A stretch of 64,000 bases of DNA. It comes from Pseudomonadota bacterium. GTDB taxonomy: Bacteria > Desulfobacterota > Desulfovibrionia > Desulfovibrionales > Desulfovibrionaceae. The translations under genes were made by a program, and so were the position numbers. The notes under the pieces are model-generated. The model was given only the letters and a program-made list of their open reading frames with translations. It searched no databases and was not told the DNA's origin. Below are positions 1 to 64,000 of the stretch, piece by piece; position 1 is the stretch's first letter; every line of letters begins with the position of its first letter. The stretch spans positions 62,001-126,000 of the forward strand of contig JAHIUW010000016.1 in the NCBI GenBank assembly GCA_018816865.1, given 5' to 3'.

Positions 1-1
1 G

Positions 2-130
2 AACAGTACAGATAAGTTCAAAATAATTAAGGAGGCCCTTTCTGTTTTCGGTTTGGAGGATCAACTCACAGTTAAATTCGTTGAACCTATTGATGCTGAA
101 AAACTACTTGCTGAACTTGATTCTTTATAA
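2..130 (+). CDS. C-terminal end of an unrecognised protein (partial)
   Basis: An open frame enters from the left edge and stops at TAA (128-130), giving 42 residues that end in a charged, helical-looking tail (DAEKLLAELDSL). The base composition is clearly AT-richer than the chromosomal genes to the right, as in many recently acquired genes. I do not recognise the family from this fragment. It is on the plus strand, opposite to the terminase-primase block and in the same direction as the toxin-antitoxin pair 200 bases downstream. A methionine-initiated frame of 69 codons overlaps its 3' end in another phase but has no support. Confidence 0.5.
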   Translation, partial: NSTDKFKIIKEALSVFGLEDQLTVKFVEPIDAEKLLAELDSL

Positions 131-264
131 TTTGAGCAGATTGTACAGAGTTTACAGAGACAGTATTTACCTGACACTTGCCGCCCTCGGCTTTATTTTT
201 GGCTCATGCAAGGCACTAAAACTTTTTCGGACTCAGGGGACTCTCCTATCCTGCCAGGGGGGAG

Positions 265-311
265 TTGACATTGCCTTTTTTAGGCACTAAAAATAGCATT
301 AAATATAGCAT
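265..311 (+). promoter_or_regulatory. Promoter and operator-like repeats of the toxin-antitoxin operon
   Basis: TTGACA (265-270) is followed after 17 bases by TAAAAA (288-293), a good sigma-70 arrangement. Directly downstream ATAGCAT occurs twice (293-299 and 305-311), 12 bases apart centre to centre, just before the ribosome site of the antitoxin. An 11-base string AGGCACTAAAA also occurs upstream (about 210-220) and again inside the promoter (about 282-292). Such repeats are where Phd/YefM-type antitoxins usually bind to autoregulate. The operator function is an inference. Confidence 0.5.
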
Positions 312-328
312 CTAAAAAAGAGGTTGCC

Positions 329-574
329 ATGCAAACCATCTACGCCAGCAATACCGTGAGCGTCACCGAACTAAAGCGGAATCTGGCCTCCGTCTTGAAC
401 CAAGCAGGGAACGACCCTGTGGCCGTGCTCAACCACAACAAGCCGGAAGCCTACCTGCTCTCCGCCGCACACTACGAGCAGTTGCTGGAGCGCTTAGAGG
501 ACCTTGAGGACGCACAGCTGACGCATGGGCGCGCGGGTGGACCTTTTGTGGAAGTAAATATCGATGAGCTTTAG
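329..574 (+). CDS. Phd/YefM-family antitoxin
   Basis: This 81-residue protein opens with a short strand followed by SVTELKRNLASVLNQAG, the typical start of the Phd/YefM DNA-binding fold, then the VAVLNHNKPEAYLLSAAHY segment common to these antitoxins. The C-terminal third (EDLEDAQLTHGRAG onwards) should be the flexible toxin-binding tail. The gene overlaps the downstream RelE-like toxin by 11 bases, the normal arrangement for translational coupling. It would neutralise the toxin by direct binding and repress the shared promoter. The start ATG at 329 follows GAGG by 5-6 bases. The length is normal for the family (about 75-90 residues). Confidence 0.9.
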   Translation: MQTIYASNTVSVTELKRNLASVLNQAGNDPVAVLNHNKPEAYLLSAAHYEQLLERLEDLEDAQLTHGRAGGPFVEVNIDEL

Positions 575-854
575 ACTTCGCTTCCACGAATTAGCCCTGA
601 AGGAGTGGAAGAAGCTGGACGCGGACCTCCGCGAACAGTTCAAAAAGAAACTCACCGAGCGCCTGGAACACCCCCGCATCCCGTCAGCAGCGCTCTCGGG
701 AATGCAGGACTGCTACAAAATCAAGCTGCGCAAGGTGGGCTACAGGCTGGTCTACCGTGTCGATGAAGACGTGATCTACGTGACCGTCATCGCAGTGGGC
801 AGGCGCGACAAGTTGCGCGTCTACGCAGCCGCTCAGGGCCGTAAGTCTGAGTAA
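564..854 (+). CDS. RelE/ParE-superfamily toxin
   Basis: This 96-residue basic protein has the RelE layout: an N-terminal FHELALKEWKKLD helix, a middle DCYKIKLRKVGYRLVYRV strand pair, and a C-terminal VIAVGRRDKLRVY strand. RelE proteins cleave mRNA in the ribosomal A site, and the conserved basic and tyrosine residues of the C-terminal half (R and Y in GYRLVYRV, then RRDK) are present, so the protein looks intact. The gene overlaps its antitoxin by 11 bases. The pair is carried inside a mobile element, where such systems commonly stabilise the DNA or act against competing phages. That role is inferred from the location. Confidence 0.88.
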   Translation: MSFRLRFHELALKEWKKLDADLREQFKKKLTERLEHPRIPSAALSGMQDCYKIKLRKVGYRLVYRVDEDVIYVTVIAVGRRDKLRVYAAAQGRKSE

Positions 855-862
855 ACTCAGAC
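845..862 (+). repeat. 18-bp palindrome across the toxin stop codon
   Basis: GTCTGAGT and ACTCAGAC form perfect 8-base arms separated by AA. The last bases of the toxin gene and its TAA stop lie inside the palindrome. There is no U-rich tract directly after it, so it may protect or pause the transcript rather than end it. Confidence 0.5.
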
Positions 863-889
863 GATGAATTTCAGGCTTTTCTACAGCAA

Positions 890-914
890 AAAGGCGGCAT
901 CCAAGACCGCCTTT
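890..914. terminator. Bidirectional terminator between the toxin gene and the HTH gene
   Basis: AAAGGCGG (890-897) pairs with CCGCCTTT (907-914) around a 9-base loop. It lies between the convergent ends of the toxin gene (plus, ends 854) and the HTH gene (minus, ends 928). The A-rich and T-rich outer bases allow it to work in both directions. Confidence 0.65.
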
Positions 915-927
915 CTAATCGCCCCAA

Positions 928-1131
928 TCACAGTGCCACTGCCTCCAAACAATCACGCACATCCCCCTCCCACACCCACACCCCGCGCACTTTTCCTGCC
1001 CGAAAAGCCGGGAGCTTACCCTCGTTGATCAGGTTATAGAAATGGCTCTTGGAGCAATTCAGAATCTCGCAGGCCTGTCTCCAGTTCAACTTCCGTCCTT
1101 TATGCATCTCCACGCTCCTGTCCATTTTCAT
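928..1131 (-). CDS. Small helix-turn-helix protein (AlpA/excisionase-like)
   Basis: This 67-residue protein has a winged helix-turn-helix core near residues 15-50 (LNWRQACEILNCSKSHFYNL, then a G-K-L-P-A turn) and a wing with tryptophans, as in excisionase/AlpA-type (HTH_17) proteins. Proteins of this kind bind element DNA to steer excision or activate integrase genes. It is the last gene of the minus-strand element operon: its ATG lies two bases beyond the stop of the large terminase, and its AGGAGA ribosome site is inside the terminase 3' end. A role as a Nu1-like small terminase DNA-binding subunit is also possible because of the position beside terL. In-frame ATGs at residues 3 and 9 leave the start slightly uncertain. 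Confidence 0.75.
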   Translation of the reverse strand: MKMDRSVEMHKGRKLNWRQACEILNCSKSHFYNLINEGKLPAFRAGKVRGVWVWEGDVRDCLEAVAL

Positions 1132-1133
1132 GG

Positions 1134-3137
1134 CTATCTCCTATTGAACCAGTCCGGGCGGGAACCGTATCCGGCATTTATGTTGGGGTGGGGGATCATT
1201 TGCTGCTTGCGCTCGTTCGCTTGTTTCGGCTTTGCCCTTGGTCGCTTCCAGTTACGTATATTCAATTCATAGGCGGCCACCAGGGCCATGACCTCGCAGT
1301 CCCAAAAGTGGTTGTCCTTGCCCTTGGGGCACTGCCAGCAGAGCTGCTCATCGTCGTAGTATTCGGCCACCATCTCCTGGGCATACTCGGTGGTAATGCC
1401 CGCATGCAGATGAAACGCCCCGGGGTCGGTGGGCTCGACCTGCAACTTGGCGGCGAGGTCGTTCTTGAAGAAGGTGGTGTCCACCTTCCACAGCACAAGG
1501 CCACCAGGAATGCGCGACTTGGTGCCGGGATAGAACTCCTGCGGCGCATACTGCACAGGCGCGGAGAGCGTGCGCTTCCCCTGATAGGGGAAGACTCGCC
1601 CCCGGTTCTTGACGCAGAACTGGTAGACCTCCTTGGTGCGCGTGCCCATGGCGTCCTGCACCGCCAGCCGCACACGGTGCTCGTTGCCATCCGCATCGCA
1701 GTAGGTGTTTTTGCAAAGCACCTGCTCCAGGGCCTCGAAGCTGGGCACGCTCCCGGCCTGCACCAACCAGCTCTCCTCATCCTCGCCCCAGCCGATGGCC
1801 CGGATCACATAGCGGAAATAGCGCTTCTGGGAGTCCACCCCGGCCACCAGGGCGGCCACGCGCGGGGTGCCGTCCTCCAGCGCCCCGGGCACGATGCCGC
1901 GCGGGCGGTCGTCGCACAGGGCCAGGATCGCATCCTCGCTGCGCTGCACCTCATAGGCCCGCCACGGCTCGGCCTTGTACTGGTTCATGAAGTCCTTCAG
2001 GTCGTCGCGGTTGCCGGTCTTCTTCCACTTCAGGAAGGCCGCCGCGACCTCGGAAAGCGAAACGAAGTAGGACAGCCAGGCCGGGATATGAAAGCCAACC
2101 TTGGCCGGGCGATGGGCACGCAAATGCCCCGCCAGTTCCAGCCCGGAATTGCGAGCCCGCCACTCGCCCAGGCGCACGGCCTTGTCCCGGTCGTTGTCGT
2201 CCCAGCAGACGCCGCACTGCCCGCATTCGTACCAGGCCAGGCGACGCGCCCGGACTACCTCGGGATCCCGCTCATCCTTGGGCCAACGGATGTGGTCAAA
2301 ATCCATGAGCAGGTGCATCCCGCAATGCGGGCAGCGCACAAAGTAATCAAAGACGACTTGGACCTCTTCGGTCAGCGCCCGCCAGATCGGGCCACTCTCG
2401 ATGGTGGGGGTCGAGATCTTCCAGATCTTGCGCTTGCGCCGCCAGGTCGTGGTGCGCTTCTCGGCCAGGGCCTCGCTCGAGGTCTCGTTCTTGGGGTTCT
2501 TGTATTTGTCCAGCTCGTCCATCACCAGGAAGCGCACCGGCTTGTTCCCCAGGCGGGAGACAGAGCCGGACCAGCCAAGGTAGATGGTCATGTGCGCAAG
2601 GTTGATGCGCAGGCTGCTGGCGTCGTCCGCCAGCCCGGTCAGGTAGGTGCGCAACTGCGGGCTGGACTCCAGCATCGGGATAATCCGGTCCTGGGCATTT
2701 TCCTTGGCCGTCAGCCGGTCCGGGAAGACATACATCACCGGCCCGGGCGCGCGATCGATGGCGTAGCCGATGCAGTTGTGGATGGCTTCGGACCCGCCGG
2801 TCTGCGGGGTCTTGCAGATGGCCACCGTCTCCACGGACGGGAAAAACGAGGCGTCCATCACACCGGCCATGTAGGGAGTCACCTCGTTGTGCCAGCGCCC
2901 GGGGATGGATGACTGATGCACGATGCGGTGCTTCTCCGCCCACTGGCTCACGGGCATGGGCCTGCGCTTGCGGTAGACCTTGCGCTCGCCCAGGGAGAAC
3001 CGGAAGCGATGCACCACCGGGCCGTCCTCGCCAATCCGCCGCGCAAAGTCGGCGCGCACCGCATCGGGAAGCCAACGCGGCAGCGCCACCGTCAGGCTGC
3101 GGCTATTCTGTTTCGGTTTCATTTCCTGAATCAGCAT
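1134..3137 (-). CDS. Phage terminase large subunit, GpA family
   Basis: A 667-residue ATPase-nuclease that would cut concatemeric DNA and pump it into a prohead. A deviant Walker A (KTPQTGGS, about residues 109-116) resembles that of the lambda gpA group, and a Walker B hydrophobic run with VMDELD lies near 205-210. A Zn-type cluster follows (CPHCGMH, then CGQCGVC) around residues 270-310. The C-terminal half begins with GVDSQ, a plausible metal-binding aspartate of the nuclease fold, and its length fits the GpA family (about 600-680). The start overlaps the upstream gene by 35 bases, and an alternative ATG at residue 6 would reduce that to about 20. Packaging genes sit here without any recognisable capsid gene. 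Confidence 0.9.
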   Translation of the reverse strand: MLIQEMKPKQNSRSLTVALPRWLPDAVRADFARRIGEDGPVVHRFRFSLGERKVYRKRRPMPVSQWAEKHRIVHQSSIPGRWHNEVTPYMAGVMDASFFPSVETVAICKTPQTGGSEAIHNCIGYAIDRAPGPVMYVFPDRLTAKENAQDRIIPMLESSPQLRTYLTGLADDASSLRINLAHMTIYLGWSGSVSRLGNKPVRFLVMDELDKYKNPKNETSSEALAEKRTTTWRRKRKIWKISTPTIESGPIWRALTEEVQVVFDYFVRCPHCGMHLLMDFDHIRWPKDERDPEVVRARRLAWYECGQCGVCWDDNDRDKAVRLGEWRARNSGLELAGHLRAHRPAKVGFHIPAWLSYFVSLSEVAAAFLKWKKTGNRDDLKDFMNQYKAEPWRAYEVQRSEDAILALCDDRPRGIVPGALEDGTPRVAALVAGVDSQKRYFRYVIRAIGWGEDEESWLVQAGSVPSFEALEQVLCKNTYCDADGNEHRVRLAVQDAMGTRTKEVYQFCVKNRGRVFPYQGKRTLSAPVQYAPQEFYPGTKSRIPGGLVLWKVDTTFFKNDLAAKLQVEPTDPGAFHLHAGITTEYAQEMVAEYYDDEQLCWQCPKGKDNHFWDCEVMALVAAYELNIRNWKRPRAKPKQANERKQQMIPHPNINAGYGSRPDWFNRR

Positions 3138-3843
3138 CTGTAAACGTCACCTCGAATTCTGCCTTGCTTGCAAACTGGTTCAGCGCCTCATTGAGATAGC
3201 CTTCGAACACTTCCAAAAACCGCTGCGACTTGCGCGGATCCCCGTCCACCAGATGGATCAGATCCAGCACGTTCATCTCCACGGCCTGCCGGAGGCCTGT
3301 TTCCAAAACCACGGCCCGGCCCGCCAGCTCCAGCTCCACCTGCTCGCGAGGGATGAAGCGGCCACGCTCCGCCTCCCGCTTGAAGCGGATCCGCGCGGTC
3401 TCCTCCTCGATCTTCTGAATGGTGGCTTCCTGCCTGCGCCTAGCCAGCTCCTTGATATTGTCGGAGTCCACCTTGGGCACGGCCACCAGCGGCAGCGCCT
3501 GCGCGTAGGCGTCCACGGCGGCCTTGCTGAACCCGCCGCCGGGCTGCCGCGCGAGCAGTCCGGTTTTCACATCCTGATACAGCTTGGATTTCCTCACCTT
3601 GCGACCGCAGTCCAACAGGTATTCCAGCACTGCGGTGATGCTGGCCAGATTCTCCGTCTGCACATGGTCTGTCTTGCCCATTCGAGCCTCCATCATGCGC
3701 GACGCCTTCTCAAAGACGGAGACGTTCTGCGGGGAGGGATCGTTGCGCATCCTGCGCTTGGCTTCTTCCTTGGCCTTGAGCAACGTGGGGATATCCGTCT
3801 CGGCGCTGCGTTCGAGGAGCTCCTCGAGCATCTGCCTATCCAT
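3103..3843 (-). CDS. Probable terminase small subunit / DNA-packaging protein
   Basis: This gene encodes 246 residues from the ATG at 3843, which overlaps the methyltransferase stop. A longer reading to 4026 is a shadow of that gene. The protein is highly charged and probably helical, with an N-terminal LLKAKEEAKRRM helix, a middle part with many K/R, and a coiled-coil-like QKIEEETARIRFKREAERGRF segment around residues 150-175. It ends in a very acidic tail (FTDADSGNETETE). No diagnostic motif is visible, and the call rests on its position directly before terL and its oligomerisation-type helices. Small terminases recognise the packaging site. If this is one, it would give the element its own packaging specificity, as known phage satellites have. 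Confidence 0.5.
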   Translation of the reverse strand: MDRQMLEELLERSAETDIPTLLKAKEEAKRRMRNDPSPQNVSVFEKASRMMEARMGKTDHVQTENLASITAVLEYLLDCGRKVRKSKLYQDVKTGLLARQPGGGFSKAAVDAYAQALPLVAVPKVDSDNIKELARRRQEATIQKIEEETARIRFKREAERGRFIPREQVELELAGRAVVLETGLRQAVEMNVLDLIHLVDGDPRKSQRFLEVFEGYLNEALNQFASKAEFEVTFTDADSGNETETE

Positions 3844-5182
3844 TGACGGCCTCACGCTGGGCAAAGGTTTCGCCGCTCGTGGCATGCACCACATCCTGCC
3901 CCGCGAACTCCTGCCACCGCCGTACGATGACGTCCGCGTATTTGGGGTCCAGCTCCATGGTCCGGCATCGGCGCCTCGTCCGTTCGCAGGCGATGAGCGT
4001 GGTCCCCGATCCGCCAAACGGATCAAGCACGCAGTCGCCTTTCAGGCTGCTGTTCTTGAGAAAGCGTTCCACAAGGGCAACGGGCTTCATGGTGGGATGC
4101 AGTTCCGAGCTGCGTGGCTTTTCCTCGAAGGCCAGCGTGGTTTCCAGATCCTCCACAGCCAGGTCCTGCCCGGTGATGCGCAGGGCGCGATCGTCGAGAA
4201 ACAGAGACACGCTTCCATCCGGGGACACACTCACATGGCCAAGGCCACCCAGCTCCTGGAGGGTCTTGCGCTTGCGACCTCCAAACCAACGATGCGCGGC
4301 CCCCGGCTTCCAGCCGTAGAGAATCGGCTCGTGTTGGCACTGGTAATCCGCGCGGCCCAGGACGAAATGGTCCTTGCGCCAGACCAGACAGGACGCGAGC
4401 TTGAACCCGACCTCGCAAAACGCACCCCTGAAGTTCAGGCCCTCGGTGTCGGCATGCGCCACATACGCCGCCCCACCCTTGCGCAGCACCCCAAACATCG
4501 CGGCGAAGGCATCCCGCAGGAAACGCCGAAACTCCGCGTCCGGCAGGCTGTCATTTTGGATGCTCCCCGCCTTGCCGTGGTAATCCACGTTGTAGGGCGG
4601 ATCGGTCCAGATCATGTCGGCCTGTTCGACGTCCATGAGCCGCCGCACATCGGCCGCGCTGGTGGAATCACCACAGAGCAGACGATGCACCCCAAGCTGC
4701 CACAGATCCCCAGGACGGGAGACGCAGGGGCCTGGCACCGGCATTGCGTCGGGATCCGCCCCTGCGTCCGCCTCCCCGAACGTTTCGAGGAGATCCTCGA
4801 TCTCGGACAGGGGCAGGCCGGTCAGCTCAAGGCTGAAGTCCGCCGCCCACAGCTCCCGCAATTCGCGCGCGAGCTCTTCGTCATTCCACTTGGACCAGGC
4901 CACGGAACTGTTCGCCATGATGCGAAACGCACGGACCTGCTCATCGCTCATGCCCTCTGCAAGGATCACCGGGACGGATTCCAGCCCCATCTGCAGGGCG
5001 GCCTTCAGGCGCAGGTCGCCATCGACGACCTCGCCGCTGGCCAGCGCCAGGATGGGCATCCGAAACCCATATTCTTCGATGCAGCAGACCATGCGTTCCA
5101 CGTTTTTCTCGTTCTTTCTCAGTCGCCTTTCATACGGACGCAGCCTTGCAACGGGCCACATTTCGAGCTTCAGCTTTTCCAT
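3836..5182 (-). CDS. ParB-domain DNA methyltransferase (N6-adenine or N4-cytosine type, beta class)
   Basis: The N-terminal 90 residues form a ParB/Srx-like domain (YERRLRKNEKNVERM, then GEVVDGDLRLKAALQMG). The catalytic part follows, with motif IV DPPY at residues 194-197 before motif I DPFGGSGTT at about 387-395. That order defines the beta class, and DPPY usually means N6-adenine methylation. The length of 448 residues is normal for this phage fusion. The start at 5182 follows AGGAA at a suitable distance, while the upstream ATG at 5221 has no ribosome site. No cognate restriction gene is visible, so it is an orphan enzyme that may protect element DNA or mark packaging and replication sites. 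It overlaps the next gene by 8 bases. Confidence 0.9.
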   Translation of the reverse strand: MEKLKLEMWPVARLRPYERRLRKNEKNVERMVCCIEEYGFRMPILALASGEVVDGDLRLKAALQMGLESVPVILAEGMSDEQVRAFRIMANSSVAWSKWNDEELARELRELWAADFSLELTGLPLSEIEDLLETFGEADAGADPDAMPVPGPCVSRPGDLWQLGVHRLLCGDSTSAADVRRLMDVEQADMIWTDPPYNVDYHGKAGSIQNDSLPDAEFRRFLRDAFAAMFGVLRKGGAAYVAHADTEGLNFRGAFCEVGFKLASCLVWRKDHFVLGRADYQCQHEPILYGWKPGAAHRWFGGRKRKTLQELGGLGHVSVSPDGSVSLFLDDRALRITGQDLAVEDLETTLAFEEKPRSSELHPTMKPVALVERFLKNSSLKGDCVLDPFGGSGTTLIACERTRRRCRTMELDPKYADVIVRRWQEFAGQDVVHATSGETFAQREAVNG

Positions 5183-5207
5183 CCGATCTTTTCCTGATAG
5201 TCCCCCC

Positions 5208-5390
5208 TCACCGCATCGCACCGCGAGCCGGGAGGAGGGCTGAGGTTGAACCTTGATCGGATACCTTCGTTATCCGGTCGCCATGCCGAGGTAACAGCTC
5301 CGCATGGCAGCCCTCACTTTCCTTCCTTCGCCGGGGCTCCGGACTGCCCCGGATGCCCGGCGCACCTCGCCACCATTCCAGCCTGACCAT
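5208..5390 (-). CDS. Possible small hypothetical protein
   Basis: A 60-codon frame begins 5 bases after the stop of the CHC2 primase gene, with GAGGTGAG as a well-placed ribosome site, and ends 25 bases before the methyltransferase start. The product is basic and proline/arginine-rich with no recognised domain. Only the spacing and ribosome site support it. The GC-rich context makes chance frames common, so it may be untranslated. Confidence 0.3.
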   Translation of the reverse strand: MVRLEWWRGAPGIRGSPEPRRRKESEGCHAELLPRHGDRITKVSDQGSTSALLPARGAMR

Positions 5391-5395
5391 CGTTC

Positions 5396-6829
5396 TCACC
5401 TCACCACCAGGTTCTCCGCCGTGATGATCGCGTCGGGATGGCGGTCCAGATAGGCCCCCAGCTCGTCGTCCTGGAAGCACAACTCCTTCAGCCGCCGTAG
5501 GATGCCAGTATGGCCCTGGAGAGGCTTGGGGATTTCAAAGGGCCGCGAGCCGTTAAACGTCAGCCGGATGCCGGTCTCGCGCAGCAGGCGCTCCAGGGCG
5601 GCCAAGCTGGCGGCCTTGGAACCAGAGGACGAGGCCGGGGCCTCGGGGATGGCTTGAGAAACGACAGGCCGGACCGGGGCCGGAGCCTCGGGAGAAGATT
5701 GGGGAGCGACGGGACGCGCCGGGGCCGCAGGCATGAGCATGACCGGCGGCAGGCCCGCCTTGATCCAGTCCGCGATGTTCACACCCGCCGCGAAGGCTTC
5801 GCCGGGGTCCTTGGCCTCGGGCACCGGCCAGCGCTCGGCATGGTCGTAGGTCGCCTGCCACCAGTCGCGCACCTGGCGCTGCTGGCGCATCTTGCGCTCG
5901 GCTTCCAGCTGGGCCGCCTCGCCGGTGCCCGCCGGGACGCTGGACTCAAAATCCAGTGCGTTCAGAATGGCCAGGGATCTGGTCAGGATCCCATGCGTCC
6001 AGACATCCGGCTTGGCGGAGATGGTGCCCAACCCCAGAGCGCCCACCGCATCGCCTGTGGCAAAGTCGCAGAGCATGGCGTCCAGCTCCGCCTCCACGGC
6101 CACAAAGGCCCGGGCATTGGGAGAGAGGACCATGACCCCGCTGCCGCTGCCCGGCACCCAACAATATTTCTTCGGCCCGAACGGGCCAGGCTTGGGGCGG
6201 CGCACACGCACGCGGTGCAGTTGCCCGCCATGGAAGATGGGGATCACCAGGCCAGCCGGGATCCACAACTTGCGTGGCTTGCCCGTGCGCGGGTTCATCT
6301 CGTGCGGCAGTCCCCAGGCTGAACGCTCGCGGTACACGTCCTCGGGCAGCCAGCCCAGGCGGTAGCGCTCGACGGCTTCCAGGGGCAGGCCACGCCGGGC
6401 GAGATACTCCAAGGGCTCAGGGGTACGCAGGAGCTGTGCATGGGCTGCGGCCACCAGTTCGCCCGCTCGGGTGCGCCAGCGCTCGGAAGGCTCACGGGCG
6501 GGCTCTGGTTGCCACGGAGCGGCCTCGCTGGGACGCCGGGGCGGCTGCAACGGACGGGAGGAGGCGCAGGGCTCCAGCTTGCGCCCCACAAAGGCGGCAG
6601 CAGCGCGAAAGGCCATTCCCCGGAAATCCACCAGGTACTGGATTGAGTCACCGCCCGCGTCGCAGCCACGGCACCACCAGCTGCCCTCCCCACCGTTCTG
6701 TTCGGGCCAGCAGTGAAAGCGATCCGTACCGCCGCAGCCGGGGCAGGGGCTATGGTACTCACCGCCCTTGGAACCGGACACCTTGCGGGGCGAGATGCCG
6801 TCAGCCTGCAACAGCTCAAGCACGTTCAT
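5396..6829 (-). CDS. CHC2 zinc-finger primase (Toprim-type, phage/plasmid)
   Basis: The protein has 477 residues. An N-terminal zinc ribbon is formed by C29, C32, C53 and C56 (CPGCGGTDRFHCW, then WWCRGCDAGGDS), which is how DnaG and phage primases contact template DNA. The region around residues 215-300 (GLVIPIFHGGQLHRVRVR, then AFVAVEAELDAML) fits a Toprim core with its conserved glutamate. The start at 6829 is chosen because GGAGG precedes it, and the longer frame to 6925 lacks a site. A proline/alanine-rich segment near residues 380-430 looks like a linker. Together with the downstream-encoded D5-type helicase (7128-8834) it gives the element its own replication initiation. Confidence 0.85.
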   Translation of the reverse strand: MNVLELLQADGISPRKVSGSKGGEYHSPCPGCGGTDRFHCWPEQNGGEGSWWCRGCDAGGDSIQYLVDFRGMAFRAAAAFVGRKLEPCASSRPLQPPRRPSEAAPWQPEPAREPSERWRTRAGELVAAAHAQLLRTPEPLEYLARRGLPLEAVERYRLGWLPEDVYRERSAWGLPHEMNPRTGKPRKLWIPAGLVIPIFHGGQLHRVRVRRPKPGPFGPKKYCWVPGSGSGVMVLSPNARAFVAVEAELDAMLCDFATGDAVGALGLGTISAKPDVWTHGILTRSLAILNALDFESSVPAGTGEAAQLEAERKMRQQRQVRDWWQATYDHAERWPVPEAKDPGEAFAAGVNIADWIKAGLPPVMLMPAAPARPVAPQSSPEAPAPVRPVVSQAIPEAPASSSGSKAASLAALERLLRETGIRLTFNGSRPFEIPKPLQGHTGILRRLKELCFQDDELGAYLDRHPDAIITAENLVVR

Positions 6830-7127
6830 ATTCGCCTCCCCCCTCCGACCAGTGGAAACAACCATTTTCCTGCATGATCCTGCCCGCTCCTGTTTCGATC
6901 CTATTTTGAATCCTATCTCTAACATTCTTATTTTCTTTATTATTTTAGTTAAAAAGAATAATAGGATGATAGAAATGGGTATTTGAATGAATCCCGCAAT
7001 AATACCCTATAAGAGACTCTGCACATGAATCGTCCTTGGGTCCTGGCCGCACTCCATAGCCCCGGAATTGCGGGTTTTTCACACAGGAGCGAAGGCGGCT
7101 ACCCGCTCCTGTCCATGGTCTTTCGTC
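6830..7127. promoter_or_regulatory. AT-rich, repeat-bearing gap between the primase genes; candidate origin or control region
   Basis: The gap contains five TCCTG/TCCTA units at 6868, 6878, 6888, 6899 and 6911, spaced 10-12 bases apart and so on the same face of the helix. An AT-rich stretch follows (about 6916-6962), then an inverted ATAGGAT at about 6961-6967. The arrangement resembles iterons beside a duplex-unwinding region and lies between two replication genes, so it may be the element's origin. The five units also lie directly upstream of the minus-strand CHC2 primase gene, so they could be an operator. No protein-coding frame is supported here. Confidence 0.45.
7083..7112. terminator. 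9-bp inverted repeat downstream of the D5 helicase gene
   Basis: ACAGGAGCG (7083-7091) and CGCTCCTGT (7104-7112) are perfect arms around a 12-base loop, 16 bases beyond the stop of the minus-strand helicase gene. The position suits a terminator or attenuator, but no T-run follows on the minus strand. The string CCCGCTCCTGT recurs at about 6884-6894 inside the phased array, so it may instead be a protein-binding site. Confidence 0.4.
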
Positions 7128-8834
7128 CTAGAACAGCTTTTTTCCGCCCAGCTCTTCACGGGCCTCGGCATTGATCAGCAGGCCATAATACCAGTTCTTC
7201 CCACCGACCTTTTCCTTACGAAACTTCTTCTGGGCCAGCGCGCCGAACTTGCGCTGCGGGAATTGCTTCTTCTTGGATATGTTCACCGAGAACCAATGCA
7301 CGAAGGCGTCATAGAGATCCGTAGCGTTGGTCCGGGTCGTGGGGTCATTCAGATCAGCGGGCACGACTTCGCAGCAGTCGCCCACGAACAGGGCCAGCAG
7401 ATCCTCGTCGCGGCGATAGTCATCCGTGGCGGCAAGGACCTTGGCTGGCGGATTCAGCCCCTGTTGTTGCCACTCCAGGCAACCGCGCACCAGCCAGGCG
7501 AGGATGCCCGGGGCCTCGGCCATGAGCGCCTCGCCCAGGGAGTCGTCCCGCCGCATCTCGGTCTCGTCCTTCGGCTCCCGATTCACAAAGGAGCGCTCAA
7601 ACGGGATCAGGTGCATGCGCTCCCAAAAGGCGAAGTCCTCCGCCGGAGCATGAGGCTTGTGGTTGGTCAGCAGGAACAAGATGTGCGTAGGCGCGAAGGT
7701 GATGGGCCGCTTGTCGTTGGGCCAGCGTCCCGTGAGCTTGTCGCCGCCAGACAGCCATTTGCAACGGGCCGAGGAGAAGCGGCGATTTTCGTCCGTCTCG
7801 GAGGCAAAGGCCGCGCGTAATCCGCGCAAGGCCATGATGGAGGGAGAGGGCGCGTCGGAGTTCCGTACACTGTTCTGGTCCAGCAGCATCTCCGCCGGGA
7901 TCGGCCCAGCCAGGGGCCCCAGCACATGCATGATGGTCTCGACCAGCATGGACTTGCCGTTGCGCCCCTTGCCATGCAGTACCGGGAGGACGTGCTCCTT
8001 GTTCCCGCCGCGCATGGATGCGCCGAACAGGCGGCCCAGGTAGGCGGCCATTTCGGCGTCGTCACCCATGACCTCATGGAGGAACCGCTCCCAGCGAGGG
8101 GCCGGGGTATCGATCCCCAACCACTCCACCGGCGAGGCCTTGAGGATGAAATCCCCCGTCCTCCCCCCCCGGAACCGACCAGTGCGAAGGTCCAATACTC
8201 CATTGGCGCAGGCCACCTGCCATTCCCGGGCATCCAGCTCCTCGCCGGAGATGGCCAGGGGAGTGCGGTTGGTGTGGGCGAACTCCAGGCAGGCCTCGGG
8301 CCCCCCTTTCTTGCGGAGCCTCTTGACCCTGCTCATGACCATCTGCTGCTGCCGTTGGTAGAACGTGGCCGCGTCCTTGTTCCCGGACTGTCCCGCCTCC
8401 GTGGCTGATTGGCCAAGCCGCGCGTGCTCCTCCAGAAGGCACTCCGCCACGGCCTCGACCTCGGCCTTGGCCTGGTCCATCGTGTCCAAACCCCAGTGAT
8501 GACCACCCCAAACCAGCCACTCCTGGGTCTGCTTGACGAAGAGGAAGCGGTCCCGGTGGATCTCCGCATAGAGCATCCCGAGCCCGAGATCTTCTGCACG
8601 CACGCAGGGCAGGATAAAATCCGTAGGAATTTTGCGCTGCGCTACGCCGGTGCCCATGGCGCCTCTCCCAGCCTGGCCTCCTCCAGCGCGACCATCACGT
8701 TCTTCTTCCGCGCGGCGGGCCTGCACCTTACGGCGCATTTCCTCCAGGTCCGACACGGGAGCTCCCTGGATGTTGGGCACATGGTCGCCAGCTACGGCGT
8801 CCGATCCCGATTCAATCTTGAGCTCGTGGCTCAT
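7128..8834 (-). CDS. Phage/plasmid primase-helicase, P4/D5 family (SF3)
   Basis: The 568-residue protein has a D5_N-type middle domain and an SF3 helicase domain. Walker A is GKGRNGKS at residues 288-295, and the motif C/sensor region reads LFLLTNHKPHAP, followed by the FWERMHLIPFERSF signature of P4 alpha-like helicases. It would unwind the element origin. The N-terminal half contains DLRTGRF and ILKASPVEW, typical of the family, and the length is normal. The start at 8834 has GGAGG 7 bases upstream. The frame extends to 8870 but lacks a site there. It is the first gene of the minus-strand block and probably drives transcription of the rest. Confidence 0.92.
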   Translation of the reverse strand: MSHELKIESGSDAVAGDHVPNIQGAPVSDLEEMRRKVQARRAEEERDGRAGGGQAGRGAMGTGVAQRKIPTDFILPCVRAEDLGLGMLYAEIHRDRFLFVKQTQEWLVWGGHHWGLDTMDQAKAEVEAVAECLLEEHARLGQSATEAGQSGNKDAATFYQRQQQMVMSRVKRLRKKGGPEACLEFAHTNRTPLAISGEELDAREWQVACANGVLDLRTGRFRGGRTGDFILKASPVEWLGIDTPAPRWERFLHEVMGDDAEMAAYLGRLFGASMRGGNKEHVLPVLHGKGRNGKSMLVETIMHVLGPLAGPIPAEMLLDQNSVRNSDAPSPSIMALRGLRAAFASETDENRRFSSARCKWLSGGDKLTGRWPNDKRPITFAPTHILFLLTNHKPHAPAEDFAFWERMHLIPFERSFVNREPKDETEMRRDDSLGEALMAEAPGILAWLVRGCLEWQQQGLNPPAKVLAATDDYRRDEDLLALFVGDCCEVVPADLNDPTTRTNATDLYDAFVHWFSVNISKKKQFPQRKFGALAQKKFRKEKVGGKNWYYGLLINAEAREELGGKKLF

Positions 8835-9325
8835 GCAGTGCCTCCAGCGGGTAACACGAAGTTGCAGCAACAGGTGTCAAACTGGTGCAGCGCCTGATGA
8901 TTTTCCATTTTTCCACGTAATGTTTTCCGCACGCCGCGCAAAAAGCGTGAGAGTTTCGGTACCCGTACTAGGGGCACGCCAGGAAGGACCCATGGCCTCC
9001 GACGGCAATGGAGCGGCTTATAGGACCATCTGGCTTGCTGCTTTAGGCGGGGGGGAAGGGGGGAGCGCCCGGCCCGAGGAATGCTCATGGCCGAGAGAGA
9101 TGCACTCACATCATAAGAACATGGCGCCTGAAATGTGGACGCCGCGACGGACACGGGGTACAATTGCGAGCAACCACATGGCCTAAGACAGCTCCCCGTG
9201 GATAAGTAGCGGGATAAGTGAAATGCGGATTTAACACGAAAATAGGGGGTAAATGGCACCCCCCAAAAAGCAGTGTAACTACTTGAAATATGTAAGAAAT
9301 ATAGGCTTACTGCGGCGGTGCTAAA
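8835..9325. other. Non-coding right end of the element
   Basis: No gene is supported in this 490-base stretch. A weak minus-strand promoter can be drawn (TTGACA read from 8880-8875, then TGTTAC from 8856-8851, spacing 18), which would leave a very short leader for the helicase gene. TTTTCCA-type repeats occur near 8900-8930. A hairpin GGGGGT/ACCCCC lies at 9245-9263. Integrase arm sites would be expected here but cannot be identified by eye. A minus-strand frame across 8831-9376 is antisense to the tRNA fragment and is not a gene. Confidence 0.5.
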
Positions 9326-9375
9326 ACGGCCTTCTAAGCCGACGGCCGGGGGTTCGAATCCTCCCTGGCGCACCA
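9326..9375 (+). tRNA. tRNA-Arg(UCU) 3' half only: attachment-site scar
   Basis: The sequence folds as the 3' half of a tRNA: anticodon stem strands with the 7-base loop CTTCTAA (9331-9337, anticodon TCT), a 5-base variable loop, a T arm with stem GGGGG/CCTCC around TTCGAAT (9353-9359), acceptor strand CTGGCGC (9365-9371), discriminator A and encoded CCA (9373-9375). The matching acceptor 5' strand GCGCCAG and a D arm are absent from the bases upstream. Element DNA replaced the 5' half, so recombination probably occurred in or near the anticodon arm. The intact gene should lie at the element's other end. Confidence 0.8.
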
Positions 9376-9386
9376 AAAAATTTAAG

Positions 9387-9420
9387 GTGGTTACAGCACA
9401 AATGCTGCAACCACTTTTCT
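9387..9420 (+). terminator. Terminator of the original tRNA-Arg gene
   Basis: GTGGTT-A-CAGCA pairs with TGCTG-C-AACCAC around a CAAA loop and is followed by TTTTCTTTTT. It is 12 bases beyond the tRNA CCA, so it belongs to the host tRNA gene that was split by the element. It should still block read-through out of the element. Confidence 0.85.
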
Positions 9421-9654
9421 TTTTCCCACCGTATCTCCAATCAACTCAGCCTACCCTGATGGATCGTCAAGATTATCACCAAGGGCATGGACTTGAGCCC
9501 CACAACGAATAGCGATAGGTTGCGTCCTGCTCCTCGCCTATCATACTCTTTGAACAGCCCGAGAAGCTTCTTCGACAACCTGCCGTTGAGCGTTTTTTCT
9601 GCGCATCCCGGCCAAATGAGACAAGACCACAAGCCCGAAGCAAGAGGGATCGCA

Positions 9655-11211
9655 ATGAAGCCTGTTTTTGTGGAAGTGAAGATCGGCCCCGGCCAGATCA
9701 ACCAGCCCGACGCCATCCGCCGCGCCGCCCTGGACAAGGCCGGCCTGCCCGATGAGCCGGGCATCTCCACCCGCGTCGCGCGGCGCACCATCGACGCCCG
9801 CTCGAAACACCCGCTGTTCGTGCTGCAGGTCGCCGTGGGCGAGCCGGAATCCGTGGAGCCTCAGGAGTCCGTCTTCAAGCCCATCCGCCTTGGCGACCGC
9901 CGCGTCGTCATCGTCGGGGCGGGTCCGGCGGGGTATTTCGCGGCCCTGACCCTACTTGAAAACGGCATCCGCCCCATTGTCCTCGAACGCGGCAAGGACG
10001 TGAACCTGCGGCGCAAGGACCTCAAGAAAATATACACCCAAGGGCTCATCGACCCGCATTCCAACTACTGCTTCGGCGAAGGCGGAGCCGGGACCTATTC
10101 CGATGGCAAGCTTTACACCCGCGCCACCAAACGGGGCAATGTGGGCCGGGTGCTGGACCTGCTCATCGCCAACGGCGCGCCGCAGGACATCCGCATCGAC
10201 GCCCACCCGCATCTCGGTTCCAACATGCTGCCGAAGATCGTACGCAAGATGCGTGGGGACATCCTCGCCTGCGGCGGAGAGATCCACTTCGGATCACACG
10301 TTGATGATTTTCTCCTGGAAGGCGGTCGCATCACCGGGGTACGCATCAACGGCGAGCAAACTATCCTGGCCGATGCGGTGCTGCTTGCCACCGGCCATTC
10401 TGCGCGAGACATCTTTCAGGCCCTGGTGGCCCGCAACATCGGCGTTGAGGCCAAGCCCTTCGCCCTGGGCGTGCGCATCGAGCACCCCCAGCCGATGATC
10501 GACCAGATTTTCTACCACCAGATGCCCAGGAACAAGAACCTTCCCGCCGCAAGCTATCGCATCGCCACCCAGATTGAGGGCCGCGGCGTCTTCTCCTTCT
10601 GCATGTGCCCCGGAGGATATGTGGTTCCGGCTTCCACCGCACCCGGAGAGCTGGTGCTCAACGGCATGAGTCTCGCCTCGCGCAACGCCCCCTTTGCCAA
10701 TGCGGGACTGGTTGTGGAAATTCGCATCGACGATTTGGGCATCGACAAGGATCCCCTGTGCGCCCTCAGGTTCCAGGCAGCGGTGGAAAAGGCCATGTTC
10801 GCCGCCGGAGACGGGGTGACCCAGCAGGCCCCGGCCCAGCGCGTCGCTGATTTCGTTGCGGGGAAGATTTCCACCGACCTGCCGAAGACGTCCTATATTC
10901 CAGGGATTTACTCCGCACCCGTGCATGATTTGCTGCCGCCGATGGTTTCCGCGAGCCTGCGCAAGGCCCTCCCCGAACTCGGCCGAAAATTCAGGGGCTT
11001 CGATTCCAACGAAGCCAAGGTGCTGGCGGTTGAATCACGCACAAGTTCGCCCGTGCGCATCCCCCGCGACAGAGAAACCCTGGAGCATGTCAGCGTCAAA
11101 GGCCTCTTTCCCTGCGGGGAAGGTGCGGGCTATGCGGGCGGAATCATTTCGGCGGCAATGGACGGCGAAAAGGTCGCGCAGGCCGTCGTTCATGCGCTCC
11201 TGCATACGTGA
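9655..11211 (+). CDS. FAD-dependent oxidoreductase of the COG2509 type
   Basis: The 518-residue protein starts with about 90 residues of a small N-terminal domain (MKPVFVEVKIG onwards) typical of this uncharacterised family. A Rossmann dinucleotide-binding motif follows (VVIVGAGPAGYFAALTLLE, near residue 90), then an ERGKDV acidic-end motif and a C-terminal GEGAGYAGGI segment that closes the FAD site. Homologues are annotated as NAD(P)/FAD-dependent dehydrogenases with unknown substrate. The start ATG at 9655 has AGAGGG 8 bases upstream, while the open frame to 9487 has no site. It is the first chromosomal gene beyond the integrated element, is not in an operon, and is followed by a strong hairpin shared with the converging flx operon. 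Confidence 0.85.
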   Translation: MKPVFVEVKIGPGQINQPDAIRRAALDKAGLPDEPGISTRVARRTIDARSKHPLFVLQVAVGEPESVEPQESVFKPIRLGDRRVVIVGAGPAGYFAALTLLENGIRPIVLERGKDVNLRRKDLKKIYTQGLIDPHSNYCFGEGGAGTYSDGKLYTRATKRGNVGRVLDLLIANGAPQDIRIDAHPHLGSNMLPKIVRKMRGDILACGGEIHFGSHVDDFLLEGGRITGVRINGEQTILADAVLLATGHSARDIFQALVARNIGVEAKPFALGVRIEHPQPMIDQIFYHQMPRNKNLPAASYRIATQIEGRGVFSFCMCPGGYVVPASTAPGELVLNGMSLASRNAPFANAGLVVEIRIDDLGIDKDPLCALRFQAAVEKAMFAAGDGVTQQAPAQRVADFVAGKISTDLPKTSYIPGIYSAPVHDLLPPMVSASLRKALPELGRKFRGFDSNEAKVLAVESRTSSPVRIPRDRETLEHVSVKGLFPCGEGAGYAGGIISAAMDGEKVAQAVVHALLHT

Positions 11212-11251
11212 TTTCGAACTTGAACCGAAAAGATGAACCCGCCCACACAAA

Positions 11252-11280
11252 AAGGCCGGGGGGCGTCGCCCCCCGGCCTT
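11252..11280 (-). terminator. Strong terminator at the end of the hdr-flx operon
   Basis: A 13-base stem (AAGGCCGGGGGGC with GCCCCCCGGCCTT) surrounds a 3-base loop. Read on the minus strand it is followed by TTTTTGTG, so it mainly serves the hdr-flx operon ending at 11355. It can also stop plus-strand transcripts from the oxidoreductase gene. Confidence 0.85.
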
Positions 11281-11305
11281 ACCGGTTTCACCATTCCGCC
11301 TGCTA

Positions 11306-11347
11306 CGCCCAGCGCCCAGCGCCCAGCGCCCAGCGCCCAGCGCCCAG
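11306..11347. repeat. Six exact tandem copies of CGCCCAG
   Basis: Six perfect head-to-tail 7-base units run from 11306 to 11347, between the flxA stop codon (11355) and its terminator. A 7-base unit would shift frame if it were coding. It is non-coding here and likely to vary in copy number by slippage. Confidence 0.95.
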
Positions 11348-11354
11348 CGAAGGG

Positions 11355-12191
11355 CTAAAATTCCTGTGGCAACGCGTCCAGTGCGGCCTTGGTGAACACC
11401 GGGCCATCCTTGCAGACAAACAGATGGCCGATATTGCAGCGCCCGCACAGGCCGACCCCGCACTTCATGCGCTTTTCAAGGGTGGTCACAATGTTTTCGG
11501 GCGGAAAACCAAGCGTGTCCAAGGCCCGCATGGCGTACTTGATCATGACGGGAGGGCCGCAGGTCACGGCAATGCAGTTCTCAGACGACACCTGACGCTC
11601 CAAGAGCACGTTGGGGACCATGCCCACGCAACCACCCCATAAATCACAGGTGGAATCCACTGTCCTGACCATCGTCACGTCGTCACGCGCCTCCCACTGC
11701 TCCAGGTCCTCCTTGAAGCAGAAGTCGTCCGGGGTGCGTGCGCCGTAGAAAATGGACACGTTGCCGTAGTCCTCGCGGTTGTCCAGAACGTAGAGAATCA
11801 GGGTCCGCAAGGGGGCCATGCCGATCCCACCCCCCACGATCAGCAGGTTGCGCCCGCGCATGGCCTCAACATCAAAGCCGTTGCCCAGCGGAGCGCGGAT
11901 GCCGACGTGATCCCCGGCGCACAGGGTGTGCAGCCGGTTGGTCACTTCGCCGGTCTTCATCACGCTGAACTGCAGATAGTCCATACGCGTGGGAGGGGAG
12001 TTGATGACAAAAGTGCTCTCGCCCGTGCCAAACACGGAGAGTTGCGCCACCTGACCAGGGATAAAGCTGAAACTGCGCATCTTGTCCTTGTCGTCCAGGA
12101 CAACGCGGAAGGTCTTGATGGTCTCTGTCTCTTCCACGACCTCGATGATTGTCGCAAGGTCGGGCAAATATGGATTGGGAAGCTCAGTCAC
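11355..12191 (-). CDS. flxA: FlxA: FAD/NAD(P)-binding subunit of the Flx-Hdr complex
   Basis: The 278-residue ferredoxin-reductase-type protein has an FAD-binding barrel (SFIPGQVAQLSVFG; residues about 40-90), an NAD-binding half beginning LLIVGGGIGMAPLRTL near residue 115, and a C-terminal cysteine cluster (CGVGLCGRC, then C) that holds a [2Fe-2S] centre, as in dihydroorotate dehydrogenase PyrK and AsrB proteins. In the characterised D. vulgaris complex this subunit oxidises NADH. It is the last gene of the seven-gene minus-strand operon, overlaps flxB by 8 bases, and is followed by the CGCCCAG repeat and the terminator. Sulfite-reductase AsrB is the nearest alternative, but the adjacent hdr and MvhD-type genes favour FlxA. 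Confidence 0.88.
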   Translation of the reverse strand: MTELPNPYLPDLATIIEVVEETETIKTFRVVLDDKDKMRSFSFIPGQVAQLSVFGTGESTFVINSPPTRMDYLQFSVMKTGEVTNRLHTLCAGDHVGIRAPLGNGFDVEAMRGRNLLIVGGGIGMAPLRTLILYVLDNREDYGNVSIFYGARTPDDFCFKEDLEQWEARDDVTMVRTVDSTCDLWGGCVGMVPNVLLERQVSSENCIAVTCGPPVMIKYAMRALDTLGFPPENIVTTLEKRMKCGVGLCGRCNIGHLFVCKDGPVFTKAALDALPQEF

Positions 12192-13251
12192 CGTCGTTCT
12201 CCATGATGGAAGCCTTGATCTCTGCCAGCACTTCCCGGATATCCAGGCCTGCCGGGCAGAGGTGGATACAACGCCCGCAGCCGGTACAGCTCTTCACCCC
12301 ATTGTACAACTTGGGGTAATAGCTGAACTTGTGAAGAATCCGGTTGCGGTAGCGGTAGTCCTTTGTGGGGCGGGGGTTGTGGCCGCTGGCCTCGCGCGTG
12401 TAGTGGGCGAACATGCACGAATCCCAGGAACGAATCCGCTCACCGGCTAGGCCCGAGGCCTCATCCGTTATGTTGAAACAATAACAGGTTGGGCAATTAT
12501 AGGTGCAAACCCCACAGTAAATGCAGGCATCGGAAACCCGCCGCCAAAGATCCATGTCGTCAAAGGCCTTCTCCATCCAGGTATGGCTGTCCGTGAGGTC
12601 CAGTCCGGGCACGAGCCCCTGCTTGACTTGGGCCCGCACGCTGTCGGCCTCCTGCTGTTGTTGGGACGTGGCCATGACCAGACTGTCAGCGACAAGGCTG
12701 CGACCCTTGTCCGTGTGCACCTCCACCAGGAAACCGCCCTGAACGGGGGTCAGCAGCAGATCCGAGCCAGTGGAGTCGTCGGGCGCGCCCCCGACCCAGT
12801 GGCAAAAACAGGCGTCCCCCGGGGACAGGCAGACCACCGAAGCGATGCAGCTCATCTCGCGACGGGCCTTGAAGTAGGGATCCACCACGGCCCCTTCCAA
12901 GAGCACGGGGTCCAAGGTCGCCAGCCCCCGCGCTCCGCAGGGGTTGGTCCCGAACACAAAGGTCGCCTGCTCCGGATAGGTGGCCTTGATTTCCACGGCA
13001 CGGTGGCCTTGATCATCTGCGTCGCGGGCAAGCCGGTATTCCAGCAGATACTCGTTCTGCGGAAAAACGACGTGCTTGGGGCTGGCCGCCGTCTGGCAAC
13101 CCAACACAAAGGGCTTGTCCGGGTCGAACTCGGCATACACCACTGCATTGCCCTCGCGCACCGGAACCATGACCCGCATCTGTTCGGTCAACCGTGCGAG
13201 CCAGGCGTTCACACCGTCCTGCGCAAGGAAAAAGCTCTCGCTCGTCACCAC
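12184..13251 (-). CDS. flxB: FlxB: iron-sulfur subunit (AsrA-like) of the Flx-Hdr complex
   Basis: The 355-residue protein has an N-terminal 200-residue domain related to anaerobic sulfite reductase subunit A, then two [4Fe-4S] ferredoxin motifs near residues 243-255 (CIYCGVCTYNCP) and 324-334 (CTGCGRCIHLCPAG). Extra cysteines (CYCF) follow the first motif. It should pass electrons from the flavin subunit toward FlxD and HdrA in the cytoplasm. Translation starts at GTG 13251, inside the end of flxC, with GGAG just upstream, and its end overlaps flxA. The assignment of letters B and C to the two ferredoxin-like subunits follows homology as I recall it and could be swapped. Confidence 0.8.
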   Translation of the reverse strand: MVTSESFFLAQDGVNAWLARLTEQMRVMVPVREGNAVVYAEFDPDKPFVLGCQTAASPKHVVFPQNEYLLEYRLARDADDQGHRAVEIKATYPEQATFVFGTNPCGARGLATLDPVLLEGAVVDPYFKARREMSCIASVVCLSPGDACFCHWVGGAPDDSTGSDLLLTPVQGGFLVEVHTDKGRSLVADSLVMATSQQQQEADSVRAQVKQGLVPGLDLTDSHTWMEKAFDDMDLWRRVSDACIYCGVCTYNCPTCYCFNITDEASGLAGERIRSWDSCMFAHYTREASGHNPRPTKDYRYRNRILHKFSYYPKLYNGVKSCTGCGRCIHLCPAGLDIREVLAEIKASIMENDGD

Positions 13252-14204
13252 TTCTTCTCCTCGATGTGTTCTTCCTCGGACTGGAAGGTTAAGAGCGGCG
13301 GGATGGCCATCTGGTCGATACCGGCCTCGTAATCAAACAGTTCGAAGACGACCTGGGCCATTTTCTTCTTGAGGAGCAGCAGGGGAATGTCCATGGGACA
13401 GGCGCGTTCACAGGCGCCACACTCGGTGCAGCGCCCTGCCGTGTGCATGGAATGGATCATCTGGAAAAACCACTTCTCGCAGACGTCGGCCTCCTGCGAC
13501 TGGAAATGCGGCTGCCGGGACTCGGCAATGCAGTGGTCCTTGCACACGCACAGCGGACAGGCGTTGCGACAGGCATAGCAACGAACGCAGCGATTCATCT
13601 CACGCCGCCAGAACTCGAACCGCTGGTCCATGTCCATCTTTTCGAACTCGATGACCCGGGCATAGGGCTCCTGCAAGGGGGCCCAGGGCTCGATGGGCTC
13701 ACCCACATGCACGTCAAACACCAGAGGATTTGGATAGGCGCAGGACAGGCATTTGTCCGGGGCCACGTCCCTGCGCTCCAGGACCTGCTTTTCGCCGTCA
13801 CGAATCTCGACGGTGAGGGTCTCCTTGTCCCAGCAAGCGTCCTTGACGCGTGCCAGATCAAGTTTGACCCGGACCTTGTTCAGACTGAACATGCCCGTGC
13901 AGGGCACGCCGATAAGCACCACGTCAGCGCGATTGATCAGCTTTTCCTGCAACAGTTCGATCACCGAACGACTGTCGCAGCCCTTGACCACGATCCCGAT
14001 CTTCTCGCCCTTGTGGCTGGTCAGGTACGTCGCCAGATTGTCGTAACAGGTTTCATCCCAGATCATCTTCTCCAGGTCCGCCTGGCTGCGTACAAACAAT
14101 GGCCTGGAGCGCAAGGGCTGGTGCCCCCGCTGCCAGGCGATGACATACTTCACGTCCGGCAGCACCGCGGCCACTGCCTGCCTGAGTTCCGTCAGCTCGG
14201 CCAT
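13245..14204 (-). CDS. flxC: FlxC: iron-sulfur subunit (FrhB/FdhB-like) of the Flx-Hdr complex
   Basis: The 319-residue protein has an N-terminal region with GCDSRSVIELLQE and GVPCTGM, typical of coenzyme F420 hydrogenase beta-subunit-like proteins, then two clustered cysteine motifs: CVRCYACRNACPLCVCKDHC (about 205-225) and CTECGACERACP (about 258-270), both of [4Fe-4S] type. Conserved cysteines also occur in CLSCAYPNP around residue 155. It should relay electrons inside the complex. The ATG at 14204 overlaps the flxD stop by 13 bases and its own end overlaps flxB by 7 bases, so the subunits are probably translated in equal amounts. Confidence 0.8.
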   Translation of the reverse strand: MAELTELRQAVAAVLPDVKYVIAWQRGHQPLRSRPLFVRSQADLEKMIWDETCYDNLATYLTSHKGEKIGIVVKGCDSRSVIELLQEKLINRADVVLIGVPCTGMFSLNKVRVKLDLARVKDACWDKETLTVEIRDGEKQVLERRDVAPDKCLSCAYPNPLVFDVHVGEPIEPWAPLQEPYARVIEFEKMDMDQRFEFWRREMNRCVRCYACRNACPLCVCKDHCIAESRQPHFQSQEADVCEKWFFQMIHSMHTAGRCTECGACERACPMDIPLLLLKKKMAQVVFELFDYEAGIDQMAIPPLLTFQSEEEHIEEKKW

Positions 14205-14665
14205 ATGTCCATCCCTTCCTCGAAACGCAGAGGCATCTTGTCCAGGTCGATGATTCGAGGCGCGGGTCCCAGTTCATGAATGCGCGAGGTGAACCCGGTG
14301 ACCACGGCCTGCCACTTGGCCCCTTCCGAGGCTGAGACCCAGGTGTATTCGAAGCGATCCGGCTCAATCCCCAAAATGGGCATGAAGTGCTTGAGCACCT
14401 CCATCCGGCGTCGGGCATACAAGTTGCCCGAGGTGTAGTGGCAATCGTTGGGGTGGCAACCCGAGACCAACACGCCGTCTGCGCCCGCCATGAAAGAGCG
14501 CAACACAAACAACGGATCCATGCGCCCGGTGCAGGGCAGGCGGATGATGCGCAGATCCGTGGGCTGATCGAAACGCGACACACCTGCAGTATCGGCCCCT
14601 CCATAGGAGCACCAGTTGCACAAAAAACCTATTATCTTCAGTTCTTTTCTTTCCATTCTCGGCAT
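14192..14665 (-). CDS. flxD: FlxD: MvhD-like electron-transfer subunit
   Basis: The 157-residue protein of the MvhD family carries CNWCSYGGAD near residues 16-25, CTGRMD at about 45, and CHPNDCHY near 70, the cysteines that bind a [2Fe-2S] centre. In methanogens MvhD connects a hydrogenase to HdrA. Here it should connect the NADH-oxidising Flx part to HdrA. The gene starts 28 bases inside the end of hdrA. ATG 14665 has AGGAG about 10 bases upstream, and ATG 14656 is an alternative. The length is somewhat above the usual 130-150 residues, owing to a C-terminal extension after residue 120. Confidence 0.85.
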   Translation of the reverse strand: MPRMERKELKIIGFLCNWCSYGGADTAGVSRFDQPTDLRIIRLPCTGRMDPLFVLRSFMAGADGVLVSGCHPNDCHYTSGNLYARRRMEVLKHFMPILGIEPDRFEYTWVSASEGAKWQAVVTGFTSRIHELGPAPRIIDLDKMPLRFEEGMDIWPS

Positions 14666-16614
14666 AGCGCCTTTACTCCTGCAAGAATCTGATCGTCGGT
14701 AAAATGGTCAAGCTGTATGGCCTTGTCCAGGCAGGCGACGTTGCACACGCCACAGCCCTGGCACAGGGATTCGATGACCTTGGCCTTGGTCGCACCCCAG
14801 CGATCCTCCGTCATTTCGATCGCCTGGAAGGGGCAGACCCCTGCGCATTTGCCGCAGCCGATGCAGCGGGCTTGATTCACGCCGGCGACCTGGGGGTTGG
14901 CCTCCAGTCGGTCGCGTGACAGCAGCACCATGGCCTTGGCCGCTGCCGCGCTGCCCTGGGCCACCGAGGACGGGATGTCTTTCAAGCCCTGGCAGGCTCC
15001 GGCCAGGAAGATGCCCGCAGTGTTGGTCTCCACGGGCCGCAGCTTCGGATGGCTCTCCATGAAAAAACCATGGGCGTCATAGGAGATGCGCAGCTTTTCG
15101 GCCAGGGCCCGGGCCCCGGTCGAAGGCTCGCCTCCCACGGCCAGAACCACGAGGTCCGCATCGACCTCCACCTGGGCCTGCAACAACGTGTCCGCCCCCT
15201 GGACGGTGATCACGCCATCCACCTCCCACAGCTTGGAGACCCGGCCACGCACATAGCGCACGCCGTATTCCTCCCGGGCACGGGTGTAGAACTCCTCATA
15301 CAGCTTGCCCGGCGCGCGCACGTCTATGTAGAAGACAAAGACCTCGGCATCAGGGATATGATCCTTGGTCAGAATGGCCTGTTTGGCCGTGGCCATGCAG
15401 CAGAAACCCGAGCAATAGGGCCGGCCCACGGACGCGTCGCGCGAGCCCACGCACTGCACGAAAACCACCCGCTTGGGCTCCTTGCCATCCGAGGGGCGCA
15501 GCACATGCCCACTGGTGGGACCGGAGGCATTGAGCAAGCGTTCGTACTGCATGGAGGTAATGACGTCCGGGTACTTGCCCCCGCCGTATTCGGGATATTT
15601 TGTATGGTCGAAGAGATCGTAGCCCGTGGCCAGGATCACCGCGCCCACACTCTCCGTGACGATCTCGTCCACAAGGCCGAAATCCACGGCCCCGGTGGGG
15701 CAGATCTTGGCGCAGGCCCCGCATTTGTCCTTGGTCAACTTGAGGCAGACCAGGGGATCAATGCGGGCCTTTTTGGGGATGGCCTGCGGGAACGGGATAC
15801 TGATGGCCGTGGTGGTTTTCAACTGTTCGTTGAACAGGTCCGGGCTCTTGCTGCTGGGGCATTTCTCCATGCACAGCCCACAGCCGGTGCAGGCATCCCA
15901 GTGCACGTAGGGCGTCTTCTTGCGGACCTTGACCTCGAAACTGCCCACATAGCCGGAGACCTCTTCGATCTCGGAATAGGTGTGCAGCGTAATGTTCTGG
16001 TGCTGGGCCACATCCACCATCTTCGGCCCCAGGATACAGGCCGAGCAGTCCACGGTGGGGAACGTCTTGTCCAGTTTGGCCATCTTGCCGCCAATGGAGG
16101 GTTCACGCTCCACCAGGACGACCTGCAGACCACTATCGGCCAGATCCAAGGCGGCCTGGATGCCGGCCACGCCGCCGCCCACCACCAAGGCCCGTTTGTT
16201 GACCTCGAACGTGGTGGCTGTCAGCCCCTTGTTGAGGCGCAGCTTCTCCACCGCCGCGCGCACCAGGTCTGCGGCCTTGCGGGTGTTTTGCTCCACTCCC
16301 TTGCTGATCCAGGAGACGTGCTCCCGGATGTTGGCCATCTCGAACATGTAGCGATTGATGCCCGCCCGTTCCACGGCCCTGCGGAACGTGACCTCGTGCA
16401 TCCGGGGAGAGCAGGAAGCAACAACCACCCCTTCCAGGCCCATATTCGTGATGGCGTCGCGGATCGCCATCTGCCCCGGTTCGGAACAGGCGTACATCTC
16501 GCTCTTGGCAAAAACGACATCAGGAAAACCCTTGGCGATCTCCGCAACCCTGTCCACGTCCACCGTGGCGGCGATATTGCTGCCACAGAGGCAGACAAAG
16601 ACTCCTATTCGCAT
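14638..16614 (-). CDS. hdrA: Heterodisulfide reductase subunit A (HdrA)
   Basis: The 658-residue iron-sulfur flavoprotein is the proposed electron-bifurcating subunit. It has N-terminal C8/C10 (CLCG), an FAD-binding GGGVAG at residues 146-151 followed by VEREPSIGGKMAKLDKTFP, and the conserved C190/C193 (VDCSAC). A ferredoxin pair follows at 242-252 (CTGCGLCMEKCP) and about 295-305 (CGACAKICPTG), then two further [4Fe-4S] motifs at the C-terminus (CIGCGKCAGVCP and CQGCGVCNVAC). It overlaps hdrB by 10 bases and flxD by 28. All cluster cysteines are encoded normally and no selenocysteine is suggested. The full set of clusters is consistent with an active enzyme. Confidence 0.93.
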   Translation of the reverse strand: MRIGVFVCLCGSNIAATVDVDRVAEIAKGFPDVVFAKSEMYACSEPGQMAIRDAITNMGLEGVVVASCSPRMHEVTFRRAVERAGINRYMFEMANIREHVSWISKGVEQNTRKAADLVRAAVEKLRLNKGLTATTFEVNKRALVVGGGVAGIQAALDLADSGLQVVLVEREPSIGGKMAKLDKTFPTVDCSACILGPKMVDVAQHQNITLHTYSEIEEVSGYVGSFEVKVRKKTPYVHWDACTGCGLCMEKCPSSKSPDLFNEQLKTTTAISIPFPQAIPKKARIDPLVCLKLTKDKCGACAKICPTGAVDFGLVDEIVTESVGAVILATGYDLFDHTKYPEYGGGKYPDVITSMQYERLLNASGPTSGHVLRPSDGKEPKRVVFVQCVGSRDASVGRPYCSGFCCMATAKQAILTKDHIPDAEVFVFYIDVRAPGKLYEEFYTRAREEYGVRYVRGRVSKLWEVDGVITVQGADTLLQAQVEVDADLVVLAVGGEPSTGARALAEKLRISYDAHGFFMESHPKLRPVETNTAGIFLAGACQGLKDIPSSVAQGSAAAAKAMVLLSRDRLEANPQVAGVNQARCIGCGKCAGVCPFQAIEMTEDRWGATKAKVIESLCQGCGVCNVACLDKAIQLDHFTDDQILAGVKALCREWKEKN

Positions 16615-17519
16615 CGATCCGCCTCCTCGTTGACCGGCCGGGGAGCCTCGAACACCGCATCCACCAATGTCCGAACGTTCACGGCGTGCTTGTCCAGGCC
16701 CAACGCGTGGTACTCAAGCCCCAAGGCCAGCCCAAGGACCTGCGTGACGTACAGGATCGGCAGATCGAACCGGGTGTCCAGAGAACGCGCCGCCTGCCCC
16801 TGGCGCAGGTCCAGATTCTGATGGCACAGGGGACAGGCAGTGACGATGGCGTTGGCTCCCACACGGCGCGCCATGTCCAGGATGCGCCCGGACTGCCGCA
16901 CCACAATCTCCCGCCGGGGGACGCCGTAGCTCGCCCCACAGCATTCAACCTTGAACGGAAAGTCCGGAACTTGAGCGCCCAGGGCGCGCAACAGCTTGTC
17001 CATGGACTGGGGATCTTCTTCGTCGTCAAAGCCCATCAGCCTCTTGGGCCGGGTCAACACGCAGCCATAATAAGGCGCGGCCACGAGCCCCTTGAGGGGC
17101 CTGACCACACGCTTGGCGATCTCCTCCAGGCCGACATCCTCCACAAAAACCTGGAGGATGGAGGCGCTGGGCACGGCCCCGGCGGGCATCCGATCCAGCA
17201 GCTTGCCCACAAGTCCCCTGCCATGATCGTGCTCCATGTACTCGCCCGCGACCTTGAGCGCCTTGAGACAACTCGGGCAGGGGGTCACCACGCCCGCACG
17301 TCCCATCTCCTCCACAAGGCGCAGGTTGCGCGCGGTGAGCGCGGCCATCAGCGTCTTGTCAGCGGATTGCGCGGGGCTGGAGCCGCAACAGGTCCAGTCC
17401 GGGATCTCGATCAGTTCCACATCCAGGGCCTTGGCCGTCGCGCGGACGGACATGTCGTATTCCACTGCGGTGCCCGTCTGAGAACAGCCCGGAAAATAGG
17501 CATATTGTATCTGGTTCAT
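16605..17519 (-). CDS. hdrB: Heterodisulfide reductase subunit B (HdrB)
   Basis: The 304-residue protein has two CCG domains, each contributing cysteines to the unusual noncubane [4Fe-4S] clusters that reduce disulfides: C12 (PGCSQTG), CCGSS near 44, CPSC near 81, then CVLTRPK near 153, CCGASYG near 194 and CPLCHQNL near 235. All expected CCG cysteines are present. The physiological disulfide in sulfate reducers is unknown, and DsrC is often proposed. Its ATG overlaps the stop of hdrC (ATGA), and its end overlaps hdrA by 10 bases. The length is normal (290-310). Confidence 0.93.
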   Translation of the reverse strand: MNQIQYAYFPGCSQTGTAVEYDMSVRATAKALDVELIEIPDWTCCGSSPAQSADKTLMAALTARNLRLVEEMGRAGVVTPCPSCLKALKVAGEYMEHDHGRGLVGKLLDRMPAGAVPSASILQVFVEDVGLEEIAKRVVRPLKGLVAAPYYGCVLTRPKRLMGFDDEEDPQSMDKLLRALGAQVPDFPFKVECCGASYGVPRREIVVRQSGRILDMARRVGANAIVTACPLCHQNLDLRQGQAARSLDTRFDLPILYVTQVLGLALGLEYHALGLDKHAVNVRTLVDAVFEAPRPVNEEADRCE

Positions 17520-18082
17520 CGGTCCTCACCCTTCTTCATGGCACGCTCCACGATGGCGCAGACTTCATCCGCGCCAAGGGAGGCATGGGGCCGGAGCGAG
17601 AGTTTGCCCAAAGCCTTGGGGGCAAGTTCCAGCTCATCGAACAACCGTCCCGTGCGCAGGGCATATTCCATCATCAGTCCCAACTCGTGCACCCGTCCGT
17701 GCTTGCGTACGGAATCAACAAAGGCCCCGAGGAAGACCTTGACCCGCTTGTCCGCGACGTGCCCGCCTTTCCAGGCCATGGTCCTCAACGTCCCCATCAG
17801 CGCAGCCACATCGATTTCCTGCGGACAGCGCACGGAACAGGTCCGGCACTGGGCGCAAAGCCAGATGAACCGGCTTCCCAGGACTTCGTCGCGAAGACCT
17901 TCCTGGACCAGACGCAGCACGGCGTTCACGGGCAGGTCCGCGCTGAAGCCCACCGGGCATCCGGCCGTGCATTTTCCACACTGCATGCAGCGTGAAGGAT
18001 TCTGCCCGGAACGGGCCTTGACCTCGCTGGTGAAGGAACTGTCACCCTCCCCCAGTTTAATGCTTTTACTGCTTATTTTCAT
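17516..18082 (-). CDS. hdrC: Heterodisulfide reductase subunit C (HdrC)
   Basis: The 188-residue ferredoxin-like subunit has two complete [4Fe-4S] motifs, C32-C35-C38-C42 (CMQCGKCTAGCP) and C76-C79-C82-C86 (CAQCRTCSVRCP), which link HdrA to HdrB. It is the first gene of the seven-gene operon. The ATG at 18082 follows GGAG at about 11 bases. Upstream bases do not show a clear sigma-70 promoter. The operon order hdrC-hdrB-hdrA-flxD-flxC-flxB-flxA keeps all subunits together, but no alcohol dehydrogenase gene is visible next to it as reported for D. vulgaris. Confidence 0.93.
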   Translation of the reverse strand: MKISSKSIKLGEGDSSFTSEVKARSGQNPSRCMQCGKCTAGCPVGFSADLPVNAVLRLVQEGLRDEVLGSRFIWLCAQCRTCSVRCPQEIDVAALMGTLRTMAWKGGHVADKRVKVFLGAFVDSVRKHGRVHELGLMMEYALRTGRLFDELELAPKALGKLSLRPHASLGADEVCAIVERAMKKGEDR

Positions 18083-18546
18083 ACAAATGGTCGCTCCATT
18101 GTGGGCTATTCTTCCAGCACCGGGCCACGTACCCTTGGCGCCAGTTCCGCCGGAGCATACTCCGCCTCGCGCCTTTCAAAAAAGAGTATCCGACCTCCAA
18201 GTCCTTTTGACAAGACACGAAGAAATCCAATCAGGCAAGGCTTGTTCAAGCCTTCTTCCCAATAATCCAGGCGAGCTGCCGAGCATTTCCCGTTCTTCGC
18301 CCGCAGGCCCAGCCACGCGGCCCGGTGCAGAAATATATCAGTTCATAGGGCCTGCCGTTGAAAATGAGCATGTCCAAGGCCAAAGGGCGCGGCCCGAATC
18401 AACCCGGGCGCACCATGAAAGACAGGGCAAGGCTTGTACCCGCGCCCCGCTTTTCTTGGGAGGCGACTCCCGACGAACGCCAGAGGGCAATACCAGTTGT
18501 TGCATTATTTCGGCCCCATCGTATAGTGAAGCAGACAGGAGGGTCG
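18083..18546. promoter_or_regulatory. Divergent control region between hdrC and the Cache sensor kinase
   Basis: No gene is supported here. Toward the kinase a sigma-70 promoter is plausible: TTGCAT (18500-18505), 16 bases, TATAGT (18522-18527), then the ribosome site AGGAGGG at 18537-18543. Toward hdrC no convincing -35/-10 pair, sigma-54 element or Rex-type palindrome could be recognised. Long frames crossing this gap in both directions have no ribosome site. Confidence 0.5.
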
Positions 18547-20991
18547 ATGCCCGCTCTTCACGCACCATATTCCAGACACATCAAGCGTACCATTGCGGGG
18601 ACCTACTTCAGGCGGTTCATCCTCATCTCATCCCTGTCGCTGGTCCTGCTCGGGATGAGCTGGTTGATATCAAGCCAGTGGTCTTACAGAACAACCGCCT
18701 CCCAGAACCGCGAGAAACTGCTGGCCGAGAAGTACCGGACCATCGAGTCCCGCGCCAGAGAGGCTGTGGCCTTCATCAATTTCACCAACGACAGCATCTC
18801 CGAGCGCATCCGTTCCGAAATCCGCGACCGCGTGGAGCAGGCCCATGCCATGGCCTCGGTCATCTATGCCCAGCACCGCACCCCCGAAACCGCAGGCGAG
18901 ATCAAGACCGCCCTGCGCAACATGCGCTTTGATGGGGGCTCGGGCTATTTCTTCGCCGTGGGGCTGAACGGCGTCGGGCAGCTCGTCCCCGACCGACCGG
19001 AACTGGAAGGCACCAATATGCGCGGCCTCAAGGACGCAGACGGCACCCTATTCATCCAGAACGCCCTGGATATCGCCCGCAGCTCCGGTGAAGGCTACTT
19101 CGAATACCGTTTCTCCAAGCCCGGCAGCATTGGTCAGGGGCACCGCAAGATCTCCTATCTCAAGTATTTCGAGCCACTGGACTGGTACATCGGCACGGGA
19201 CTCTATGTGGACGATGTCACCCGAAGCGTGCAGGACGAGGTGCTCCAGTGGCTGGCCAGCCGCAACTATCTTGATGGCGGATACATCTTCGCCGGAACCT
19301 TTGAGGGCATCCCCGTGCTCGGCCCCTTCAAGGGCCAGAAGGTGCTTGACGTGGCCGACGTCAACGGCGTGGTCATCGTACGCGAACTCATCAAGGCGGC
19401 ACGCAATAAGGGCGGAATCGTGAGTTACGTCCTGCCCACCTACGACGGCACCCCCGCCTACCCCAAGATCAGCTACTCCCTGGGGGTTGAGCAATGGGGC
19501 TGGTACGTCGGCTCGGGCATTCCCACCGATGATATCGAGGAAGAACTTGCACGCCTGCGAGACACACATCTCACCCGCCAGAAACGCGCCGGTATCGGCA
19601 TCCTGGCCGTCCTGGCCCTGTGTCTCGCGGCCCAGGTCGTGGCCATGCGCGTGGCAAGACGGCGCATCGCCGAAGACTTCGGCTCCTTCCGGGCCTTTTT
19701 CAACCGCACCTCGGTCGAGGCCCAGCCCATTGAGCGCTCAGGCCTGCACCTGGAGGAATTCGACAGACTGGCCAAGGCCGCCAACGAGATGATCCAGGAG
19801 CGCAGGACCATGGAAGCCGCCCTGCGCGAGAGTGAAGACCGCTATCGGGGCATCTTCGAAAACATCATCGACGGTTACTACCAGGCCGATCTTGAGGGCA
19901 ACCTGCTGCTGGCCAGCCCCTCGGCGCAGGCCATGACAGGTTGGAGCAGCGCGGAGGAGATTCAGGGGCTGAACATCGCCCGGGACTTCTACCGCGACCC
20001 CGCCGAACGCGAGGCGTTCCAGAAGCTGATCATGCATGAGGGCCGGGTGGATGGCTTCATCACCAAACTCCGGCGCCGCGACGGCGAACTCATCGATATC
20101 GAGGTCAATTCGCGCCTGATCTATGATGAACGGACCGGAGAACCCTTGGCCGTGGAGGGCATCTTCCGCGACATCACCGAACGCAAACGGACCCAGGAAC
20201 TGCTGGTGCAGACGGAAAAAATGATGTCCGTTGGAGGCTTGGCCGCAGGCATGGCCCACGAGATCAACAACCCTCTGGGTGGCATCCTGCAGGGCGTACA
20301 AAACATCCTGCGCCGCATCTCCCCAGACCTGCCCGCCAACGCCGAAGTCGCCCGCAAACACGGCTGTGACCTGGGCACCCTGCACGACTATCTTGAGGAC
20401 CGCCGCATCCTGCGCATGCTCGAAGGCATCCGCGAATCCGGCGAGCGGGCTGCGTACATCGTCCAGGGCATGCTCAACTTCTCACGGGCCAGTTCATCGC
20501 GCCGCGCCCCTTGCGACCTGAACGCCCTGATCGACCGCGCCATCGAGCTGGCCTCTTCGGACTATGACCTCGGCCGCAAATACGACTTCCGCAACATCGA
20601 ACTCGTGCGGGATTATGCCCCGGACATCGCGCCCACGCCCTGCACCGCCACGGAGATCGAGCAGGTGATCCTGAACCTGTTGCGCAACGCGGCCCAGGCC
20701 ATGACCGAGGGCAAAACCTTCAACGGACCGCCATCCATCACCATCCGGACCCGCAACGGGAATGACCATTCAATCATTGGTATTGAAGACAACGGACCGG
20801 GCATGGACGAGGCCACGCGCAAGCGGGTCTTCGAGCCATTCTTCACGACCAAGGCACCGGGCCAGGGCACCGGACTGGGGCTCTCGGTGTCCTATTTCAT
20901 CATCACCCAGAACCACGGCGGCGAGTTCAGCGTCGAGTCCGCGCCCGGCCAGGGTTCAACCTTCAGCATCCGCCTGCCCCTCGATACGTAA
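18547..20991 (+). CDS. Membrane histidine kinase with tandem Cache sensor and PAS domain
   Basis: The 814-residue protein starts at the ATG 18547 behind AGGAGGG. A transmembrane helix (about 25-45) precedes two tandem single-Cache (SMP_2-like) modules, recognisable by [13 protein letters not shown] with [12 protein letters not shown] and by GGYIFAG with [13 protein letters not shown] second transmembrane helix (about 350-370), a HAMP-like linker and a PAS domain (about 430-545) follow. The kinase core has the phospho-acceptor in [11 protein letters not shown] (near residue 568) and an ATPase domain with [16 protein letters not shown] and GTGLGL. The periplasmic Cache pair should bind a small organic ligand. 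No receiver is fused. The next plus-strand gene, a response regulator, is a possible partner although a terminator separates them. Confidence 0.9.
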
Positions 20992-21342
20992 GCTTGAGCA
21001 GTGCCGCACAGAACCGGAGGTTCCCTCCCTGCGCACCGTGAGTATGCGGCGGGACACGATGACAAGCCGTGGCCCGCTTTTTTGCCTCGGCATGAAGTCC
21101 CGGAACCTGTGAACCGAAAGAGGCCCTGGCAATAGCGTGCCACCCTCGCCCCCCCCTTGTTCAACGCGGCACCCGGCTCGCGGCGCGTTCCGCAGACGCG
21201 CATCCCCCCCTCAGGCCCAACCCGATTAATCCAGCCAGCCCACTTCTGTTCAACCCAGCTTCGTGGTATTGGTAGGTTTCCAGACTGGCGCAAGATGCGC
21301 CCTGTCGATAACCGTCCATGATCACCCAGGGGACAGACAACC
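20992..21342. other. Gap between kinase and response regulator
   Basis: This 350-base gap contains the kinase terminator (21049-21083) and no supported gene. The final 40 bases hold a ribosome site (AGGGGACAGACAACC) before the regulator. No clear promoter for the regulator could be picked out. Confidence 0.5.
21049..21083 (+). terminator. Rho-independent terminator of the Cache kinase gene
   Basis: GCGGG-A-CACG pairs with CGTG-G-CCCGC around a 9-base loop and is followed directly by TTTTTT (21078-21083). It lies about 60 bases after the kinase stop. Confidence 0.85.
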
Positions 21343-22494
21343 ATGGCGAATAGAAAGATTCTCTTTGTGGACGACGACGAAAGGATACTGACGTCGTTCG
21401 AGAGAACCCTGGGGAAAGACTATGAAGTCTCCATCGCCACAGGCGGGGAGCAGGGCCTTGAAGTACTGGACTCCAAGGGTCCTTTTGCGGCCGTCGTCTC
21501 GGACCTGAAGATGCCGGGCATGAACGGCATTGATTTCTTAATCGAGGTCCACCAGCGTCATCCACAGACCGTGCGCATCATGCTCACCGGCTTCGCGGAA
21601 TTGAACACCGCCATCGCGGCCATCAACAAGGGCGAAATCTTCCGCTTCCTGACCAAGCCCGTTGAGAACGAGACCCTGATCAACGTGCTGGAAAGCGCCA
21701 TCGGGCAATACAGCCTGGTTCTGGCGGAAAAGGAGCTGACCGAAAAAACCCTGCGCGGCAGCGTGAAAATGCTCTGCGAGATCCTGGCCCTCCTGCGCCC
21801 GGAAGTCTTCGGGCGCACCTCGCGCATCATCCCCTACGTGCGCCAGCTGTCCAAAGCCATGAACGATGAGGACCCCTGGATCACGGAAACAGCCGCCCTG
21901 CTGTCTTCCATCGGCTACATCACCGTGCCCGACCGGATCCTGGCCCGTATCAACAAAGATCGCGAATTGAGCTTCGAGGAATTCAACATCTTCTGCGGCC
22001 ACGTGGATGTCGCCCGCAAGCTGATCGAAAACATCCCCCGGCTGGAAAAGGTCGCCAAGATCATCGCCTATCAGGAAAAACGCTTTGATGGCCTGGGCTA
22101 TCCGAATGATGATGTGTGCGAAGTCCTCATTCCCCTGGGCTCCCGGATTCTGCGGGTGGTGCTGGATTTTGACAGACTGAAGTCCAATTCCAACTCCGAG
22201 GCTGAGGCCTACACGAAGCTCCAAAAAATACAGGGAGTCCACGACCCGAAGATCGTCACCCTCCTGGGGAAGCTTCTGGGAAGCGCCGCCAAGTACCGCC
22301 TGCGCAAAGTTGCCGTGGAGAAACTGGAAGAGGGCATGCTCCTGGGAGAGGATGTCTACATGAGCAACAACAACAAGACCATCAAGGTCATGTCCAAGGG
22401 TGAGGAGGTCAGCAGCGTGGCCATCACCTATCTCATGAAATACCGCAGCAGCCTGAAAATCAAGGATATGGTGACTATCGTCGAAGCCCTTTAG
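21343..22494 (+). CDS. Response regulator with degenerate HD-GYP output domain
   Basis: The 383-residue protein has a complete receiver domain (D10-D12, phospho-acceptor D54 in VVSDLKMPG, K105 in FLTKPV). The C-terminal part follows the HD-GYP fold in pattern, but the catalytic signatures are lost: the expected LLHDIGK reads LLSSIGY (SS at 188-189) and the HHE...DGSGYP motif reads YQEKRFDGLGYP (243-254). One histidine (FCGHVDVA, near 220) remains. It therefore probably cannot hydrolyse cyclic di-GMP and may act as a sensor or a protein-interaction module. It follows a Cache kinase in the same direction. The receiver looks active, so phosphorylation should still control it. Confidence 0.85.
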   Translation: MANRKILFVDDDERILTSFERTLGKDYEVSIATGGEQGLEVLDSKGPFAAVVSDLKMPGMNGIDFLIEVHQRHPQTVRIMLTGFAELNTAIAAINKGEIFRFLTKPVENETLINVLESAIGQYSLVLAEKELTEKTLRGSVKMLCEILALLRPEVFGRTSRIIPYVRQLSKAMNDEDPWITETAALLSSIGYITVPDRILARINKDRELSFEEFNIFCGHVDVARKLIENIPRLEKVAKIIAYQEKRFDGLGYPNDDVCEVLIPLGSRILRVVLDFDRLKSNSNSEAEAYTKLQKIQGVHDPKIVTLLGKLLGSAAKYRLRKVAVEKLEEGMLLGEDVYMSNNNKTIKVMSKGEEVSSVAITYLMKYRSSLKIKDMVTIVEAL

Positions 22495-22581
22495 GACTTC
22501 GGATTCGCCTCCTCAGGACAGATTGGGAGGCCCCACCATCCTGGTCAAGTCCATTCCCGGCAGAAGAGATCCTGCCTCCCC

Positions 22582-22926
22582 CTCCGGCTCCGGCAGGTAC
22601 TTAAAAAATCAGGGCACATTCCGGACGGAGCCCTCAACGGCAGGGAAGCCATCGCCAAACTGAAGCGAGGCGACTACCACTGCATCCTGATGGACATCCA
22701 GATGCCCGTCATGGACGGCCTTCAGGCCACCCGGGCCATCCGCTCAGACCACAGCCTGGGCGCGAAGACCAACATCCCGATCATCGCCCTGACAGCCCAC
22801 GCCTTGGCCGAGGACCGCAAACTGTTCATCGAGGCAGGCATGGACGACTATCTCTCCAAACCCCTGGACTTCGACCTGCTGCGCGAAAAGCTCGCCGGAC
22901 TTGGCGCCCGCCAGGACCAAGACTAA
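22582..22926 (+). pseudogene. Truncated receiver-domain remnant
   Basis: From about 22582 a frame reads LRQVLKKSGH, then [26 protein letters not shown] and DDYLSKPLD. This is the second half of a receiver domain of the hybrid-kinase type, with the phospho-acceptor D and the conserved K. The N-terminal strand with the acidic pocket (normally a VDDN-type motif) is missing, and the bases upstream code for an unrelated R/L/P-rich string up to the end of the previous gene. An ATG at 22690 would give only 78 residues lacking the fold's first half. It is therefore read as a decayed remnant, not a working regulator. Confidence 0.7.
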
Positions 22927-22941
22927 TCACGGGCACTTCTC

Positions 22942-23496
22942 TCAGCCTCCGAGCATCGCCTTCCTGAATGCCTTGCCAGGCCCAGGGTTGGGCCCGATCC
23001 AGCAGGCAAATAACGCATCGCCAAAAGGCTTGCCCGGCAGCACCCCCAGGACCTCATCCCTGACCTCAATGCGGGTGCCCATCCCCGGCATGTAGGTCAC
23101 GACAAGCCTGTCTCCCTCGACGACATCGCTCATCCAGGCGCACAAGGTCTCGAACTGAAGCCTGACCTCGGGAGAGGCCTCGGGCGTATTGGCCTTGAGT
23201 CCGTCCATCCAGGCCTCGCTGAGTTCAGCACCCTTCAAGTTGCGCAGAAAATGCATCACCACCTGGCGTTCAGTATCGGCCGCAAGGATTTGCTGTCCAT
23301 CGCCCATGGCCTCGGGCAGGTAGAGCCCCCCCACATAGACCTTGAAAAACACGACCTTGCGCAAGGCCATACCGTTCAACTCCAGACGCTGGCCCTCCAC
23401 CTGAACCTGATCGGGCAGCATCACCCCGGCCAGTTCTCCAGCCAATGCCGGCAGCACAGCCCATAACACCAGAAACACTCCCGCTAGCAACCTCAT
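22942..23496 (-). CDS. Exported chalcone-isomerase-like protein
   Basis: The 184-residue protein begins with a Sec signal peptide (MRLLAGVFLVLWAVLPALAG) and then shows the bacterial chalcone isomerase-like pattern: LPDQVQVEGQRLELNGMALRK, FFKVYVGGLYLPE and a C-terminal GKPFGDALFACWIGPNPG, the segment that closes the fold. Bacterial members are periplasmic or outer-membrane-associated and mostly lack the plant catalytic set; they may bind fatty acids or similar ligands. It converges with the receiver remnant (gap 15 bases). The length is normal for the family. The function is unknown. Confidence 0.8.
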   Translation of the reverse strand: MRLLAGVFLVLWAVLPALAGELAGVMLPDQVQVEGQRLELNGMALRKVVFFKVYVGGLYLPEAMGDGQQILAADTERQVVMHFLRNLKGAELSEAWMDGLKANTPEASPEVRLQFETLCAWMSDVVEGDRLVVTYMPGMGTRIEVRDEVLGVLPGKPFGDALFACWIGPNPGPGKAFRKAMLGG

Positions 23497-23957
23497 CGGC
23501 GTTCACTCCTTGACGACCTTTCAGCCCGCATCTTCCCTGAACACATCGCATCAGTCCAAGGCTCCTCCCAAGGGGCCCCTTCCCAGGGCCCCTACACGCT
23601 GCGCAGGGAAAAGGGAACGGGGGAAAGCGACACGTACGCAGGGAACACGTCCAGACAGGGCAGGGAAATCCCTGCTTTTCCCATATTATTCAACAGAGCC
23701 TTCCACAACCTCCCGCCTCATCAAGCCCAGCAGAAACATGGGAAAGTCCTTCTCCCCCAAGGGCCCTGTGGGATTCACCCAGTTATCCCCAGGCCAGACA
23801 CCCATAAGAAAAACGATTTTCACCTATTGACGAGAAGCACGGAGTTGCCTAGCAAACTTGAGAGTTAATCCAAACACTGCCGGCAAGTTACAAACCGCCG
23901 GTGCAGTGGGCCGTACGCTGACGGCCAGCATCAAGCCATCAGCATTGGGGGAAATGC
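23497..23957 (+). promoter_or_regulatory. Promoter and structured leader upstream of the msh pilus cluster
   Basis: The first 330 bases hold nothing recognisable. TTGACG (23827-23832), 17 bases, then TAGCAA (23850-23855) form a modest promoter. The roughly 95-base leader that follows can fold into a compound hairpin (CACTGC-CGGC with GCCG-GT-GCAGTG, about 23873-23909), a second hairpin (GGCCGT with ACGGCC) and a third near the ribosome site (TCAAGC with GCTTGA). The last arm covers the TTG start region, so the leader could control translation. It lacks the conserved core of the cyclic di-GMP-I riboswitch. Confidence 0.45.
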
Positions 23958-26042
23958 TTGACGTCTTCTATTCATCCATCTTCCACTGAGAAACTCCTGA
24001 AAGCCATCAAGGGCAAGACCGAAACCCCTTCCGGCTGCAAGATATCCGCCCGGCCAAGCTTCAGCCAGTCCGGTTTCCGGCTTGGCCGCAAACGCCGCGC
24101 AGGCAGCTTGGCCGCCATCGGCGTGGATATAGCTCCGGACAGCCTGCGGCTGGTGAGAATCGAAAGAACCGACCAGGGGCCAAGGCTCTCTGGATTCTGG
24201 CGTGCGCCCTTCGAGGCGGGAGTCACCCCCGACTCTCCGGGATTCGCCTCGTTTCTGGCCGAGCGCATCAAAAAATTCAGGGGATCGGACAAGCAGGCAC
24301 AAATCTGGACCCTGGTCTCAACGGCCCAGGCCGAGATGTGGCACGTCAGGGTCCCCAAAGTCCCCAAGTCCAAACTGTCCGAGGCCGTCTACTGGACCGC
24401 CATGAGGGAGAAGAGCTTTGACGCCAACTCCATGATCATGGACTACGAGGTCCAAGGGGAGGTCATGGACAAGGGCGTGCCCAAGATCCAAGCCCTGGTC
24501 TATGTCGTGCCCAGAGAGGTCGTGGACAAGGCCAAAGCCCTGTTCGCCGCCGCCGGCATCAAGCTCGCCGGGGTGACCATCTCTCCGCTGGCGCTGCAAT
24601 CCCTCTTTCGTTCAGAGTTGGTCTCCGCCTGCGACGCGGTCTGCGCCAACATCTACATCGGCCGAAACTGGTCGCGCATCGACCTGTTCTCAGCGGGTGA
24701 CCTTGTCCTGTCACGGGGCGTCAACACGGGCATCTCCAGCTTGGTGTCCGAACTGACCGACGCCTACAACAGACAGCTGAGCGCCCCGGCCAAGCCGGCA
24801 CCAGCGACGGCCCAGGCCGAAATCGAATCTCCCCGTCCCTTCATACTCGAACTGGAAGACAACGAGACCCCGGAAAAGGACCAGGAATCCGATTTCGAGA
24901 TCGACTACCAGTTCGAGATCGACGCCGACATTGCGTCCATCGGGTCGCCCCCGCAGACGCAAGCCGAGCCCACGCCCCTCGCTGAGCAGGATCCCACTTT
25001 CAGCAATGAACCGGAACAACCCGCCCAGCCCCTCGACGAGGACCAGGCCCGAGCGTTGTTGCTGGGCAAGTTGCTGGGCCAGGATATCCCCGCCGGAACC
25101 CCGGGATCCGAGCTGAGCGCCGAGGCCCTGATCGACCTGGCCGGGGCGGCCATTTCCCGCCTGGTGCGCCAGATCGAGCGAACCTTCGAGCACCATATGA
25201 AGTCCCTGAACGGCGCACCGGTCCAGAAGATATTCTTCTCCAGTGACCTGGGCACCAACGGCCATTTCCTGGACGTGCTGTCCAATCAGCTGGGCGTCGA
25301 ATGCACCCTGCTGGACCCATTGGGCGTCCTGGGGACCAAACCGGGCGCAGCAAACGTACCGGACGAGTCTTCCCATCGCCTGGCCTTCAACCTTGTCTGC
25401 GGCCTGGCCCTGTGCGACACCGAGGCGACGCCCAATCTCCTGCGAACTTACAAGGACAAGGACAAAGCCCGACAGATCATCCACCAGGGCAACGTGGTCT
25501 ACGGCGTCTTCCTGGCCCTGGTCTTGGCCTTGGCCATGGCCTGGTTCTGGCAGCAGGGGACCAGGCAGGACCTGCAGGCCGAACTGGACAATTATCAGGT
25601 CGTGCTGGCCTCCTTCTCGCCCCAGGTGGATGAACCCCTGCTGCTGTCCATGGCCACCCGCGTCGGCAAGCAGCAGAAGCGGCTGAAGGATCTCAGCAAG
25701 AAATACGAAGGCCTCGCCGCCATCACGGAACTCGGCGACCTGACCCCGGACGGGGTCAGGCTGATCTCCATTGGGTTGGAACTCGGCGCACCGCCCGTGG
25801 ACTCGCCCGAGCCTTCCAAGGACAAGAAACCCAAGGACTCGCTGCAGAGCCCCAAGGTCATGGTGCTGGACGGTGTGGTCCAGGGCGCACCGGAGATGTT
25901 CGACGCCAAGTTGGCCACCTACCTTGCGCGACTCCAGAACTCGCCACTGTTCACCTATCCCGTGGTGCACAAGCGGGAAGTGGAGCGCCTTGGCGGCAAA
26001 GGCGATGTCCTGCGATTCATCCTGCACATCAACATGAGCTAG
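23958..26042 (+). CDS. mshI: MshI-like PilM/PilN fusion, pilus inner-membrane assembly protein
   Basis: The 694-residue protein has an actin-like PilM-type domain (AIGVDIAPDSLRLVRIERT, about residues 52-70, onwards) interrupted by an acidic, low-complexity insertion (about 290-365, rich in E, D, P, Q). One transmembrane helix (about 515-532, VFLALVLALAMAWFW) and a PilN-like periplasmic part follow. In type IV pilus systems PilM binds PilN at the cytoplasmic face; here both halves are one chain, as in MshI and GspL. Translation appears to start at TTG 23958 behind GGGGGA. No other suitable start exists before the conserved domain. It is the first gene of the cluster. Confidence 0.8.
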   Translation: MTSSIHPSSTEKLLKAIKGKTETPSGCKISARPSFSQSGFRLGRKRRAGSLAAIGVDIAPDSLRLVRIERTDQGPRLSGFWRAPFEAGVTPDSPGFASFLAERIKKFRGSDKQAQIWTLVSTAQAEMWHVRVPKVPKSKLSEAVYWTAMREKSFDANSMIMDYEVQGEVMDKGVPKIQALVYVVPREVVDKAKALFAAAGIKLAGVTISPLALQSLFRSELVSACDAVCANIYIGRNWSRIDLFSAGDLVLSRGVNTGISSLVSELTDAYNRQLSAPAKPAPATAQAEIESPRPFILELEDNETPEKDQESDFEIDYQFEIDADIASIGSPPQTQAEPTPLAEQDPTFSNEPEQPAQPLDEDQARALLLGKLLGQDIPAGTPGSELSAEALIDLAGAAISRLVRQIERTFEHHMKSLNGAPVQKIFFSSDLGTNGHFLDVLSNQLGVECTLLDPLGVLGTKPGAANVPDESSHRLAFNLVCGLALCDTEATPNLLRTYKDKDKARQIIHQGNVVYGVFLALVLALAMAWFWQQGTRQDLQAELDNYQVVLASFSPQVDEPLLLSMATRVGKQQKRLKDLSKKYEGLAAITELGDLTPDGVRLISIGLELGAPPVDSPEPSKDKKPKDSLQSPKVMVLDGVVQGAPEMFDAKLATYLARLQNSPLFTYPVVHKREVERLGGKGDVLRFILHINMS

Positions 26043-26052
26043 GGCAAAGACC

Positions 26053-26580
26053 ATGAAATCAATCACCATCCCCCCACAGATCATGGTCAAGCTGGCCGTC
26101 TGCGTCTTGGTGCTGGCCCTGCTCCTCCTGGCAGCCATCGTCCCCCTGCAGCGCGACCTGGAGCGCAAGCGTCAAGACATCGGCGAGGCCAATCACGCCA
26201 TGCAGCGCCACAACGCCCTGATGCCCACCTACGCCAAACTAAAGGTCCAGCTGGACAAGGGCTTTCCCAAGGGCATCCCGGACATGCGTGAGGTCCACCT
26301 GACCCAGGACAGGATCACCGAGATTTCCGCCATCCTGCGCGAGTTGGCCGGCGACCAGGGCGTGACCGCCGACGCCATCGTCCCGGACCCGTCCTCCATC
26401 GCCTCGGGTGGCAACGCCGTCTCCGTGGACTGCTCTTTCTGGGGGCCGCTGGAAGCGCAACGGGCGCTGCTCCTGGAGCTGGGTGCCTTGTCCTGCCTGG
26501 CGCACATTGAGCAGATCACCATCCGCGAGGACCGCGCCCAGGCAAACATGCAACTCAAGGCCTGGTTGACGCTGGAATAA
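26053..26580 (+). CDS. mshJ: MshJ-like (PilO/GspM-type) pilus alignment protein
   Basis: The 175-residue bitopic inner-membrane protein has a short cytoplasmic N-terminus, a strong transmembrane helix at about 12-31 (LAVCVLVLALLLLAAI), a coiled-coil segment (DLERKRQDIGEANHAMQRHN) and a ferredoxin-like periplasmic domain with two alpha-beta-beta parts. This matches PilO/GspM topology. It would dimerise with the PilN-like part of MshI. The gene lies 10 bases after mshI in the same direction and is followed 18 bases later by the PilP-like gene. Primary sequence in this family is poorly conserved, so the call depends on topology and order. Confidence 0.75.
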   Translation: MKSITIPPQIMVKLAVCVLVLALLLLAAIVPLQRDLERKRQDIGEANHAMQRHNALMPTYAKLKVQLDKGFPKGIPDMREVHLTQDRITEISAILRELAGDQGVTADAIVPDPSSIASGGNAVSVDCSFWGPLEAQRALLLELGALSCLAHIEQITIREDRAQANMQLKAWLTLE

Positions 26581-26598
26581 CCAGTCACCAACCCAAGG

Positions 26599-27126
26599 AT
26601 GAACCAGATGCCCAAGCGTCAAGCCATACTTCTGATCCTGATGGGGCTGGCCGTGATCTACGCCGCCTTCACCCTGATCGGCGGCGATTCGACCGCCAGC
26701 ACACCTCGCACCACGGCCAAAGACTTTACCGAGCTGCTGGAGGGAGTGAAAAAATCCACCGAACTCAACGCCCTGACCGAGGTGGAGGAACATCGCATCA
26801 CCCTGCTCAGCGGTGAAGAGTCACCCGACCCGCTGCTCAAACGCGACCCCATCCAGGGCGATGCCGATTCCACCGCACGCCAAGGGGACACCCGCTTTGT
26901 CTACAGCGGCTTTCTGCGCATCGGAGCCAAGAGATTGGCCGTGATCAATAATTCCGAATACAGCGAGGGGGAACTCGTGGACGAGACAGGCTACACCCTG
27001 CTGACCATCGCCCCCGGCCAGGTCACCCTTGAGGGCCGCAGCGCCGAAAACGGCGGGACGGACAAAGTGGCCATCCCCATCCAGGAAGACATCATCAGCT
27101 TTGTCGAGGACAAAAATGAACAATAG
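26599..27126 (+). CDS. PilP/GspC-like inner-membrane pilus protein (MshK position)
   Basis: The 175-residue protein has an N-terminal transmembrane helix (about 8-26, AILLILMGLAVIYAAF), a polar linker, and a small beta-rich C-terminal domain (FVYSGFLRIGAKRLAVINNSEY) resembling the HR domain of PilP/GspC that contacts the secretin. It sits between the PilO-like gene and the secretin, exactly where MshK/PilP is expected. The final 11 bases overlap the secretin start. Sequence identity to known MshK cannot be judged by eye, so I give no symbol. Confidence 0.65.
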   Translation: MNQMPKRQAILLILMGLAVIYAAFTLIGGDSTASTPRTTAKDFTELLEGVKKSTELNALTEVEEHRITLLSGEESPDPLLKRDPIQGDADSTARQGDTRFVYSGFLRIGAKRLAVINNSEYSEGELVDETGYTLLTIAPGQVTLEGRSAENGGTDKVAIPIQEDIISFVEDKNEQ

Positions 27127-28720
27127 CTCCCCACGCGCCTCACTGATCATCCTGGCAGCCCTGCTGAGCCTGGGTCTGCTGGCCGTGTCCGGCTGTAAAA
27201 AGGACACCACCGAGCGGGACCCCTTCTACGAGAAATGGAAGGCGATGGCCGAGCAGTCCGTGGGCCACAGCCCCTCGCCGCCGCAGCGGGTCGCCCCCAG
27301 CGACCTGGTCGCCAAGGACATCGAACTCGAACCCGAAAATGAGCTGCCCACCGTGATGATCGGTGGCCTGGACATGCGCAACGCCAATATCGTGGCCGTG
27401 CTCCGCGCCCTGGGCAAGATCTCCGGGCAGAGCATCATGGTCAGCCCCGGCGTGACGGGCACCATCAATGTCAATGTCGAGAACCTGCCCTGGGATCAGG
27501 TCTTCCGGGCCCTGACCCGCACCCATGGCCTGGCCTGGGAATGGGAGGGCCAGATCCTGCGGGTGATGACCGCCGAGGACATGGAGATGAACCTCAAGCT
27601 CGACCATATCCGCTCCCGCAAACCCCTGGTGACCACGGCCATCAAGATCAACTACGCCGACGCAGCACAGCTGCGCGATGACATGGAGAAACTGCTGGCC
27701 AAGGACGCCGAGGGCAACGCCCGGGGCTCCGTGGAGGTAGTGGAACATACCAACTCGCTGATCATCCACTCGGTCAAGGAGGATGTGATCAGGTTCGCGG
27801 AACTGGTGGACAAGCTCGACCGGCCCAGCGCCCAGGTCCACTTCAAGGCCTACATCGTGGAGACCTCCAGCGACACCGCCCGCGACCTGGGCATCCAGTG
27901 GGGCGGCAGCTACAAGAATTCGGCCAACAGCAACTCCAACTTCTACGTCATGCCCGGCGGACAGAACTATGACTCCACCACGGGCCTGTACACCTCGACC
28001 CTCAACAACGGCGCCATCGGCCAGTCCGGGCAGGGCTACGGCCTGAACTTCCCGGGCAACGTGCCCAACAACGACGGCGTGGGCGGCCAGTTGGGGCTCA
28101 TGTTCGGCACCCTGGGCGGCAACATCCTGGAAGTGCAACTGCGCGCCCTGGAAGAGGACAACAAGCTGAACATCCTGTCCAACCCGTCCCTGACCACCCT
28201 GGACAACCAAACCGCCTACACCGAAAACGGCGAGGAAGTGCCCTTCGTCACCGTAGACGAGGCGGGCAACTACGAGGTGGAGTGGAAAGAAGCCACCCTG
28301 CGCCTGGAGATCACCCCGCACGTCATCGACGGCATCAACCTGCGCATGGACATCAACGTCAAGAAGGACGAAGTGGACTTCACCCGCACCGTGCAGGGCA
28401 ACCCGCTGATCCTCAAGAAGGCCACCAAGACCAGCCTCGTCAGCCGCACAGGCGAGACCGTGGTTATCTCGGGCTTGAGGCGCTCGCGCCAGACCTCCGG
28501 AGGGGCCGGACTGCCCTACCTGAAGGATATCCCGGGCCTGGGCCACCTCTTCGGCAGCGACAGCAAGGGCGAGGAACTGGAGGAAGTGCTGATCTTCATC
28601 ACGCCCACCATCCTGGCCGAATGGAGAACCGGCGAGGAGCAAAAGACCCTGGAAGAGATTGAGACCAAGATTCAGGATGACATCACCAAGGAACAACAGG
28701 ACAAGGACAGCGACAACTAG
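27116..28720 (+). CDS. mshL: MshL-like secretin lipoprotein, outer-membrane pilus channel
   Basis: The 534-residue protein starts at ATG 27116, overlapping the previous gene. A lipoprotein signal ends at LAVSGC with C27 as the lipidated residue. An STN-type domain follows (ANIVAVLRALGKISGQS, about 90-160), then a NolW-type N-domain (LVTTAIKINYADAAQLRDDME, then NSLIIHSV and VDKLDRP) and the C-terminal secretin barrel with VVISGLRRS, GLPYLKDIPGLGHLF and VLIFITPTIL. This is the outer-membrane ring through which the pilus passes. Its length and lipidation fit MshL. A glycine/asparagine-rich stretch (about 270-330) lies in the channel gate region. Confidence 0.92.
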   Translation: MNNSSPRASLIILAALLSLGLLAVSGCKKDTTERDPFYEKWKAMAEQSVGHSPSPPQRVAPSDLVAKDIELEPENELPTVMIGGLDMRNANIVAVLRALGKISGQSIMVSPGVTGTINVNVENLPWDQVFRALTRTHGLAWEWEGQILRVMTAEDMEMNLKLDHIRSRKPLVTTAIKINYADAAQLRDDMEKLLAKDAEGNARGSVEVVEHTNSLIIHSVKEDVIRFAELVDKLDRPSAQVHFKAYIVETSSDTARDLGIQWGGSYKNSANSNSNFYVMPGGQNYDSTTGLYTSTLNNGAIGQSGQGYGLNFPGNVPNNDGVGGQLGLMFGTLGGNILEVQLRALEEDNKLNILSNPSLTTLDNQTAYTENGEEVPFVTVDEAGNYEVEWKEATLRLEITPHVIDGINLRMDINVKKDEVDFTRTVQGNPLILKKATKTSLVSRTGETVVISGLRRSRQTSGGAGLPYLKDIPGLGHLFGSDSKGEELEEVLIFITPTILAEWRTGEEQKTLEEIETKIQDDITKEQQDKDSDN

Positions 28721-28731
28721 TCGCAACAGCC

Positions 28732-30795
28732 ATGAACTACTTTGAGATCCTCGACCTCAGGATGGAGCCGTTCTCCAACTCCCCCGACCCGGACTTTCTG
28801 TACCGGTCGCAGGGACACGAGCGCTGCCTGCATTCCCTGGAGATCGCGCTGCGGCTGCGGCGCGGCCTGTCCGTGGTCCTGGGCGAAGTGGGCACCGGCA
28901 AGACCACCCTGTGCCGCGAGTTGATCCGCAGCCTGGAGGAGGACGAGTCCGTCACCGCCCGGCTGCTGCTGGACCCGGGTTTCTCCTCCGCCCATGAGCT
29001 GCTGGTGGTGCTGCACGAGATCTTCTGCGGGCCCGTGGCCGGGGACCCGAGCGACTGGCAACTCAAGGAACGCATCAAGGACACCATCCTGACCGCAGGC
29101 CTGGACCAGGAGAAAATCCTGGTGCTGGTGGTGGACGAGGGCCAGAAGATGCCCTCCCACTGCCTGGAAATCCTGCGCGAGCTGCTCAACTATGAGACCA
29201 ATGAGCGCAAGCTGTTGCAGATCGTGCTCTTCGCCCAGAGCGAGTTCCGCCAAACCCTCGCGGCCATGCCCAACCTCGCTGACCGGGTCAACGATCTGAT
29301 CCGGCTGGAGCCACTGTCCCTGTCCGAGACCAAGGCCATGGTCCGCCACCGCCTGGACACGGCCAAGGCCGATTACCGCGCCCCCGAACTCTTCACGGCC
29401 CTGGGCTACCTGGTTCTGCACCGCATCACCGGGGGCTATCCCCGGCGCATCGTGCGCCTCTGCCACAAGGTGGTGCTGGGGCTGATCATGAGACAACGGC
29501 GCAAGGCGGGCTGGAAACTGGTCCGGGCCTGCGCCCGGGAAAACGAAATGTATTCGCAGCCTGGGCAGCACTCTCTGTCCTTGGCCGCGTGCCTTGTCTG
29601 TCTGATGTTTCTGGCCTGGCCCTCAAGCCTCAATCCGGTCCCGCAGGCAGTCCCGTCCTCCCCGGCAAACACCGTGCATCTCAGCAGCTTGGCTGCCCCG
29701 ATCACCGAGTTGCCTCAGAGGCCCGCCCCGGTCACCGTGTCGCCCCAGAGGCCCACCCCAAATCCTGAGACTGTGCAGGTCGTCTCTCCGGCCAGCGACC
29801 AGGCGTCCGCGGACACACCGCCATCGTTCACTGCACAGCCACCGTCGATCCTTGGCGAAGTGAAGGTCCAGGTCGGCGAAAGCATTTCCCTTCTGACGCG
29901 GATGATCTACGGCAGCTTCAACCGCAATACCCTCGGCGCAGTGCTCGACGCCAACCCCGAGGTGGAGAATCCTGATCGGCTCAACGTGGGTGATTCGATC
30001 CGCTTCCCCCTGGCGGGGATGGGTTTCCAACAAGCCTGGTGGGTTCCCCTGGCCGAAGCGCGGACCCTGGCCGGGGCCGTCGCCCACTGGCGGACCGCAC
30101 CTGCCGTGCGGGACCCGCGTATCCTGTTCTGCCGCACAGACAAACAGGAGCCACATTTTGTCGTGACCGCCGGAGGACTCCATCCCTCCCAGGACATAGC
30201 CCGGCGCGAGGCCCAGGCCAACGGGCACCAGACAGCCCCGGTCTCCGGGTGGGCCCTGGTGCCTCCCCCAAAGGCTGGCCCGGATGGCACAACGGTCTTT
30301 CACTCCCCGTCGCAGGCCGTTCCGAACGACGCTCCAGCGCTGACGCTCCCGGTCTTCCTGGGCAAAGTGGACGTGCAAGCCGGGGAGGACCTCCCCATGC
30401 TGGCGCGCACCCTGTATGGCAACGCCAAACCGCAGACCCTTGGCGCGCTCCTCGCCGCCAATCCGTGGCTGAAAAACCCCGACCGGCTCCGCGTGGGTGA
30501 TTCGATCCGCTTCCCCCCTGCGGGGATGGTTTTTCAGGAGGCCTGGTGGGTCCCCATCATCGAGGCCCGAACCCTGGCAGGAGCCGTTGCCCTCTGGCGG
30601 GCCGCACCCGCCATGAACGAGACCCGAATCCTGATGCGGCGCGATGGTCTTGAGGATTTGCGCTTCGTCGTAATCGCCGGGGCACCCTGCCAGTCCGAGG
30701 ATGAAGCCCGACGCGAAGGCGCCAAGGCCGGGGTCCAAACAGCTCCGGTTCGCGGAATCGCCCTGATTTCCAAAATAGTTCGGGCCAAAGGATAG
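28732..30795 (+). CDS. mshM: MshM/ExeA-like AAA ATPase fused to a duplicated LysM-like module
   Basis: Residues 1-270 form an ExeA/MshM-type ATPase (Walker A GEVGTGKT at 51-58, Walker B LVLVVDEGQ near 132, sensor region LRELLNYETN). A transmembrane helix (about 283-298) exports the remainder. After a proline-rich linker two homologous modules of about 140 residues occur (roughly 373-513 and 541-683), each starting with a LysM/tail-X-like repeat (LGEVKVQVGESISLL..., LGKVDVQAGEDLPML..., both ending VGDSIRFP) followed by AWWVP..EARTLAGAVA. The modules should bind peptidoglycan and anchor the secretin ring. Typical MshM lacks them; MshN, absent here, may be replaced by this fusion. Confidence 0.85.
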   Translation: MNYFEILDLRMEPFSNSPDPDFLYRSQGHERCLHSLEIALRLRRGLSVVLGEVGTGKTTLCRELIRSLEEDESVTARLLLDPGFSSAHELLVVLHEIFCGPVAGDPSDWQLKERIKDTILTAGLDQEKILVLVVDEGQKMPSHCLEILRELLNYETNERKLLQIVLFAQSEFRQTLAAMPNLADRVNDLIRLEPLSLSETKAMVRHRLDTAKADYRAPELFTALGYLVLHRITGGYPRRIVRLCHKVVLGLIMRQRRKAGWKLVRACARENEMYSQPGQHSLSLAACLVCLMFLAWPSSLNPVPQAVPSSPANTVHLSSLAAPITELPQRPAPVTVSPQRPTPNPETVQVVSPASDQASADTPPSFTAQPPSILGEVKVQVGESISLLTRMIYGSFNRNTLGAVLDANPEVENPDRLNVGDSIRFPLAGMGFQQAWWVPLAEARTLAGAVAHWRTAPAVRDPRILFCRTDKQEPHFVVTAGGLHPSQDIARREAQANGHQTAPVSGWALVPPPKAGPDGTTVFHSPSQAVPNDAPALTLPVFLGKVDVQAGEDLPMLARTLYGNAKPQTLGALLAANPWLKNPDRLRVGDSIRFPPAGMVFQEAWWVPIIEARTLAGAVALWRAAPAMNETRILMRRDGLEDLRFVVIAGAPCQSEDEARREGAKAGVQTAPVRGIALISKIVRAKG

Positions 30796-30798
30796 ACG

Positions 30799-32505
30799 AT
30801 GAGAATCACAAGCAGAAAACGACTGGGCGAGATGCTCGTGGAAGCGGGCATCATGACCGACGAGCAACTGGCGGAGCACCTGCCCAGCCAGAAGCAGAGC
30901 GGCATGAAGCTCGGCGAATATCTGGTGCACAACTCCGTGGTCAAGGAGCACACCATCCTGGACCTGGTGAGCGGCCAGTTGAACATCCAGCGCTTCAGCT
31001 CGGACACCCACCCCTTCGACATCTCGGTGGCGGAGCTGGTCCCGCTGGAGCTGGTGCAGCAGCATCGCCTGGTCCCCATCAGCCGCAAGGGGCGATTGCT
31101 GTCCGTGGCAACGCCCGATCCCATGGACATCGACGCCCTGGATGCGGTGGAGATCCACACCGGACTCGAGGTGGAACCCCTGATCTGCTCGGAGAAGGAA
31201 TTCGAGAGCCTGTGCTACTCGATCTACGGCATCTCCTCGGACCTGGACCGGGTCATGGAGGGCATGGCGGACGACGGCATCGAGACCGAGGACGGACCGC
31301 AGGGCATCGAATCCGAATTCACGGTGTCCTCGCTCCAGGAAATGGCGGACGAGGCCCCTGTGGTGCGCATGGTGAATTCCATTCTTTCCCAGGCCGTGCG
31401 CGACGGGGCCAGCGACGTGCACATCAGCCCCGAGAAGGACTACGTGCAGCTCAGGTTCCGCGTGGACGGCAAGCTGCGCGAGGTCCCGGCCCCGCCCAAG
31501 AAATTCTTCCTGCCCATCGTCTCGCGCCTGAAGATCTTGGCCAACATGGACATCGCCAGTTCCATGGTCCCCCAGGACGGTCGTTTCTCGTTCAACTACG
31601 AGAAACGCGAGGTGCACGTGCGCGCCTCCAGCCTGCCCACCATCTACGGCGAGAACATGATCCTGCGCCTCTTGCTGCGCAACGGCAGCGGGCTGAGCCT
31701 GGACGACCTGGGCATGATCGAGAGCGACCGCAACAAGCTGATTTACGCGGTGGGACGGCCCTATGGCATGATCCTCTCCACCGGCCCCACGGGCAGCGGC
31801 AAGAGCACCAGCCTGTATGCGGTGCTCCGCAGCATCAACCAGCCGGACATCAACATCATCACCCTGGAGGACCCGGTGGAATACCGGGTGGCCAAGATCC
31901 GGCAGGTGCAGTTGAACAAAAAGGCGGGTATGACCTTTGCCAGCGGCCTGCGCTCCATCCTGCGTCAGGACCCGGACGTGATCATGGTCGGCGAGATCCG
32001 CGACGCGGAAACGGCGGGCATCGCCGTGCAGGCCGCGCTCACGGGCCACCGTCTGCTGTCCACCATCCATACCAACGACGCCGCCGGAGCCGTGACCCGC
32101 TTGACGGAGATGGGCATCGAGCCCTTCCTGGTGGCCTCCACCCTGCTGGTGTCCGTGGCCCAGCGGCTGATCCGCAAGGTCTGCCCACATTGCAAGGAAA
32201 CCTACGATCCGCCATCGGAGGCCCTGGAGGCCATGGGCATCTCCCCCAACGGACATACCTTTTACCGGGGCCGGGGCTGCGCCCAGTGCAACCAGGTGGG
32301 CTACCTGGGCCGCGTGGGCCTGTTCGAGATCCTGCCCATCGATGACATGGTCCAGGCCCTGATCATGCGCCGGGCCTCGGCGCGGGAGATCACCCGCGCG
32401 GCCATGGAGGCGGGCACCCTGCGCACCTTGCGCGAAGACGCCGCGGCCAAGGTCGTGGCCGGAATCACCACCCTTGAAGAGGCCGCTTCGGCGGTCCTGG
32501 TCTAG
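30799..32505 (+). CDS. mshE: MshE-like pilus extension ATPase with cyclic di-GMP-binding N-domain
   Basis: The 568-residue type II/IV secretion ATPase has an N-terminal MshEN pattern (RLGEMLVEAGIMTDEQLAEHL, about 7-27, repeated as KLGEYLVHNSVVKEHTILDL), the fold that binds cyclic di-GMP. Walker A (GPTGSGKST) is near residue 328, Asp box and Walker B (DPDVIMVGEIRD) follow, and the tetracysteine zinc motif CPHC...CAQC lies at about 461-496. This places pilus assembly under cyclic di-GMP control, as shown for Vibrio MshE. It lies three bases after mshM. The full set of motifs indicates an active enzyme, and it powers polymerisation at the inner membrane. Confidence 0.95.
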   Translation: MRITSRKRLGEMLVEAGIMTDEQLAEHLPSQKQSGMKLGEYLVHNSVVKEHTILDLVSGQLNIQRFSSDTHPFDISVAELVPLELVQQHRLVPISRKGRLLSVATPDPMDIDALDAVEIHTGLEVEPLICSEKEFESLCYSIYGISSDLDRVMEGMADDGIETEDGPQGIESEFTVSSLQEMADEAPVVRMVNSILSQAVRDGASDVHISPEKDYVQLRFRVDGKLREVPAPPKKFFLPIVSRLKILANMDIASSMVPQDGRFSFNYEKREVHVRASSLPTIYGENMILRLLLRNGSGLSLDDLGMIESDRNKLIYAVGRPYGMILSTGPTGSGKSTSLYAVLRSINQPDINIITLEDPVEYRVAKIRQVQLNKKAGMTFASGLRSILRQDPDVIMVGEIRDAETAGIAVQAALTGHRLLSTIHTNDAAGAVTRLTEMGIEPFLVASTLLVSVAQRLIRKVCPHCKETYDPPSEALEAMGISPNGHTFYRGRGCAQCNQVGYLGRVGLFEILPIDDMVQALIMRRASAREITRAAMEAGTLRTLREDAAAKVVAGITTLEEAASAVLV

Positions 32506-32518
32506 GCGGGTCGGCAGC

Positions 32519-33763
32519 ATGAACTACAAGTACAAAGCCATGACCGACAGCGGCAACGCCGTCACCGGCGTCATCGCCGCCGAGAACGAGGCCCAGGCCA
32601 TGCAACTCATTGCGGCCAAGGGCTACATTCCGCAGGGCGTCAAGGCCAGCGGCAAGGCCGCCGATGGCACGGCCGAGGGCGACGCCGAACCCGCGTGGAT
32701 CGAGGCCATCAACCGCAAGCTGGCCAAGGTCAAGGCCCAGGACCTGATGTTGTTCACCAAACAGTTCAAGACCATGATTGATGCGGGCATCCCGGTCTCA
32801 CGCCTCTTGGTGGTTCTGGAACAGCAGACAGAAAACAGAAAGCTCAAACACGCGGCCATCACTATGCAGGAAGATATCCGCCACGGGGCCTCCATGCACC
32901 AGGCCTTCTCGAAGCACCCTTCCTGCTTCAACGACCTTTACTGCGCCATGGTCCGAGCCGGTGAGATCAGCGGTAGCCTGAACACCGTGTTGGATCGGCT
33001 GATCTACCTCATCGACCACGAGTACAAGGTCAAGAGCAAGATCAAGTCCGCCCTGACCTACCCGGTCATCGTGGTCGTTGTGCTGGCAGGCGCGTTCTTT
33101 TTCCTGCTGAACTTCGTAATCCCCAAGTTCATCCCAATATTTGCCCGTTCCAATATTGAACTGCCCTGGCCCACCCTGTTCTGCATCAATCTGCACCACT
33201 GGCTGGCCGCCAATTGGCATCTGCTTTTGGCTGGAGTGGCGGCGAGCATCGTTGGCTTGATCCTGTATTGCAAGACCCCCCGGGGAAAATTTGACAGAGA
33301 CCGGTTCTTCCTCCGCTTCCCACTCATCGGGCCGGTGCTGCAAAAGGCGGCCATGAGCCGCTTCTCAAGCATTTTCGCCATTCTGCAATCCAGTGGTGTC
33401 TCGGTCCTCAACTCCGTGGCGATCTTGTCCAAGACCATCGGTAACGCAGCGATCTCAAGAGAATTCGCAAATCTGGAAGAGCAACTCCAGGAGGGACGCG
33501 GCATCGCTGCCCCGCTCAAGGCCAGCAAATATTTCACGCCCATGGTCATCAACATGATCGCCATCGGCGAGGAATCGGGAAACCTGGACGAGATGTTGCA
33601 GGAAGTGGCAAACCACTACGACTACGAGGTGGAGTATTCCGTGGGCAAGATGTCGGACATGATCGGCCCGATCATGGTACTGGCCCTATCCGGGGTGGTG
33701 GGTTTCTTCGCCCTTTCGGTGATGATGCCCATCTTCGACCTCATCAAGGTGGCCCAGCACTGA
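32519..33763 (+). CDS. mshG: MshG-like (GspF/PilC) inner-membrane platform protein
   Basis: The 414-residue protein starts at ATG 32519, 13 bases after mshE. It shows two repeated cytoplasmic GspF domains (ALFTKQFKTMIDAGIPV-type helix near 75-100, and FSSIFAILQSSGVSVLNS near 280) with transmembrane helices at about 175-205, 225-250 and 380-400. The platform protein binds the ATPase ring and pulls pilins out of the membrane. The start lacks an obvious ribosome site, so translation may couple to mshE. The length is normal for the family. Confidence 0.92.
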   Translation: MNYKYKAMTDSGNAVTGVIAAENEAQAMQLIAAKGYIPQGVKASGKAADGTAEGDAEPAWIEAINRKLAKVKAQDLMLFTKQFKTMIDAGIPVSRLLVVLEQQTENRKLKHAAITMQEDIRHGASMHQAFSKHPSCFNDLYCAMVRAGEISGSLNTVLDRLIYLIDHEYKVKSKIKSALTYPVIVVVVLAGAFFFLLNFVIPKFIPIFARSNIELPWPTLFCINLHHWLAANWHLLLAGVAASIVGLILYCKTPRGKFDRDRFFLRFPLIGPVLQKAAMSRFSSIFAILQSSGVSVLNSVAILSKTIGNAAISREFANLEEQLQEGRGIAAPLKASKYFTPMVINMIAIGEESGNLDEMLQEVANHYDYEVEYSVGKMSDMIGPIMVLALSGVVGFFALSVMMPIFDLIKVAQH

Positions 33764-33813
33764 CCGCCAAACCATCAAGCTACTTTCGACGCTTTGCGCA
33801 ATAGTCAGGAGTC

Positions 33814-33841
33814 TTGACGCGAAGGTCGTTTAACATATTGA
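33814..33841 (+). promoter_or_regulatory. Internal promoter of the major prepilin gene
   Basis: TTGACG (33814-33819), 16 bases, then TATTGA (33836-33841) precede a roughly 40-base leader and the strong ribosome site AAGGAGC. The 123-base gap after mshG has no gene. A separate promoter fits the need for far more pilin than assembly proteins. Confidence 0.55.
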
Positions 33842-33886
33842 GAACTGCCGGACCACGAGGGACGGTTCAACAACAAGGAGCATCAC

Positions 33887-34291
33887 ATGCAGAAGAAACA
33901 GATGAAGCGCGGCTTCACGCTCATCGAGCTGATCGCCGTCATGGTCATCCTCGGCATCCTCGCCGCAGTGGCCATCCCCAAGTACACGGACATGACAGCC
34001 GAGGCTGAAAAGGGTGCCGCCAACGGCTTCCTGGCCGCCGGCATGTCCCAGGTGAGCATGGAGTTCGCAAAGGAGGCCATGAGCGCCGCGACGGATTCCA
34101 CCAAGGATCCGGCTAACATCGATATGACCGTGGTAGCTGCTGCGGCCACCGCCAGCTACGCCGGCGGCGACGGTTACGCCGTGAGCTATGCGGGAACTGG
34201 CTCTGGCAGCGGGGGCACCGTCGTTGTCACTGTCGGATATGGCACCGGCGCCGGCGCTGGTACCATCACTAAAACCTGGACCGCACCCTGA
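33887..34291 (+). CDS. mshA: Major type IV (MSHA-like) prepilin
   Basis: The 134-residue protein has a short basic leader and the cleavage site KRG|FTLIEL, with the mature protein starting at F10 and the conserved glutamate five residues in. The hydrophobic helix is complete (ELIAVMVILGILAAVAIPKY). The C-terminal domain is small, glycine/alanine/threonine-rich and lacks the usual disulfide cysteines. A strong ribosome site (AAGGAGC), its own promoter and a 34-bp palindrome behind it suggest high expression, so I regard it as the major subunit. MshB-like minor status cannot be excluded, because a similar gene follows. Confidence 0.85.
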   Translation: MQKKQMKRGFTLIELIAVMVILGILAAVAIPKYTDMTAEAEKGAANGFLAAGMSQVSMEFAKEAMSAATDSTKDPANIDMTVVAAAATASYAGGDGYAVSYAGTGSGSGGTVVVTVGYGTGAGAGTITKTWTAP

Positions 34292-34310
34292 GGACTTAAA
34301 TATCAATTAT

Positions 34311-34344
34311 CCCAGGAGGGGGGACGTACGTCCCCCCTCCTGGG
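34311..34344. repeat. 34-bp perfect palindrome after the major prepilin gene
   Basis: Two 17-base arms are exact reverse complements with no spacer (arm CCCAGGAGGGGGGACGT). It lies 20 bases after the pilin stop. There is no T-run behind it, so it is more probably an mRNA 3'-end stabiliser or partial attenuator than a classic terminator. It separates the highly expressed pilin from the minor pilins. Confidence 0.9.
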
Positions 34345-34366
34345 TACAAGCAAATGAGTCAAACGA

Positions 34367-34738
34367 TTGGCAACAACCAGCTTGAAACATAGGCTCCGGG
34401 GCTTCACTCTCATCGAGCTCATCGCCGTGATGGTGGTGCTGGGGCTGTTGGCCGCCATTGCCATCAGCAAAACCACCTCGCTTGTGGAAGAATCGCACCA
34501 CGCAACGGCCCAGGGGGCCATTGCCGTGGGCCAAAGCACCCTGACTCAGGCCCTGGCCAAGGTCATGCTCAATCCGGACCTGGAGGATACCGCCGCCAAC
34601 GTCACAATCGAGGCGAACAAGAACAAGCCAAGCGGCGAATACACCCTTGGATTTTCCGCCTCTTCCACAGGGAGCGAGATCACAATCACCGCAACCAGAG
34701 ACGGAATTTCCACAACCGGGACCTGGACCATGCCATGA
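34367..34738 (+). CDS. Second MSHA-like prepilin
   Basis: The 123-residue protein has the cleavage site LRG|FTLIEL and a near-copy of the helix in the preceding prepilin (ELIAVMVVLGLLAAIAISKT), so the two genes are probably paralogues. The C-terminal region is short and lacks cysteines. No ATG is available in this frame; TTG at 34367 or TTG at 34382 must be used. A short ATG frame (34354-34392, 12 residues) overlaps the start in another phase and could couple or regulate translation. The expression level is probably lower than that of the first prepilin. Confidence 0.8.
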   Translation: MATTSLKHRLRGFTLIELIAVMVVLGLLAAIAISKTTSLVEESHHATAQGAIAVGQSTLTQALAKVMLNPDLEDTAANVTIEANKNKPSGEYTLGFSASSTGSEITITATRDGISTTGTWTMP

Positions 34739-35244
34739 GCAAAAGCACCCTTCTGATCAACACAAGCAGGACCAGCGGTCGTCCACACCGCGGCTTCACC
34801 TTGATGGAGGTCATCGCCGTACTGATCATCATGGCCATCATCGCCGTGGGGCTGAGCGTCTCTTACGACAGTGGCTTCCATGATCTGGAACAGGAGACCG
34901 ATCTGCTGCGCTCACGTATCAGGTACGCACAGTCCAGAGCCCTGGGCAACAATTCCCCCTTTGGCATAGCCTGCACCGGAGGACAATATTTTCTCTTCAG
35001 CGGACTCTCCACCGCCACAACTCACGTCTTCCCCGGTGAGGATCAGCCACAGTATTCGCTGCCCAACGGAATAACGGCGAACTCCTTCATCATTTCCTTC
35101 GACGGCTGGGGAGTTCCCTATTCCAATGCCGCGCAAGCTACAGCCCTGACCATCGCGACAACCATTACCCTGACCTCCTCCCAGGGCGGAAAAACAGAAT
35201 CGAGCACGACCACGGTCACGCCGCTCACGGGCTTTGTGCCATGA
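34735..35244 (+). CDS. Minor prepilin, GspH/MshC type
   Basis: The 169-residue protein has a long basic leader and cleavage site HRG|FTLMEV (glutamate at +5 present), a hydrophobic helix (IAVLIIMAIIAVGLSV) and a beta-rich C-terminal domain containing the LLRSRIRYAQSRAL element typical of GspH/FimT-like pseudopilins. Minor pilins of this kind sit at the tip complex and prime assembly. Its ATGA start overlaps the previous stop by 4 bases. The order after the prepilins corresponds to mshC. Confidence 0.82.
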   Translation: MSKSTLLINTSRTSGRPHRGFTLMEVIAVLIIMAIIAVGLSVSYDSGFHDLEQETDLLRSRIRYAQSRALGNNSPFGIACTGGQYFLFSGLSTATTHVFPGEDQPQYSLPNGITANSFIISFDGWGVPYSNAAQATALTIATTITLTSSQGGKTESSTTTVTPLTGFVP

Positions 35245-35630
35245 CAAAAAAGCTCAACCCTTCACGTTCTGCGGGCTTCACCCTGATTGAGGTCATCGCG
35301 GCACTGGTTGTCGGCCTGCTAGTCAGCACCCTCCTCGTGGAGCTGGGATTCTTTCTCAAACACAGCCCCGAAGCCCTGGATATGGTCGATACCCAGTATG
35401 AAACCCTGCGTGAAATGGAACGGGTGACCAGCCAGTATCGCAACGAATTGGAAAACGGGACATTGAATCTGAGCTCCCTGCTGACCAACTGGAGTGCAGA
35501 ATCGGGCGTGACCTTGACTAAAGAGACCGTGAATGTGTCGGCCACGGACGGATCCTTCACCTTCCATGGGATACACAAGGTCCAAATCACCAAGAGCGGG
35601 CAATCCATGACCGCCTATTTCACGGAATAA
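35241..35630 (+). CDS. Minor prepilin, GspI/MshD type
   Basis: The 129-residue protein has cleavage site SAG|FTLIEV, a helix containing VIAALVVGLLVSTLLVELG and a short C-terminal domain of about 90 residues. The ELENGTLNLSSLLTNW segment suggests a helix-strand arrangement. It overlaps the previous gene by 4 bases and precedes the MshO-type gene by 15. The GspI/MshD position and size agree. Fold details cannot be confirmed by eye. Confidence 0.75.
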   Translation: MTKKLNPSRSAGFTLIEVIAALVVGLLVSTLLVELGFFLKHSPEALDMVDTQYETLREMERVTSQYRNELENGTLNLSSLLTNWSAESGVTLTKETVNVSATDGSFTFHGIHKVQITKSGQSMTAYFTE

Positions 35631-35645
35631 GGGTAGAACTTAGCC

Positions 35646-36185
35646 ATGCACAACAGACATGCCGCCGGATTCACCCTCATCGAACTGATCGCCGCACTGA
35701 TCCTGACCGCTCTGGTGGGCACAGCCTTTGTCATGGCTCTGGCCTTTGGCACCGAGCAATATATCCTGAGCAACCAAACGGCCACCCTGGCACAAAAATC
35801 CCGGTTGACCCTGGCCCGCATGTACATTGAATTGGCGGAAATCCAGGGACTGGATCTCGCCCACAAAAATCAGATCGACAAAACAAATTTCTATTATATC
35901 GACCACAATGGGAACGCCGGTTCCATCACTCTGTCATCAGGCACTTTGCTGATGAACAGCCAGTACACTTTGGTTGACGGGGTAGGGACCTATGGATCGG
36001 GCCAAGCACTATTCACCTACCACGACGGGGCAGGCAACTCCTGGACCCCAGCAGACGGATTCGATGATTTGAACGAAATCGCCATCGAACTCCGCCTGAC
36101 AAACCCTGACGGCTCAAGCAGTACCTTTGTCCACTCCGTCAATCCCCGCGGATCCCGTATCCCCAACGCACCCCAAATGGAATGA
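35646..36185 (+). CDS. Minor prepilin, GspJ/MshO type
   Basis: The 179-residue protein has cleavage site AAG|FTLIEL, a helix IELIAALILTALVGTAFVMAL and a C-terminal domain with the QKSRLTLARMYIELAEI helix found in PulJ/GspJ-like minor pilins. The C-terminus is beta-rich with DGVGTYGSGQALFTY and GFDDLNEIAIELRL. It should interact with the GspI- and GspK-like partners at the tip. The gene ends 13 bases before the large PilX-like gene. Confidence 0.78.
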   Translation: MHNRHAAGFTLIELIAALILTALVGTAFVMALAFGTEQYILSNQTATLAQKSRLTLARMYIELAEIQGLDLAHKNQIDKTNFYYIDHNGNAGSITLSSGTLLMNSQYTLVDGVGTYGSGQALFTYHDGAGNSWTPADGFDDLNEIAIELRLTNPDGSSSTFVHSVNPRGSRIPNAPQME

Positions 36186-36198
36186 GCGGAGCAGCACC

Positions 36199-38439
36199 AT
36201 GCCCATCAAGCCACATCTTTCCAAGCAGACCCGGGGCGCGGCCCTGCTCTTCGCCGTATTCACTTTGATTGTTCTGAGTGCTGTCGGGGCAACTGTTTCC
36301 AACATCATCTCCACTCCCCACATCGAACAGGTCCTATCCACTCCTGCCCGCCAGGCCTTCTATGCCGCCGAGGCCGGTATCCGCATCGCAGTGGCGGAAT
36401 ACAACAACGCAGCCGTCACCGAGGACAAAAGCGCCATACTGTCGGCCGTCTCGGGCAAGACCTTCAACCTGACGGGTGATTCAAGCCAACAGTTCGAGCT
36501 CAATGTCTATTCCTATGGCTTCAAGGTCTCCTCCCACGATGCGGGGACCCATACCATCGTCGCCAAGGCCATCGGCAACATCCCCTTGCAGAACCTGGAG
36601 GACCCCAGTTCCTCCACCATCAGCTTCCCTGCCGGGAGCATGATCAGCGTCCAGGACGAGGTCGGCAATGACATCCCGGTGGTCCTCTCCAGCGCCGGGA
36701 CCATCAGCACAGGAGCAGGCGGCGTGCAGTACGTGACCTTCACCTACACCCCGCCCACGGGCAGTCTGCCCATCGACGCCAGCGTGGACCTCGACTTCGT
36801 GGGTATCGCCAACCAGTCCGGCAGCGGAGTGTCCGGCAATGCCGACTCCGTGAGTGGTCTGCCTTCGTCCATGAGCAATTTTCCAGCCCGCAACGGGCGC
36901 ATCGCCATCTACGGCGAGGACAAGACCTACACCTATCGCACCCTGACCGTGGAATCCAACGGCTCGGTCTCCTTAAGCGGCCTGGAGCCCGAATCCGGCT
37001 CCTTCGCCCTGGCAGACTTCCAGAGCGAAACCCTCATCCTGCGCAAGACCTTCGGCTTCCAGTCCATCGGACGGGTGACCACGGGCGGGACCACGGCCAC
37101 CAAGATCCTGGCCTACTACGATTCCCCGGTTGAGGATGCCGTGGCCATCGACCCCGACGCCGACGCCGCGGGACCCACCATCCTGATGTATGACGTCAGC
37201 GACTTCAATGCCGCCGACCTCACGGATTCCGACGGCGACAACGTGGTCGCCATCCAGGCCTACACCGCCTCCCAGGGCAACCACACCTACTACGCCGCCA
37301 TCCACAGCCTGTGCGAGAATCCCTCGGTGAACACGGCCTGTCAGCATACCCTGCGACTGGGACGCGAGAGCGATTTCAGTGACCGCTGGAAGACCGACAC
37401 CCGCCTGTCCTACGACGTGCAGGTCAAACTCTCCACGGCCTGGAAGCTGCCCTACGGCATGAACGGCGTGCTGGTGCGCTACCACCAGTCCGGGGGCAAC
37501 ACCAATTTCTACGGCTTCTCGTTCATGAAGTTCATCGACCCCACCGAGACCACCCTGCCCACAGGGGTGGTGGGCGATCACATCCCCAACGAATTGAAAC
37601 CTCCTGGAAAAGGCTCCACCATCTCCAGCTGGCAGGTCGCCCCGGAATACGAGGGCAACAGCATGCCCTTGAACATCACCGAAAACGACAAGGTGCTGCT
37701 GGTCTTCTGGCGTCAGGCCGGTTCCCGGCGCGAGTGGCTGGCCTACAAGGACATCACCGACGACCGCGCCGCCTATCCCAAGCAGTGGAGCGGCGACGGA
37801 CGCATCATCAGCGACAACACGACCCTGCTGGTGCGTGTGGAAGAACAGTTCGTCCAGGGCAAGAAGGTCAACCGCATCAAGGTCTTCTACGGCGATGCCT
37901 CGTATCAGGTGCCAAACATCCTGGCCCGTACGCCCGACGCCCTGCCCTACAACATCATCGCCGGGAACGGGGAACGCGGCCGCGCCCGCTACCAGACCGA
38001 GTGGGACGGCACCAGGACTCACGCCTTCCCCGGCTGGCCCCCCTATACCATCGGCGACTGGGCCATTACGGACGACTTCTTTTCGCTCATCCAGTCCGCC
38101 CCTACGTACAGGGTCGATGGAGCCTTACGTCCCTGCGCCTGGGACGCCGTCAACTCGGCGGCCATCAACAGCGCGGCCCTGGCGACGGCAGACATTCGCA
38201 TCCTGTCCGACGGGGCCACCATCCGCTCCCAGGAATTCCTGACCCCCAACTCAGCCACTTGGCCGGCCAGCGCCGCCAATTGGCCCGGCAACCGGCCCGA
38301 GATCGCCTTCCACGCCGCGGGTCGGATGATCACCTACAGCTATGAGCGCAGAGGATGGCGCTGGCGACAGTACGCCGATCTCTATAACTACGGTGCCACC
38401 CTGGACGATCTGACGTACCGTTTCCTGTTCTACAATTAA
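36199..38439 (+). CDS. Very large PilX/GspK-like tip protein (MshP/MshQ-like)
   Basis: The 746-residue protein starts with a pilin-type signal (TRG|AALLFAVFTLIVLS) that lacks the glutamate at +5, as in GspK, and QAFYAAEAGIRIAVAEYN, the PilX hallmark. The rest is a roughly 650-residue extracellular region with several beta-rich segments: one around residues 80-330 with immunoglobulin-like alternation, and one near 390-600 with NTNFYGFSFMKF and LVFWRQAG that recalls concanavalin-like sandwiches. Cysteines occur only as C376 and C383 (LCENPSVNTAC) and one near 655. It is a candidate adhesin carried at the pilus tip. Canonical MSHA systems split these roles between MshP and MshQ. Confidence 0.7.
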   Translation: MPIKPHLSKQTRGAALLFAVFTLIVLSAVGATVSNIISTPHIEQVLSTPARQAFYAAEAGIRIAVAEYNNAAVTEDKSAILSAVSGKTFNLTGDSSQQFELNVYSYGFKVSSHDAGTHTIVAKAIGNIPLQNLEDPSSSTISFPAGSMISVQDEVGNDIPVVLSSAGTISTGAGGVQYVTFTYTPPTGSLPIDASVDLDFVGIANQSGSGVSGNADSVSGLPSSMSNFPARNGRIAIYGEDKTYTYRTLTVESNGSVSLSGLEPESGSFALADFQSETLILRKTFGFQSIGRVTTGGTTATKILAYYDSPVEDAVAIDPDADAAGPTILMYDVSDFNAADLTDSDGDNVVAIQAYTASQGNHTYYAAIHSLCENPSVNTACQHTLRLGRESDFSDRWKTDTRLSYDVQVKLSTAWKLPYGMNGVLVRYHQSGGNTNFYGFSFMKFIDPTETTLPTGVVGDHIPNELKPPGKGSTISSWQVAPEYEGNSMPLNITENDKVLLVFWRQAGSRREWLAYKDITDDRAAYPKQWSGDGRIISDNTTLLVRVEEQFVQGKKVNRIKVFYGDASYQVPNILARTPDALPYNIIAGNGERGRARYQTEWDGTRTHAFPGWPPYTIGDWAITDDFFSLIQSAPTYRVDGALRPCAWDAVNSAAINSAALATADIRILSDGATIRSQEFLTPNSATWPASAANWPGNRPEIAFHAAGRMITYSYERRGWRWRQYADLYNYGATLDDLTYRFLFYN

Positions 38440-38472
38440 CCTCATGTGCGGCCTCGTCCGCCTGGAGCAGAT

Positions 38473-38751
38473 ATGAAAATCATCACCGCACTGACCCTTG
38501 CAGCACTGCTGCTGACCTCGGCCCCGGCCTTGGCCCTGGTGTCCATAGATACACCCCCGTCCGCCCCGGAGAACGCCCCCATGCAGGCACCGGAAGCTTC
38601 CAATTCGTCCACGGATGAACCAGCACCCGCGGCGGGCACGCCTGGGGGACAACCCGGCCCGAGCAAGAAAGCATCCAGCGGGACCATCATCTTCAAGCCA
38701 GCGACCAAGGGACAGGCCGGAACCATCAGAAACGTGCCCGCCAGCCAATAG
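38473..38751 (+). CDS. Small exported Pro/Ala-rich protein of unknown function
   Basis: The 92-residue product has a clear signal peptide (MKIITALTLAALLLTSAPALA) followed by a disordered stretch rich in P, A, S, E and G, and a basic end (IIFKPATKGQAG). The ATG at 38473 follows GGAG. The gene is 33 bases downstream of the large pilus gene and before the terminator region, so it is likely the last gene of the cluster. I recognise no family. It might be a periplasmic linker or a chaperone-like accessory. Confidence 0.6.
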   Translation: MKIITALTLAALLLTSAPALALVSIDTPPSAPENAPMQAPEASNSSTDEPAPAAGTPGGQPGPSKKASSGTIIFKPATKGQAGTIRNVPASQ

Positions 38752-38762
38752 CCTTACCCTCC

Positions 38763-38853
38763 GGCAGCAAAGCTGCCCCACCAATACACCCCGGGGAAAC
38801 GGCTCGAATAGACGCAAACCTCATTGGGTGGTGCCCCCCGAGCCGTTTCTGCT
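38763..38853 (+). terminator. Hairpins ending the msh cluster
   Basis: GGCAGC-AAA-GCTGCC (38763-38777) is followed by 11-base arms GAAACGGCTCG (38796-38806) and CGAGCCGTTTC (38839-38849) with a long loop and then TGCTTTTC. Together they are a plausible terminator region, with a modest T-tract. Confidence 0.6.
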
Positions 38854-39062
38854 TTTCGGGGCTGCGCAAGATCCACCCTACCCAGCCCAAAAGGCATATT
38901 TCTCGCCCGAACATGAGACTCTCCCGCAGCACTTTCATCTATAATAACCCGAAATAATGGAACATTGATCTGGGCATCTTTTCTGCAATTCCCCTCTTTG
39001 TTCAGTTGATAGGGACGCATCATGCGCCTGCATTTCCACTAATCGCAACAAGGAGAGTCACA

Positions 39063-39428
39063 ATGGAAAAGATCCTGATCATCGGCTGCAAGAACACCAT
39101 GGACGACGTCTGCATCGGCTGCTCGCGCTGCCTGGTGGCCTTCAACCGCCGGGTGGGCGCATTCGAACGCTACAAGGGCAAGGAAGCCGAGATCATGGGC
39201 ATCCTGAGTTGCGGCGGCTGCCCGGGGGCGGGCATCGTGACCCGGCTGATCCAAGTCAAACTGTGGAACATGCCGTTGGATGAGAGGCCCACGGCCATCC
39301 ACATCGGCCCCTGTATCGGCGATCACTGCCCCGAGGCCGAGACCATTGTCACCAAGATTCAGGTCAAGGCCGGCATTCCCGTCATCGAAGGCACCCACGC
39401 CTACGTCCCGGACAAGATCTTTGCCTGA
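39063..39428 (+). CDS. CGGC-domain metal-binding protein
   Basis: The 121-residue protein is named for the SCGGCPG motif near residues 49-55. It also has CKNTMDDVCIGCSRCLVAFNRR (first cysteines at 9, 17 and 20) and HIGPCIGDHCPE (about 82-92), eight or more cysteines in all. CGGC proteins are frequent in anaerobes and probably bind a metal, but no reaction is known. The ATG at 39063 has AAGGAG 8 bases upstream, and it is a single-gene unit. The length is normal. Confidence 0.85.
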   Translation: MEKILIIGCKNTMDDVCIGCSRCLVAFNRRVGAFERYKGKEAEIMGILSCGGCPGAGIVTRLIQVKLWNMPLDERPTAIHIGPCIGDHCPEAETIVTKIQVKAGIPVIEGTHAYVPDKIFA

Positions 39429-39611
39429 ACAGCCCCGTTTTTGACGGCAACAAATTGATATTTGAGTAGTTTCTCACCAAAAACAGGCCACATGCGTCCT
39501 GACAACCGCAGGCTGACGTGCTACGGTCCGGCGCATGGACTCGTCTGGGGCTTGGGCTTTGAAACAGCGCAGCCCCCGGGCAGATCACAGACTTGTTTCG
39601 GGGAGAAACCA

Positions 39612-40370
39612 ATGCATCGTATCCTGGGATTGCTGCTGGCAACCCTGCTGCTGACCACTCTTGCGCCCCGCGCCCAAGCCGTCGACAACGAAGAAATCCC
39701 CGAGGTGCGCGTTGTCGGCCCCTCGTGGGAAGGCTTCACCAACCGCGACGGAACCGGGCTGTACCACGAGATTCTCAACAAGCTGTTCGCCTTGTATGGC
39801 ATCCGCATCCACAGGGAATACGTGCCCTCGGAACGCGCCTACCACCTGGTGCGCACCGGGCAGGCCGACTTCATGACCTGCCACGACAAGCCGCTGCACT
39901 CCCTGATCCTGGCCAAACACCCCATGTATGCGGGGCGCTACTATGCGTTCTTCAACCGCAAAAACATCGGTGATTGGGACTTCCCAAAAAGCATGAAAGA
40001 CCGCACCATCGCCTGGCGCATCGGCTATTATGACGAATCGAACATCCCCGTGCCCATGAAGGTGCGCGAGGTCAAATCAGGCACTTCGGGCCTGGGCATG
40101 GTCATCCTGAGCCGGGTGGACTTCTATCTGGACGACCTGAACTTCATCCAGGACTCGCTCCGGAGCAACACCATCCCCATGGACATGGACGAATTCAGGA
40201 TCGAGGTTGTGGGGACACGTTCCTACCACCCGGTGTTCAACACCTCCGAGCGCGGCACCCAGGTCATGAAACTCTATGACCAAGGTATGGAAAGGCTTTA
40301 CCATAGCGGCGAACTCAAAAAGATCTTCGAGCGTTGGGGCTTCCCTATGCCGGACTACGATATCCCTTGA
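39612..40370 (+). CDS. Periplasmic solute-binding protein, SBP_bac_3 type
   Basis: The 252-residue protein has a Sec signal peptide cut at AQA|VDN and a family 3 binding fold: [38 protein letters not shown] (first lobe), then the hinge region and [13 protein letters not shown]... with [13 protein letters not shown] at the end. There is no permease gene near it. Instead it precedes a BarA-like hybrid kinase by 22 bases, suggesting that it captures a ligand for signalling rather than for transport. The start ATG has GGGGAGAAA upstream. Confidence 0.85.
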
Positions 40371-40392
40371 ACACATCCCAAGGATCGTGCCC

Positions 40393-43095
40393 ATGACCAA
40401 CGCCCGGCATACAGTTCCCCTCACTGATTCCATTGGAACCCGCCTGCTGATGATGGTCTTCGCCGTATACGTGGTCGTCACGGCGGTGCTCACAGCCATT
40501 CACATGTACTCGGAATTCGACAACACCAAGACCACGGTCACCTTTGAGCTCAGGGCCCTGGCCAAGACCCTGAACCAGGGACTGGCCACGGCCATCTACA
40601 ACGTCGACGACGCTCAGCTGCGATCCATCCTCGACGGTCTTATGGAAAGCCCCATCGTGGTCGGGATCAAGATCGAGACCGAGTATCAGGGGACTTTCAT
40701 CGCCGGTGAAACCACGCCCCTGCCAACGCCCCAGGACAACACCCTGTTGAAATACTCGGATACGATCCTCTATTCCGAGCCGGGTTCAGCGACCATCCCC
40801 ATGGGAGTCCTGACCCTGCATTCCAGCCGCAGCGTGATCCTTGGCAAGGTCTGGCACAGCCTGATGCTGATCCTGATCAACTCGGTGATCAAAACCTTTG
40901 CCCTGTGGGTCATCTTTCTGTGGATGAGCCGGGCGATGCTCTCTCGCCCACTGGCCAAACTGACCGCAGCGGCGCGGGAAATCGACATGGACAAGCTCGA
41001 CAACCTCACGGTGGACGCGGGCACCAAGGGCCGAAACGAACTGAAGATCCTGGAAGAGGCCTTCAATTCCATGATCGAAAAACTGCTGCGCTCACGCAAG
41101 CAATCCGAACGCCTGACCTTGAGCCTGCGCGAAGCCGGCACGCAACTTGGTGAATACAACCGGACCCTGGAAGAAAAAGTCCGCGAGCGAACCCGCGAAC
41201 TGAACCGGGTTCTGGAAGAGGTCCAGAAGGCCAGACAAACGGCGGAGGTCGCCAACAAGGCTAAAAGCGACTTCCTGGCCAGTATGAGCCATGAAATCCG
41301 CACCCCGCTGAACGCCATCATCGGCATCTCGGACGTCCTGGCCGAGACCGAGTTGACTCCCGAGCAGAACCAGTACGTGGACATCTTCCGCAACAGCGGC
41401 GAGACGCTGCTCTCCATCATCAACGACATCCTGGACTTTTCGAAGATCGAGGCCGGACAGATCACCCTGGAAAGCATCCCTTTCAGTATCGAGGATGTCC
41501 TTGAAAACGCCTGCGACATCCTGGCACCGAGCGCCTTCGACAGGGGAGTCGAACTCATCTGCCGGGTGGACCCCTCAATTGTGCGACGGATCGAAGGCGA
41601 CCCCACCCGACTGCGCCAGATCCTTTCCAACCTGATCTCCAACGCCATCAAGTTCACCAAGCAGGGCGAGATCACGGTCAGCGCCACTCTTTCCGGAGGG
41701 CCCAACAAGGATGAGATCCTGTTCGGCGTTGGGGACACGGGTATCGGCATCCCCGCCGACAAAAAGAGCATCATCTTCGAAAGCTTCACCCAGGCTGATT
41801 CGTCCACGACCAGACTGTTCGGCGGCACCGGACTCGGCCTGGCCATTTGCAGCCGTCTGGTGAATCTCATGAACGGTCGCATCTGGCTGGAAGACAACCC
41901 CGGAGGGGGCTCCCTGTTCCAGTTCAGCGCCTGCTTCGGCGTACCCGATGAACCACCGCAGACCCCGCCACGCCTCCTTGAAGGGGCCAGGACCCTGCTG
42001 GTGGAACCCAACAGGGTCTGCCGTCAGGCGCTGGCTGAAATGCTCGAGGAACTCGGGGCTCAAGTCGATGCCGTCCCCGACCAGCAGACCGCCCAAGGTC
42101 TCATCGACCTGACCGACAGCAGTGCGGGCTATGGCCTGATCGTGTTGGCCGGGGAATCACCCTCGGCGACGGCCTCGAGCAACCCCATGGATCTCACCGG
42201 CCACGGGGCGCGGATCATGGTCCTGGCTGCCCCGCAAAGCGGCTCCCTGCACAGGCAAGGCGACTCCAGCGACCGGGAGTGCGTGGCCGTCAAGCCCATC
42301 ACGCGCGGCAAGCTGCTACGCGCCCTGACCAGCACCCCAAAGAGCCGAGACGGGGGTTCCGCCCTCCCCGCCAGAAAAACCGTAAGCGGTCTGTCCCTGC
42401 TCATGGTCGAGGACCAGACCTACAACCGCAAACTCATCCAGTTCTATCTCCAGGGCAGCCAACACACGCTGGCCCTGGCTGAAAACGGACAACTTGCCGT
42501 GGAGATGTTCGAGAAAACACGCTACGATGCCGTATTCATGGACATGGAGATGCCGGTCATGGACGGCTACGCGGCCACCCGCCTGATTCGGGAGTACGAA
42601 ACGAAAAGCGGCCTGCCCGCCGTGCCCATCATCGCATTGACGGCCCACGCCTTTGAGGAACACATCCAGCAGAGCGCTGCCGCAGGTTGCTCGGGACACC
42701 TGTCCAAGCCCATCAAGAAGCAGACCTTTCTCCAGGTGTTGGACAACCTGATGGGTGACGGCAACGGCAGCGCACAGCAGATGCCCGAGGGGGCCGGGGG
42801 CTCCAACGTCCTGGTGGAACGAGCCATGCGCCCGTTGGTGGAGGAATTTCTGGCCGAGGTGCGAGGGCACATTGCCTCCATGCGCGATGCGGTGCGCCAG
42901 GACGACCTGGAAAGCATCCGCATCACAGGGCACAGCCTCAAGGGGGCCGGTGGAGGCTATGGCTTCGACGCCATCACGGAATACGGGCGTTCACTGGAAA
43001 CAGCAGCGAGAGCGGGAGACGCAACGCTGGCTCTGGAGCAGATCGAGATGTTGGATAACCATCTGACAAAAATAACAATTCAGTACACTGATTAA
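40393..43095 (+). CDS. BarA-like hybrid histidine kinase with degenerate and active receivers and HPt domain
   Basis: The 900-residue protein has a transmembrane helix (about 17-37), a periplasmic sensor part (about 38-165), a second helix (about 165-185), HAMP (about 186-240), a coiled coil, and HisKA with the acceptor in [14 protein letters not shown] (H near 299). An ATPase domain with [10 protein letters not shown] and GGTGLGLAI follows. A first receiver-like domain (about 530-650) lacks the acidic pocket and acceptor aspartate, then a normal receiver ([10 protein letters not shown]... [12 protein letters not shown]) at about 670-790. An HPt domain with [10 protein letters not shown] (H near 847) ends the protein. 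It should phosphorylate a separate output, possibly the receiver 48 bases downstream. Confidence 0.9.
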
Positions 43096-43143
43096 CAATG
43101 AACCAGCCGGACCAAACCACGGCCTAACATACTGGAGACTCTG

Positions 43144-43530
43144 ATGAGCATCCTCATCGTCGATGACACCAAGAGCATTCGTTCCTTGATCGAGTTTTTC
43201 CTGCAATTCCGGGGCTACAAGCCCATCCTGCACGCAGAGTCAGGGGAACAGGCATTGGAAATGCTGGGCATCGACGACCCGCAGGCCAAGGGCAACGGGA
43301 TCACGCTGATCTTTCTGGATGTGGTCATGCCCGGCATGAGCGGCATCGAGACCTGCAAAAGGATCAGACAGGCGGCCCATCTCGCGGCCATCCCGGTGAT
43401 CATGATCACTTCGGACCTGACCCCGCAGACCATTGAGGCTGTATTCGAGGCCGGAGCCAACGAGGTTGTGCCCAAGCCCCTGAACAAGACCACCCTGCTG
43501 GACAAGACCGCCGCTGTTCTTGGCAACTGA
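43144..43530 (+). CDS. Stand-alone receiver (CheY-like) protein
   Basis: The 128-residue protein is a single receiver domain with VDDTKS at the N-terminus, acceptor D60 (LIFLDVVMPGMSG), MITSD and the conserved K in VPKPL. No DNA-binding part is attached. The gene lies 48 bases downstream of the hybrid kinase, so its HPt domain is a likely phosphodonor. The output might be protein interaction. GGAG precedes the ATG. It converges with the ATP-grasp gene at 43553. Confidence 0.88.
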   Translation: MSILIVDDTKSIRSLIEFFLQFRGYKPILHAESGEQALEMLGIDDPQAKGNGITLIFLDVVMPGMSGIETCKRIRQAAHLAAIPVIMITSDLTPQTIEAVFEAGANEVVPKPLNKTTLLDKTAAVLGN

Positions 43531-43552
43531 GCCCTCCTTCCCCAAGCCCCGT

Positions 43553-44719
43553 CTATCCCAACCGCAGATACTCCTTCAGGTCCGAGTGCAGAATGCTGTC
43601 CAGCTCTGCCTGTTGGCCCTTGATGTGGCGCGCGAACATGAAGGCGAACACGGGGTATTCCGTCCAGTCGATGCGCCGAAGCTCCAGAGGCTGGCTGAAA
43701 TGCCGCGTAAAGGCGTCGTAGTCGACATCTCTGATCTCGCTGCTCACCACGTCCGCGGCCACATCGGCGATGGTCACGCTGGTGACCGTGCCTTCGCGCC
43801 GGGCACACAGGGCATCCCAGTCCGGGCGTTCGTCCCGCAGGTAGGCGCTGTAGGGATCAATGCCCCAGGCGTGCCAGGTCATGTCCGCCACGCACCAGCC
43901 GGCAAAACGCATGGGATTGGCCTCAATGAGCCCAATCCTGCCGTCATCGTCCAGACGCAGTTCAATGTGGGCAGGAAAGTTCCTGAGCCCTGCCAAATGC
44001 CCCAGTTGCCCCATCAGGGCGGTGAATCCGCTCAGGTGCTCACGCACGATGTCCGGCGAGGTCACATAGACCCGGTCATTGAGATGATGCTCGTCCGGAA
44101 ACAAATGGTGCAGGATATTCAGGATCACGGGTTGTCCAGCGTCATCCCAGTAGACGTCCACAGCGTATTCGGCACCGGGGATGTTTTCCTCGATGATGAA
44201 AGTCTCCACGGCCAGGACCTGACGGGGGTATTGGGTACGGATGCCGTCCACCTCGGCCCTGATGGCGGCCACGGTCTGCGGCCACTGGTCATCGCTGTCC
44301 ACCTTGTGCACCCCCAGGCTGAAGAACCCCACCGCAGGCTTGATGATGAACGGCTTGGATAATGCCGAAACATCCACCTCGTCCAAGCGATCGAATTCCA
44401 CGGCAAGAAACCCATACTCCGGATAGAGGGGCCGAAGCAGTTCACGAAAGCGCACCTTGTTCTTGAAGCGATCGATCCTGTCGGGCAGATCCGTATCAGC
44501 GAGGTGCTCGGCAATCCAGCCAATGGCGTTCTCGGAGTTGGCGTACAGGCGCGGCATCCCTGACTCCCGAACCATGGCGGCGAAACGCTCGGCAGGCACC
44601 AGGTACGGGCTCGGGCCAAGGGCGGCGCGGGCCTCGGGCGTGTCCAGCACCGGGATTCCATGCATGGCGATGCGCCATTTCAGATATTCGGAGACATACG
44701 GCTTATCGAGCAGAATCAT
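43553..44719 (-). CDS. ATP-grasp superfamily protein of unknown substrate
   Basis: The 388-residue protein has a pre-ATP-grasp N-terminal domain (LLDKPYVSEYLKWRIAMHG), a nucleotide-binding segment beginning KPFIIKPAVGFFSLGVHKV (about 122-140), VETFIIEENIPGAEYAVDVYWDD (substrate-capture region), and the metal-binding end IGLIEANPMRFAGW near residue 270. ATP-grasp enzymes join a carboxylate to an amine, thiol or similar. The C-terminal 100 residues are of unknown fold. The start ATG 44719 (a GTG lies just upstream) follows GAGG. The neighbour on the same strand is an HD-GYP protein, 86 bases upstream. Confidence 0.8.
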   Translation of the reverse strand: MILLDKPYVSEYLKWRIAMHGIPVLDTPEARAALGPSPYLVPAERFAAMVRESGMPRLYANSENAIGWIAEHLADTDLPDRIDRFKNKVRFRELLRPLYPEYGFLAVEFDRLDEVDVSALSKPFIIKPAVGFFSLGVHKVDSDDQWPQTVAAIRAEVDGIRTQYPRQVLAVETFIIEENIPGAEYAVDVYWDDAGQPVILNILHHLFPDEHHLNDRVYVTSPDIVREHLSGFTALMGQLGHLAGLRNFPAHIELRLDDDGRIGLIEANPMRFAGWCVADMTWHAWGIDPYSAYLRDERPDWDALCARREGTVTSVTIADVAADVVSSEIRDVDYDAFTRHFSQPLELRRIDWTEYPVFAFMFARHIKGQQAELDSILHSDLKEYLRLG

Positions 44720-44805
44720 CACGGCCTCGCTGCAGTCGGGGGTTCACAGGAGCTGACATACTACAGCAAACCATTGCGGAAGGCCACTGCAGGGTACCAT
44801 TCAAT

Positions 44806-45810
44806 CTAACGGGAGATGGTGATTTCGGCGTTGGAGAGCACCAGGATCAGACGCTTCAGGGCGTCCACATCAAAGGCCTCCTTGCGGGACTTGATGCGCT
44901 GCAAGGCCTCATACGGCGAGAGCGGAGACCGCCAGCCAGCGGCGCGGGTCAGGCCGTCGTACTCGTTGCACACGGCCACGACACGAACATAGTAGGGCAA
45001 GGTCTCAGCCACGAGCCGCGAAGGATATCCCGAGCCGTCGCAATGTTCGTGATGAAAGAGGATGCAGTTCAGAGTCTCCTGTCCCAGAGGCACCGAGGAG
45101 CACAGTCCAACACCGGCAGAAGGATGCGCCCGGTAGGCCATCAGGGCGTCCCCGGACAGTTTGTCGGGATCGGCCTTCAGCATGTCCTCACCCAGCAGCG
45201 ATTTACCCAAATCGTGCAGCATGGCCCCGGCGCAGCAGTCCTGGATCAGGGACTTGTCCGCCTGCTTGTAGGTCCCAAGGACGAAGGCCGTAAGCACGGT
45301 CACCCCCAGGCTGTGGTTGTACAACTGGTATCCCGGGGCCACGAGGCTGGCCAGATGCTTCAGCGCGCCCTTGACCGCAAAAAAGTCCACGCTGGCGCGC
45401 AGTAATTCGACGATTTCCTTGTAGCGCCGTAGGGGGAATCCTTTGGGCAGTCGCTCCTCGAACAATTTTCGGGTCAACGCCACCGAGGTCTGATGCCAGG
45501 CCAGGGTTCGCTGTTCCAGTGGAATGTCCTCATCCCCAAGGATGTCCTTCAGATTGTCGAAGAGATAGCTGGTGTACCCTGTCCGCTCCCGGCTCTGGAC
45601 GTAAACCCTGGTAATGCCCAACCCATCGAGCTTCTCGCGATGGGCCGCCGTGAACGCCTCGCCCTTGCGGGTATACAGGACATAGGACTCGCCCTGCTTC
45701 AGATACAGGGTGAACCGTCCCTTGCCCCATGGCCGAATGAGCTTCGGACTGATGGGAAAGAAGTCGTCTGGGCCCGGGGCCTGAGTGGATTCTTGTGGAT
45801 TGTCTGGCAT
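44806..45810 (-). CDS. HD-GYP domain protein, probable cyclic di-GMP phosphodiesterase
   Basis: The 334-residue protein has an N-terminal domain of about 120 residues (DUF3391-like pattern: PWGKGRFTLYLKQGESYVLYTRKGEAFT) and a C-terminal HD-GYP domain with MLHDLGK (H199, D200), HPSAG, HHEHCDGSGYP (253-263) and VAVCNEYDGL. All catalytic residues are present, so the enzyme should hydrolyse cyclic di-GMP, in contrast to the degenerate protein at 21343. No receiver is present, so the N-domain may sense a ligand. No clear ribosome site lies before the ATG. Confidence 0.87.
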   Translation of the reverse strand: MPDNPQESTQAPGPDDFFPISPKLIRPWGKGRFTLYLKQGESYVLYTRKGEAFTAAHREKLDGLGITRVYVQSRERTGYTSYLFDNLKDILGDEDIPLEQRTLAWHQTSVALTRKLFEERLPKGFPLRRYKEIVELLRASVDFFAVKGALKHLASLVAPGYQLYNHSLGVTVLTAFVLGTYKQADKSLIQDCCAGAMLHDLGKSLLGEDMLKADPDKLSGDALMAYRAHPSAGVGLCSSVPLGQETLNCILFHHEHCDGSGYPSRLVAETLPYYVRVVAVCNEYDGLTRAAGWRSPLSPYEALQRIKSRKEAFDVDALKRLILVLSNAEITISR

Positions 45811-46014
45811 GGTGTGGAGGCTAAAGGTGCTGGGAGTGGCCTTGAAGCTCGATATCCATGATCCTTTAATCAGCCTGGGGTGTCAAAGCTTTTCCAGGAT
45901 CGGCAGCATGGGGCGGGCCACGGTCCTTGACTTCGCGGCTCCCGGGATTAGTATTCGGGGCGAAAACAATTTGACGGCAATGAACCGACTTCCCCGATCA
46001 AGGAGCCCCTTTCC

Positions 46015-46290
46015 ATGCCGATGTACGAATACGAATGCGAGAAGTGCGGCTGTGTCTTTGAAGACCTGGTCAACCCCAACGATCCCTGCCCGCCCTGCGG
46101 CAAATGCCAGGGGCAAACGCACAAAGTCATTTCCTGTGCTGCCTTCCGCACGGAACATGCCAGCCCCATTGACCGAGGCGTGGCTCCCATCCGGGGCTAC
46201 AATCCCACAGGTCGCAAACCGGTCTGCCCCATGTCCGGCGGCTGCGGCTCGGTGACCTGCGGCTCGACCCCGGGGACCGGCAAGGACTGA
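46015..46290 (+). CDS. FmdB-family zinc-ribbon protein
   Basis: The 91-residue protein starts MPMYEYECEKCGCVFE, the family opening, with CEKC and then CPPCGKC as zinc ligands. A C-terminal extension with CPMSGGCGSVTCGS is unusually rich in cysteine. The family is of unknown function and sometimes called putative regulatory protein. The ATG at 46015 has GGAG 9 bases upstream. The gene is convergent with the radical SAM gene, whose stop lies just 1 base away. The length is normal. Confidence 0.85.
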   Translation: MPMYEYECEKCGCVFEDLVNPNDPCPPCGKCQGQTHKVISCAAFRTEHASPIDRGVAPIRGYNPTGRKPVCPMSGGCGSVTCGSTPGTGKD

Positions 46291-46291
46291 T

Positions 46292-47962
46292 TCACTCGGC
46301 TCCATGGAGCCATTTGCCCATGCCACAGAGATTACAGGCCTCGCACGGTGCATCGCCACAGTGCTTCGAGGCCTGTTCTTGTTTATAACGCTGCCATTCC
46401 CGCCATAGAAATTTACGGTCCACCCCCATGTCTAGGCATTCCCAGGGAAAGACCTCGTCCTCGCCCCGCTCACGATCCAGGATGAGACCCATATCGCCAT
46501 CCCACTCCCTGAGCGCCTTCTTCCAACTCATGCCCGGTCGAGCCGCCACCTCGGCCAAGGCAAAAATCTCCTCTCCACCACGGGCCAACATGGCCTGTAA
46601 ACGAGCCGAAAACGGCTTCTCAACCATGGACCGAAACCCCTTGAGCGGCTTGACCACGTCGCGAATCCGCCGCATGGCCCAGGACAGCTGATCCTCGGAG
46701 GCCATGGGAGCCCACTGGAACGGGGTCCACGGCTTGGGCACCAGACAGCTGGCGCTCACGGTCACATGCTCGATGCCCATCTTCCTGCCACCGCGCCCCT
46801 CATCGATAGCCCGGGCCACGAGCCCGAGAAATTCGCCCAGCTCATCATAATCTGCAGGTTCCTCACCGGGCCACCCGGCAATAAGATAGATTTTCAGATG
46901 GTTGAACTGCAAACGGCTGGCGCGGCGCACCGCGTCCAGGAAGGCCTCCTCGTCCAGGTGTTTGTTCACGGCGACGCGCAGACGACGGCTCGCTCCCTCC
47001 AGGGCCAGGGTCAAACTCCGGGTGCCGCTGCGGCGCAAGAACTCCAGCAGTTCTTCGCCCAGCCCATCCGCCCTCAAGGAGGCCAGGGAAAACTTGGTGC
47101 CGCGCCCGTGCAACCATTTCAGGAAGGGCAACAGGTCCGGCCAGTCGGTCAGTGCGGTGCCAACCAGCCCCACCTTGAGGGGGTCGGCGCCCTCCACCAG
47201 GGCCTTGAGGGTCGCCATGTCCGCATGCCGCGGAGGACGATAGATGTACCCGGCGGCGCAAAACCGGCAGCCATAGGGGCAGCCCCGGTTGACCTCCAGC
47301 AGAAACATGTCGCGGAATTCTGATTCCGGGCTGACGAAGCAGGAATGCCCGGGCTCCGGCAGGGTGCGGTTGGTGCCCCGGGGCAGAGCGCGCCGCGCCG
47401 CACCGAGCGTCAGTCCTGGGGCATACACGCCTTCTCGGTTGGCCACTTCGGCCACAAACCCGCCGGGGTCACCCCCATCCAGGACATGAGCGGCCAGATC
47501 AACCAGCAGGGTGTCAAAGCCCGCCTCGGCCTCGCCCACCCAGAACAAGTCGATGCCCGGAGCCACGGGTGCCGGATTCAGGAAGGCCAGCGGTCCTCCT
47601 GCCAGGACCAGGGGCCAGCCGTCCCGATCTTCCCGGCGCGGGGCTATGCCCGCCCTGTCCAGGACCTCCACAAGGCCCTTGATCTCTTCCTCGAAATTCA
47701 GGGAAAAGGCGATCACCGGGAAATCCGATAATTCCCGCCCGGAGTCATAGGCCCTGGGCGGGTTGCCATCCCCCTCCCAGAAAAAGCGCTCCACAGCGAT
47801 CTGCGGGCAGTCGTTCAGCAGCTTCCAGACCACCTGCCAGCCCAGGGTGGACAAGGCCACCTTGGAGGGCTGGGCAAAGACCAGGGCCACGGGCAGCCTG
47901 CCGCCCCATTCCTTGAGGGCCGGACGGTCACGGCCATAATAGACATGCGAAGTATTACTCAT
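46292..47962 (-). CDS. Radical SAM protein, TIGR03960-like
   Basis: The 556-residue protein has an N-terminal part resembling B12-binding-type radical SAM proteins (RLPVALVFAQPSKVALSTLG, about 23-42), the canonical cluster motif CPYGCRFC near residues 230-237, a TIM-barrel region with TRSLTLALEGASRRLR and HLKIYLIAGWPGEEPAD, and a C-terminal C-rich motif (HCGDAPCEACNLCG) that may bind an extra cluster. It lacks the DUF2344 part that often follows. Substrate unknown. The ATG at 47962 has GGGATGA upstream. It is a single gene on the minus strand between convergent and divergent neighbours. Confidence 0.82.
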   Translation of the reverse strand: MSNTSHVYYGRDRPALKEWGGRLPVALVFAQPSKVALSTLGWQVVWKLLNDCPQIAVERFFWEGDGNPPRAYDSGRELSDFPVIAFSLNFEEEIKGLVEVLDRAGIAPRREDRDGWPLVLAGGPLAFLNPAPVAPGIDLFWVGEAEAGFDTLLVDLAAHVLDGGDPGGFVAEVANREGVYAPGLTLGAARRALPRGTNRTLPEPGHSCFVSPESEFRDMFLLEVNRGCPYGCRFCAAGYIYRPPRHADMATLKALVEGADPLKVGLVGTALTDWPDLLPFLKWLHGRGTKFSLASLRADGLGEELLEFLRRSGTRSLTLALEGASRRLRVAVNKHLDEEAFLDAVRRASRLQFNHLKIYLIAGWPGEEPADYDELGEFLGLVARAIDEGRGGRKMGIEHVTVSASCLVPKPWTPFQWAPMASEDQLSWAMRRIRDVVKPLKGFRSMVEKPFSARLQAMLARGGEEIFALAEVAARPGMSWKKALREWDGDMGLILDRERGEDEVFPWECLDMGVDRKFLWREWQRYKQEQASKHCGDAPCEACNLCGMGKWLHGAE

Positions 47963-48147
47963 TTCATCCCAACATATTCCATTTCTTCAGGCTGTCCATA
48001 AATGGTTAGATGCCAGGCGCGAGGAGAATTCGAAATTGATGCGTATCTGGACATACGTCAGATTTCGGATTCTCCACAGCAACGCCGCAGATGACCGTTT
48101 AGGGGCAGCCTGCTCCGAGGTTGTAGCCGTAAAGGACACAAATGGGA

Positions 48148-48178
48148 AACCGCCGCCCCTGGGGAAGGGGCGACGGTT
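48148..48178 (-). terminator. Probable terminator of the M23 peptidase gene
   Basis: AACCG-C-CGCCCC pairs with GGGGCG-A-CGGTT around a TGGGGAA loop. Read on the minus strand it is followed by TTTCCCATTT, 43 bases past the peptidase stop. Confidence 0.6.
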
Positions 48179-48220
48179 CTCGGGGATTCCCCGGGCGGGC
48201 AGGAGACCACGCCCGGAAAT

Positions 48221-49600
48221 TTACTGGCCCACGGTCGCTTCGGCATCTCCGGCGACCTTGGCCGCGCTGGCGTGCATCACGCCCGCCTCTTCCAACTTGG
48301 CCAAGAGGGGGCGAATACTGGTACTGAACTCGGCCATGCGATCCTTGTTTACAGGCGCGCATGCGGCGGACTTGACGGACTTGGGGTTCACATAGCTGCC
48401 ATTCTTCTTCATGCGAAAGTCCAGGTGCGGACCCGTGGACATGCCTGAAGAGCCCACATAGGCGATGACCTGTCCCTGCTTGACCCGCACACCCTGCGCA
48501 ACGCCCTTGGCGTAGCCTTTCAGATGCATATAGGTGGTTTCGTAAACGCTGTTGTGACGAACTTTCAGATACCTGCCTCCGCCCTTATCCCAACCCTTCT
48601 TGATGATCGTGCCATCGCCCACAGTCGTCACCGGGGTGCCCATGGGCGCGGCGTAGTCGATGGCGGGATGCGGACGACGGGTCTTCAGGATGGGATGCAA
48701 CCGGCTCAGGTTGAAGCCCGAAGAGATGCGCGAAAAATTGAGCGGGGCCTTCAGAAAGGCCTTGCGCAGGGAGCGGCCATTCTCGTTGTAGTAGCTCTCG
48801 ATGCCCTGGCTGTCCGCAAACAGAAAGCCTTTGAAGGATTCATCCTGGTTGACGAACTCAGCGGCCTTGATGGTGCCATAGCCAGCAAACTTGCCGTCGC
48901 GGTAGCGCTTCTCAACCACGGCGGTAAAGGTGTCATCCGTGCGGATATCACGGATGAAATCAATATCCCATGCGAAAATCTCGGACAGGCGTACAGCCAA
49001 CGCAGGACTCTCGCCGCAATCGGCCACGGCACCGAACAACGAGGAGTCAATCCGGCCTCGGACCACTCGCGTCTCGGTGTCGTAGACGATGGACTCCTTC
49101 AGGATGTCGTATCCTGCCCCACCACGGGCGACCACCAACATCTCCTCTCCGGAGATCTCGTATTCGAAACGTTCCAGCGCCCCCTGCATGGACACGATGC
49201 GATACGGACGTCCGGCCTTCATCTTCGACAGCGGATAGATGTCCTGGCTGCGCTGGTTCAGCTCATGGATCTCGCCCGGGGACATGAATTCGGAAAGCAA
49301 TTCGGCAGCTGTCTGGCCGTGCCTGACCGTCTGTTCGATCACATCCTGGACGGGTTCCAACGCGGCGACAGGAACTGCTTGCGCCCCGGAAGCAGCGCCA
49401 CGGCCCTCCGCAATGAGCACGGTATCCTCAACCGCGGCCAACTCCACAGAGCGCTCTGCAGGGTTGTGCACCATGATCACGAAGAACGCGATGCCCAGGG
49501 CGACAGCCATCAGCAGGGCATATTTCCTGGTCCTGCTACGCCTGCGTTCTGCTGCGAAATCCCTGAACATATTTCTGCTTGGTCGTTTGAAGATTGCCAT
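48221..49600 (-). CDS. M23-family peptidoglycan endopeptidase, membrane-anchored
   Basis: The 459-residue protein has an N-terminal transmembrane helix (about 30-46), a LysM/OapA-like region (VRHGQTAAELLSEF), and an M23 domain: HPAIDYAAPMGTPV (zinc H and D) and TGPHLDFRMKKNG. The second motif reads HLD where most family members read HxH, so one zinc ligand may be aspartate. The start at 49600 follows GGGAGCGAT; the longer start at 49624 lacks a site. It is the first gene after ftsZ and may act in septal wall remodelling. A hairpin lies between them. Confidence 0.88.
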   Translation of the reverse strand: MAIFKRPSRNMFRDFAAERRRSRTRKYALLMAVALGIAFFVIMVHNPAERSVELAAVEDTVLIAEGRGAASGAQAVPVAALEPVQDVIEQTVRHGQTAAELLSEFMSPGEIHELNQRSQDIYPLSKMKAGRPYRIVSMQGALERFEYEISGEEMLVVARGGAGYDILKESIVYDTETRVVRGRIDSSLFGAVADCGESPALAVRLSEIFAWDIDFIRDIRTDDTFTAVVEKRYRDGKFAGYGTIKAAEFVNQDESFKGFLFADSQGIESYYNENGRSLRKAFLKAPLNFSRISSGFNLSRLHPILKTRRPHPAIDYAAPMGTPVTTVGDGTIIKKGWDKGGGRYLKVRHNSVYETTYMHLKGYAKGVAQGVRVKQGQVIAYVGSSGMSTGPHLDFRMKKNGSYVNPKSVKSAACAPVNKDRMAEFSTSIRPLLAKLEEAGVMHASAAKVAGDAEATVGQ

Positions 49601-49653
49601 ATCGCTCCCGTGTGCTCGGTTCATAAGACCGTCCCCGTCCCCGAAAGGGGGAG

Positions 49654-49709
49654 AAGCAGGGGCCGGTGCGACGGGCGGCGAAATCCATCGCGCCCGGCCC
49701 CTTGCTTCA
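49654..49709 (-). terminator. Long hairpin downstream of ftsZ
   Basis: GAAGCA-GGGGCCGG pairs with CCGGCCCC-T-TGCTTC (one bulged T) around a loop of about 27 bases. It lies 26 bases after the ftsZ stop on the minus strand, but no T-run follows, so the terminator role is uncertain. Confidence 0.5.
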
Positions 49710-49735
49710 TCGGGGGAGGATACTACCCGAATTTA

Positions 49736-51124
49736 TTAGTCAGCCTGCATCCTGATGAAGGACGGAATCTCGAACTCCTCCTCATCAAACACAAAGTCTT
49801 CATTGCCTGGACTGGAGGTCCCGGTCTTCTGCACGCTCATGCTCTGAGGCTGGGACTCGCGAAGCTGGTGCATGGGCGTGGAATAGGCCTGGGACCGCCC
49901 CGTACGCGCAGGCTCGGACTCGACCTGGGGCGTGACCTGGGCCCTGGTGGCCTTGGCACGCAGGAAGGCAGGGATTTCCAGGTCCTTGTCGCCCCGCGCG
50001 GAATTCAGCCCGCGCTGGATGCGCTCCTCACGCGCCATGCCGGTGATTTCAGGAACCAGAGCGGTGCTGTTCCTGGCAGCCGGCTGGGCCATCTTGCCCG
50101 CACGGCCACCCTGAAGCTGCAGCAGCTTGGCCATCTTGTCATCCGCGGGAGTAGCCAACCGCTTGGAGTTGCTCTCGATGCCCGTGGCAATGACGGTGAT
50201 GCGCATCTCGTCCCCGGCATCCTGGTCGAAGACCGTGCCGAAGTAGATGCGGGCGTCCACGTCAGCGGCCTCGGAAATGGTGCTGGCAGCCTCGGAAACC
50301 TCGTCGATGGTCAGGTCGGGGCCGCAGGTCACGTTGAGCAACACACCCTTGGCGCCGTCGATGGACACGTCTTCCAGCAGCGGGCTGGTGATGGCCTTCA
50401 TGGCGGCCTCGCGGGCCCGGTTTTCACCGCGCGCGATGCCCGTGCCCATCATGGCCAGGCCCATCTCGCTCATCACGGCCTTGACGTCCGCAAAGTCCAG
50501 ATTGATCAGGCCAGGGACCATGATCAGATCCGAGATGCCCTTGACCGCAAAGTACAAGACCTCATCGGCCTTCTTGAGCATCTCCAGAAAGGTCGCCTTC
50601 TTGGAGGCCAGGGACAACAGACGGTCGTTGGGAATGGAGATCAGACTGTCCACGCTCTCGGACAGGGCCTTGATGCCATCTTCCGCAGCCATCAGGCGAC
50701 GTTTGCCCTCGAAGTAAAAGGGCTTGGTCACCACGCCCACGGTGAGCGCTCCGGCTTCCTTGGCGCACTGGGCGATGATCGGAGCCGCGCCCGTGCCGGT
50801 TCCGCCGCCCATGCCCGCGGTCACGAAGACCATGTCCGCGCCAGCAACCTGCTCACGGATCAGTTCAATGCTCTCCAAGGCGGCCTCACGACCGATCTCG
50901 GGGTTGGCGCCTGCTCCGAGGCCCTTGGTCAGCTTTTCGCCAAGCTGAAGTTTGTGCTCCGCCTTGCTCTTGTTGAGCGCCTGCACATCCGTGTTGGCAA
51001 CGATGAATTCCACTCCGCGCAACGCGGAGCAGATCATGTTGTTCACGGCGTTTCCGCCACCGCCGCCAGCGCCGAAGACCTTGATCTTCGCGCAACTATC
51101 GTTTTCAAGCTCGAGGTAATCCAT
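49736..51124 (-). CDS. ftsZ: FtsZ, tubulin-like cell division GTPase
   Basis: The 462-residue protein starts at ATG 51124 behind GGAGGA. GTP-binding motifs are intact: [10 protein letters not shown] (about 18-27), [10 protein letters not shown] near 108 (tubulin signature), and the T7 synergy loop NLDFADV near residue 208. A linker rich in A, P, Q and S (about 325-445) separates the core from the conserved C-terminal peptide [12 protein letters not shown] that binds FtsA. It forms the Z ring at mid-cell. It is the last gene of the division cluster, 60 bases after ftsA. The linker is longer than in many species, which explains the length. Confidence 0.98.
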
Positions 51125-51184
51125 GTGTATCCTCCTCCCATGGTTGGCCATGCCCCAGGCATGGCGTGTCCCCGTTTCAATCCC

Positions 51185-52414
51185 CTACTTGATATCTACA
51201 AACCACTTGCGCATCTTGCCGAGGATGCGGTTGAAAACCTTTTTGTCGTCCCGGATGCGGAAGCTGTGCTCCCCACCCTCTTTCTCTGCCCCGTACATCA
51301 GAAGTCCCGTGGCCGTGGCATACATGGGACTATCGACCACATCCTTCAAGCCTCCCACCTGACGCGGATAGCCGATGCGGCAGGGCAGGTTGAAGATCTG
51401 CTCGCCCAATTCCTGGAGACCCTCGATGAGCGCGGTTCCGCCGGTGAGCACCACGCCTGCCGCGATCTTGTTCTTGAAGCCGGAGCGGGTCAGTTCCTGA
51501 TCGATGAGCACCAGGATCTCCTCAACCCGGGGCTCGCAGATCTCGGCCAGCACCTGTCTGGACAAGCGACGCGGTGCGCGATCGCCCACACTGGGCACCT
51601 CGATGGTCTCCTCAGGCGAGACCAACTCGGCCAGGGCGCAGCCGTAGCGCACCTTGATCTGCTCGGCTGCCGCCATGGGGGTGCGCAGACCGAAGGCGAT
51701 GTCGTTGGTCAGGTTGGTGCCCCCCAGGGCCAGGACCGAAGTATGTTTGATGGAGTCGTCGGAGAAGATGGCCAGATCCGTGGTTCCGCCGCCCAGGTCC
51801 ACCAGGGCCACGCCGATCTCGCGTTCCTCGGGAGTCAGCACGGCCTTGGACGAGGCCAGAGCCTCCAACACGATGTCCGAGACATCCAGCCCGGAGCGGT
51901 GGCAGGAGCGCACGATGTTCTGGGCGCTGGTCACGGCGCCGGTGACGATGTGCACCTTCACCTCCAGGCGTACGCCTGCCATGCCCAGGGGATCATGGAT
52001 ACCGCGCTGGTCGTCCACGATGTATTCCTGCGGCAGGATGTGGATGACCTCGCGATCCAGAGGGATGGCCACGGCCTTGGCCGCATCAATGACGCGCTCC
52101 ACATCGCGCGGGGCAACCTCGCCCCCCTTGACAGCGATGACGCCGTGGCTGTTGAAGCCCTTGATATGACTACCGGCGATGCCCGCATAGACAGAGCGGA
52201 TGTCGCAACCGGCCATCAATTCGGCCTCTTCCAGGGCCTTCTTGATGGATTGCACGGTCTGCTCGATGTTGACCACCACACCCTTTCTAAGGCCTGTGGA
52301 CGGGCTGGTACCGATGCCTACGACATCCACGCCGTCGGGGGTCAATTCACCCACGACAGTGCAGATTTTTGTCGTCCCGATATCCAGGCCGACGATCAAT
52401 TCCGATTTGGCCAT
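51185..52414 (-). CDS. ftsA: FtsA, actin-like Z-ring tether
   Basis: The 409-residue protein starts at ATG 52414 behind AGGAG. The actin-fold motifs are present: LIVGLDIGTTKICTVV at the N-terminus (phosphate 1), VALVDLGGGTTDLAIF near 205 (phosphate 2) and VVLTGGTALIEGLQEL (adenosine) near 335. An amphipathic C-terminal helix (VFNRILGKMRKWF) should anchor the protein to the membrane. Position between ftsQ and ftsZ is standard. The length is normal (about 410-420). Confidence 0.97.
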   Translation of the reverse strand: MAKSELIVGLDIGTTKICTVVGELTPDGVDVVGIGTSPSTGLRKGVVVNIEQTVQSIKKALEEAELMAGCDIRSVYAGIAGSHIKGFNSHGVIAVKGGEVAPRDVERVIDAAKAVAIPLDREVIHILPQEYIVDDQRGIHDPLGMAGVRLEVKVHIVTGAVTSAQNIVRSCHRSGLDVSDIVLEALASSKAVLTPEEREIGVALVDLGGGTTDLAIFSDDSIKHTSVLALGGTNLTNDIAFGLRTPMAAAEQIKVRYGCALAELVSPEETIEVPSVGDRAPRRLSRQVLAEICEPRVEEILVLIDQELTRSGFKNKIAAGVVLTGGTALIEGLQELGEQIFNLPCRIGYPRQVGGLKDVVDSPMYATATGLLMYGAEKEGGEHSFRIRDDKKVFNRILGKMRKWFVDIK

Positions 52415-52445
52415 GACTTGACTCCTTGATCGATGCGATTCGCGA

Positions 52446-53333
52446 TCAGGTCCGTACCCAGACCTTGCCACCGAAAATCCTTATTTCCCTGGCTCCCCCG
52501 GCTTCCCCTCGCCGCTCCAGATCTCCCCACACCAGGGATAGGCACTCCATATTCCTCTTCCACTCCTTCGCGGAGACCGACAGCCACAGGTCCCGCTCCT
52601 CGAAATACATCTCCAGCCTTTCGCCCAGCAGCCTGATCCAGGCGGCTTGGCCCGCCCGCACGGGCAGCCCGGCCTCGTCAAAGTCCGCCATGCGCAACGC
52701 CAGTTCATCCAGACCGGCATCGGCCCCAACTTCCAGCAGCGGGAACGAGACAAAGCGCCCCGGAGACACGGCATCAATGACCGACCCGTCGGCCTCGGTG
52801 TAGAACAGCCCCTTGCCGGTGCGCAGCCAGTAAGCCGGGATCCGCTCGGTCACGGCGATGGACAACTTTCCCGGAAGGACCCGACGCACGGCCACCTGAT
52901 CGGTCCAGGGGTTGGCCACCACGCGGTCCTCGACGTCCCGGATGCGCATCTCCAAGGTATTCATGCCCAGGTCCACTCCGGCCAGAGCCACGAGTTCCTC
53001 GGTGCTCAGACGGCTGTTGCCCGTGATCTCGATCTCGGACAGGGAAAAAAACGAGTTGGTTGTCAGCCAGCGAAACCCAAACAGCAGCGCCAGGCTGAGC
53101 AGGATCACAAATCCCAGGCCCACCAGCAATGCGAACAGCCAGAGCAAGGCCTTCCCAGGTCGCAGCCTCACACCGCTTCCGGGTGTCTTGACCGACCGCA
53201 ATCTTGCCCCGCTGCCGGGGATCTTGCCGGGCCGCACCCGCACACCGCTTTCGGTCGGCTTGCCGCGATAGTTGTTGCTGCCCTTGGACCGGGGCACGAC
53301 ACTCCCTGTGCGCATTGTCGCCGCCATGGTCAT
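52446..53333 (-). CDS. ftsQ: FtsQ, divisome scaffold protein
   Basis: The 295-residue bitopic protein has a long basic cytoplasmic N-terminus that contains three 12-residue repeats (27-38, 39-50, 51-62; pattern PGSGxRLRxxKx), a transmembrane helix (about 63-87), a POTRA domain (FFSLSEIEITGNSRLSTEELVALAG) and a C-terminal beta domain (LLGERLEMYFEERDLWLSVS). It joins FtsA-FtsZ to FtsW-FtsI. Its ATGA start overlaps the murB stop by 4 bases. The tandem repeat in the N-terminus looks recent and unlike usual FtsQ. Confidence 0.92.
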   Translation of the reverse strand: MTMAATMRTGSVVPRSKGSNNYRGKPTESGVRVRPGKIPGSGARLRSVKTPGSGVRLRPGKALLWLFALLVGLGFVILLSLALLFGFRWLTTNSFFSLSEIEITGNSRLSTEELVALAGVDLGMNTLEMRIRDVEDRVVANPWTDQVAVRRVLPGKLSIAVTERIPAYWLRTGKGLFYTEADGSVIDAVSPGRFVSFPLLEVGADAGLDELALRMADFDEAGLPVRAGQAAWIRLLGERLEMYFEERDLWLSVSAKEWKRNMECLSLVWGDLERRGEAGGAREIRIFGGKVWVRT

Positions 53334-54214
53334 GATACAACCTTGACTTCAAGTTCCAGCCCCACACCGAAGCGCCGGGCCACCTCGTCCCTGGCCTGGG
53401 CGATCAGTTCAAAGGCCTGATCCGATGTACCGCCACCCGCATTCACCAGAAAATTCGCATGCACATCGGAGAAGACCATCCCGCCCAGGGCCTTGCCCCT
53501 GAATCCAGCCTCATCCAGCAGTCGACCGGCCGCATCGCCCTCGGGATTCTTGAACACGCAGCCCGCACTGGCGGCCTTGATGGGCTGGGTGACCATTTTT
53601 TTGTCCAGGCAGCGAGACATGGCCTCGTTGATCAGGGGCACGTCGGCCCTGGTCAACTCCAGTTCAGCGCCCAAGACGATGAAATAATTGTCGTAGGTGC
53701 GCGGGGCAAAGAAACGATAGTCCATGCGCACACCCTCGCGGTCCACCCAGCGCAGCCCGCAGCACGGGCTGAACAGCAGCGTCCGGGTCAGGAACTGGGC
53801 CATATCGCAGCCAAATGATCCCGCATTCATGGCCACCGCACCGCCCACACTGCCGGGAATGCCCACCAACCCTTCCAGACCGGACAGGCCCTGCTTGGCG
53901 CACCAGGCCAGGAGCCTGGGCAGACGCATGCCGGCATCGACCTGGACCGCGACGCGCTCCCCGGTCTCATGAACGATCCTGGGGCTGCTCCCTTCCGGCA
54001 CCCTCACAAGAACCACGGGCAGGGTCTCGTCCGAGGCCAGGATGTTACTGCCCCAACCCAGGACCAGGGGTCTGCCGCCGGCCTTTTCCAGCACACCGGG
54101 CAGCTCGTCCAGATCCCGATCATGGCCGATATGCACTTCGGCCAGGGTGGGGCCTCCGAGCTTTAAGGTGGTGCGCTCGCTGAAGCGCGGTCCGGGCAGT
54201 ACTTTCAGTCCCAT
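53330..54214 (-). CDS. murB: MurB, UDP-N-acetylenolpyruvoylglucosamine reductase
   Basis: The 294-residue flavoenzyme reduces enolpyruvyl-UDP-GlcNAc to UDP-MurNAc with NADPH. FAD-binding motifs are LVLGWGSNILASDE (about 50-63) and GLEGLVGIPGSVGGAVAMNAGSFG (about 115-138); the latter includes the catalytic-loop glycines. IKAASAGCVFKNPEGD (near 218-233) gives the proton-donor serine (S in AGCVF region replaced by C here as in type II MurB). The C-terminus contains HANFLVNAGGGT. The length fits type II MurB (about 300), and it overlaps ftsQ by 4 bases. Confidence 0.96.
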   Translation of the reverse strand: MGLKVLPGPRFSERTTLKLGGPTLAEVHIGHDRDLDELPGVLEKAGGRPLVLGWGSNILASDETLPVVLVRVPEGSSPRIVHETGERVAVQVDAGMRLPRLLAWCAKQGLSGLEGLVGIPGSVGGAVAMNAGSFGCDMAQFLTRTLLFSPCCGLRWVDREGVRMDYRFFAPRTYDNYFIVLGAELELTRADVPLINEAMSRCLDKKMVTQPIKAASAGCVFKNPEGDAAGRLLDEAGFRGKALGGMVFSDVHANFLVNAGGGTSDQAFELIAQARDEVARRFGVGLELEVKVVS

Positions 54215-54224
54215 GGTCAGCCTC

Positions 54225-55592
54225 TTAGTTTCCCTTCAGCCAGCCAGCGCCGACCTGCCAGATTGTGCCTGCGCCCATCGTCACCAACAGGTCGCCCTCA
54301 TGCAGGACCTCGGGCAGGGCCGCAGACATGGCCTCGAAATCCTCGAAGAACAGCACCGGCGTCTCCGAGACCTGCCGGATGCCCTGGGCCAGGCTTTGTC
54401 CGCTGACCCCGGGGATGGGGGCCTCACTGGCCGGATAGATCTCGGTCAACAGCAGCAGGTCCGCCTCGCCGAAGGCCTTGCAGAAGGCCCCGAACAAGGC
54501 CTGGGTGCGCGTGAAGCGGTGCGGCTGGAAGGCCACCACCAAGCGCCTGTCCGGGTAGCACTGGCGCGCGGTCTTCAGGGTGGCTGCCACCTCGGTGGGA
54601 TGGTGTCCGTAATCGTCCACCACCAGCACCCCGCCCCGCTCGCCCTTGCGCTCGAAACGCCGCCCCACGCCGCCGAATTCCGCCAGTCCCTGGAGGATGG
54701 CGGCCTTGGGAAGGCCCGCTTCCAGAGCGATGCCGATGGCGCCCAGGGCATTCAAGACATTGTGGCGACCCGGCTGGTTGAGACGCGCCTCGGCCCAGAA
54801 CTCGCCGTCCAGGTAGACCTCGAAGCAGCTCTCGGCGTCGCATTCCGTCAGTACGCCACGAATCCTGGCGCTCTCGTCGTCCAGGCCGTAGGTCATCAGC
54901 GGGCGGTTGACCCGGGGCAGAATTCTGCGCACACCGGGGTCGTCCAGGCAGACCACGTTCAGGCCGTGGAAGGGCACGGAGTTCATGAACGACACAAAGG
55001 AGTCGTCAATGGCTTCCAGGTCCGGGTAGAAATCCATGTGATCCATATCCACGTTGGTGACCACCGTCAGGATGGGCATCAGGCACAAAAACGAACCGTC
55101 GGATTCATCGGCCTCGGCAATGAGATATTCGCCCTCGCCCAACAGGGCGTTGGTGCCAAAGGTGTTCAACCTGCCGCCGATGATCACCGTGGGGTCCAGC
55201 TTGGCGGCGGTGAAGATCGAGGCCAAGAACGATGTGGTGGTGGTCTTGCCGTGGGTACCCGCCACCGCGATGCCTGTGCGCAGGCGCATCAGCTCGGCCA
55301 GCATTTCGGCGCGCGGGATCACCGGGATGCCGTTCTTGCGGGCCTGGGCGACCTCGGGATTGTCCTCTCCCACGGCCGTGGACTTGACCAGCACGTCGGC
55401 GTCTCCCAGGTTCTCGGCCGCGTGGCCCTTGTGCACGGTGGCCCCCAGCTCGACGAGCCGCTCGGTCACGGGCGAACTCGACAAATCAGAGCCAGCGACG
55501 TCGTACCCCAGGTTCAAAAGCACCTCGGCGATGCCGTTCATGCCCGAACCACCGATGCCCACCATGTGTATCTTCTTGATCTTGTTCTTCAT
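54225..55592 (-). CDS. murC: MurC, UDP-N-acetylmuramate--L-alanine ligase
   Basis: The 455-residue Mur ligase adds L-alanine to UDP-MurNAc. Features are an N-terminal Rossmann part ([22 protein letters not shown]), the ATP-binding [13 protein letters not shown] near 112-124, a middle domain with [10 protein letters not shown] (about 175-184), and a C-terminal [15 protein letters not shown] (about 310-324) and QPHRFTRT. All motifs are intact. Its ATG overlaps the murG stop (4 bases), and murB begins 10 bases after its end. The length is normal for the family. Confidence 0.98.
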
Positions 55593-56713
55593 TGTGTTCC
55601 GTGTCGGTTCAAGTTGCCAGAATCACTCAGGGCCATCTTCTCGATGGCATCCGCCAGCCGCGCTGCCGCGTCCGGCTGCCCCAGGGATCGGGCCGCCTCG
55701 CCCATACGCGCCACCCGCTCCGGAGCCTCAAAAATCTTGTGCAGCGAATCCGCCAGATCGATCTTGTGCAACTGGTCCTGCATCAGGATGACCGCTGCGC
55801 CCGCCTGTTCCAGGTAGCGGGCATTGGCCTGCTGATGGTCGTGCGCAGCCTGGGGAAACGGGATCAGCACACTGGGTTTGCCCACCACGGTCAGCTCGGC
55901 CACTGTGGTCGCGCCGGCCCGACAGAGCACCACATCGGCCCAGGCGTAGGCCTCGGCCATGTCGTGGATGAACGCTTCGACCCGTGCTGTATCATCCTGC
56001 CAACCGGCCTGTTCATAGACCGCGCGGACATCAATCAGGTCCGTTTCGCCGGTCTGGTGCCAGAGCTCAAAGCCCTTGGCCCGCAAGCCCTGCAACGCAC
56101 CCGTCACGGCCTGGTTGATGGCGTGTGCGCCCTGGCTGCCGCCCACGATGAGCAGCCGTTTGCCAGGGCTGTCCGCGTTGCGGGCCGTGCGCTCCTGACC
56201 CTGGTGCACCAAGGCGGTGCGCACCGGGTTGCCCGTCAACTGCACCTTGGATGCAGCAAAGAATCCGTGCGTGTCCGGAAAGCTCATGAAGACCCGATTC
56301 ACCCATCTGCCCAGCAGGCGGTTAGTGCTGCCGGGATAGCTGTTCTGCTCATGCACGGCGCAGGGGATGCCACTCATCCGGGCCGCCAGCACCGGCGCGA
56401 ATCCGGCGTAGCCGCCAAAGCCCACGACCACCTGCGGCCTGAAGCGCAGCATCAGCCACCAGGAGCGCAGCACCGCCACCCCCAGTCCGAACAGCGCGCC
56501 CACGGACCTAAACCCACGCCCGATAACCCCGCGCACGGGCAGTCCCAGGAAACGCAACCCGGCGCGCTGGGCAAATTCCTTTTCACGGCCATGCCGCCCG
56601 CCCACGAAGAGCACGTCGCAGTCCGGATGGCGGCGTTTCAGTTCCTCGGCCAGGGCCAGGGCCGGGAAGATATGTCCACCGGTTCCGCCGGTGGTCAGCA
56701 CCACACGCTGCAT
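55589..56713 (-). CDS. murG: MurG, lipid II-forming GlcNAc transferase
   Basis: The 374-residue peripheral membrane glycosyltransferase adds GlcNAc to lipid I. The N-terminal [17 protein letters not shown] is the donor-loop signature, [12 protein letters not shown] (near 105-116) the second G-loop, and [13 protein letters not shown] (about 195-207) the third. [11 protein letters not shown] (near 255) belongs to the UDP-GlcNAc site. Start at ATG 56713, sharing one base with the ftsW stop. The same frame continues upstream through ftsW as a shadow reading, which is not part of the gene. Confidence 0.98.
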
Positions 56714-57846
56714 CACGCACGCCTCCGGGAGAGGTTCAGCAGCACACCCACGCAGAAGCAGGACACGATCAAGCTCGACCCGCCGTAGGACAAAAACGGC
56801 ATGGGCACGCCCTTGGGCGGTGCCATACCCAGCACCACGGCCATGTTCAGGACCGCGCCGATGGCCAGGATCAGCGTCACGCCGTAGCCCAGGAACCGGT
56901 CTTGGGGGTTGTCCTGGGCCAGGGCGGTTCTGAAGCCGCGCCACAAGAGCAGTCCCAGCAGCACAAAGACCATGGAGACACCAAAGAACCCCAACTCCTC
57001 GCCAACCACGGCCAGGATGAAATCGTTGTGCGCCTCGGGCAGAAACAATAGCTTCTGCTTGCCCGCGCCCAGCCCCTCGCCGAACCAGCCGCCCGAGCCG
57101 AAGGCGTACAGGGACTGCACCAGTTGGTAGCCGGTGTCCTGGGCATTGCCGAAGGGATCCAGAAACGCGGTCCAGCGCTTGATGCGGTAGGGGGACTGGG
57201 AGATCAGCAGCCAGCCGCAGCCCAGGCCCATGAACAGCGAGGACCCCAGATAGACCAGGCTGGTGCCGCCCACAAGGCTGATCAGGAACAGCAGCAGGCA
57301 CAGGAACACGGCACCGCCGAAATCCGGTTGCAGGAGCAACAGCAGGCACAAGGCCCCGGTGACCAGCACCGGCGGCAGAAATCCCACGCTGAAGGTCTTC
57401 ACCTGCTCCTGCTTGTGACTGAAGAAATAGGCCAGGTAGAACACCAGGGCGACCTTGGCGGCCTCCAGGGGCTGCAGGGAGAACGACCCCAAACGCAACC
57501 AGCGCTTGGCCCCACCCGCCTCGAACCCCAGGGGGGTGACCAGGGTGACCAGCAGCAGCAGCAGCGTCAGGCACAGCACCGGGTAGGTCAGGCGGTAAAA
57601 GATGTCGCGCCTGGTAAAGGCCGCAAGACCCATCACAATCAGTCCAACCACGGCGTAAATGGCCTGGCGCTTGAAAAACAGATAGGTATCCCCAAAGAAG
57701 CGGTCGGCCATGATGCCGCTGGCGCTCATGACCATCACGAGTCCCGCGCCGATCAGCCCCAGGGCGCAGACCATGATCACCCAGTCCACGCGCCAGGTGA
57801 TGGCATGGCGGGGAAAAACCCCGGCGTCGACCGCGACGGTTCTCAT
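56713..57846 (-). CDS. ftsW: FtsW, lipid II polymerase of the divisome
   Basis: The 377-residue SEDS protein has about ten transmembrane helices. Characteristic stretches are GAKRWLRLGSFSLQPLEAAKVALVF (about 112-136), TGYQLVQSLYAFGSGGWFGEGLG (about 246-268), the extracellular FLPEAHNDFILAVVGEELGF and PFLSYGGSSLIV near the C-terminus. The catalytic aspartate is in LLQPDFG near 172-178. It polymerises septal glycan together with FtsI. It overlaps murG by one base and murD by 4 bases. Confidence 0.97.
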   Translation of the reverse strand: MRTVAVDAGVFPRHAITWRVDWVIMVCALGLIGAGLVMVMSASGIMADRFFGDTYLFFKRQAIYAVVGLIVMGLAAFTRRDIFYRLTYPVLCLTLLLLLVTLVTPLGFEAGGAKRWLRLGSFSLQPLEAAKVALVFYLAYFFSHKQEQVKTFSVGFLPPVLVTGALCLLLLLQPDFGGAVFLCLLLFLISLVGGTSLVYLGSSLFMGLGCGWLLISQSPYRIKRWTAFLDPFGNAQDTGYQLVQSLYAFGSGGWFGEGLGAGKQKLLFLPEAHNDFILAVVGEELGFFGVSMVFVLLGLLLWRGFRTALAQDNPQDRFLGYGVTLILAIGAVLNMAVVLGMAPPKGVPMPFLSYGGSSLIVSCFCVGVLLNLSRRRA

Positions 57847-59138
57847 GATTCAAGCTCCTCAAACACACGCTGGAAGTGGTCCCCGCGTTCCTTGTAGTTG
57901 GCATAGAGGTCAAAGCTGGACGTGGCCGGGGACAGCAGCAACACGTCGCCCTCTTCGGCCCAGGTCATGAGCCGGTGCATGGCCTTGTCCAGGGTGGCCT
58001 CCCAGGCCAGGGAGACGTGCCCGGCCCAGGCCTTCTCGAAAATCTCGCGGCTGTCCCCGAACAGACAGACCGCCCGAACCTTGCGCCGCAGCAGCGGGGT
58101 CAAGGCGTCCAGGTCGCCCCCCTTGTACACGCCTCCGGCCAACAACAGCACCGGACGGTCAAAGGTCTCCAGGGCGGCGCGCAGGGCCTCCACCGTAGTA
58201 GCCTTGGAATCATCCACGAACAGCACTCCGGCCTTCTCTCCCACCCGCTGCAAGCGGTGCGGATAGGGCTCAAAACTCTCCAGGGCCTCGCGCATGCAGC
58301 GCTCGGTGGAACCGAAACGCCTGGTGGCCTGGAACACGGCCTCCATGTTGGCCTGGTTATGCGTACCGGGCAGGCGCTCGCATTCGAAACGATCCGTGGA
58401 CTCGAACCACTTCATACGTGCCATGGTGAACTGCCGCTCCTCCAGGTCTTCGCGCATCTCCACGGGCAGGATGGCCAGGTCGTCCGGCGTCATGAAGGCG
58501 AACATGTTCAGCTTGGCGCGCAGGTACTCGTCCATGTCCGCGTGGTAGTCCAGATGATCCGGGCTGAAATTCAGGAGCACGCCGACCTCGGGATGGAAGC
58601 TGCTACAAGTCTGGGCCTGGAAGCTGGAGACCTCCAAGGCCAGCACATCCGCCTCGCGCCCGGAAAGCACATACTCGGACAGCGGGGTGCCGATATTGCC
58701 ACCCATAAAGACGGACAATCCGGCGTTCTGCAACACGTGGGCTGCCAGGGCCGTGACCGTCGTCTTGCCATTGGTCCCCGTCACCGCCAGGATGCGCCCC
58801 TGCGCAAAGCGCGAGGCCAGCTCCAGCTCGGAGATGATCTGGGGGTTCTCACCGACTGGCAACAGCGCCTTGACGGTGCGCACCGGAATGCCCGGGGAGA
58901 CGACAAGCATCTGCAACCCGGCGAAATCCTCTGGCTGGTGAGCCCCAAGACGCAGCTCTATCCCGGCGGATTCGGCCTCGCGGACATAAGTCTCGTCCAG
59001 GCCGCCCTGGTTGCGTTCCAGCAGCCGGACCTTGGCCCCCAGATCGGCCAGGAGCAACGCGGCTGCACGGCCGGAGCTTCCAGCCCCGACCACCGCTACC
59101 GCCACGTTCTTCATGCTCCCGGATTTGCGACCAAACAT
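57843..59138 (-). CDS. murD: MurD, UDP-MurNAc-L-Ala--D-Glu ligase
   Basis: The 431-residue Mur ligase adds D-glutamate. Motifs are VVGAGSSGRAAALLLADLG (N-terminal), ATP-loop AVTGTNGKTTVTAL (near 117-130), LNFSPDHLDYH (about 187-197), THNQANMEAVF and FVDDSKATTVEAL (about 310-322). Start ATG 59138 lies 4 bases after the mraY stop with GAGG upstream; the ATG at residue 9 has GGGAG close by and is less likely. The C-terminal domain is complete. Confidence 0.97.
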   Translation of the reverse strand: MFGRKSGSMKNVAVAVVGAGSSGRAAALLLADLGAKVRLLERNQGGLDETYVREAESAGIELRLGAHQPEDFAGLQMLVVSPGIPVRTVKALLPVGENPQIISELELASRFAQGRILAVTGTNGKTTVTALAAHVLQNAGLSVFMGGNIGTPLSEYVLSGREADVLALEVSSFQAQTCSSFHPEVGVLLNFSPDHLDYHADMDEYLRAKLNMFAFMTPDDLAILPVEMREDLEERQFTMARMKWFESTDRFECERLPGTHNQANMEAVFQATRRFGSTERCMREALESFEPYPHRLQRVGEKAGVLFVDDSKATTVEALRAALETFDRPVLLLAGGVYKGGDLDALTPLLRRKVRAVCLFGDSREIFEKAWAGHVSLAWEATLDKAMHRLMTWAEEGDVLLLSPATSSFDLYANYKERGDHFQRVFEELES

Positions 59139-59142
59139 CTCT

Positions 59143-60219
59143 CTACCTCAGCTTCAGTGTGGACAGGGCCATCATCCCCAACAGGATGGACAGAATCCAG
59201 AAACGCGTAATGATCTTGGACTCCGGGATACCCTTGAGTTCAAAATGATGATGCAGCGGAGCCATGCGGAAGATGCGTTTGCCCCCCGTGAACTTGAAGT
59301 AGCCCACCTGCAGGATGACCGAGAGGGTCTCCACCACGAACAGACCACCGACGATGACCAACATCAGCTCGTTCTTGCAGAGCACGGCCACGAATCCGAG
59401 GCTGCCACCGATGGACAAGGAACCCACATCGCCCATGAAGACCTGGGCCGGGTAGGCGTTGTACCAGAGGAAACCAAGCCCTGCGCCCACCAACGCCCCG
59501 CAGAACACCGCCACCTCGCCCATGCCGGCCACGTAGGAGATCTGCAGGTATTTGGCGATGCCCGCGTGCCCCGTGACGTAGACGAAGATGGCAAAGCACC
59601 CGGCAGCGACGATGGCCGGCCCGATGGCCAACCCGTCCAGTCCGTCGGTCAGGTTCACGCCGTTGGACGAGCCCACCACCACAAAGACGGCGAAGGGCAG
59701 GTAGAACCAGCCCAGATCGGGCCGCAGTTCCTTGAAGAACGGGAAGGCCAGATGCGTATCGTAGGCGGGCTGCTGGATGAGCAGGTACATGGCCGCGCCA
59801 GCCACCAGGATCTGCAGCCCGAACTTAGTCTTGGCGGACAGGCCCTTGTTGTGCTTCTTGACCACCTTCAACCAGTCGTCCGCGAAGCCGATGGCCCCGA
59901 AGCCCACGAACACCAGCAGCGCCAGCCAGACATAGACATTGGTCAGGTCGGCCCACATGAACACGGCCACCAGCACGCCGAAGCCCATGAGCAGGCCGCC
60001 CATGGTCGGGGTGCCCGCCTTGTGCAGGTGCGCGGACACATCCTCGTGGATCTCCTGCCCGCACTTGATGCGCTTCAACAGGCGAATGAAGGCCGGGCCG
60101 ACCACGATGGTGATCAACAAGGCAGTCAGAAGCGCCCACACCGACCTGAAGGTGATGTAGCGGAAGACGTTAAAAATGCCGACGTCGCTGGAGAGCGGAT
60201 ACAGCAGGTTGTAAATCAT
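59143..60219 (-). CDS. mraY: MraY, phospho-MurNAc-pentapeptide transferase
   Basis: The 358-residue integral membrane protein has ten transmembrane helices. It links phospho-MurNAc-pentapeptide to undecaprenyl phosphate to make lipid I. Motifs are [12 protein letters not shown] (about 69-80), [16 protein letters not shown] (about 112-127, catalytic D pair), [10 protein letters not shown] (about 194-203) and [11 protein letters not shown] (about 321-331). All are intact. It overlaps the murF stop by 4 bases. Its length is exactly typical (about 358-362). Confidence 0.98.
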
Positions 60220-61616
60220 TGTCCGCAGTCCCCTTCGTTACCCACCAGTTCGCGCACGTAACGTTCCATTTTGCAGGAGCGGGAACCCTTGACCAGCACG
60301 ACGCCGCCCGTAAGCCCCAACTCCGCGAGATTTGATTTCAGATTCCGGGGTTCCTCGGTCTGCATGAAGGTCCCCGGCCAATGACCATTGCCCAGCCCCC
60401 GATGCACCTCATCGCCATGGCCACCGAACCAGAGCAAGGCCTGTGCGCCCGTACCGGCCACGACCTGTCCCAGTTCGCGATGCAACCTGGGCGCATCCTG
60501 GCCCAGCTCCTTCATCTCGCCCAGCACCAGCACCAACGGCCGCTGGTCCGCCAGCTCCGCGGCGCTGGCGATGGACCGGCGCATGGACAGGGGATTGGCG
60601 TTGTAGGCGTCGTCAATGACGGTCCATGGTCCGGCAGCGCGCACCTCGAAACGATGCTCCGGAACGCTGGTGGCCCGCACCCCCGCCTCGATGGCGGCGG
60701 CATTTGCCCCCAGGGAATGCGCCACCGCAGCAGCGGCAATCATGTTTTCCGCAAAATAGCTCCCCGTGAACGGGGCCTCGAATTCCAGGACCTCGCCCCG
60801 CAGGGTCAGCCGGAACCGCCCGCCCCCGCCCTGGGCCTGACCGAGATACTCACCCCTGTAGGGGGCCTCGGCTCCCATGGCGGAGAATCCGATCACATCC
60901 GGTCTGATGGCCCGGGCACAGTCCCAGAGCAGGGGATAATCCATGCACACGAACGCCGAGCCGTCGTCGGACAGGTAACGCAAGAGGTCCGTCTTGGCCC
61001 TGGCCACGCCCTCCAGACTTCCCAGGCCTTCCAGGTGGGCGGGACCAATGTTGTTGATCACCGCCACATCGGGCCTGACCATGGCCCCCAGTTCGTCCAT
61101 GTCATGAGGCAGGCTGATGCCCAGCTCCAGCACCCAGAACGCCTCGGTGCCGCTCAGCCCCAACATGCACTGGGGCACACCCAGCTGATTGTTGAAATTC
61201 TTGTAATTCTTGCCCGTCGCACCCACGGCTTCGAGCATCCCGGCCAGCATCTCCTTGACCGTGGTCTTACCCGCCGAACCGGTCACGGCCACAACCTTGG
61301 AGCACGCGGCCATGCGCCAGGCGCAACCCAGGGCGCCCAGGGCCACAAGCACGTCGCGCACCATGAGCACCGGGCCCTGGCCACTCAATTCAGGCAATGG
61401 ACGCGAAACCACCACGGCGGCTGCTCCCCCGGCCATGGCCTTGCCCGCAAATTCGTGGCCGTCGAAGTTCTCGCCGGACAGGCAGAAGAAGATCTCGCCC
61501 GGACGCAGCACACGGCTGTCCGTGCACACGCCCGAGACCCGGATGTCCTGTCCGTTGTCGACATCACCCACCGCACCCATGGCGGAGGCGGCTTGCGAGA
61601 CTGTCAGATTCAACAC
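60216..61616 (-). CDS. murF: MurF, UDP-MurNAc-tripeptide--D-Ala-D-Ala ligase
   Basis: The 466-residue ligase adds D-Ala-D-Ala. The N-domain ends in [16 protein letters not shown], the ATP loop is [14 protein letters not shown] (near 111-124), [15 protein letters not shown] and [15 protein letters not shown] lie at about 167-200, and the C-domain shows [13 protein letters not shown] (about 334-346) and [12 protein letters not shown]. It overlaps murE at its start by 7 bases and mraY at its end by 4 bases. The length is normal. Confidence 0.97.
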
Positions 61617-63055
61617 GCCAGCTCCCGAATTACTTGGGCATCGTTGAACGGGAAGCGCTGCCCGCCGATGTCCTGATAGGTTTCATGCCCCTTGCCCGCC
61701 ACAATGAGCACATCGCCCTGGCTCATTTCCGCAATGGCCTTGGCGATGGCCTGCCTACGATCGGGTTCCTCGATGATCTCAGCGCAGCCGCCAAGTCCGG
61801 GCCGGACATCGCTGATGATCTCCAAGGGGTCCTCAAGGCGCGGGTTGTCCGAGGTCAGGACAGCCACGTCCGCATGGCGGCACACGGCCTCGGCCATCAG
61901 CGGACGCTTGGCCTTGTCGCGGTTGCCGCCGCAGCCGAACACGCACAGCAGACGCTTGAAGTCCAGTTCGCGCACCCCGGAGAGTACGTTGTCCAAAGCG
62001 TCGGGGGTGTGGGCGTAGTCCACAAAGATATTCAGGCCACGGGCATTGGCGATGCGCTCCAGGCGACCAGGGACACCCATGAACTTTTCCAAGGACTTGA
62101 GTTTCTTGGGCTTCAGCCCAAGAGCCAGGCCCACGCCCTGGACGGCCAGCAGATTGGAGGCGTTGTGCCGTCCGATAAGCGGCGAAGACAGCTCCCAGGT
62201 CTCGTCCCCGAACCTCATCTTCAGGACAAGCCCGCTGGAATCCATGGACTTGATGGCCCCGGACAATCCCGGTCCCTGACCCACATTGGGATAACGCAGC
62301 CCAAAGCCGATGGAGGGGTTGTAGCGCTGCAGCAGCATGCGCCCGTAGGAATCGTCGCCGTTCAGGACCGCGACCTTACCGGGCTTGGACATGACCTCGA
62401 AAAGCTTGGCCTTGGCCCGGAAGTAGCTGTCCATGTTGCCGTGGTAATCCAAGTGGTCCTGGGTGACGTTGGTCAGCACGGCCACATCAAAGTCCAGTCC
62501 CCAGACACGGTCCTGGTCCAGGGCATGGGAGGAGACCTCCATGACCACGGTGTCCACGCCGCTGCCCGCCATATTGGCGATCAGTTCGTGCAGCTGCCAG
62601 CAATCCGGGGTCGTCAGCCGGGCTTCCAGGGTGAATCCGGGCCAGCGGTAGCTCACCGTGCCGATGACGCCCACCTTGTGTCCGGCCTGAACCAGCAGAT
62701 GCTCCAGCATGTAACTGATGGTGGTTTTGCCATTGGTGCCAGTGACGCCGATGACCGTCAGGCCCTTGTCGGGGGTCTTGAAATACGCGGCCGCCAGTTC
62801 GCCAAGGGCGCGGCGGGGATGGTCGTGCAGGATCAGCTTGGCCCGTGTACCGGCAGGCATCTGATCGGCACTGCGGGCCACCACATAGGCGGCACCCCGG
62901 GCCACGGCGTCGGGCACGAAGGCCGCGGCATCCGCATTGGCTCCGGGGATGGCCACAAAGACCTCACCGGGACGAACGGCCCGGGAGTCCGAGCGGACCA
63001 TCAGCCCGCCCGCCACTTCGGCAAGCAGTTCATCCCAGGTGTGTTCAGACTTCAT
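61610..63055 (-). CDS. murE: MurE, UDP-MurNAc-L-Ala-D-Glu--meso-DAP ligase
   Basis: The 481-residue ligase has the ATP loop IGVTGTNGKTTISYML (near 104-119), LTNVTQDHLDYHGNM (about 173-187), FVDYAHTPDALDNVL (about 338-352) and LTSDNPRLEDPL near 402. The DNPR sequence is the specificity motif for meso-diaminopimelate, so the wall should be of the Gram-negative A1-gamma type. The start ATG 63055 follows GGGG, while the same frame to 63478 overlaps the ftsI gene and is a shadow. Its start lies two bases beyond the ftsI stop. Confidence 0.97.
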   Translation of the reverse strand: MKSEHTWDELLAEVAGGLMVRSDSRAVRPGEVFVAIPGANADAAAFVPDAVARGAAYVVARSADQMPAGTRAKLILHDHPRRALGELAAAYFKTPDKGLTVIGVTGTNGKTTISYMLEHLLVQAGHKVGVIGTVSYRWPGFTLEARLTTPDCWQLHELIANMAGSGVDTVVMEVSSHALDQDRVWGLDFDVAVLTNVTQDHLDYHGNMDSYFRAKAKLFEVMSKPGKVAVLNGDDSYGRMLLQRYNPSIGFGLRYPNVGQGPGLSGAIKSMDSSGLVLKMRFGDETWELSSPLIGRHNASNLLAVQGVGLALGLKPKKLKSLEKFMGVPGRLERIANARGLNIFVDYAHTPDALDNVLSGVRELDFKRLLCVFGCGGNRDKAKRPLMAEAVCRHADVAVLTSDNPRLEDPLEIISDVRPGLGGCAEIIEEPDRRQAIAKAIAEMSQGDVLIVAGKGHETYQDIGGQRFPFNDAQVIRELAC

Positions 63056-63056
63056 A

Positions 63057-64000
63057 TCAACCCCGGCCCGGTTGTTTTCCGAGCCATAATACGCAACGTT
63101 TGTCCCCAGTGGGCCAAGACCCGCCCGGCCGGGGTTCCTGCCGCCGGACGACAACGCCTTCTCCCTCGAGATCGGGAACGGTTCCGGCAGCTGCGAGAAT
63201 CTCAATTGCCCGCCTGAGGGACAGGCCCACAACATCTGGTACGGTCGAATCCGCCTGCCGAATCGCACCGCGCAGCCGACCATCTTCATGCACTCCAAAA
63301 GCTGATCTGCGAACAGTCCCATCCTTCCCACTCCTTGCTGCCGATGCCAGGGACGACCCCTCCGCCAAGTCCGGGAGCTTTCCCAGATAAGCCAGCGTCT
63401 GCACGACGATTTCCCTGACGGCCGGGGCTGCAACCACACTTCCGTAGTGGCTGGGTTCCGGCTCATCCACCATGACAAGGATCAAATATTCCGGCTTTCC
63501 GGCCGGAACCAGACCCACGAACGAGGCCACATACTTGTCGCCGTATCCGCCACTGGAAGAAGCCTTTTGCGCCGTCCCGGTCTTGCCGCCGATCTGGAGC
63601 CCCTCGATGCGCACCACCTGGCCCGTGCCATCTTCCTGGACGACATCGCGCATCATGGACAGCACTTCACGGGCCACGTCGGCATCAAAGACCTTTCTTT
63701 CAGGCTCCTGGGGCTCAGCGTCCTGCAGCAGCCTCAGCGAGGCCGTCACGCCACCCCTGGCCAGACAGAGGTATCCGCCGGCCACCTGCAACGGACTGGA
63801 GGAGACCCCCTGACCAAAGGCGATGTTGGCCAGGTCAACCCGTTGCCAAGTCCCGGGATCGCGCAAGATGCCCTTGGTCTCTCCGGGCAGGGGCAACCCG
63901 GGACGAATCCCGAACCCAAGCTGCGTCAAATAGGAATGCAACCGCGTGGCTCCCAGTTCGAGCCCGATCTTGGCGACGCCGATGTTCGATGAATAGCGAA
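63057..64000 (-). CDS. ftsI: FtsI/PBP3-type transpeptidase with C-terminal PASTA domain (5' end beyond window)
   Basis: The frame enters from the right edge and is open to the stop at 63057, about 314 residues of the C-terminal part. The SxN motif (YSSNIGVAKIG) lies about 12 bases from the edge and the KTG motif as GGKTGTAQKASS near the middle (about 63580), so the transpeptidase core is active in sequence. A PASTA domain ends the protein (STVPDVVGLSLRRAIEILAA...). The active-site SxxK lies beyond the edge. PASTA-bearing FtsI is common in the delta-type sulfate reducers. It is upstream of murE by two bases. Confidence 0.95.
   Translation of the reverse strand, partial: RYSSNIGVAKIGLELGATRLHSYLTQLGFGIRPGLPLPGETKGILRDPGTWQRVDLANIAFGQGVSSSPLQVAGGYLCLARGGVTASLRLLQDAEPQEPERKVFDADVAREVLSMMRDVVQEDGTGQVVRIEGLQIGGKTGTAQKASSSGGYGDKYVASFVGLVPAGKPEYLILVMVDEPEPSHYGSVVAAPAVREIVVQTLAYLGKLPDLAEGSSLASAARSGKDGTVRRSAFGVHEDGRLRGAIRQADSTVPDVVGLSLRRAIEILAAAGTVPDLEGEGVVVRRQEPRPGGSWPTGDKRCVLWLGKQPGRG

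Follow-up and report, generated by a model that had tools for sequence, protein, structure and literature searches.

The closest described counterparts of the gene studied here are the ATPases ExeA/GspA of the type II secretion systems of Aeromonas and Vibrio, and MshM of the MSHA pilus. ExeA is reported to bind peptidoglycan and to multimerise on it together with ExeB (PMC4098917), and ExeA/GspA is described as having a single PF01471 domain (PMC9239104). The same source describes the peptidoglycan-binding parts of secretin systems as variable, with a LysM-like domain in TsaP, which holds the secretin of the type IV pilus to the wall, and a SPOR domain in the Legionella secretin (PMC9239104). 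For the MSHA pilus, mshA, mshE, mshG, mshL and mshM are listed as mandatory genes (PMC6668835). In the account given of a Vibrio cholerae mshM deletion, however, the surface pilus was not lowered (PMC4624765), and the ATPase may therefore be dispensable.

In the window, by which we mean the whole analysed stretch of 64,000 nucleotides, the gene at 28732-30795 resembles ExeA/GspA in that it encodes an AAA+ ATPase with one transmembrane helix and a C-terminal end of peptidoglycan-binding type, adjoins a secretin gene and possibly has a GspB-like neighbour (26599-27126). It differs in the binding part, since two modules with a LysM-like and a SPOR-like half are found here in place of the one PF01471 domain. 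PF01471 is absent from the 25 best Pfam families of the 687-residue protein, and scanning each module separately up to E 10 did not find it either. The preliminary description had stated that the peptidoglycan-binding domain of ExeA is of a different kind, which agrees with the second ExeA-like ATPase of the same genome (L032, G000:C28:25740-26837), composed of AAA_22 and PF01471. With the MSHA system the locus shares the order secretin, ATPase, MshE-like motor, platform and pilins, the motor having an MshEN domain with a c-di-GMP motif, and apart from MshN this resembles the series of V. cholerae genes from mshI to mshG (PMC4624765). The differences are that the window has no gene at the place of MshN, and that the secretin is recognised by the PilQ model and falls far short of the MshL cut-off.

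Two further proteins are of interest for comparison. TsaP likewise has a LysM-like domain, but is described as another pilus component and not as an ATPase (PMC9239104). DamX, which is reported to bind peptidoglycan at the septum (PMC6895207), shares with our protein a C-terminal SPOR-type fold, whereas the E. coli protein has a clear SPOR domain (54.1 bits), no AAA domain in Pfam and only 15% identity in a whole-length alignment. A kinship of the two as AAA-SPOR proteins was rejected, given the lack of an AAA domain in E. coli DamX and the weak result of a profile comparison between the modules and DamX (probability 6.9%, E 0.0052, 39 columns). No published description of a protein combining AAA, LysM and SPOR was found in a literature search conducted mostly outside subscription journals.

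The ATPase and its membrane anchor

The reading frame at 28732-30795 (forward strand, as are all features below) is open, as previously described, and encodes 687 residues with no internal stop. The protein matches Pfam AAA_22 with an E-value of 1.8e-19 (70.8 bits, cut-off 27), and scores 155.3 bits against TIGR03015, below the cut-off of 324.5. The AAA+ domain comprises residues 1-270 (28732-29541) and would face the cytoplasm. Its predicted fold resembles the AAA+ ATPases Cdc6/ORC, TnsC and MuB (Z up to 21.0, rmsd 2.7, 250 aligned residues). The Walker A motif GEVGTGKT at residues 51-58 (28882-28905) and the Walker B region, with LVLVVDE at residues 130-136 (29119-29139), contain residues that are invariant in 18 aligned sequences (the window protein and 17 relatives), namely G51, G54, G56 and K57 in the former and L132, D135 and E136 in the latter.

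The only hydrophobic stretch above the Kyte-Doolittle threshold of 1.5 spans about residues 278-303, with a peak of 1.96, and we place a single transmembrane helix at about residues 279-300 (29566-29631), in line with a helix at 279-295 in the AF2 model. It is followed by a Pro/Ser/Thr-rich linker at residues 301-371 (29632-29844), probably periplasmic and predicted to be flexible (pLDDT below 50 at 298-369). A second flexible linker, residues 513-541 (30268-30354; pLDDT below 50 at 514-542), separates the two modules. In this full-length model the confidence in module 2 is modest, with block pLDDT of about 50-78. The features of the GspA/ExeA/MshM family, an AAA_22-type domain with Walker motifs followed by one transmembrane helix, are thus present, and the assignment to the MshM/ExeA type made in the preliminary description is upheld by these features and by the pilus/T2SS-like gene cluster.

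Composition of the C-terminal modules

Each module is a composite, of which the first approximately 55 residues are LysM-like, with good support, and the next approximately 80 residues SPOR-like, with moderate support, the names being given by fold and by relatives. In module 1 the LysM-like part comprises residues 372-426 (29845-30009) and the SPOR-like part residues 433-512 (30028-30267); the corresponding parts of module 2 are residues 542-595 (30355-30516) and 602-683 (30535-30780). HMMs derived in successive rounds from proteins of the very set they were applied to match residues 373-426 (3e-20) and 433-495 (3e-10) in module 1, and residues 543-595 (1e-18) and 602-665 (2e-12) in module 2.

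The structural models are consistent with this division. When module 2 was folded alone with AF2, with nine other modules as alignment, the model had a pLDDT of 88.8 and the order strand-helix-helix-strand, followed by strand-helix-strand-strand-helix-strand. The first part corresponds to the beta-alpha-alpha-beta order of the LysM fold and the second to the beta-alpha-beta-beta-alpha-beta order of the SPOR fold; for the SPOR-like part of module 1 the full-length model shows a comparable succession of strands and helices. LysM chains in the PDB fit the first approximately 59 residues of the module 2 model with Z up to 5.0 (1.9 A over 56 residues), most rows lying at 1.5-2.4 A, and the module profile is similar to the solved LysM proteins SafA (9.7e-6), Ecp6 (4.8e-5) and Kbp (7.6e-5). 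For the second part, residues 59-137 of the module model fit the SPOR chains 1x60, 6i05, 6i09, 2lfv and 6ztg, which are domains of CwlC, RlpA, DamX and DedD, with low Z of 2.9-3.9, while the best single row was an exported protein (6ozd, Z 5.6). A comparison of the module profile with DamX was insignificant (E 0.42), and a Foldseek search with the single module yielded nothing below E 0.001.

We use the terms LysM-like and SPOR-like rather than LysM and SPOR because no Pfam family attains its cut-off in either window copy. The whole protein scores 16.3 bits against Phage_tail_X (cut-off 22) and 14.5 bits against LysM2_NFP (cut-off 36). Module 1 alone matches only LysM2_NFP, at 12.8 bits and likewise below the cut-off of 36, module 2 alone has no Pfam match up to E 10, and PF05036 (SPOR) matches neither module up to E 10. 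A SPOR search of the same genome at E 0.001 found four other places, the 28732-30795 gene not being among them. The protein of the congener, by which we mean the one other genome of the genus examined (two in all), does reach the Phage_tail_X cut-off (28.2 bits versus 22). Among 10 aligned modules scanned with E up to 1, Phage_tail_X was matched by 5, SPOR by 4 (best E 2e-5) and LysM by 2. The earlier characterisation of the modules as LysM-like holds, by profile and by predicted fold, for the first part of each module; a LysM identity over the entire module was rejected in view of the SPOR-like order and PDB matches of the second part.

Extent and age of the duplication

The two tandem modules are identical at 82 of 140 aligned residues (58.6%), and both contain VGDSIRFP and EARTLAGAVA, in agreement with the two similar modules of about 140 residues first reported. 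Their local alignment scores 398, whereas none of 1000 shuffles scored above 54. When the DNA is compared at an offset of 507 nt, 206 of 287 nucleotides coincide, while about 20,000 random pairs of 287 nt from the window had at most 115 identical positions. The nearly identical DNA stretch mentioned in the preliminary description proved to be an exact 26-nt repeat at 29985-30010 and 30492-30517, so that the second copy starts 2 nt from the position 30494 given there.

A tree of the modules groups the two window copies as sisters (support 100/99), with 1.42 changes per column on the stem leading to them. Between the copies dN is 0.35 and dS 0.81, a ratio of about 0.43, whereas dN between the window copies and the congener module is 0.74 and 0.80, about twice as large. 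The topology says that the duplication is specific to the window lineage. That it was recent, as had been proposed, is doubtful. The dS of 0.81 is no smaller than that between the two species for the ATPase domain (0.60) or the GspE gene (0.63), and lies within the range of 0.60-1.36 found in seven comparisons with the congener, which covered the ATPase domain and six genes near it. This range leaves out five pilin-like genes whose dS was at least 1.7 or saturated. By synonymous sites the duplication is thus not clearly recent, and the data would equally suit an older duplication followed by gene conversion, the congener having lost its second copy. We also considered whether the gene as a whole had evolved faster in the window lineage, but dropped the idea: the window branch in the AAA-domain tree is longer (0.094 versus 0.0082; both trees were made from 27 chosen proteins of the 131 in which conservation was counted, see below), but three-way counts for the AAA domain with six outgroups were mixed.

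Distribution among relatives

We collected 113 proteins, one per locus (L001-L113), of which 33 came from genome searches and 80 were the best of 396 from a contig search. One LysM-like plus SPOR-like module is present in 96 of them, a count not independent of the HMMs, which were built and iterated on the same set, and two modules only in the window protein; 14 have no module, L022 has the SPOR-like part only and L025 the LysM-like part only. Genomes with a match numbered 43 of 59 in the first search, 68 of 199 at the order level and 83 of 395 at the phylum level, these sets overlapping. The matches listed for the 199 order-level and 395 phylum-level genomes included no further reading frame in which two modules are complete; in these scans no more than 19 and 9 first-look candidates, respectively, were scored in any one genome, so that weak second copies could have escaped. 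Two frames in the order-level scan, in genomes G130 and G039, have two LysM-length matches without SPOR parts. The congener has one module. The fusion of such modules to the ATPase is therefore common among the relatives collected, so that the refutation foreseen in the preliminary description, relatives in which the modules are not joined to MshM, did not come about. The one-module form is the usual design in the group and not an oddity, and two modules are a modest lineage-specific variation and not a new machine.

The C-terminal end of this ATPase family is otherwise loose. In L016 an AMIN domain takes the place of the module (20.6 bits, cut-off 20.5), L012 has SPOR above the Pfam cut-off (26.4 versus 21 bits) without a LysM part, L009 has SPOR alone below the cut-off, and L013 and L017 have only AAA families in Pfam. 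With AMIN, SPOR, PF01471 or none of these at the end, the wall-side part of the ATPase is thus interchangeable. We also observed three proteins from another genus of the same order (L129, L132 and L138) that have no AAA domain and in which a LysM-like and a SPOR-like part are followed by further SPOR-like stretches; one such stretch of L138 matches Pfam SPOR (28.2 bits), and the others were judged by eye. A mobile origin of the gene was rejected after a plasmid search, in which none of 34 records covered 80% of the query at a single place and all were below 60% identity.

Possible role of the second module

Taken together, our data make it probable that the protein is a GspA/MshM-type ATPase of an MSHA-like pilus or pseudopilus, in which the second LysM-like plus SPOR-like module provides an extra predicted peptidoglycan anchor during secretin or pilus assembly. 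The protein would be held in the inner membrane with a periplasmic arm carrying the two modules on flexible linkers, each copy presenting a LysM-like domain, the likely glycan reader, and then a diverged SPOR-like domain. The cytoplasmic AAA+ domains would multimerise with ATP, the arm would extend into the peptidoglycan, and the wall-held complex, via a GspB/PilP-like adaptor for which the gene at 26599-27126 is a candidate, could aid insertion of the secretin through the wall. A second module would give each subunit two wall contacts, by which either avidity or reach might increase. The suggestion that the second copy tunes wall binding is plausible in this respect, and both copies are retained, with a dN/dS of about 0.43 and 9 of 10 conserved LysM positions intact in each.

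The second copy could also be a neutral tandem duplication, in which one module works and the other is tolerated on an arm of flexible linkers. We regard this as possible but less likely. The looseness of the periplasmic end in this ATPase family, which may consist of LysM-like plus SPOR-like parts, AMIN, SPOR alone or AAA families only, is in line with such an origin, as are the occurrence of two modules in only 1 of 113 collected proteins and the fast evolution of the modules, which are identical to that of the congener at 50/140 and 48/140 residues compared with 241/269 in the ATPase domain. However, decay would be expected of a copy without use at a dS of 0.81, while both copies are open, under moderate constraint and have kept the conserved LysM positions.

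The two halves of the modules appear to have had different fates. Conservation was counted over 117 stretches from 131 proteins (the 113 collected, and 18 of 30 loci from the order-level search). In the SPOR-like half, seven of the conserved positions were covered and three further conserved columns were not; of the seven, five are kept and two are changed (W to R, and G to E or D) in both window copies. The conserved SPOR glutamine that contacts denuded glycan is described as Q270 in RlpA (PMC6895207). The likely equivalent position, located from where the RlpA match begins (residue 63 of the model against 266 of the chain) and from the glutamine of relatives, is Pro in both window copies and Gln in the congener. 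This glutamine is not universal in the module family of the ATPase, since only 27 of the 117 stretches have Gln, compared with Arg in 27, Lys in 17 and Pro in 2. As the two copies share these changes, drift of the SPOR-like half seems to have preceded the duplication, and with Pro at the Gln position and two of seven conserved residues changed this half may not bind denuded glycan. It is tempting to speculate, with little confidence, that the composite is a two-reader wall clamp common among the GspA/MshM ATPases of the phylum, in which a LysM-like reader of ordinary glycan is joined to a SPOR-like half that once recognised peptide-stripped septal glycan and would have placed secretins at division sites. 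Here the SPOR-like half would first have lost its glycan contact, and the clamp would then have been doubled, septal targeting being traded for bivalent general wall anchoring.

If the modules have lost wall binding altogether, they might serve mainly in oligomerisation or in docking to another protein, for example the secretin or the GspB-like adaptor. The SPOR-like halves without the Gln and other family-conserved residues would be compatible with this, as would the higher number of scanned modules matching Phage_tail_X than LysM (5/10 versus 2/10). The LysM-like half nevertheless retains the residues conserved in the family, and SafA and Ecp6 are among the best PDB matches of the profile by their LysM domains, the Ecp6 structure containing a GlcNAc tetramer according to its title; a mainly docking or oligomerising role is quite unlikely.

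More generally, our results suggest that the wall-gripping part of many secretin-assembly ATPases of the phylum is a LysM-like and SPOR-like composite rather than the textbook PF01471 of ExeA, and that this part changes fast and can duplicate while the ATPase domain hardly varies. Two species of one genus, one with a single module and the other with two, represent a natural experiment on how many wall contacts are needed for secretin assembly.

Gene neighbourhood

The gene order is a PilM-like gene (from 23958), two small genes (26053 and 26599), the secretin (27029), the ATPase, a GspE/MshE-type gene (30799), GspF (32474) and pilin-like genes. The second small gene (26599-27126), at the MshK position, encodes a possible GspB/PilP-like partner, with a T2SSB match of 5.4e-4 and 20.0 bits, below the cut-off of 28.4. 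The secretin (27029-28720) matches Pfam Secretin at 2.9e-42 and exceeds the cut-off of TIGR02515 PilQ (293.4 versus 284.35 bits), but with 78.9 bits it is far below that of the MshL model (250.2). Of the MSHA gene set, pilin-like, MshE-like, MshG-like and MshM-like genes are thus present together with a PilQ-like secretin. The GspE/PilB/MshE-type ATPase (30799-32505) starts 3 nt past the stop of our ATPase and has the T2SSE (1.9e-131) and MshEN (1.5e-13) domains. The c-di-GMP-binding motif of this motor is above the cut-off as well (54.9 versus 38 bits), and the pilus may be controlled by c-di-GMP.

The context of secretin and GspE/MshE genes beside the ATPase recurs in the relatives. Upstream of the 96 one-module genes there was a secretin match in 88, none in 4 and too short a contig (less than 400 nt) in 4. 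Downstream, 84 have a GspE/MshE match (median distance 23 nt), which lies beyond 500 nt only in L018 (586 nt) and L069 (2107 nt); of the other 12, six contigs end within 400 nt and six have no GspE match in 401-2296 nt, L015 and L097 being those with more than 1 kb of downstream sequence. In 82 of the 84 the gap is therefore within 500 nt, too little for the usual gene of a TPR protein, which is larger than this. A replacement of the missing MshN by the second module, as once proposed, is accordingly very improbable: V. cholerae mshN (VC0404) is placed between mshM and mshE (PMC4624765) and the window has nothing between the ATPase stop (30795) and the next start (30799), but the one-module relatives mostly lack this space too, and MshN, for which a TPR architecture and homology to TadD are given (PMC4624765; PMC6668835), is unlike LysM or SPOR.

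Further downstream, at 33887-36185, five pilin-like genes are 33-56% identical to the best matches of the congener and differ in arrangement, whereas the two ATPases near them are about 90% identical to those of the congener.
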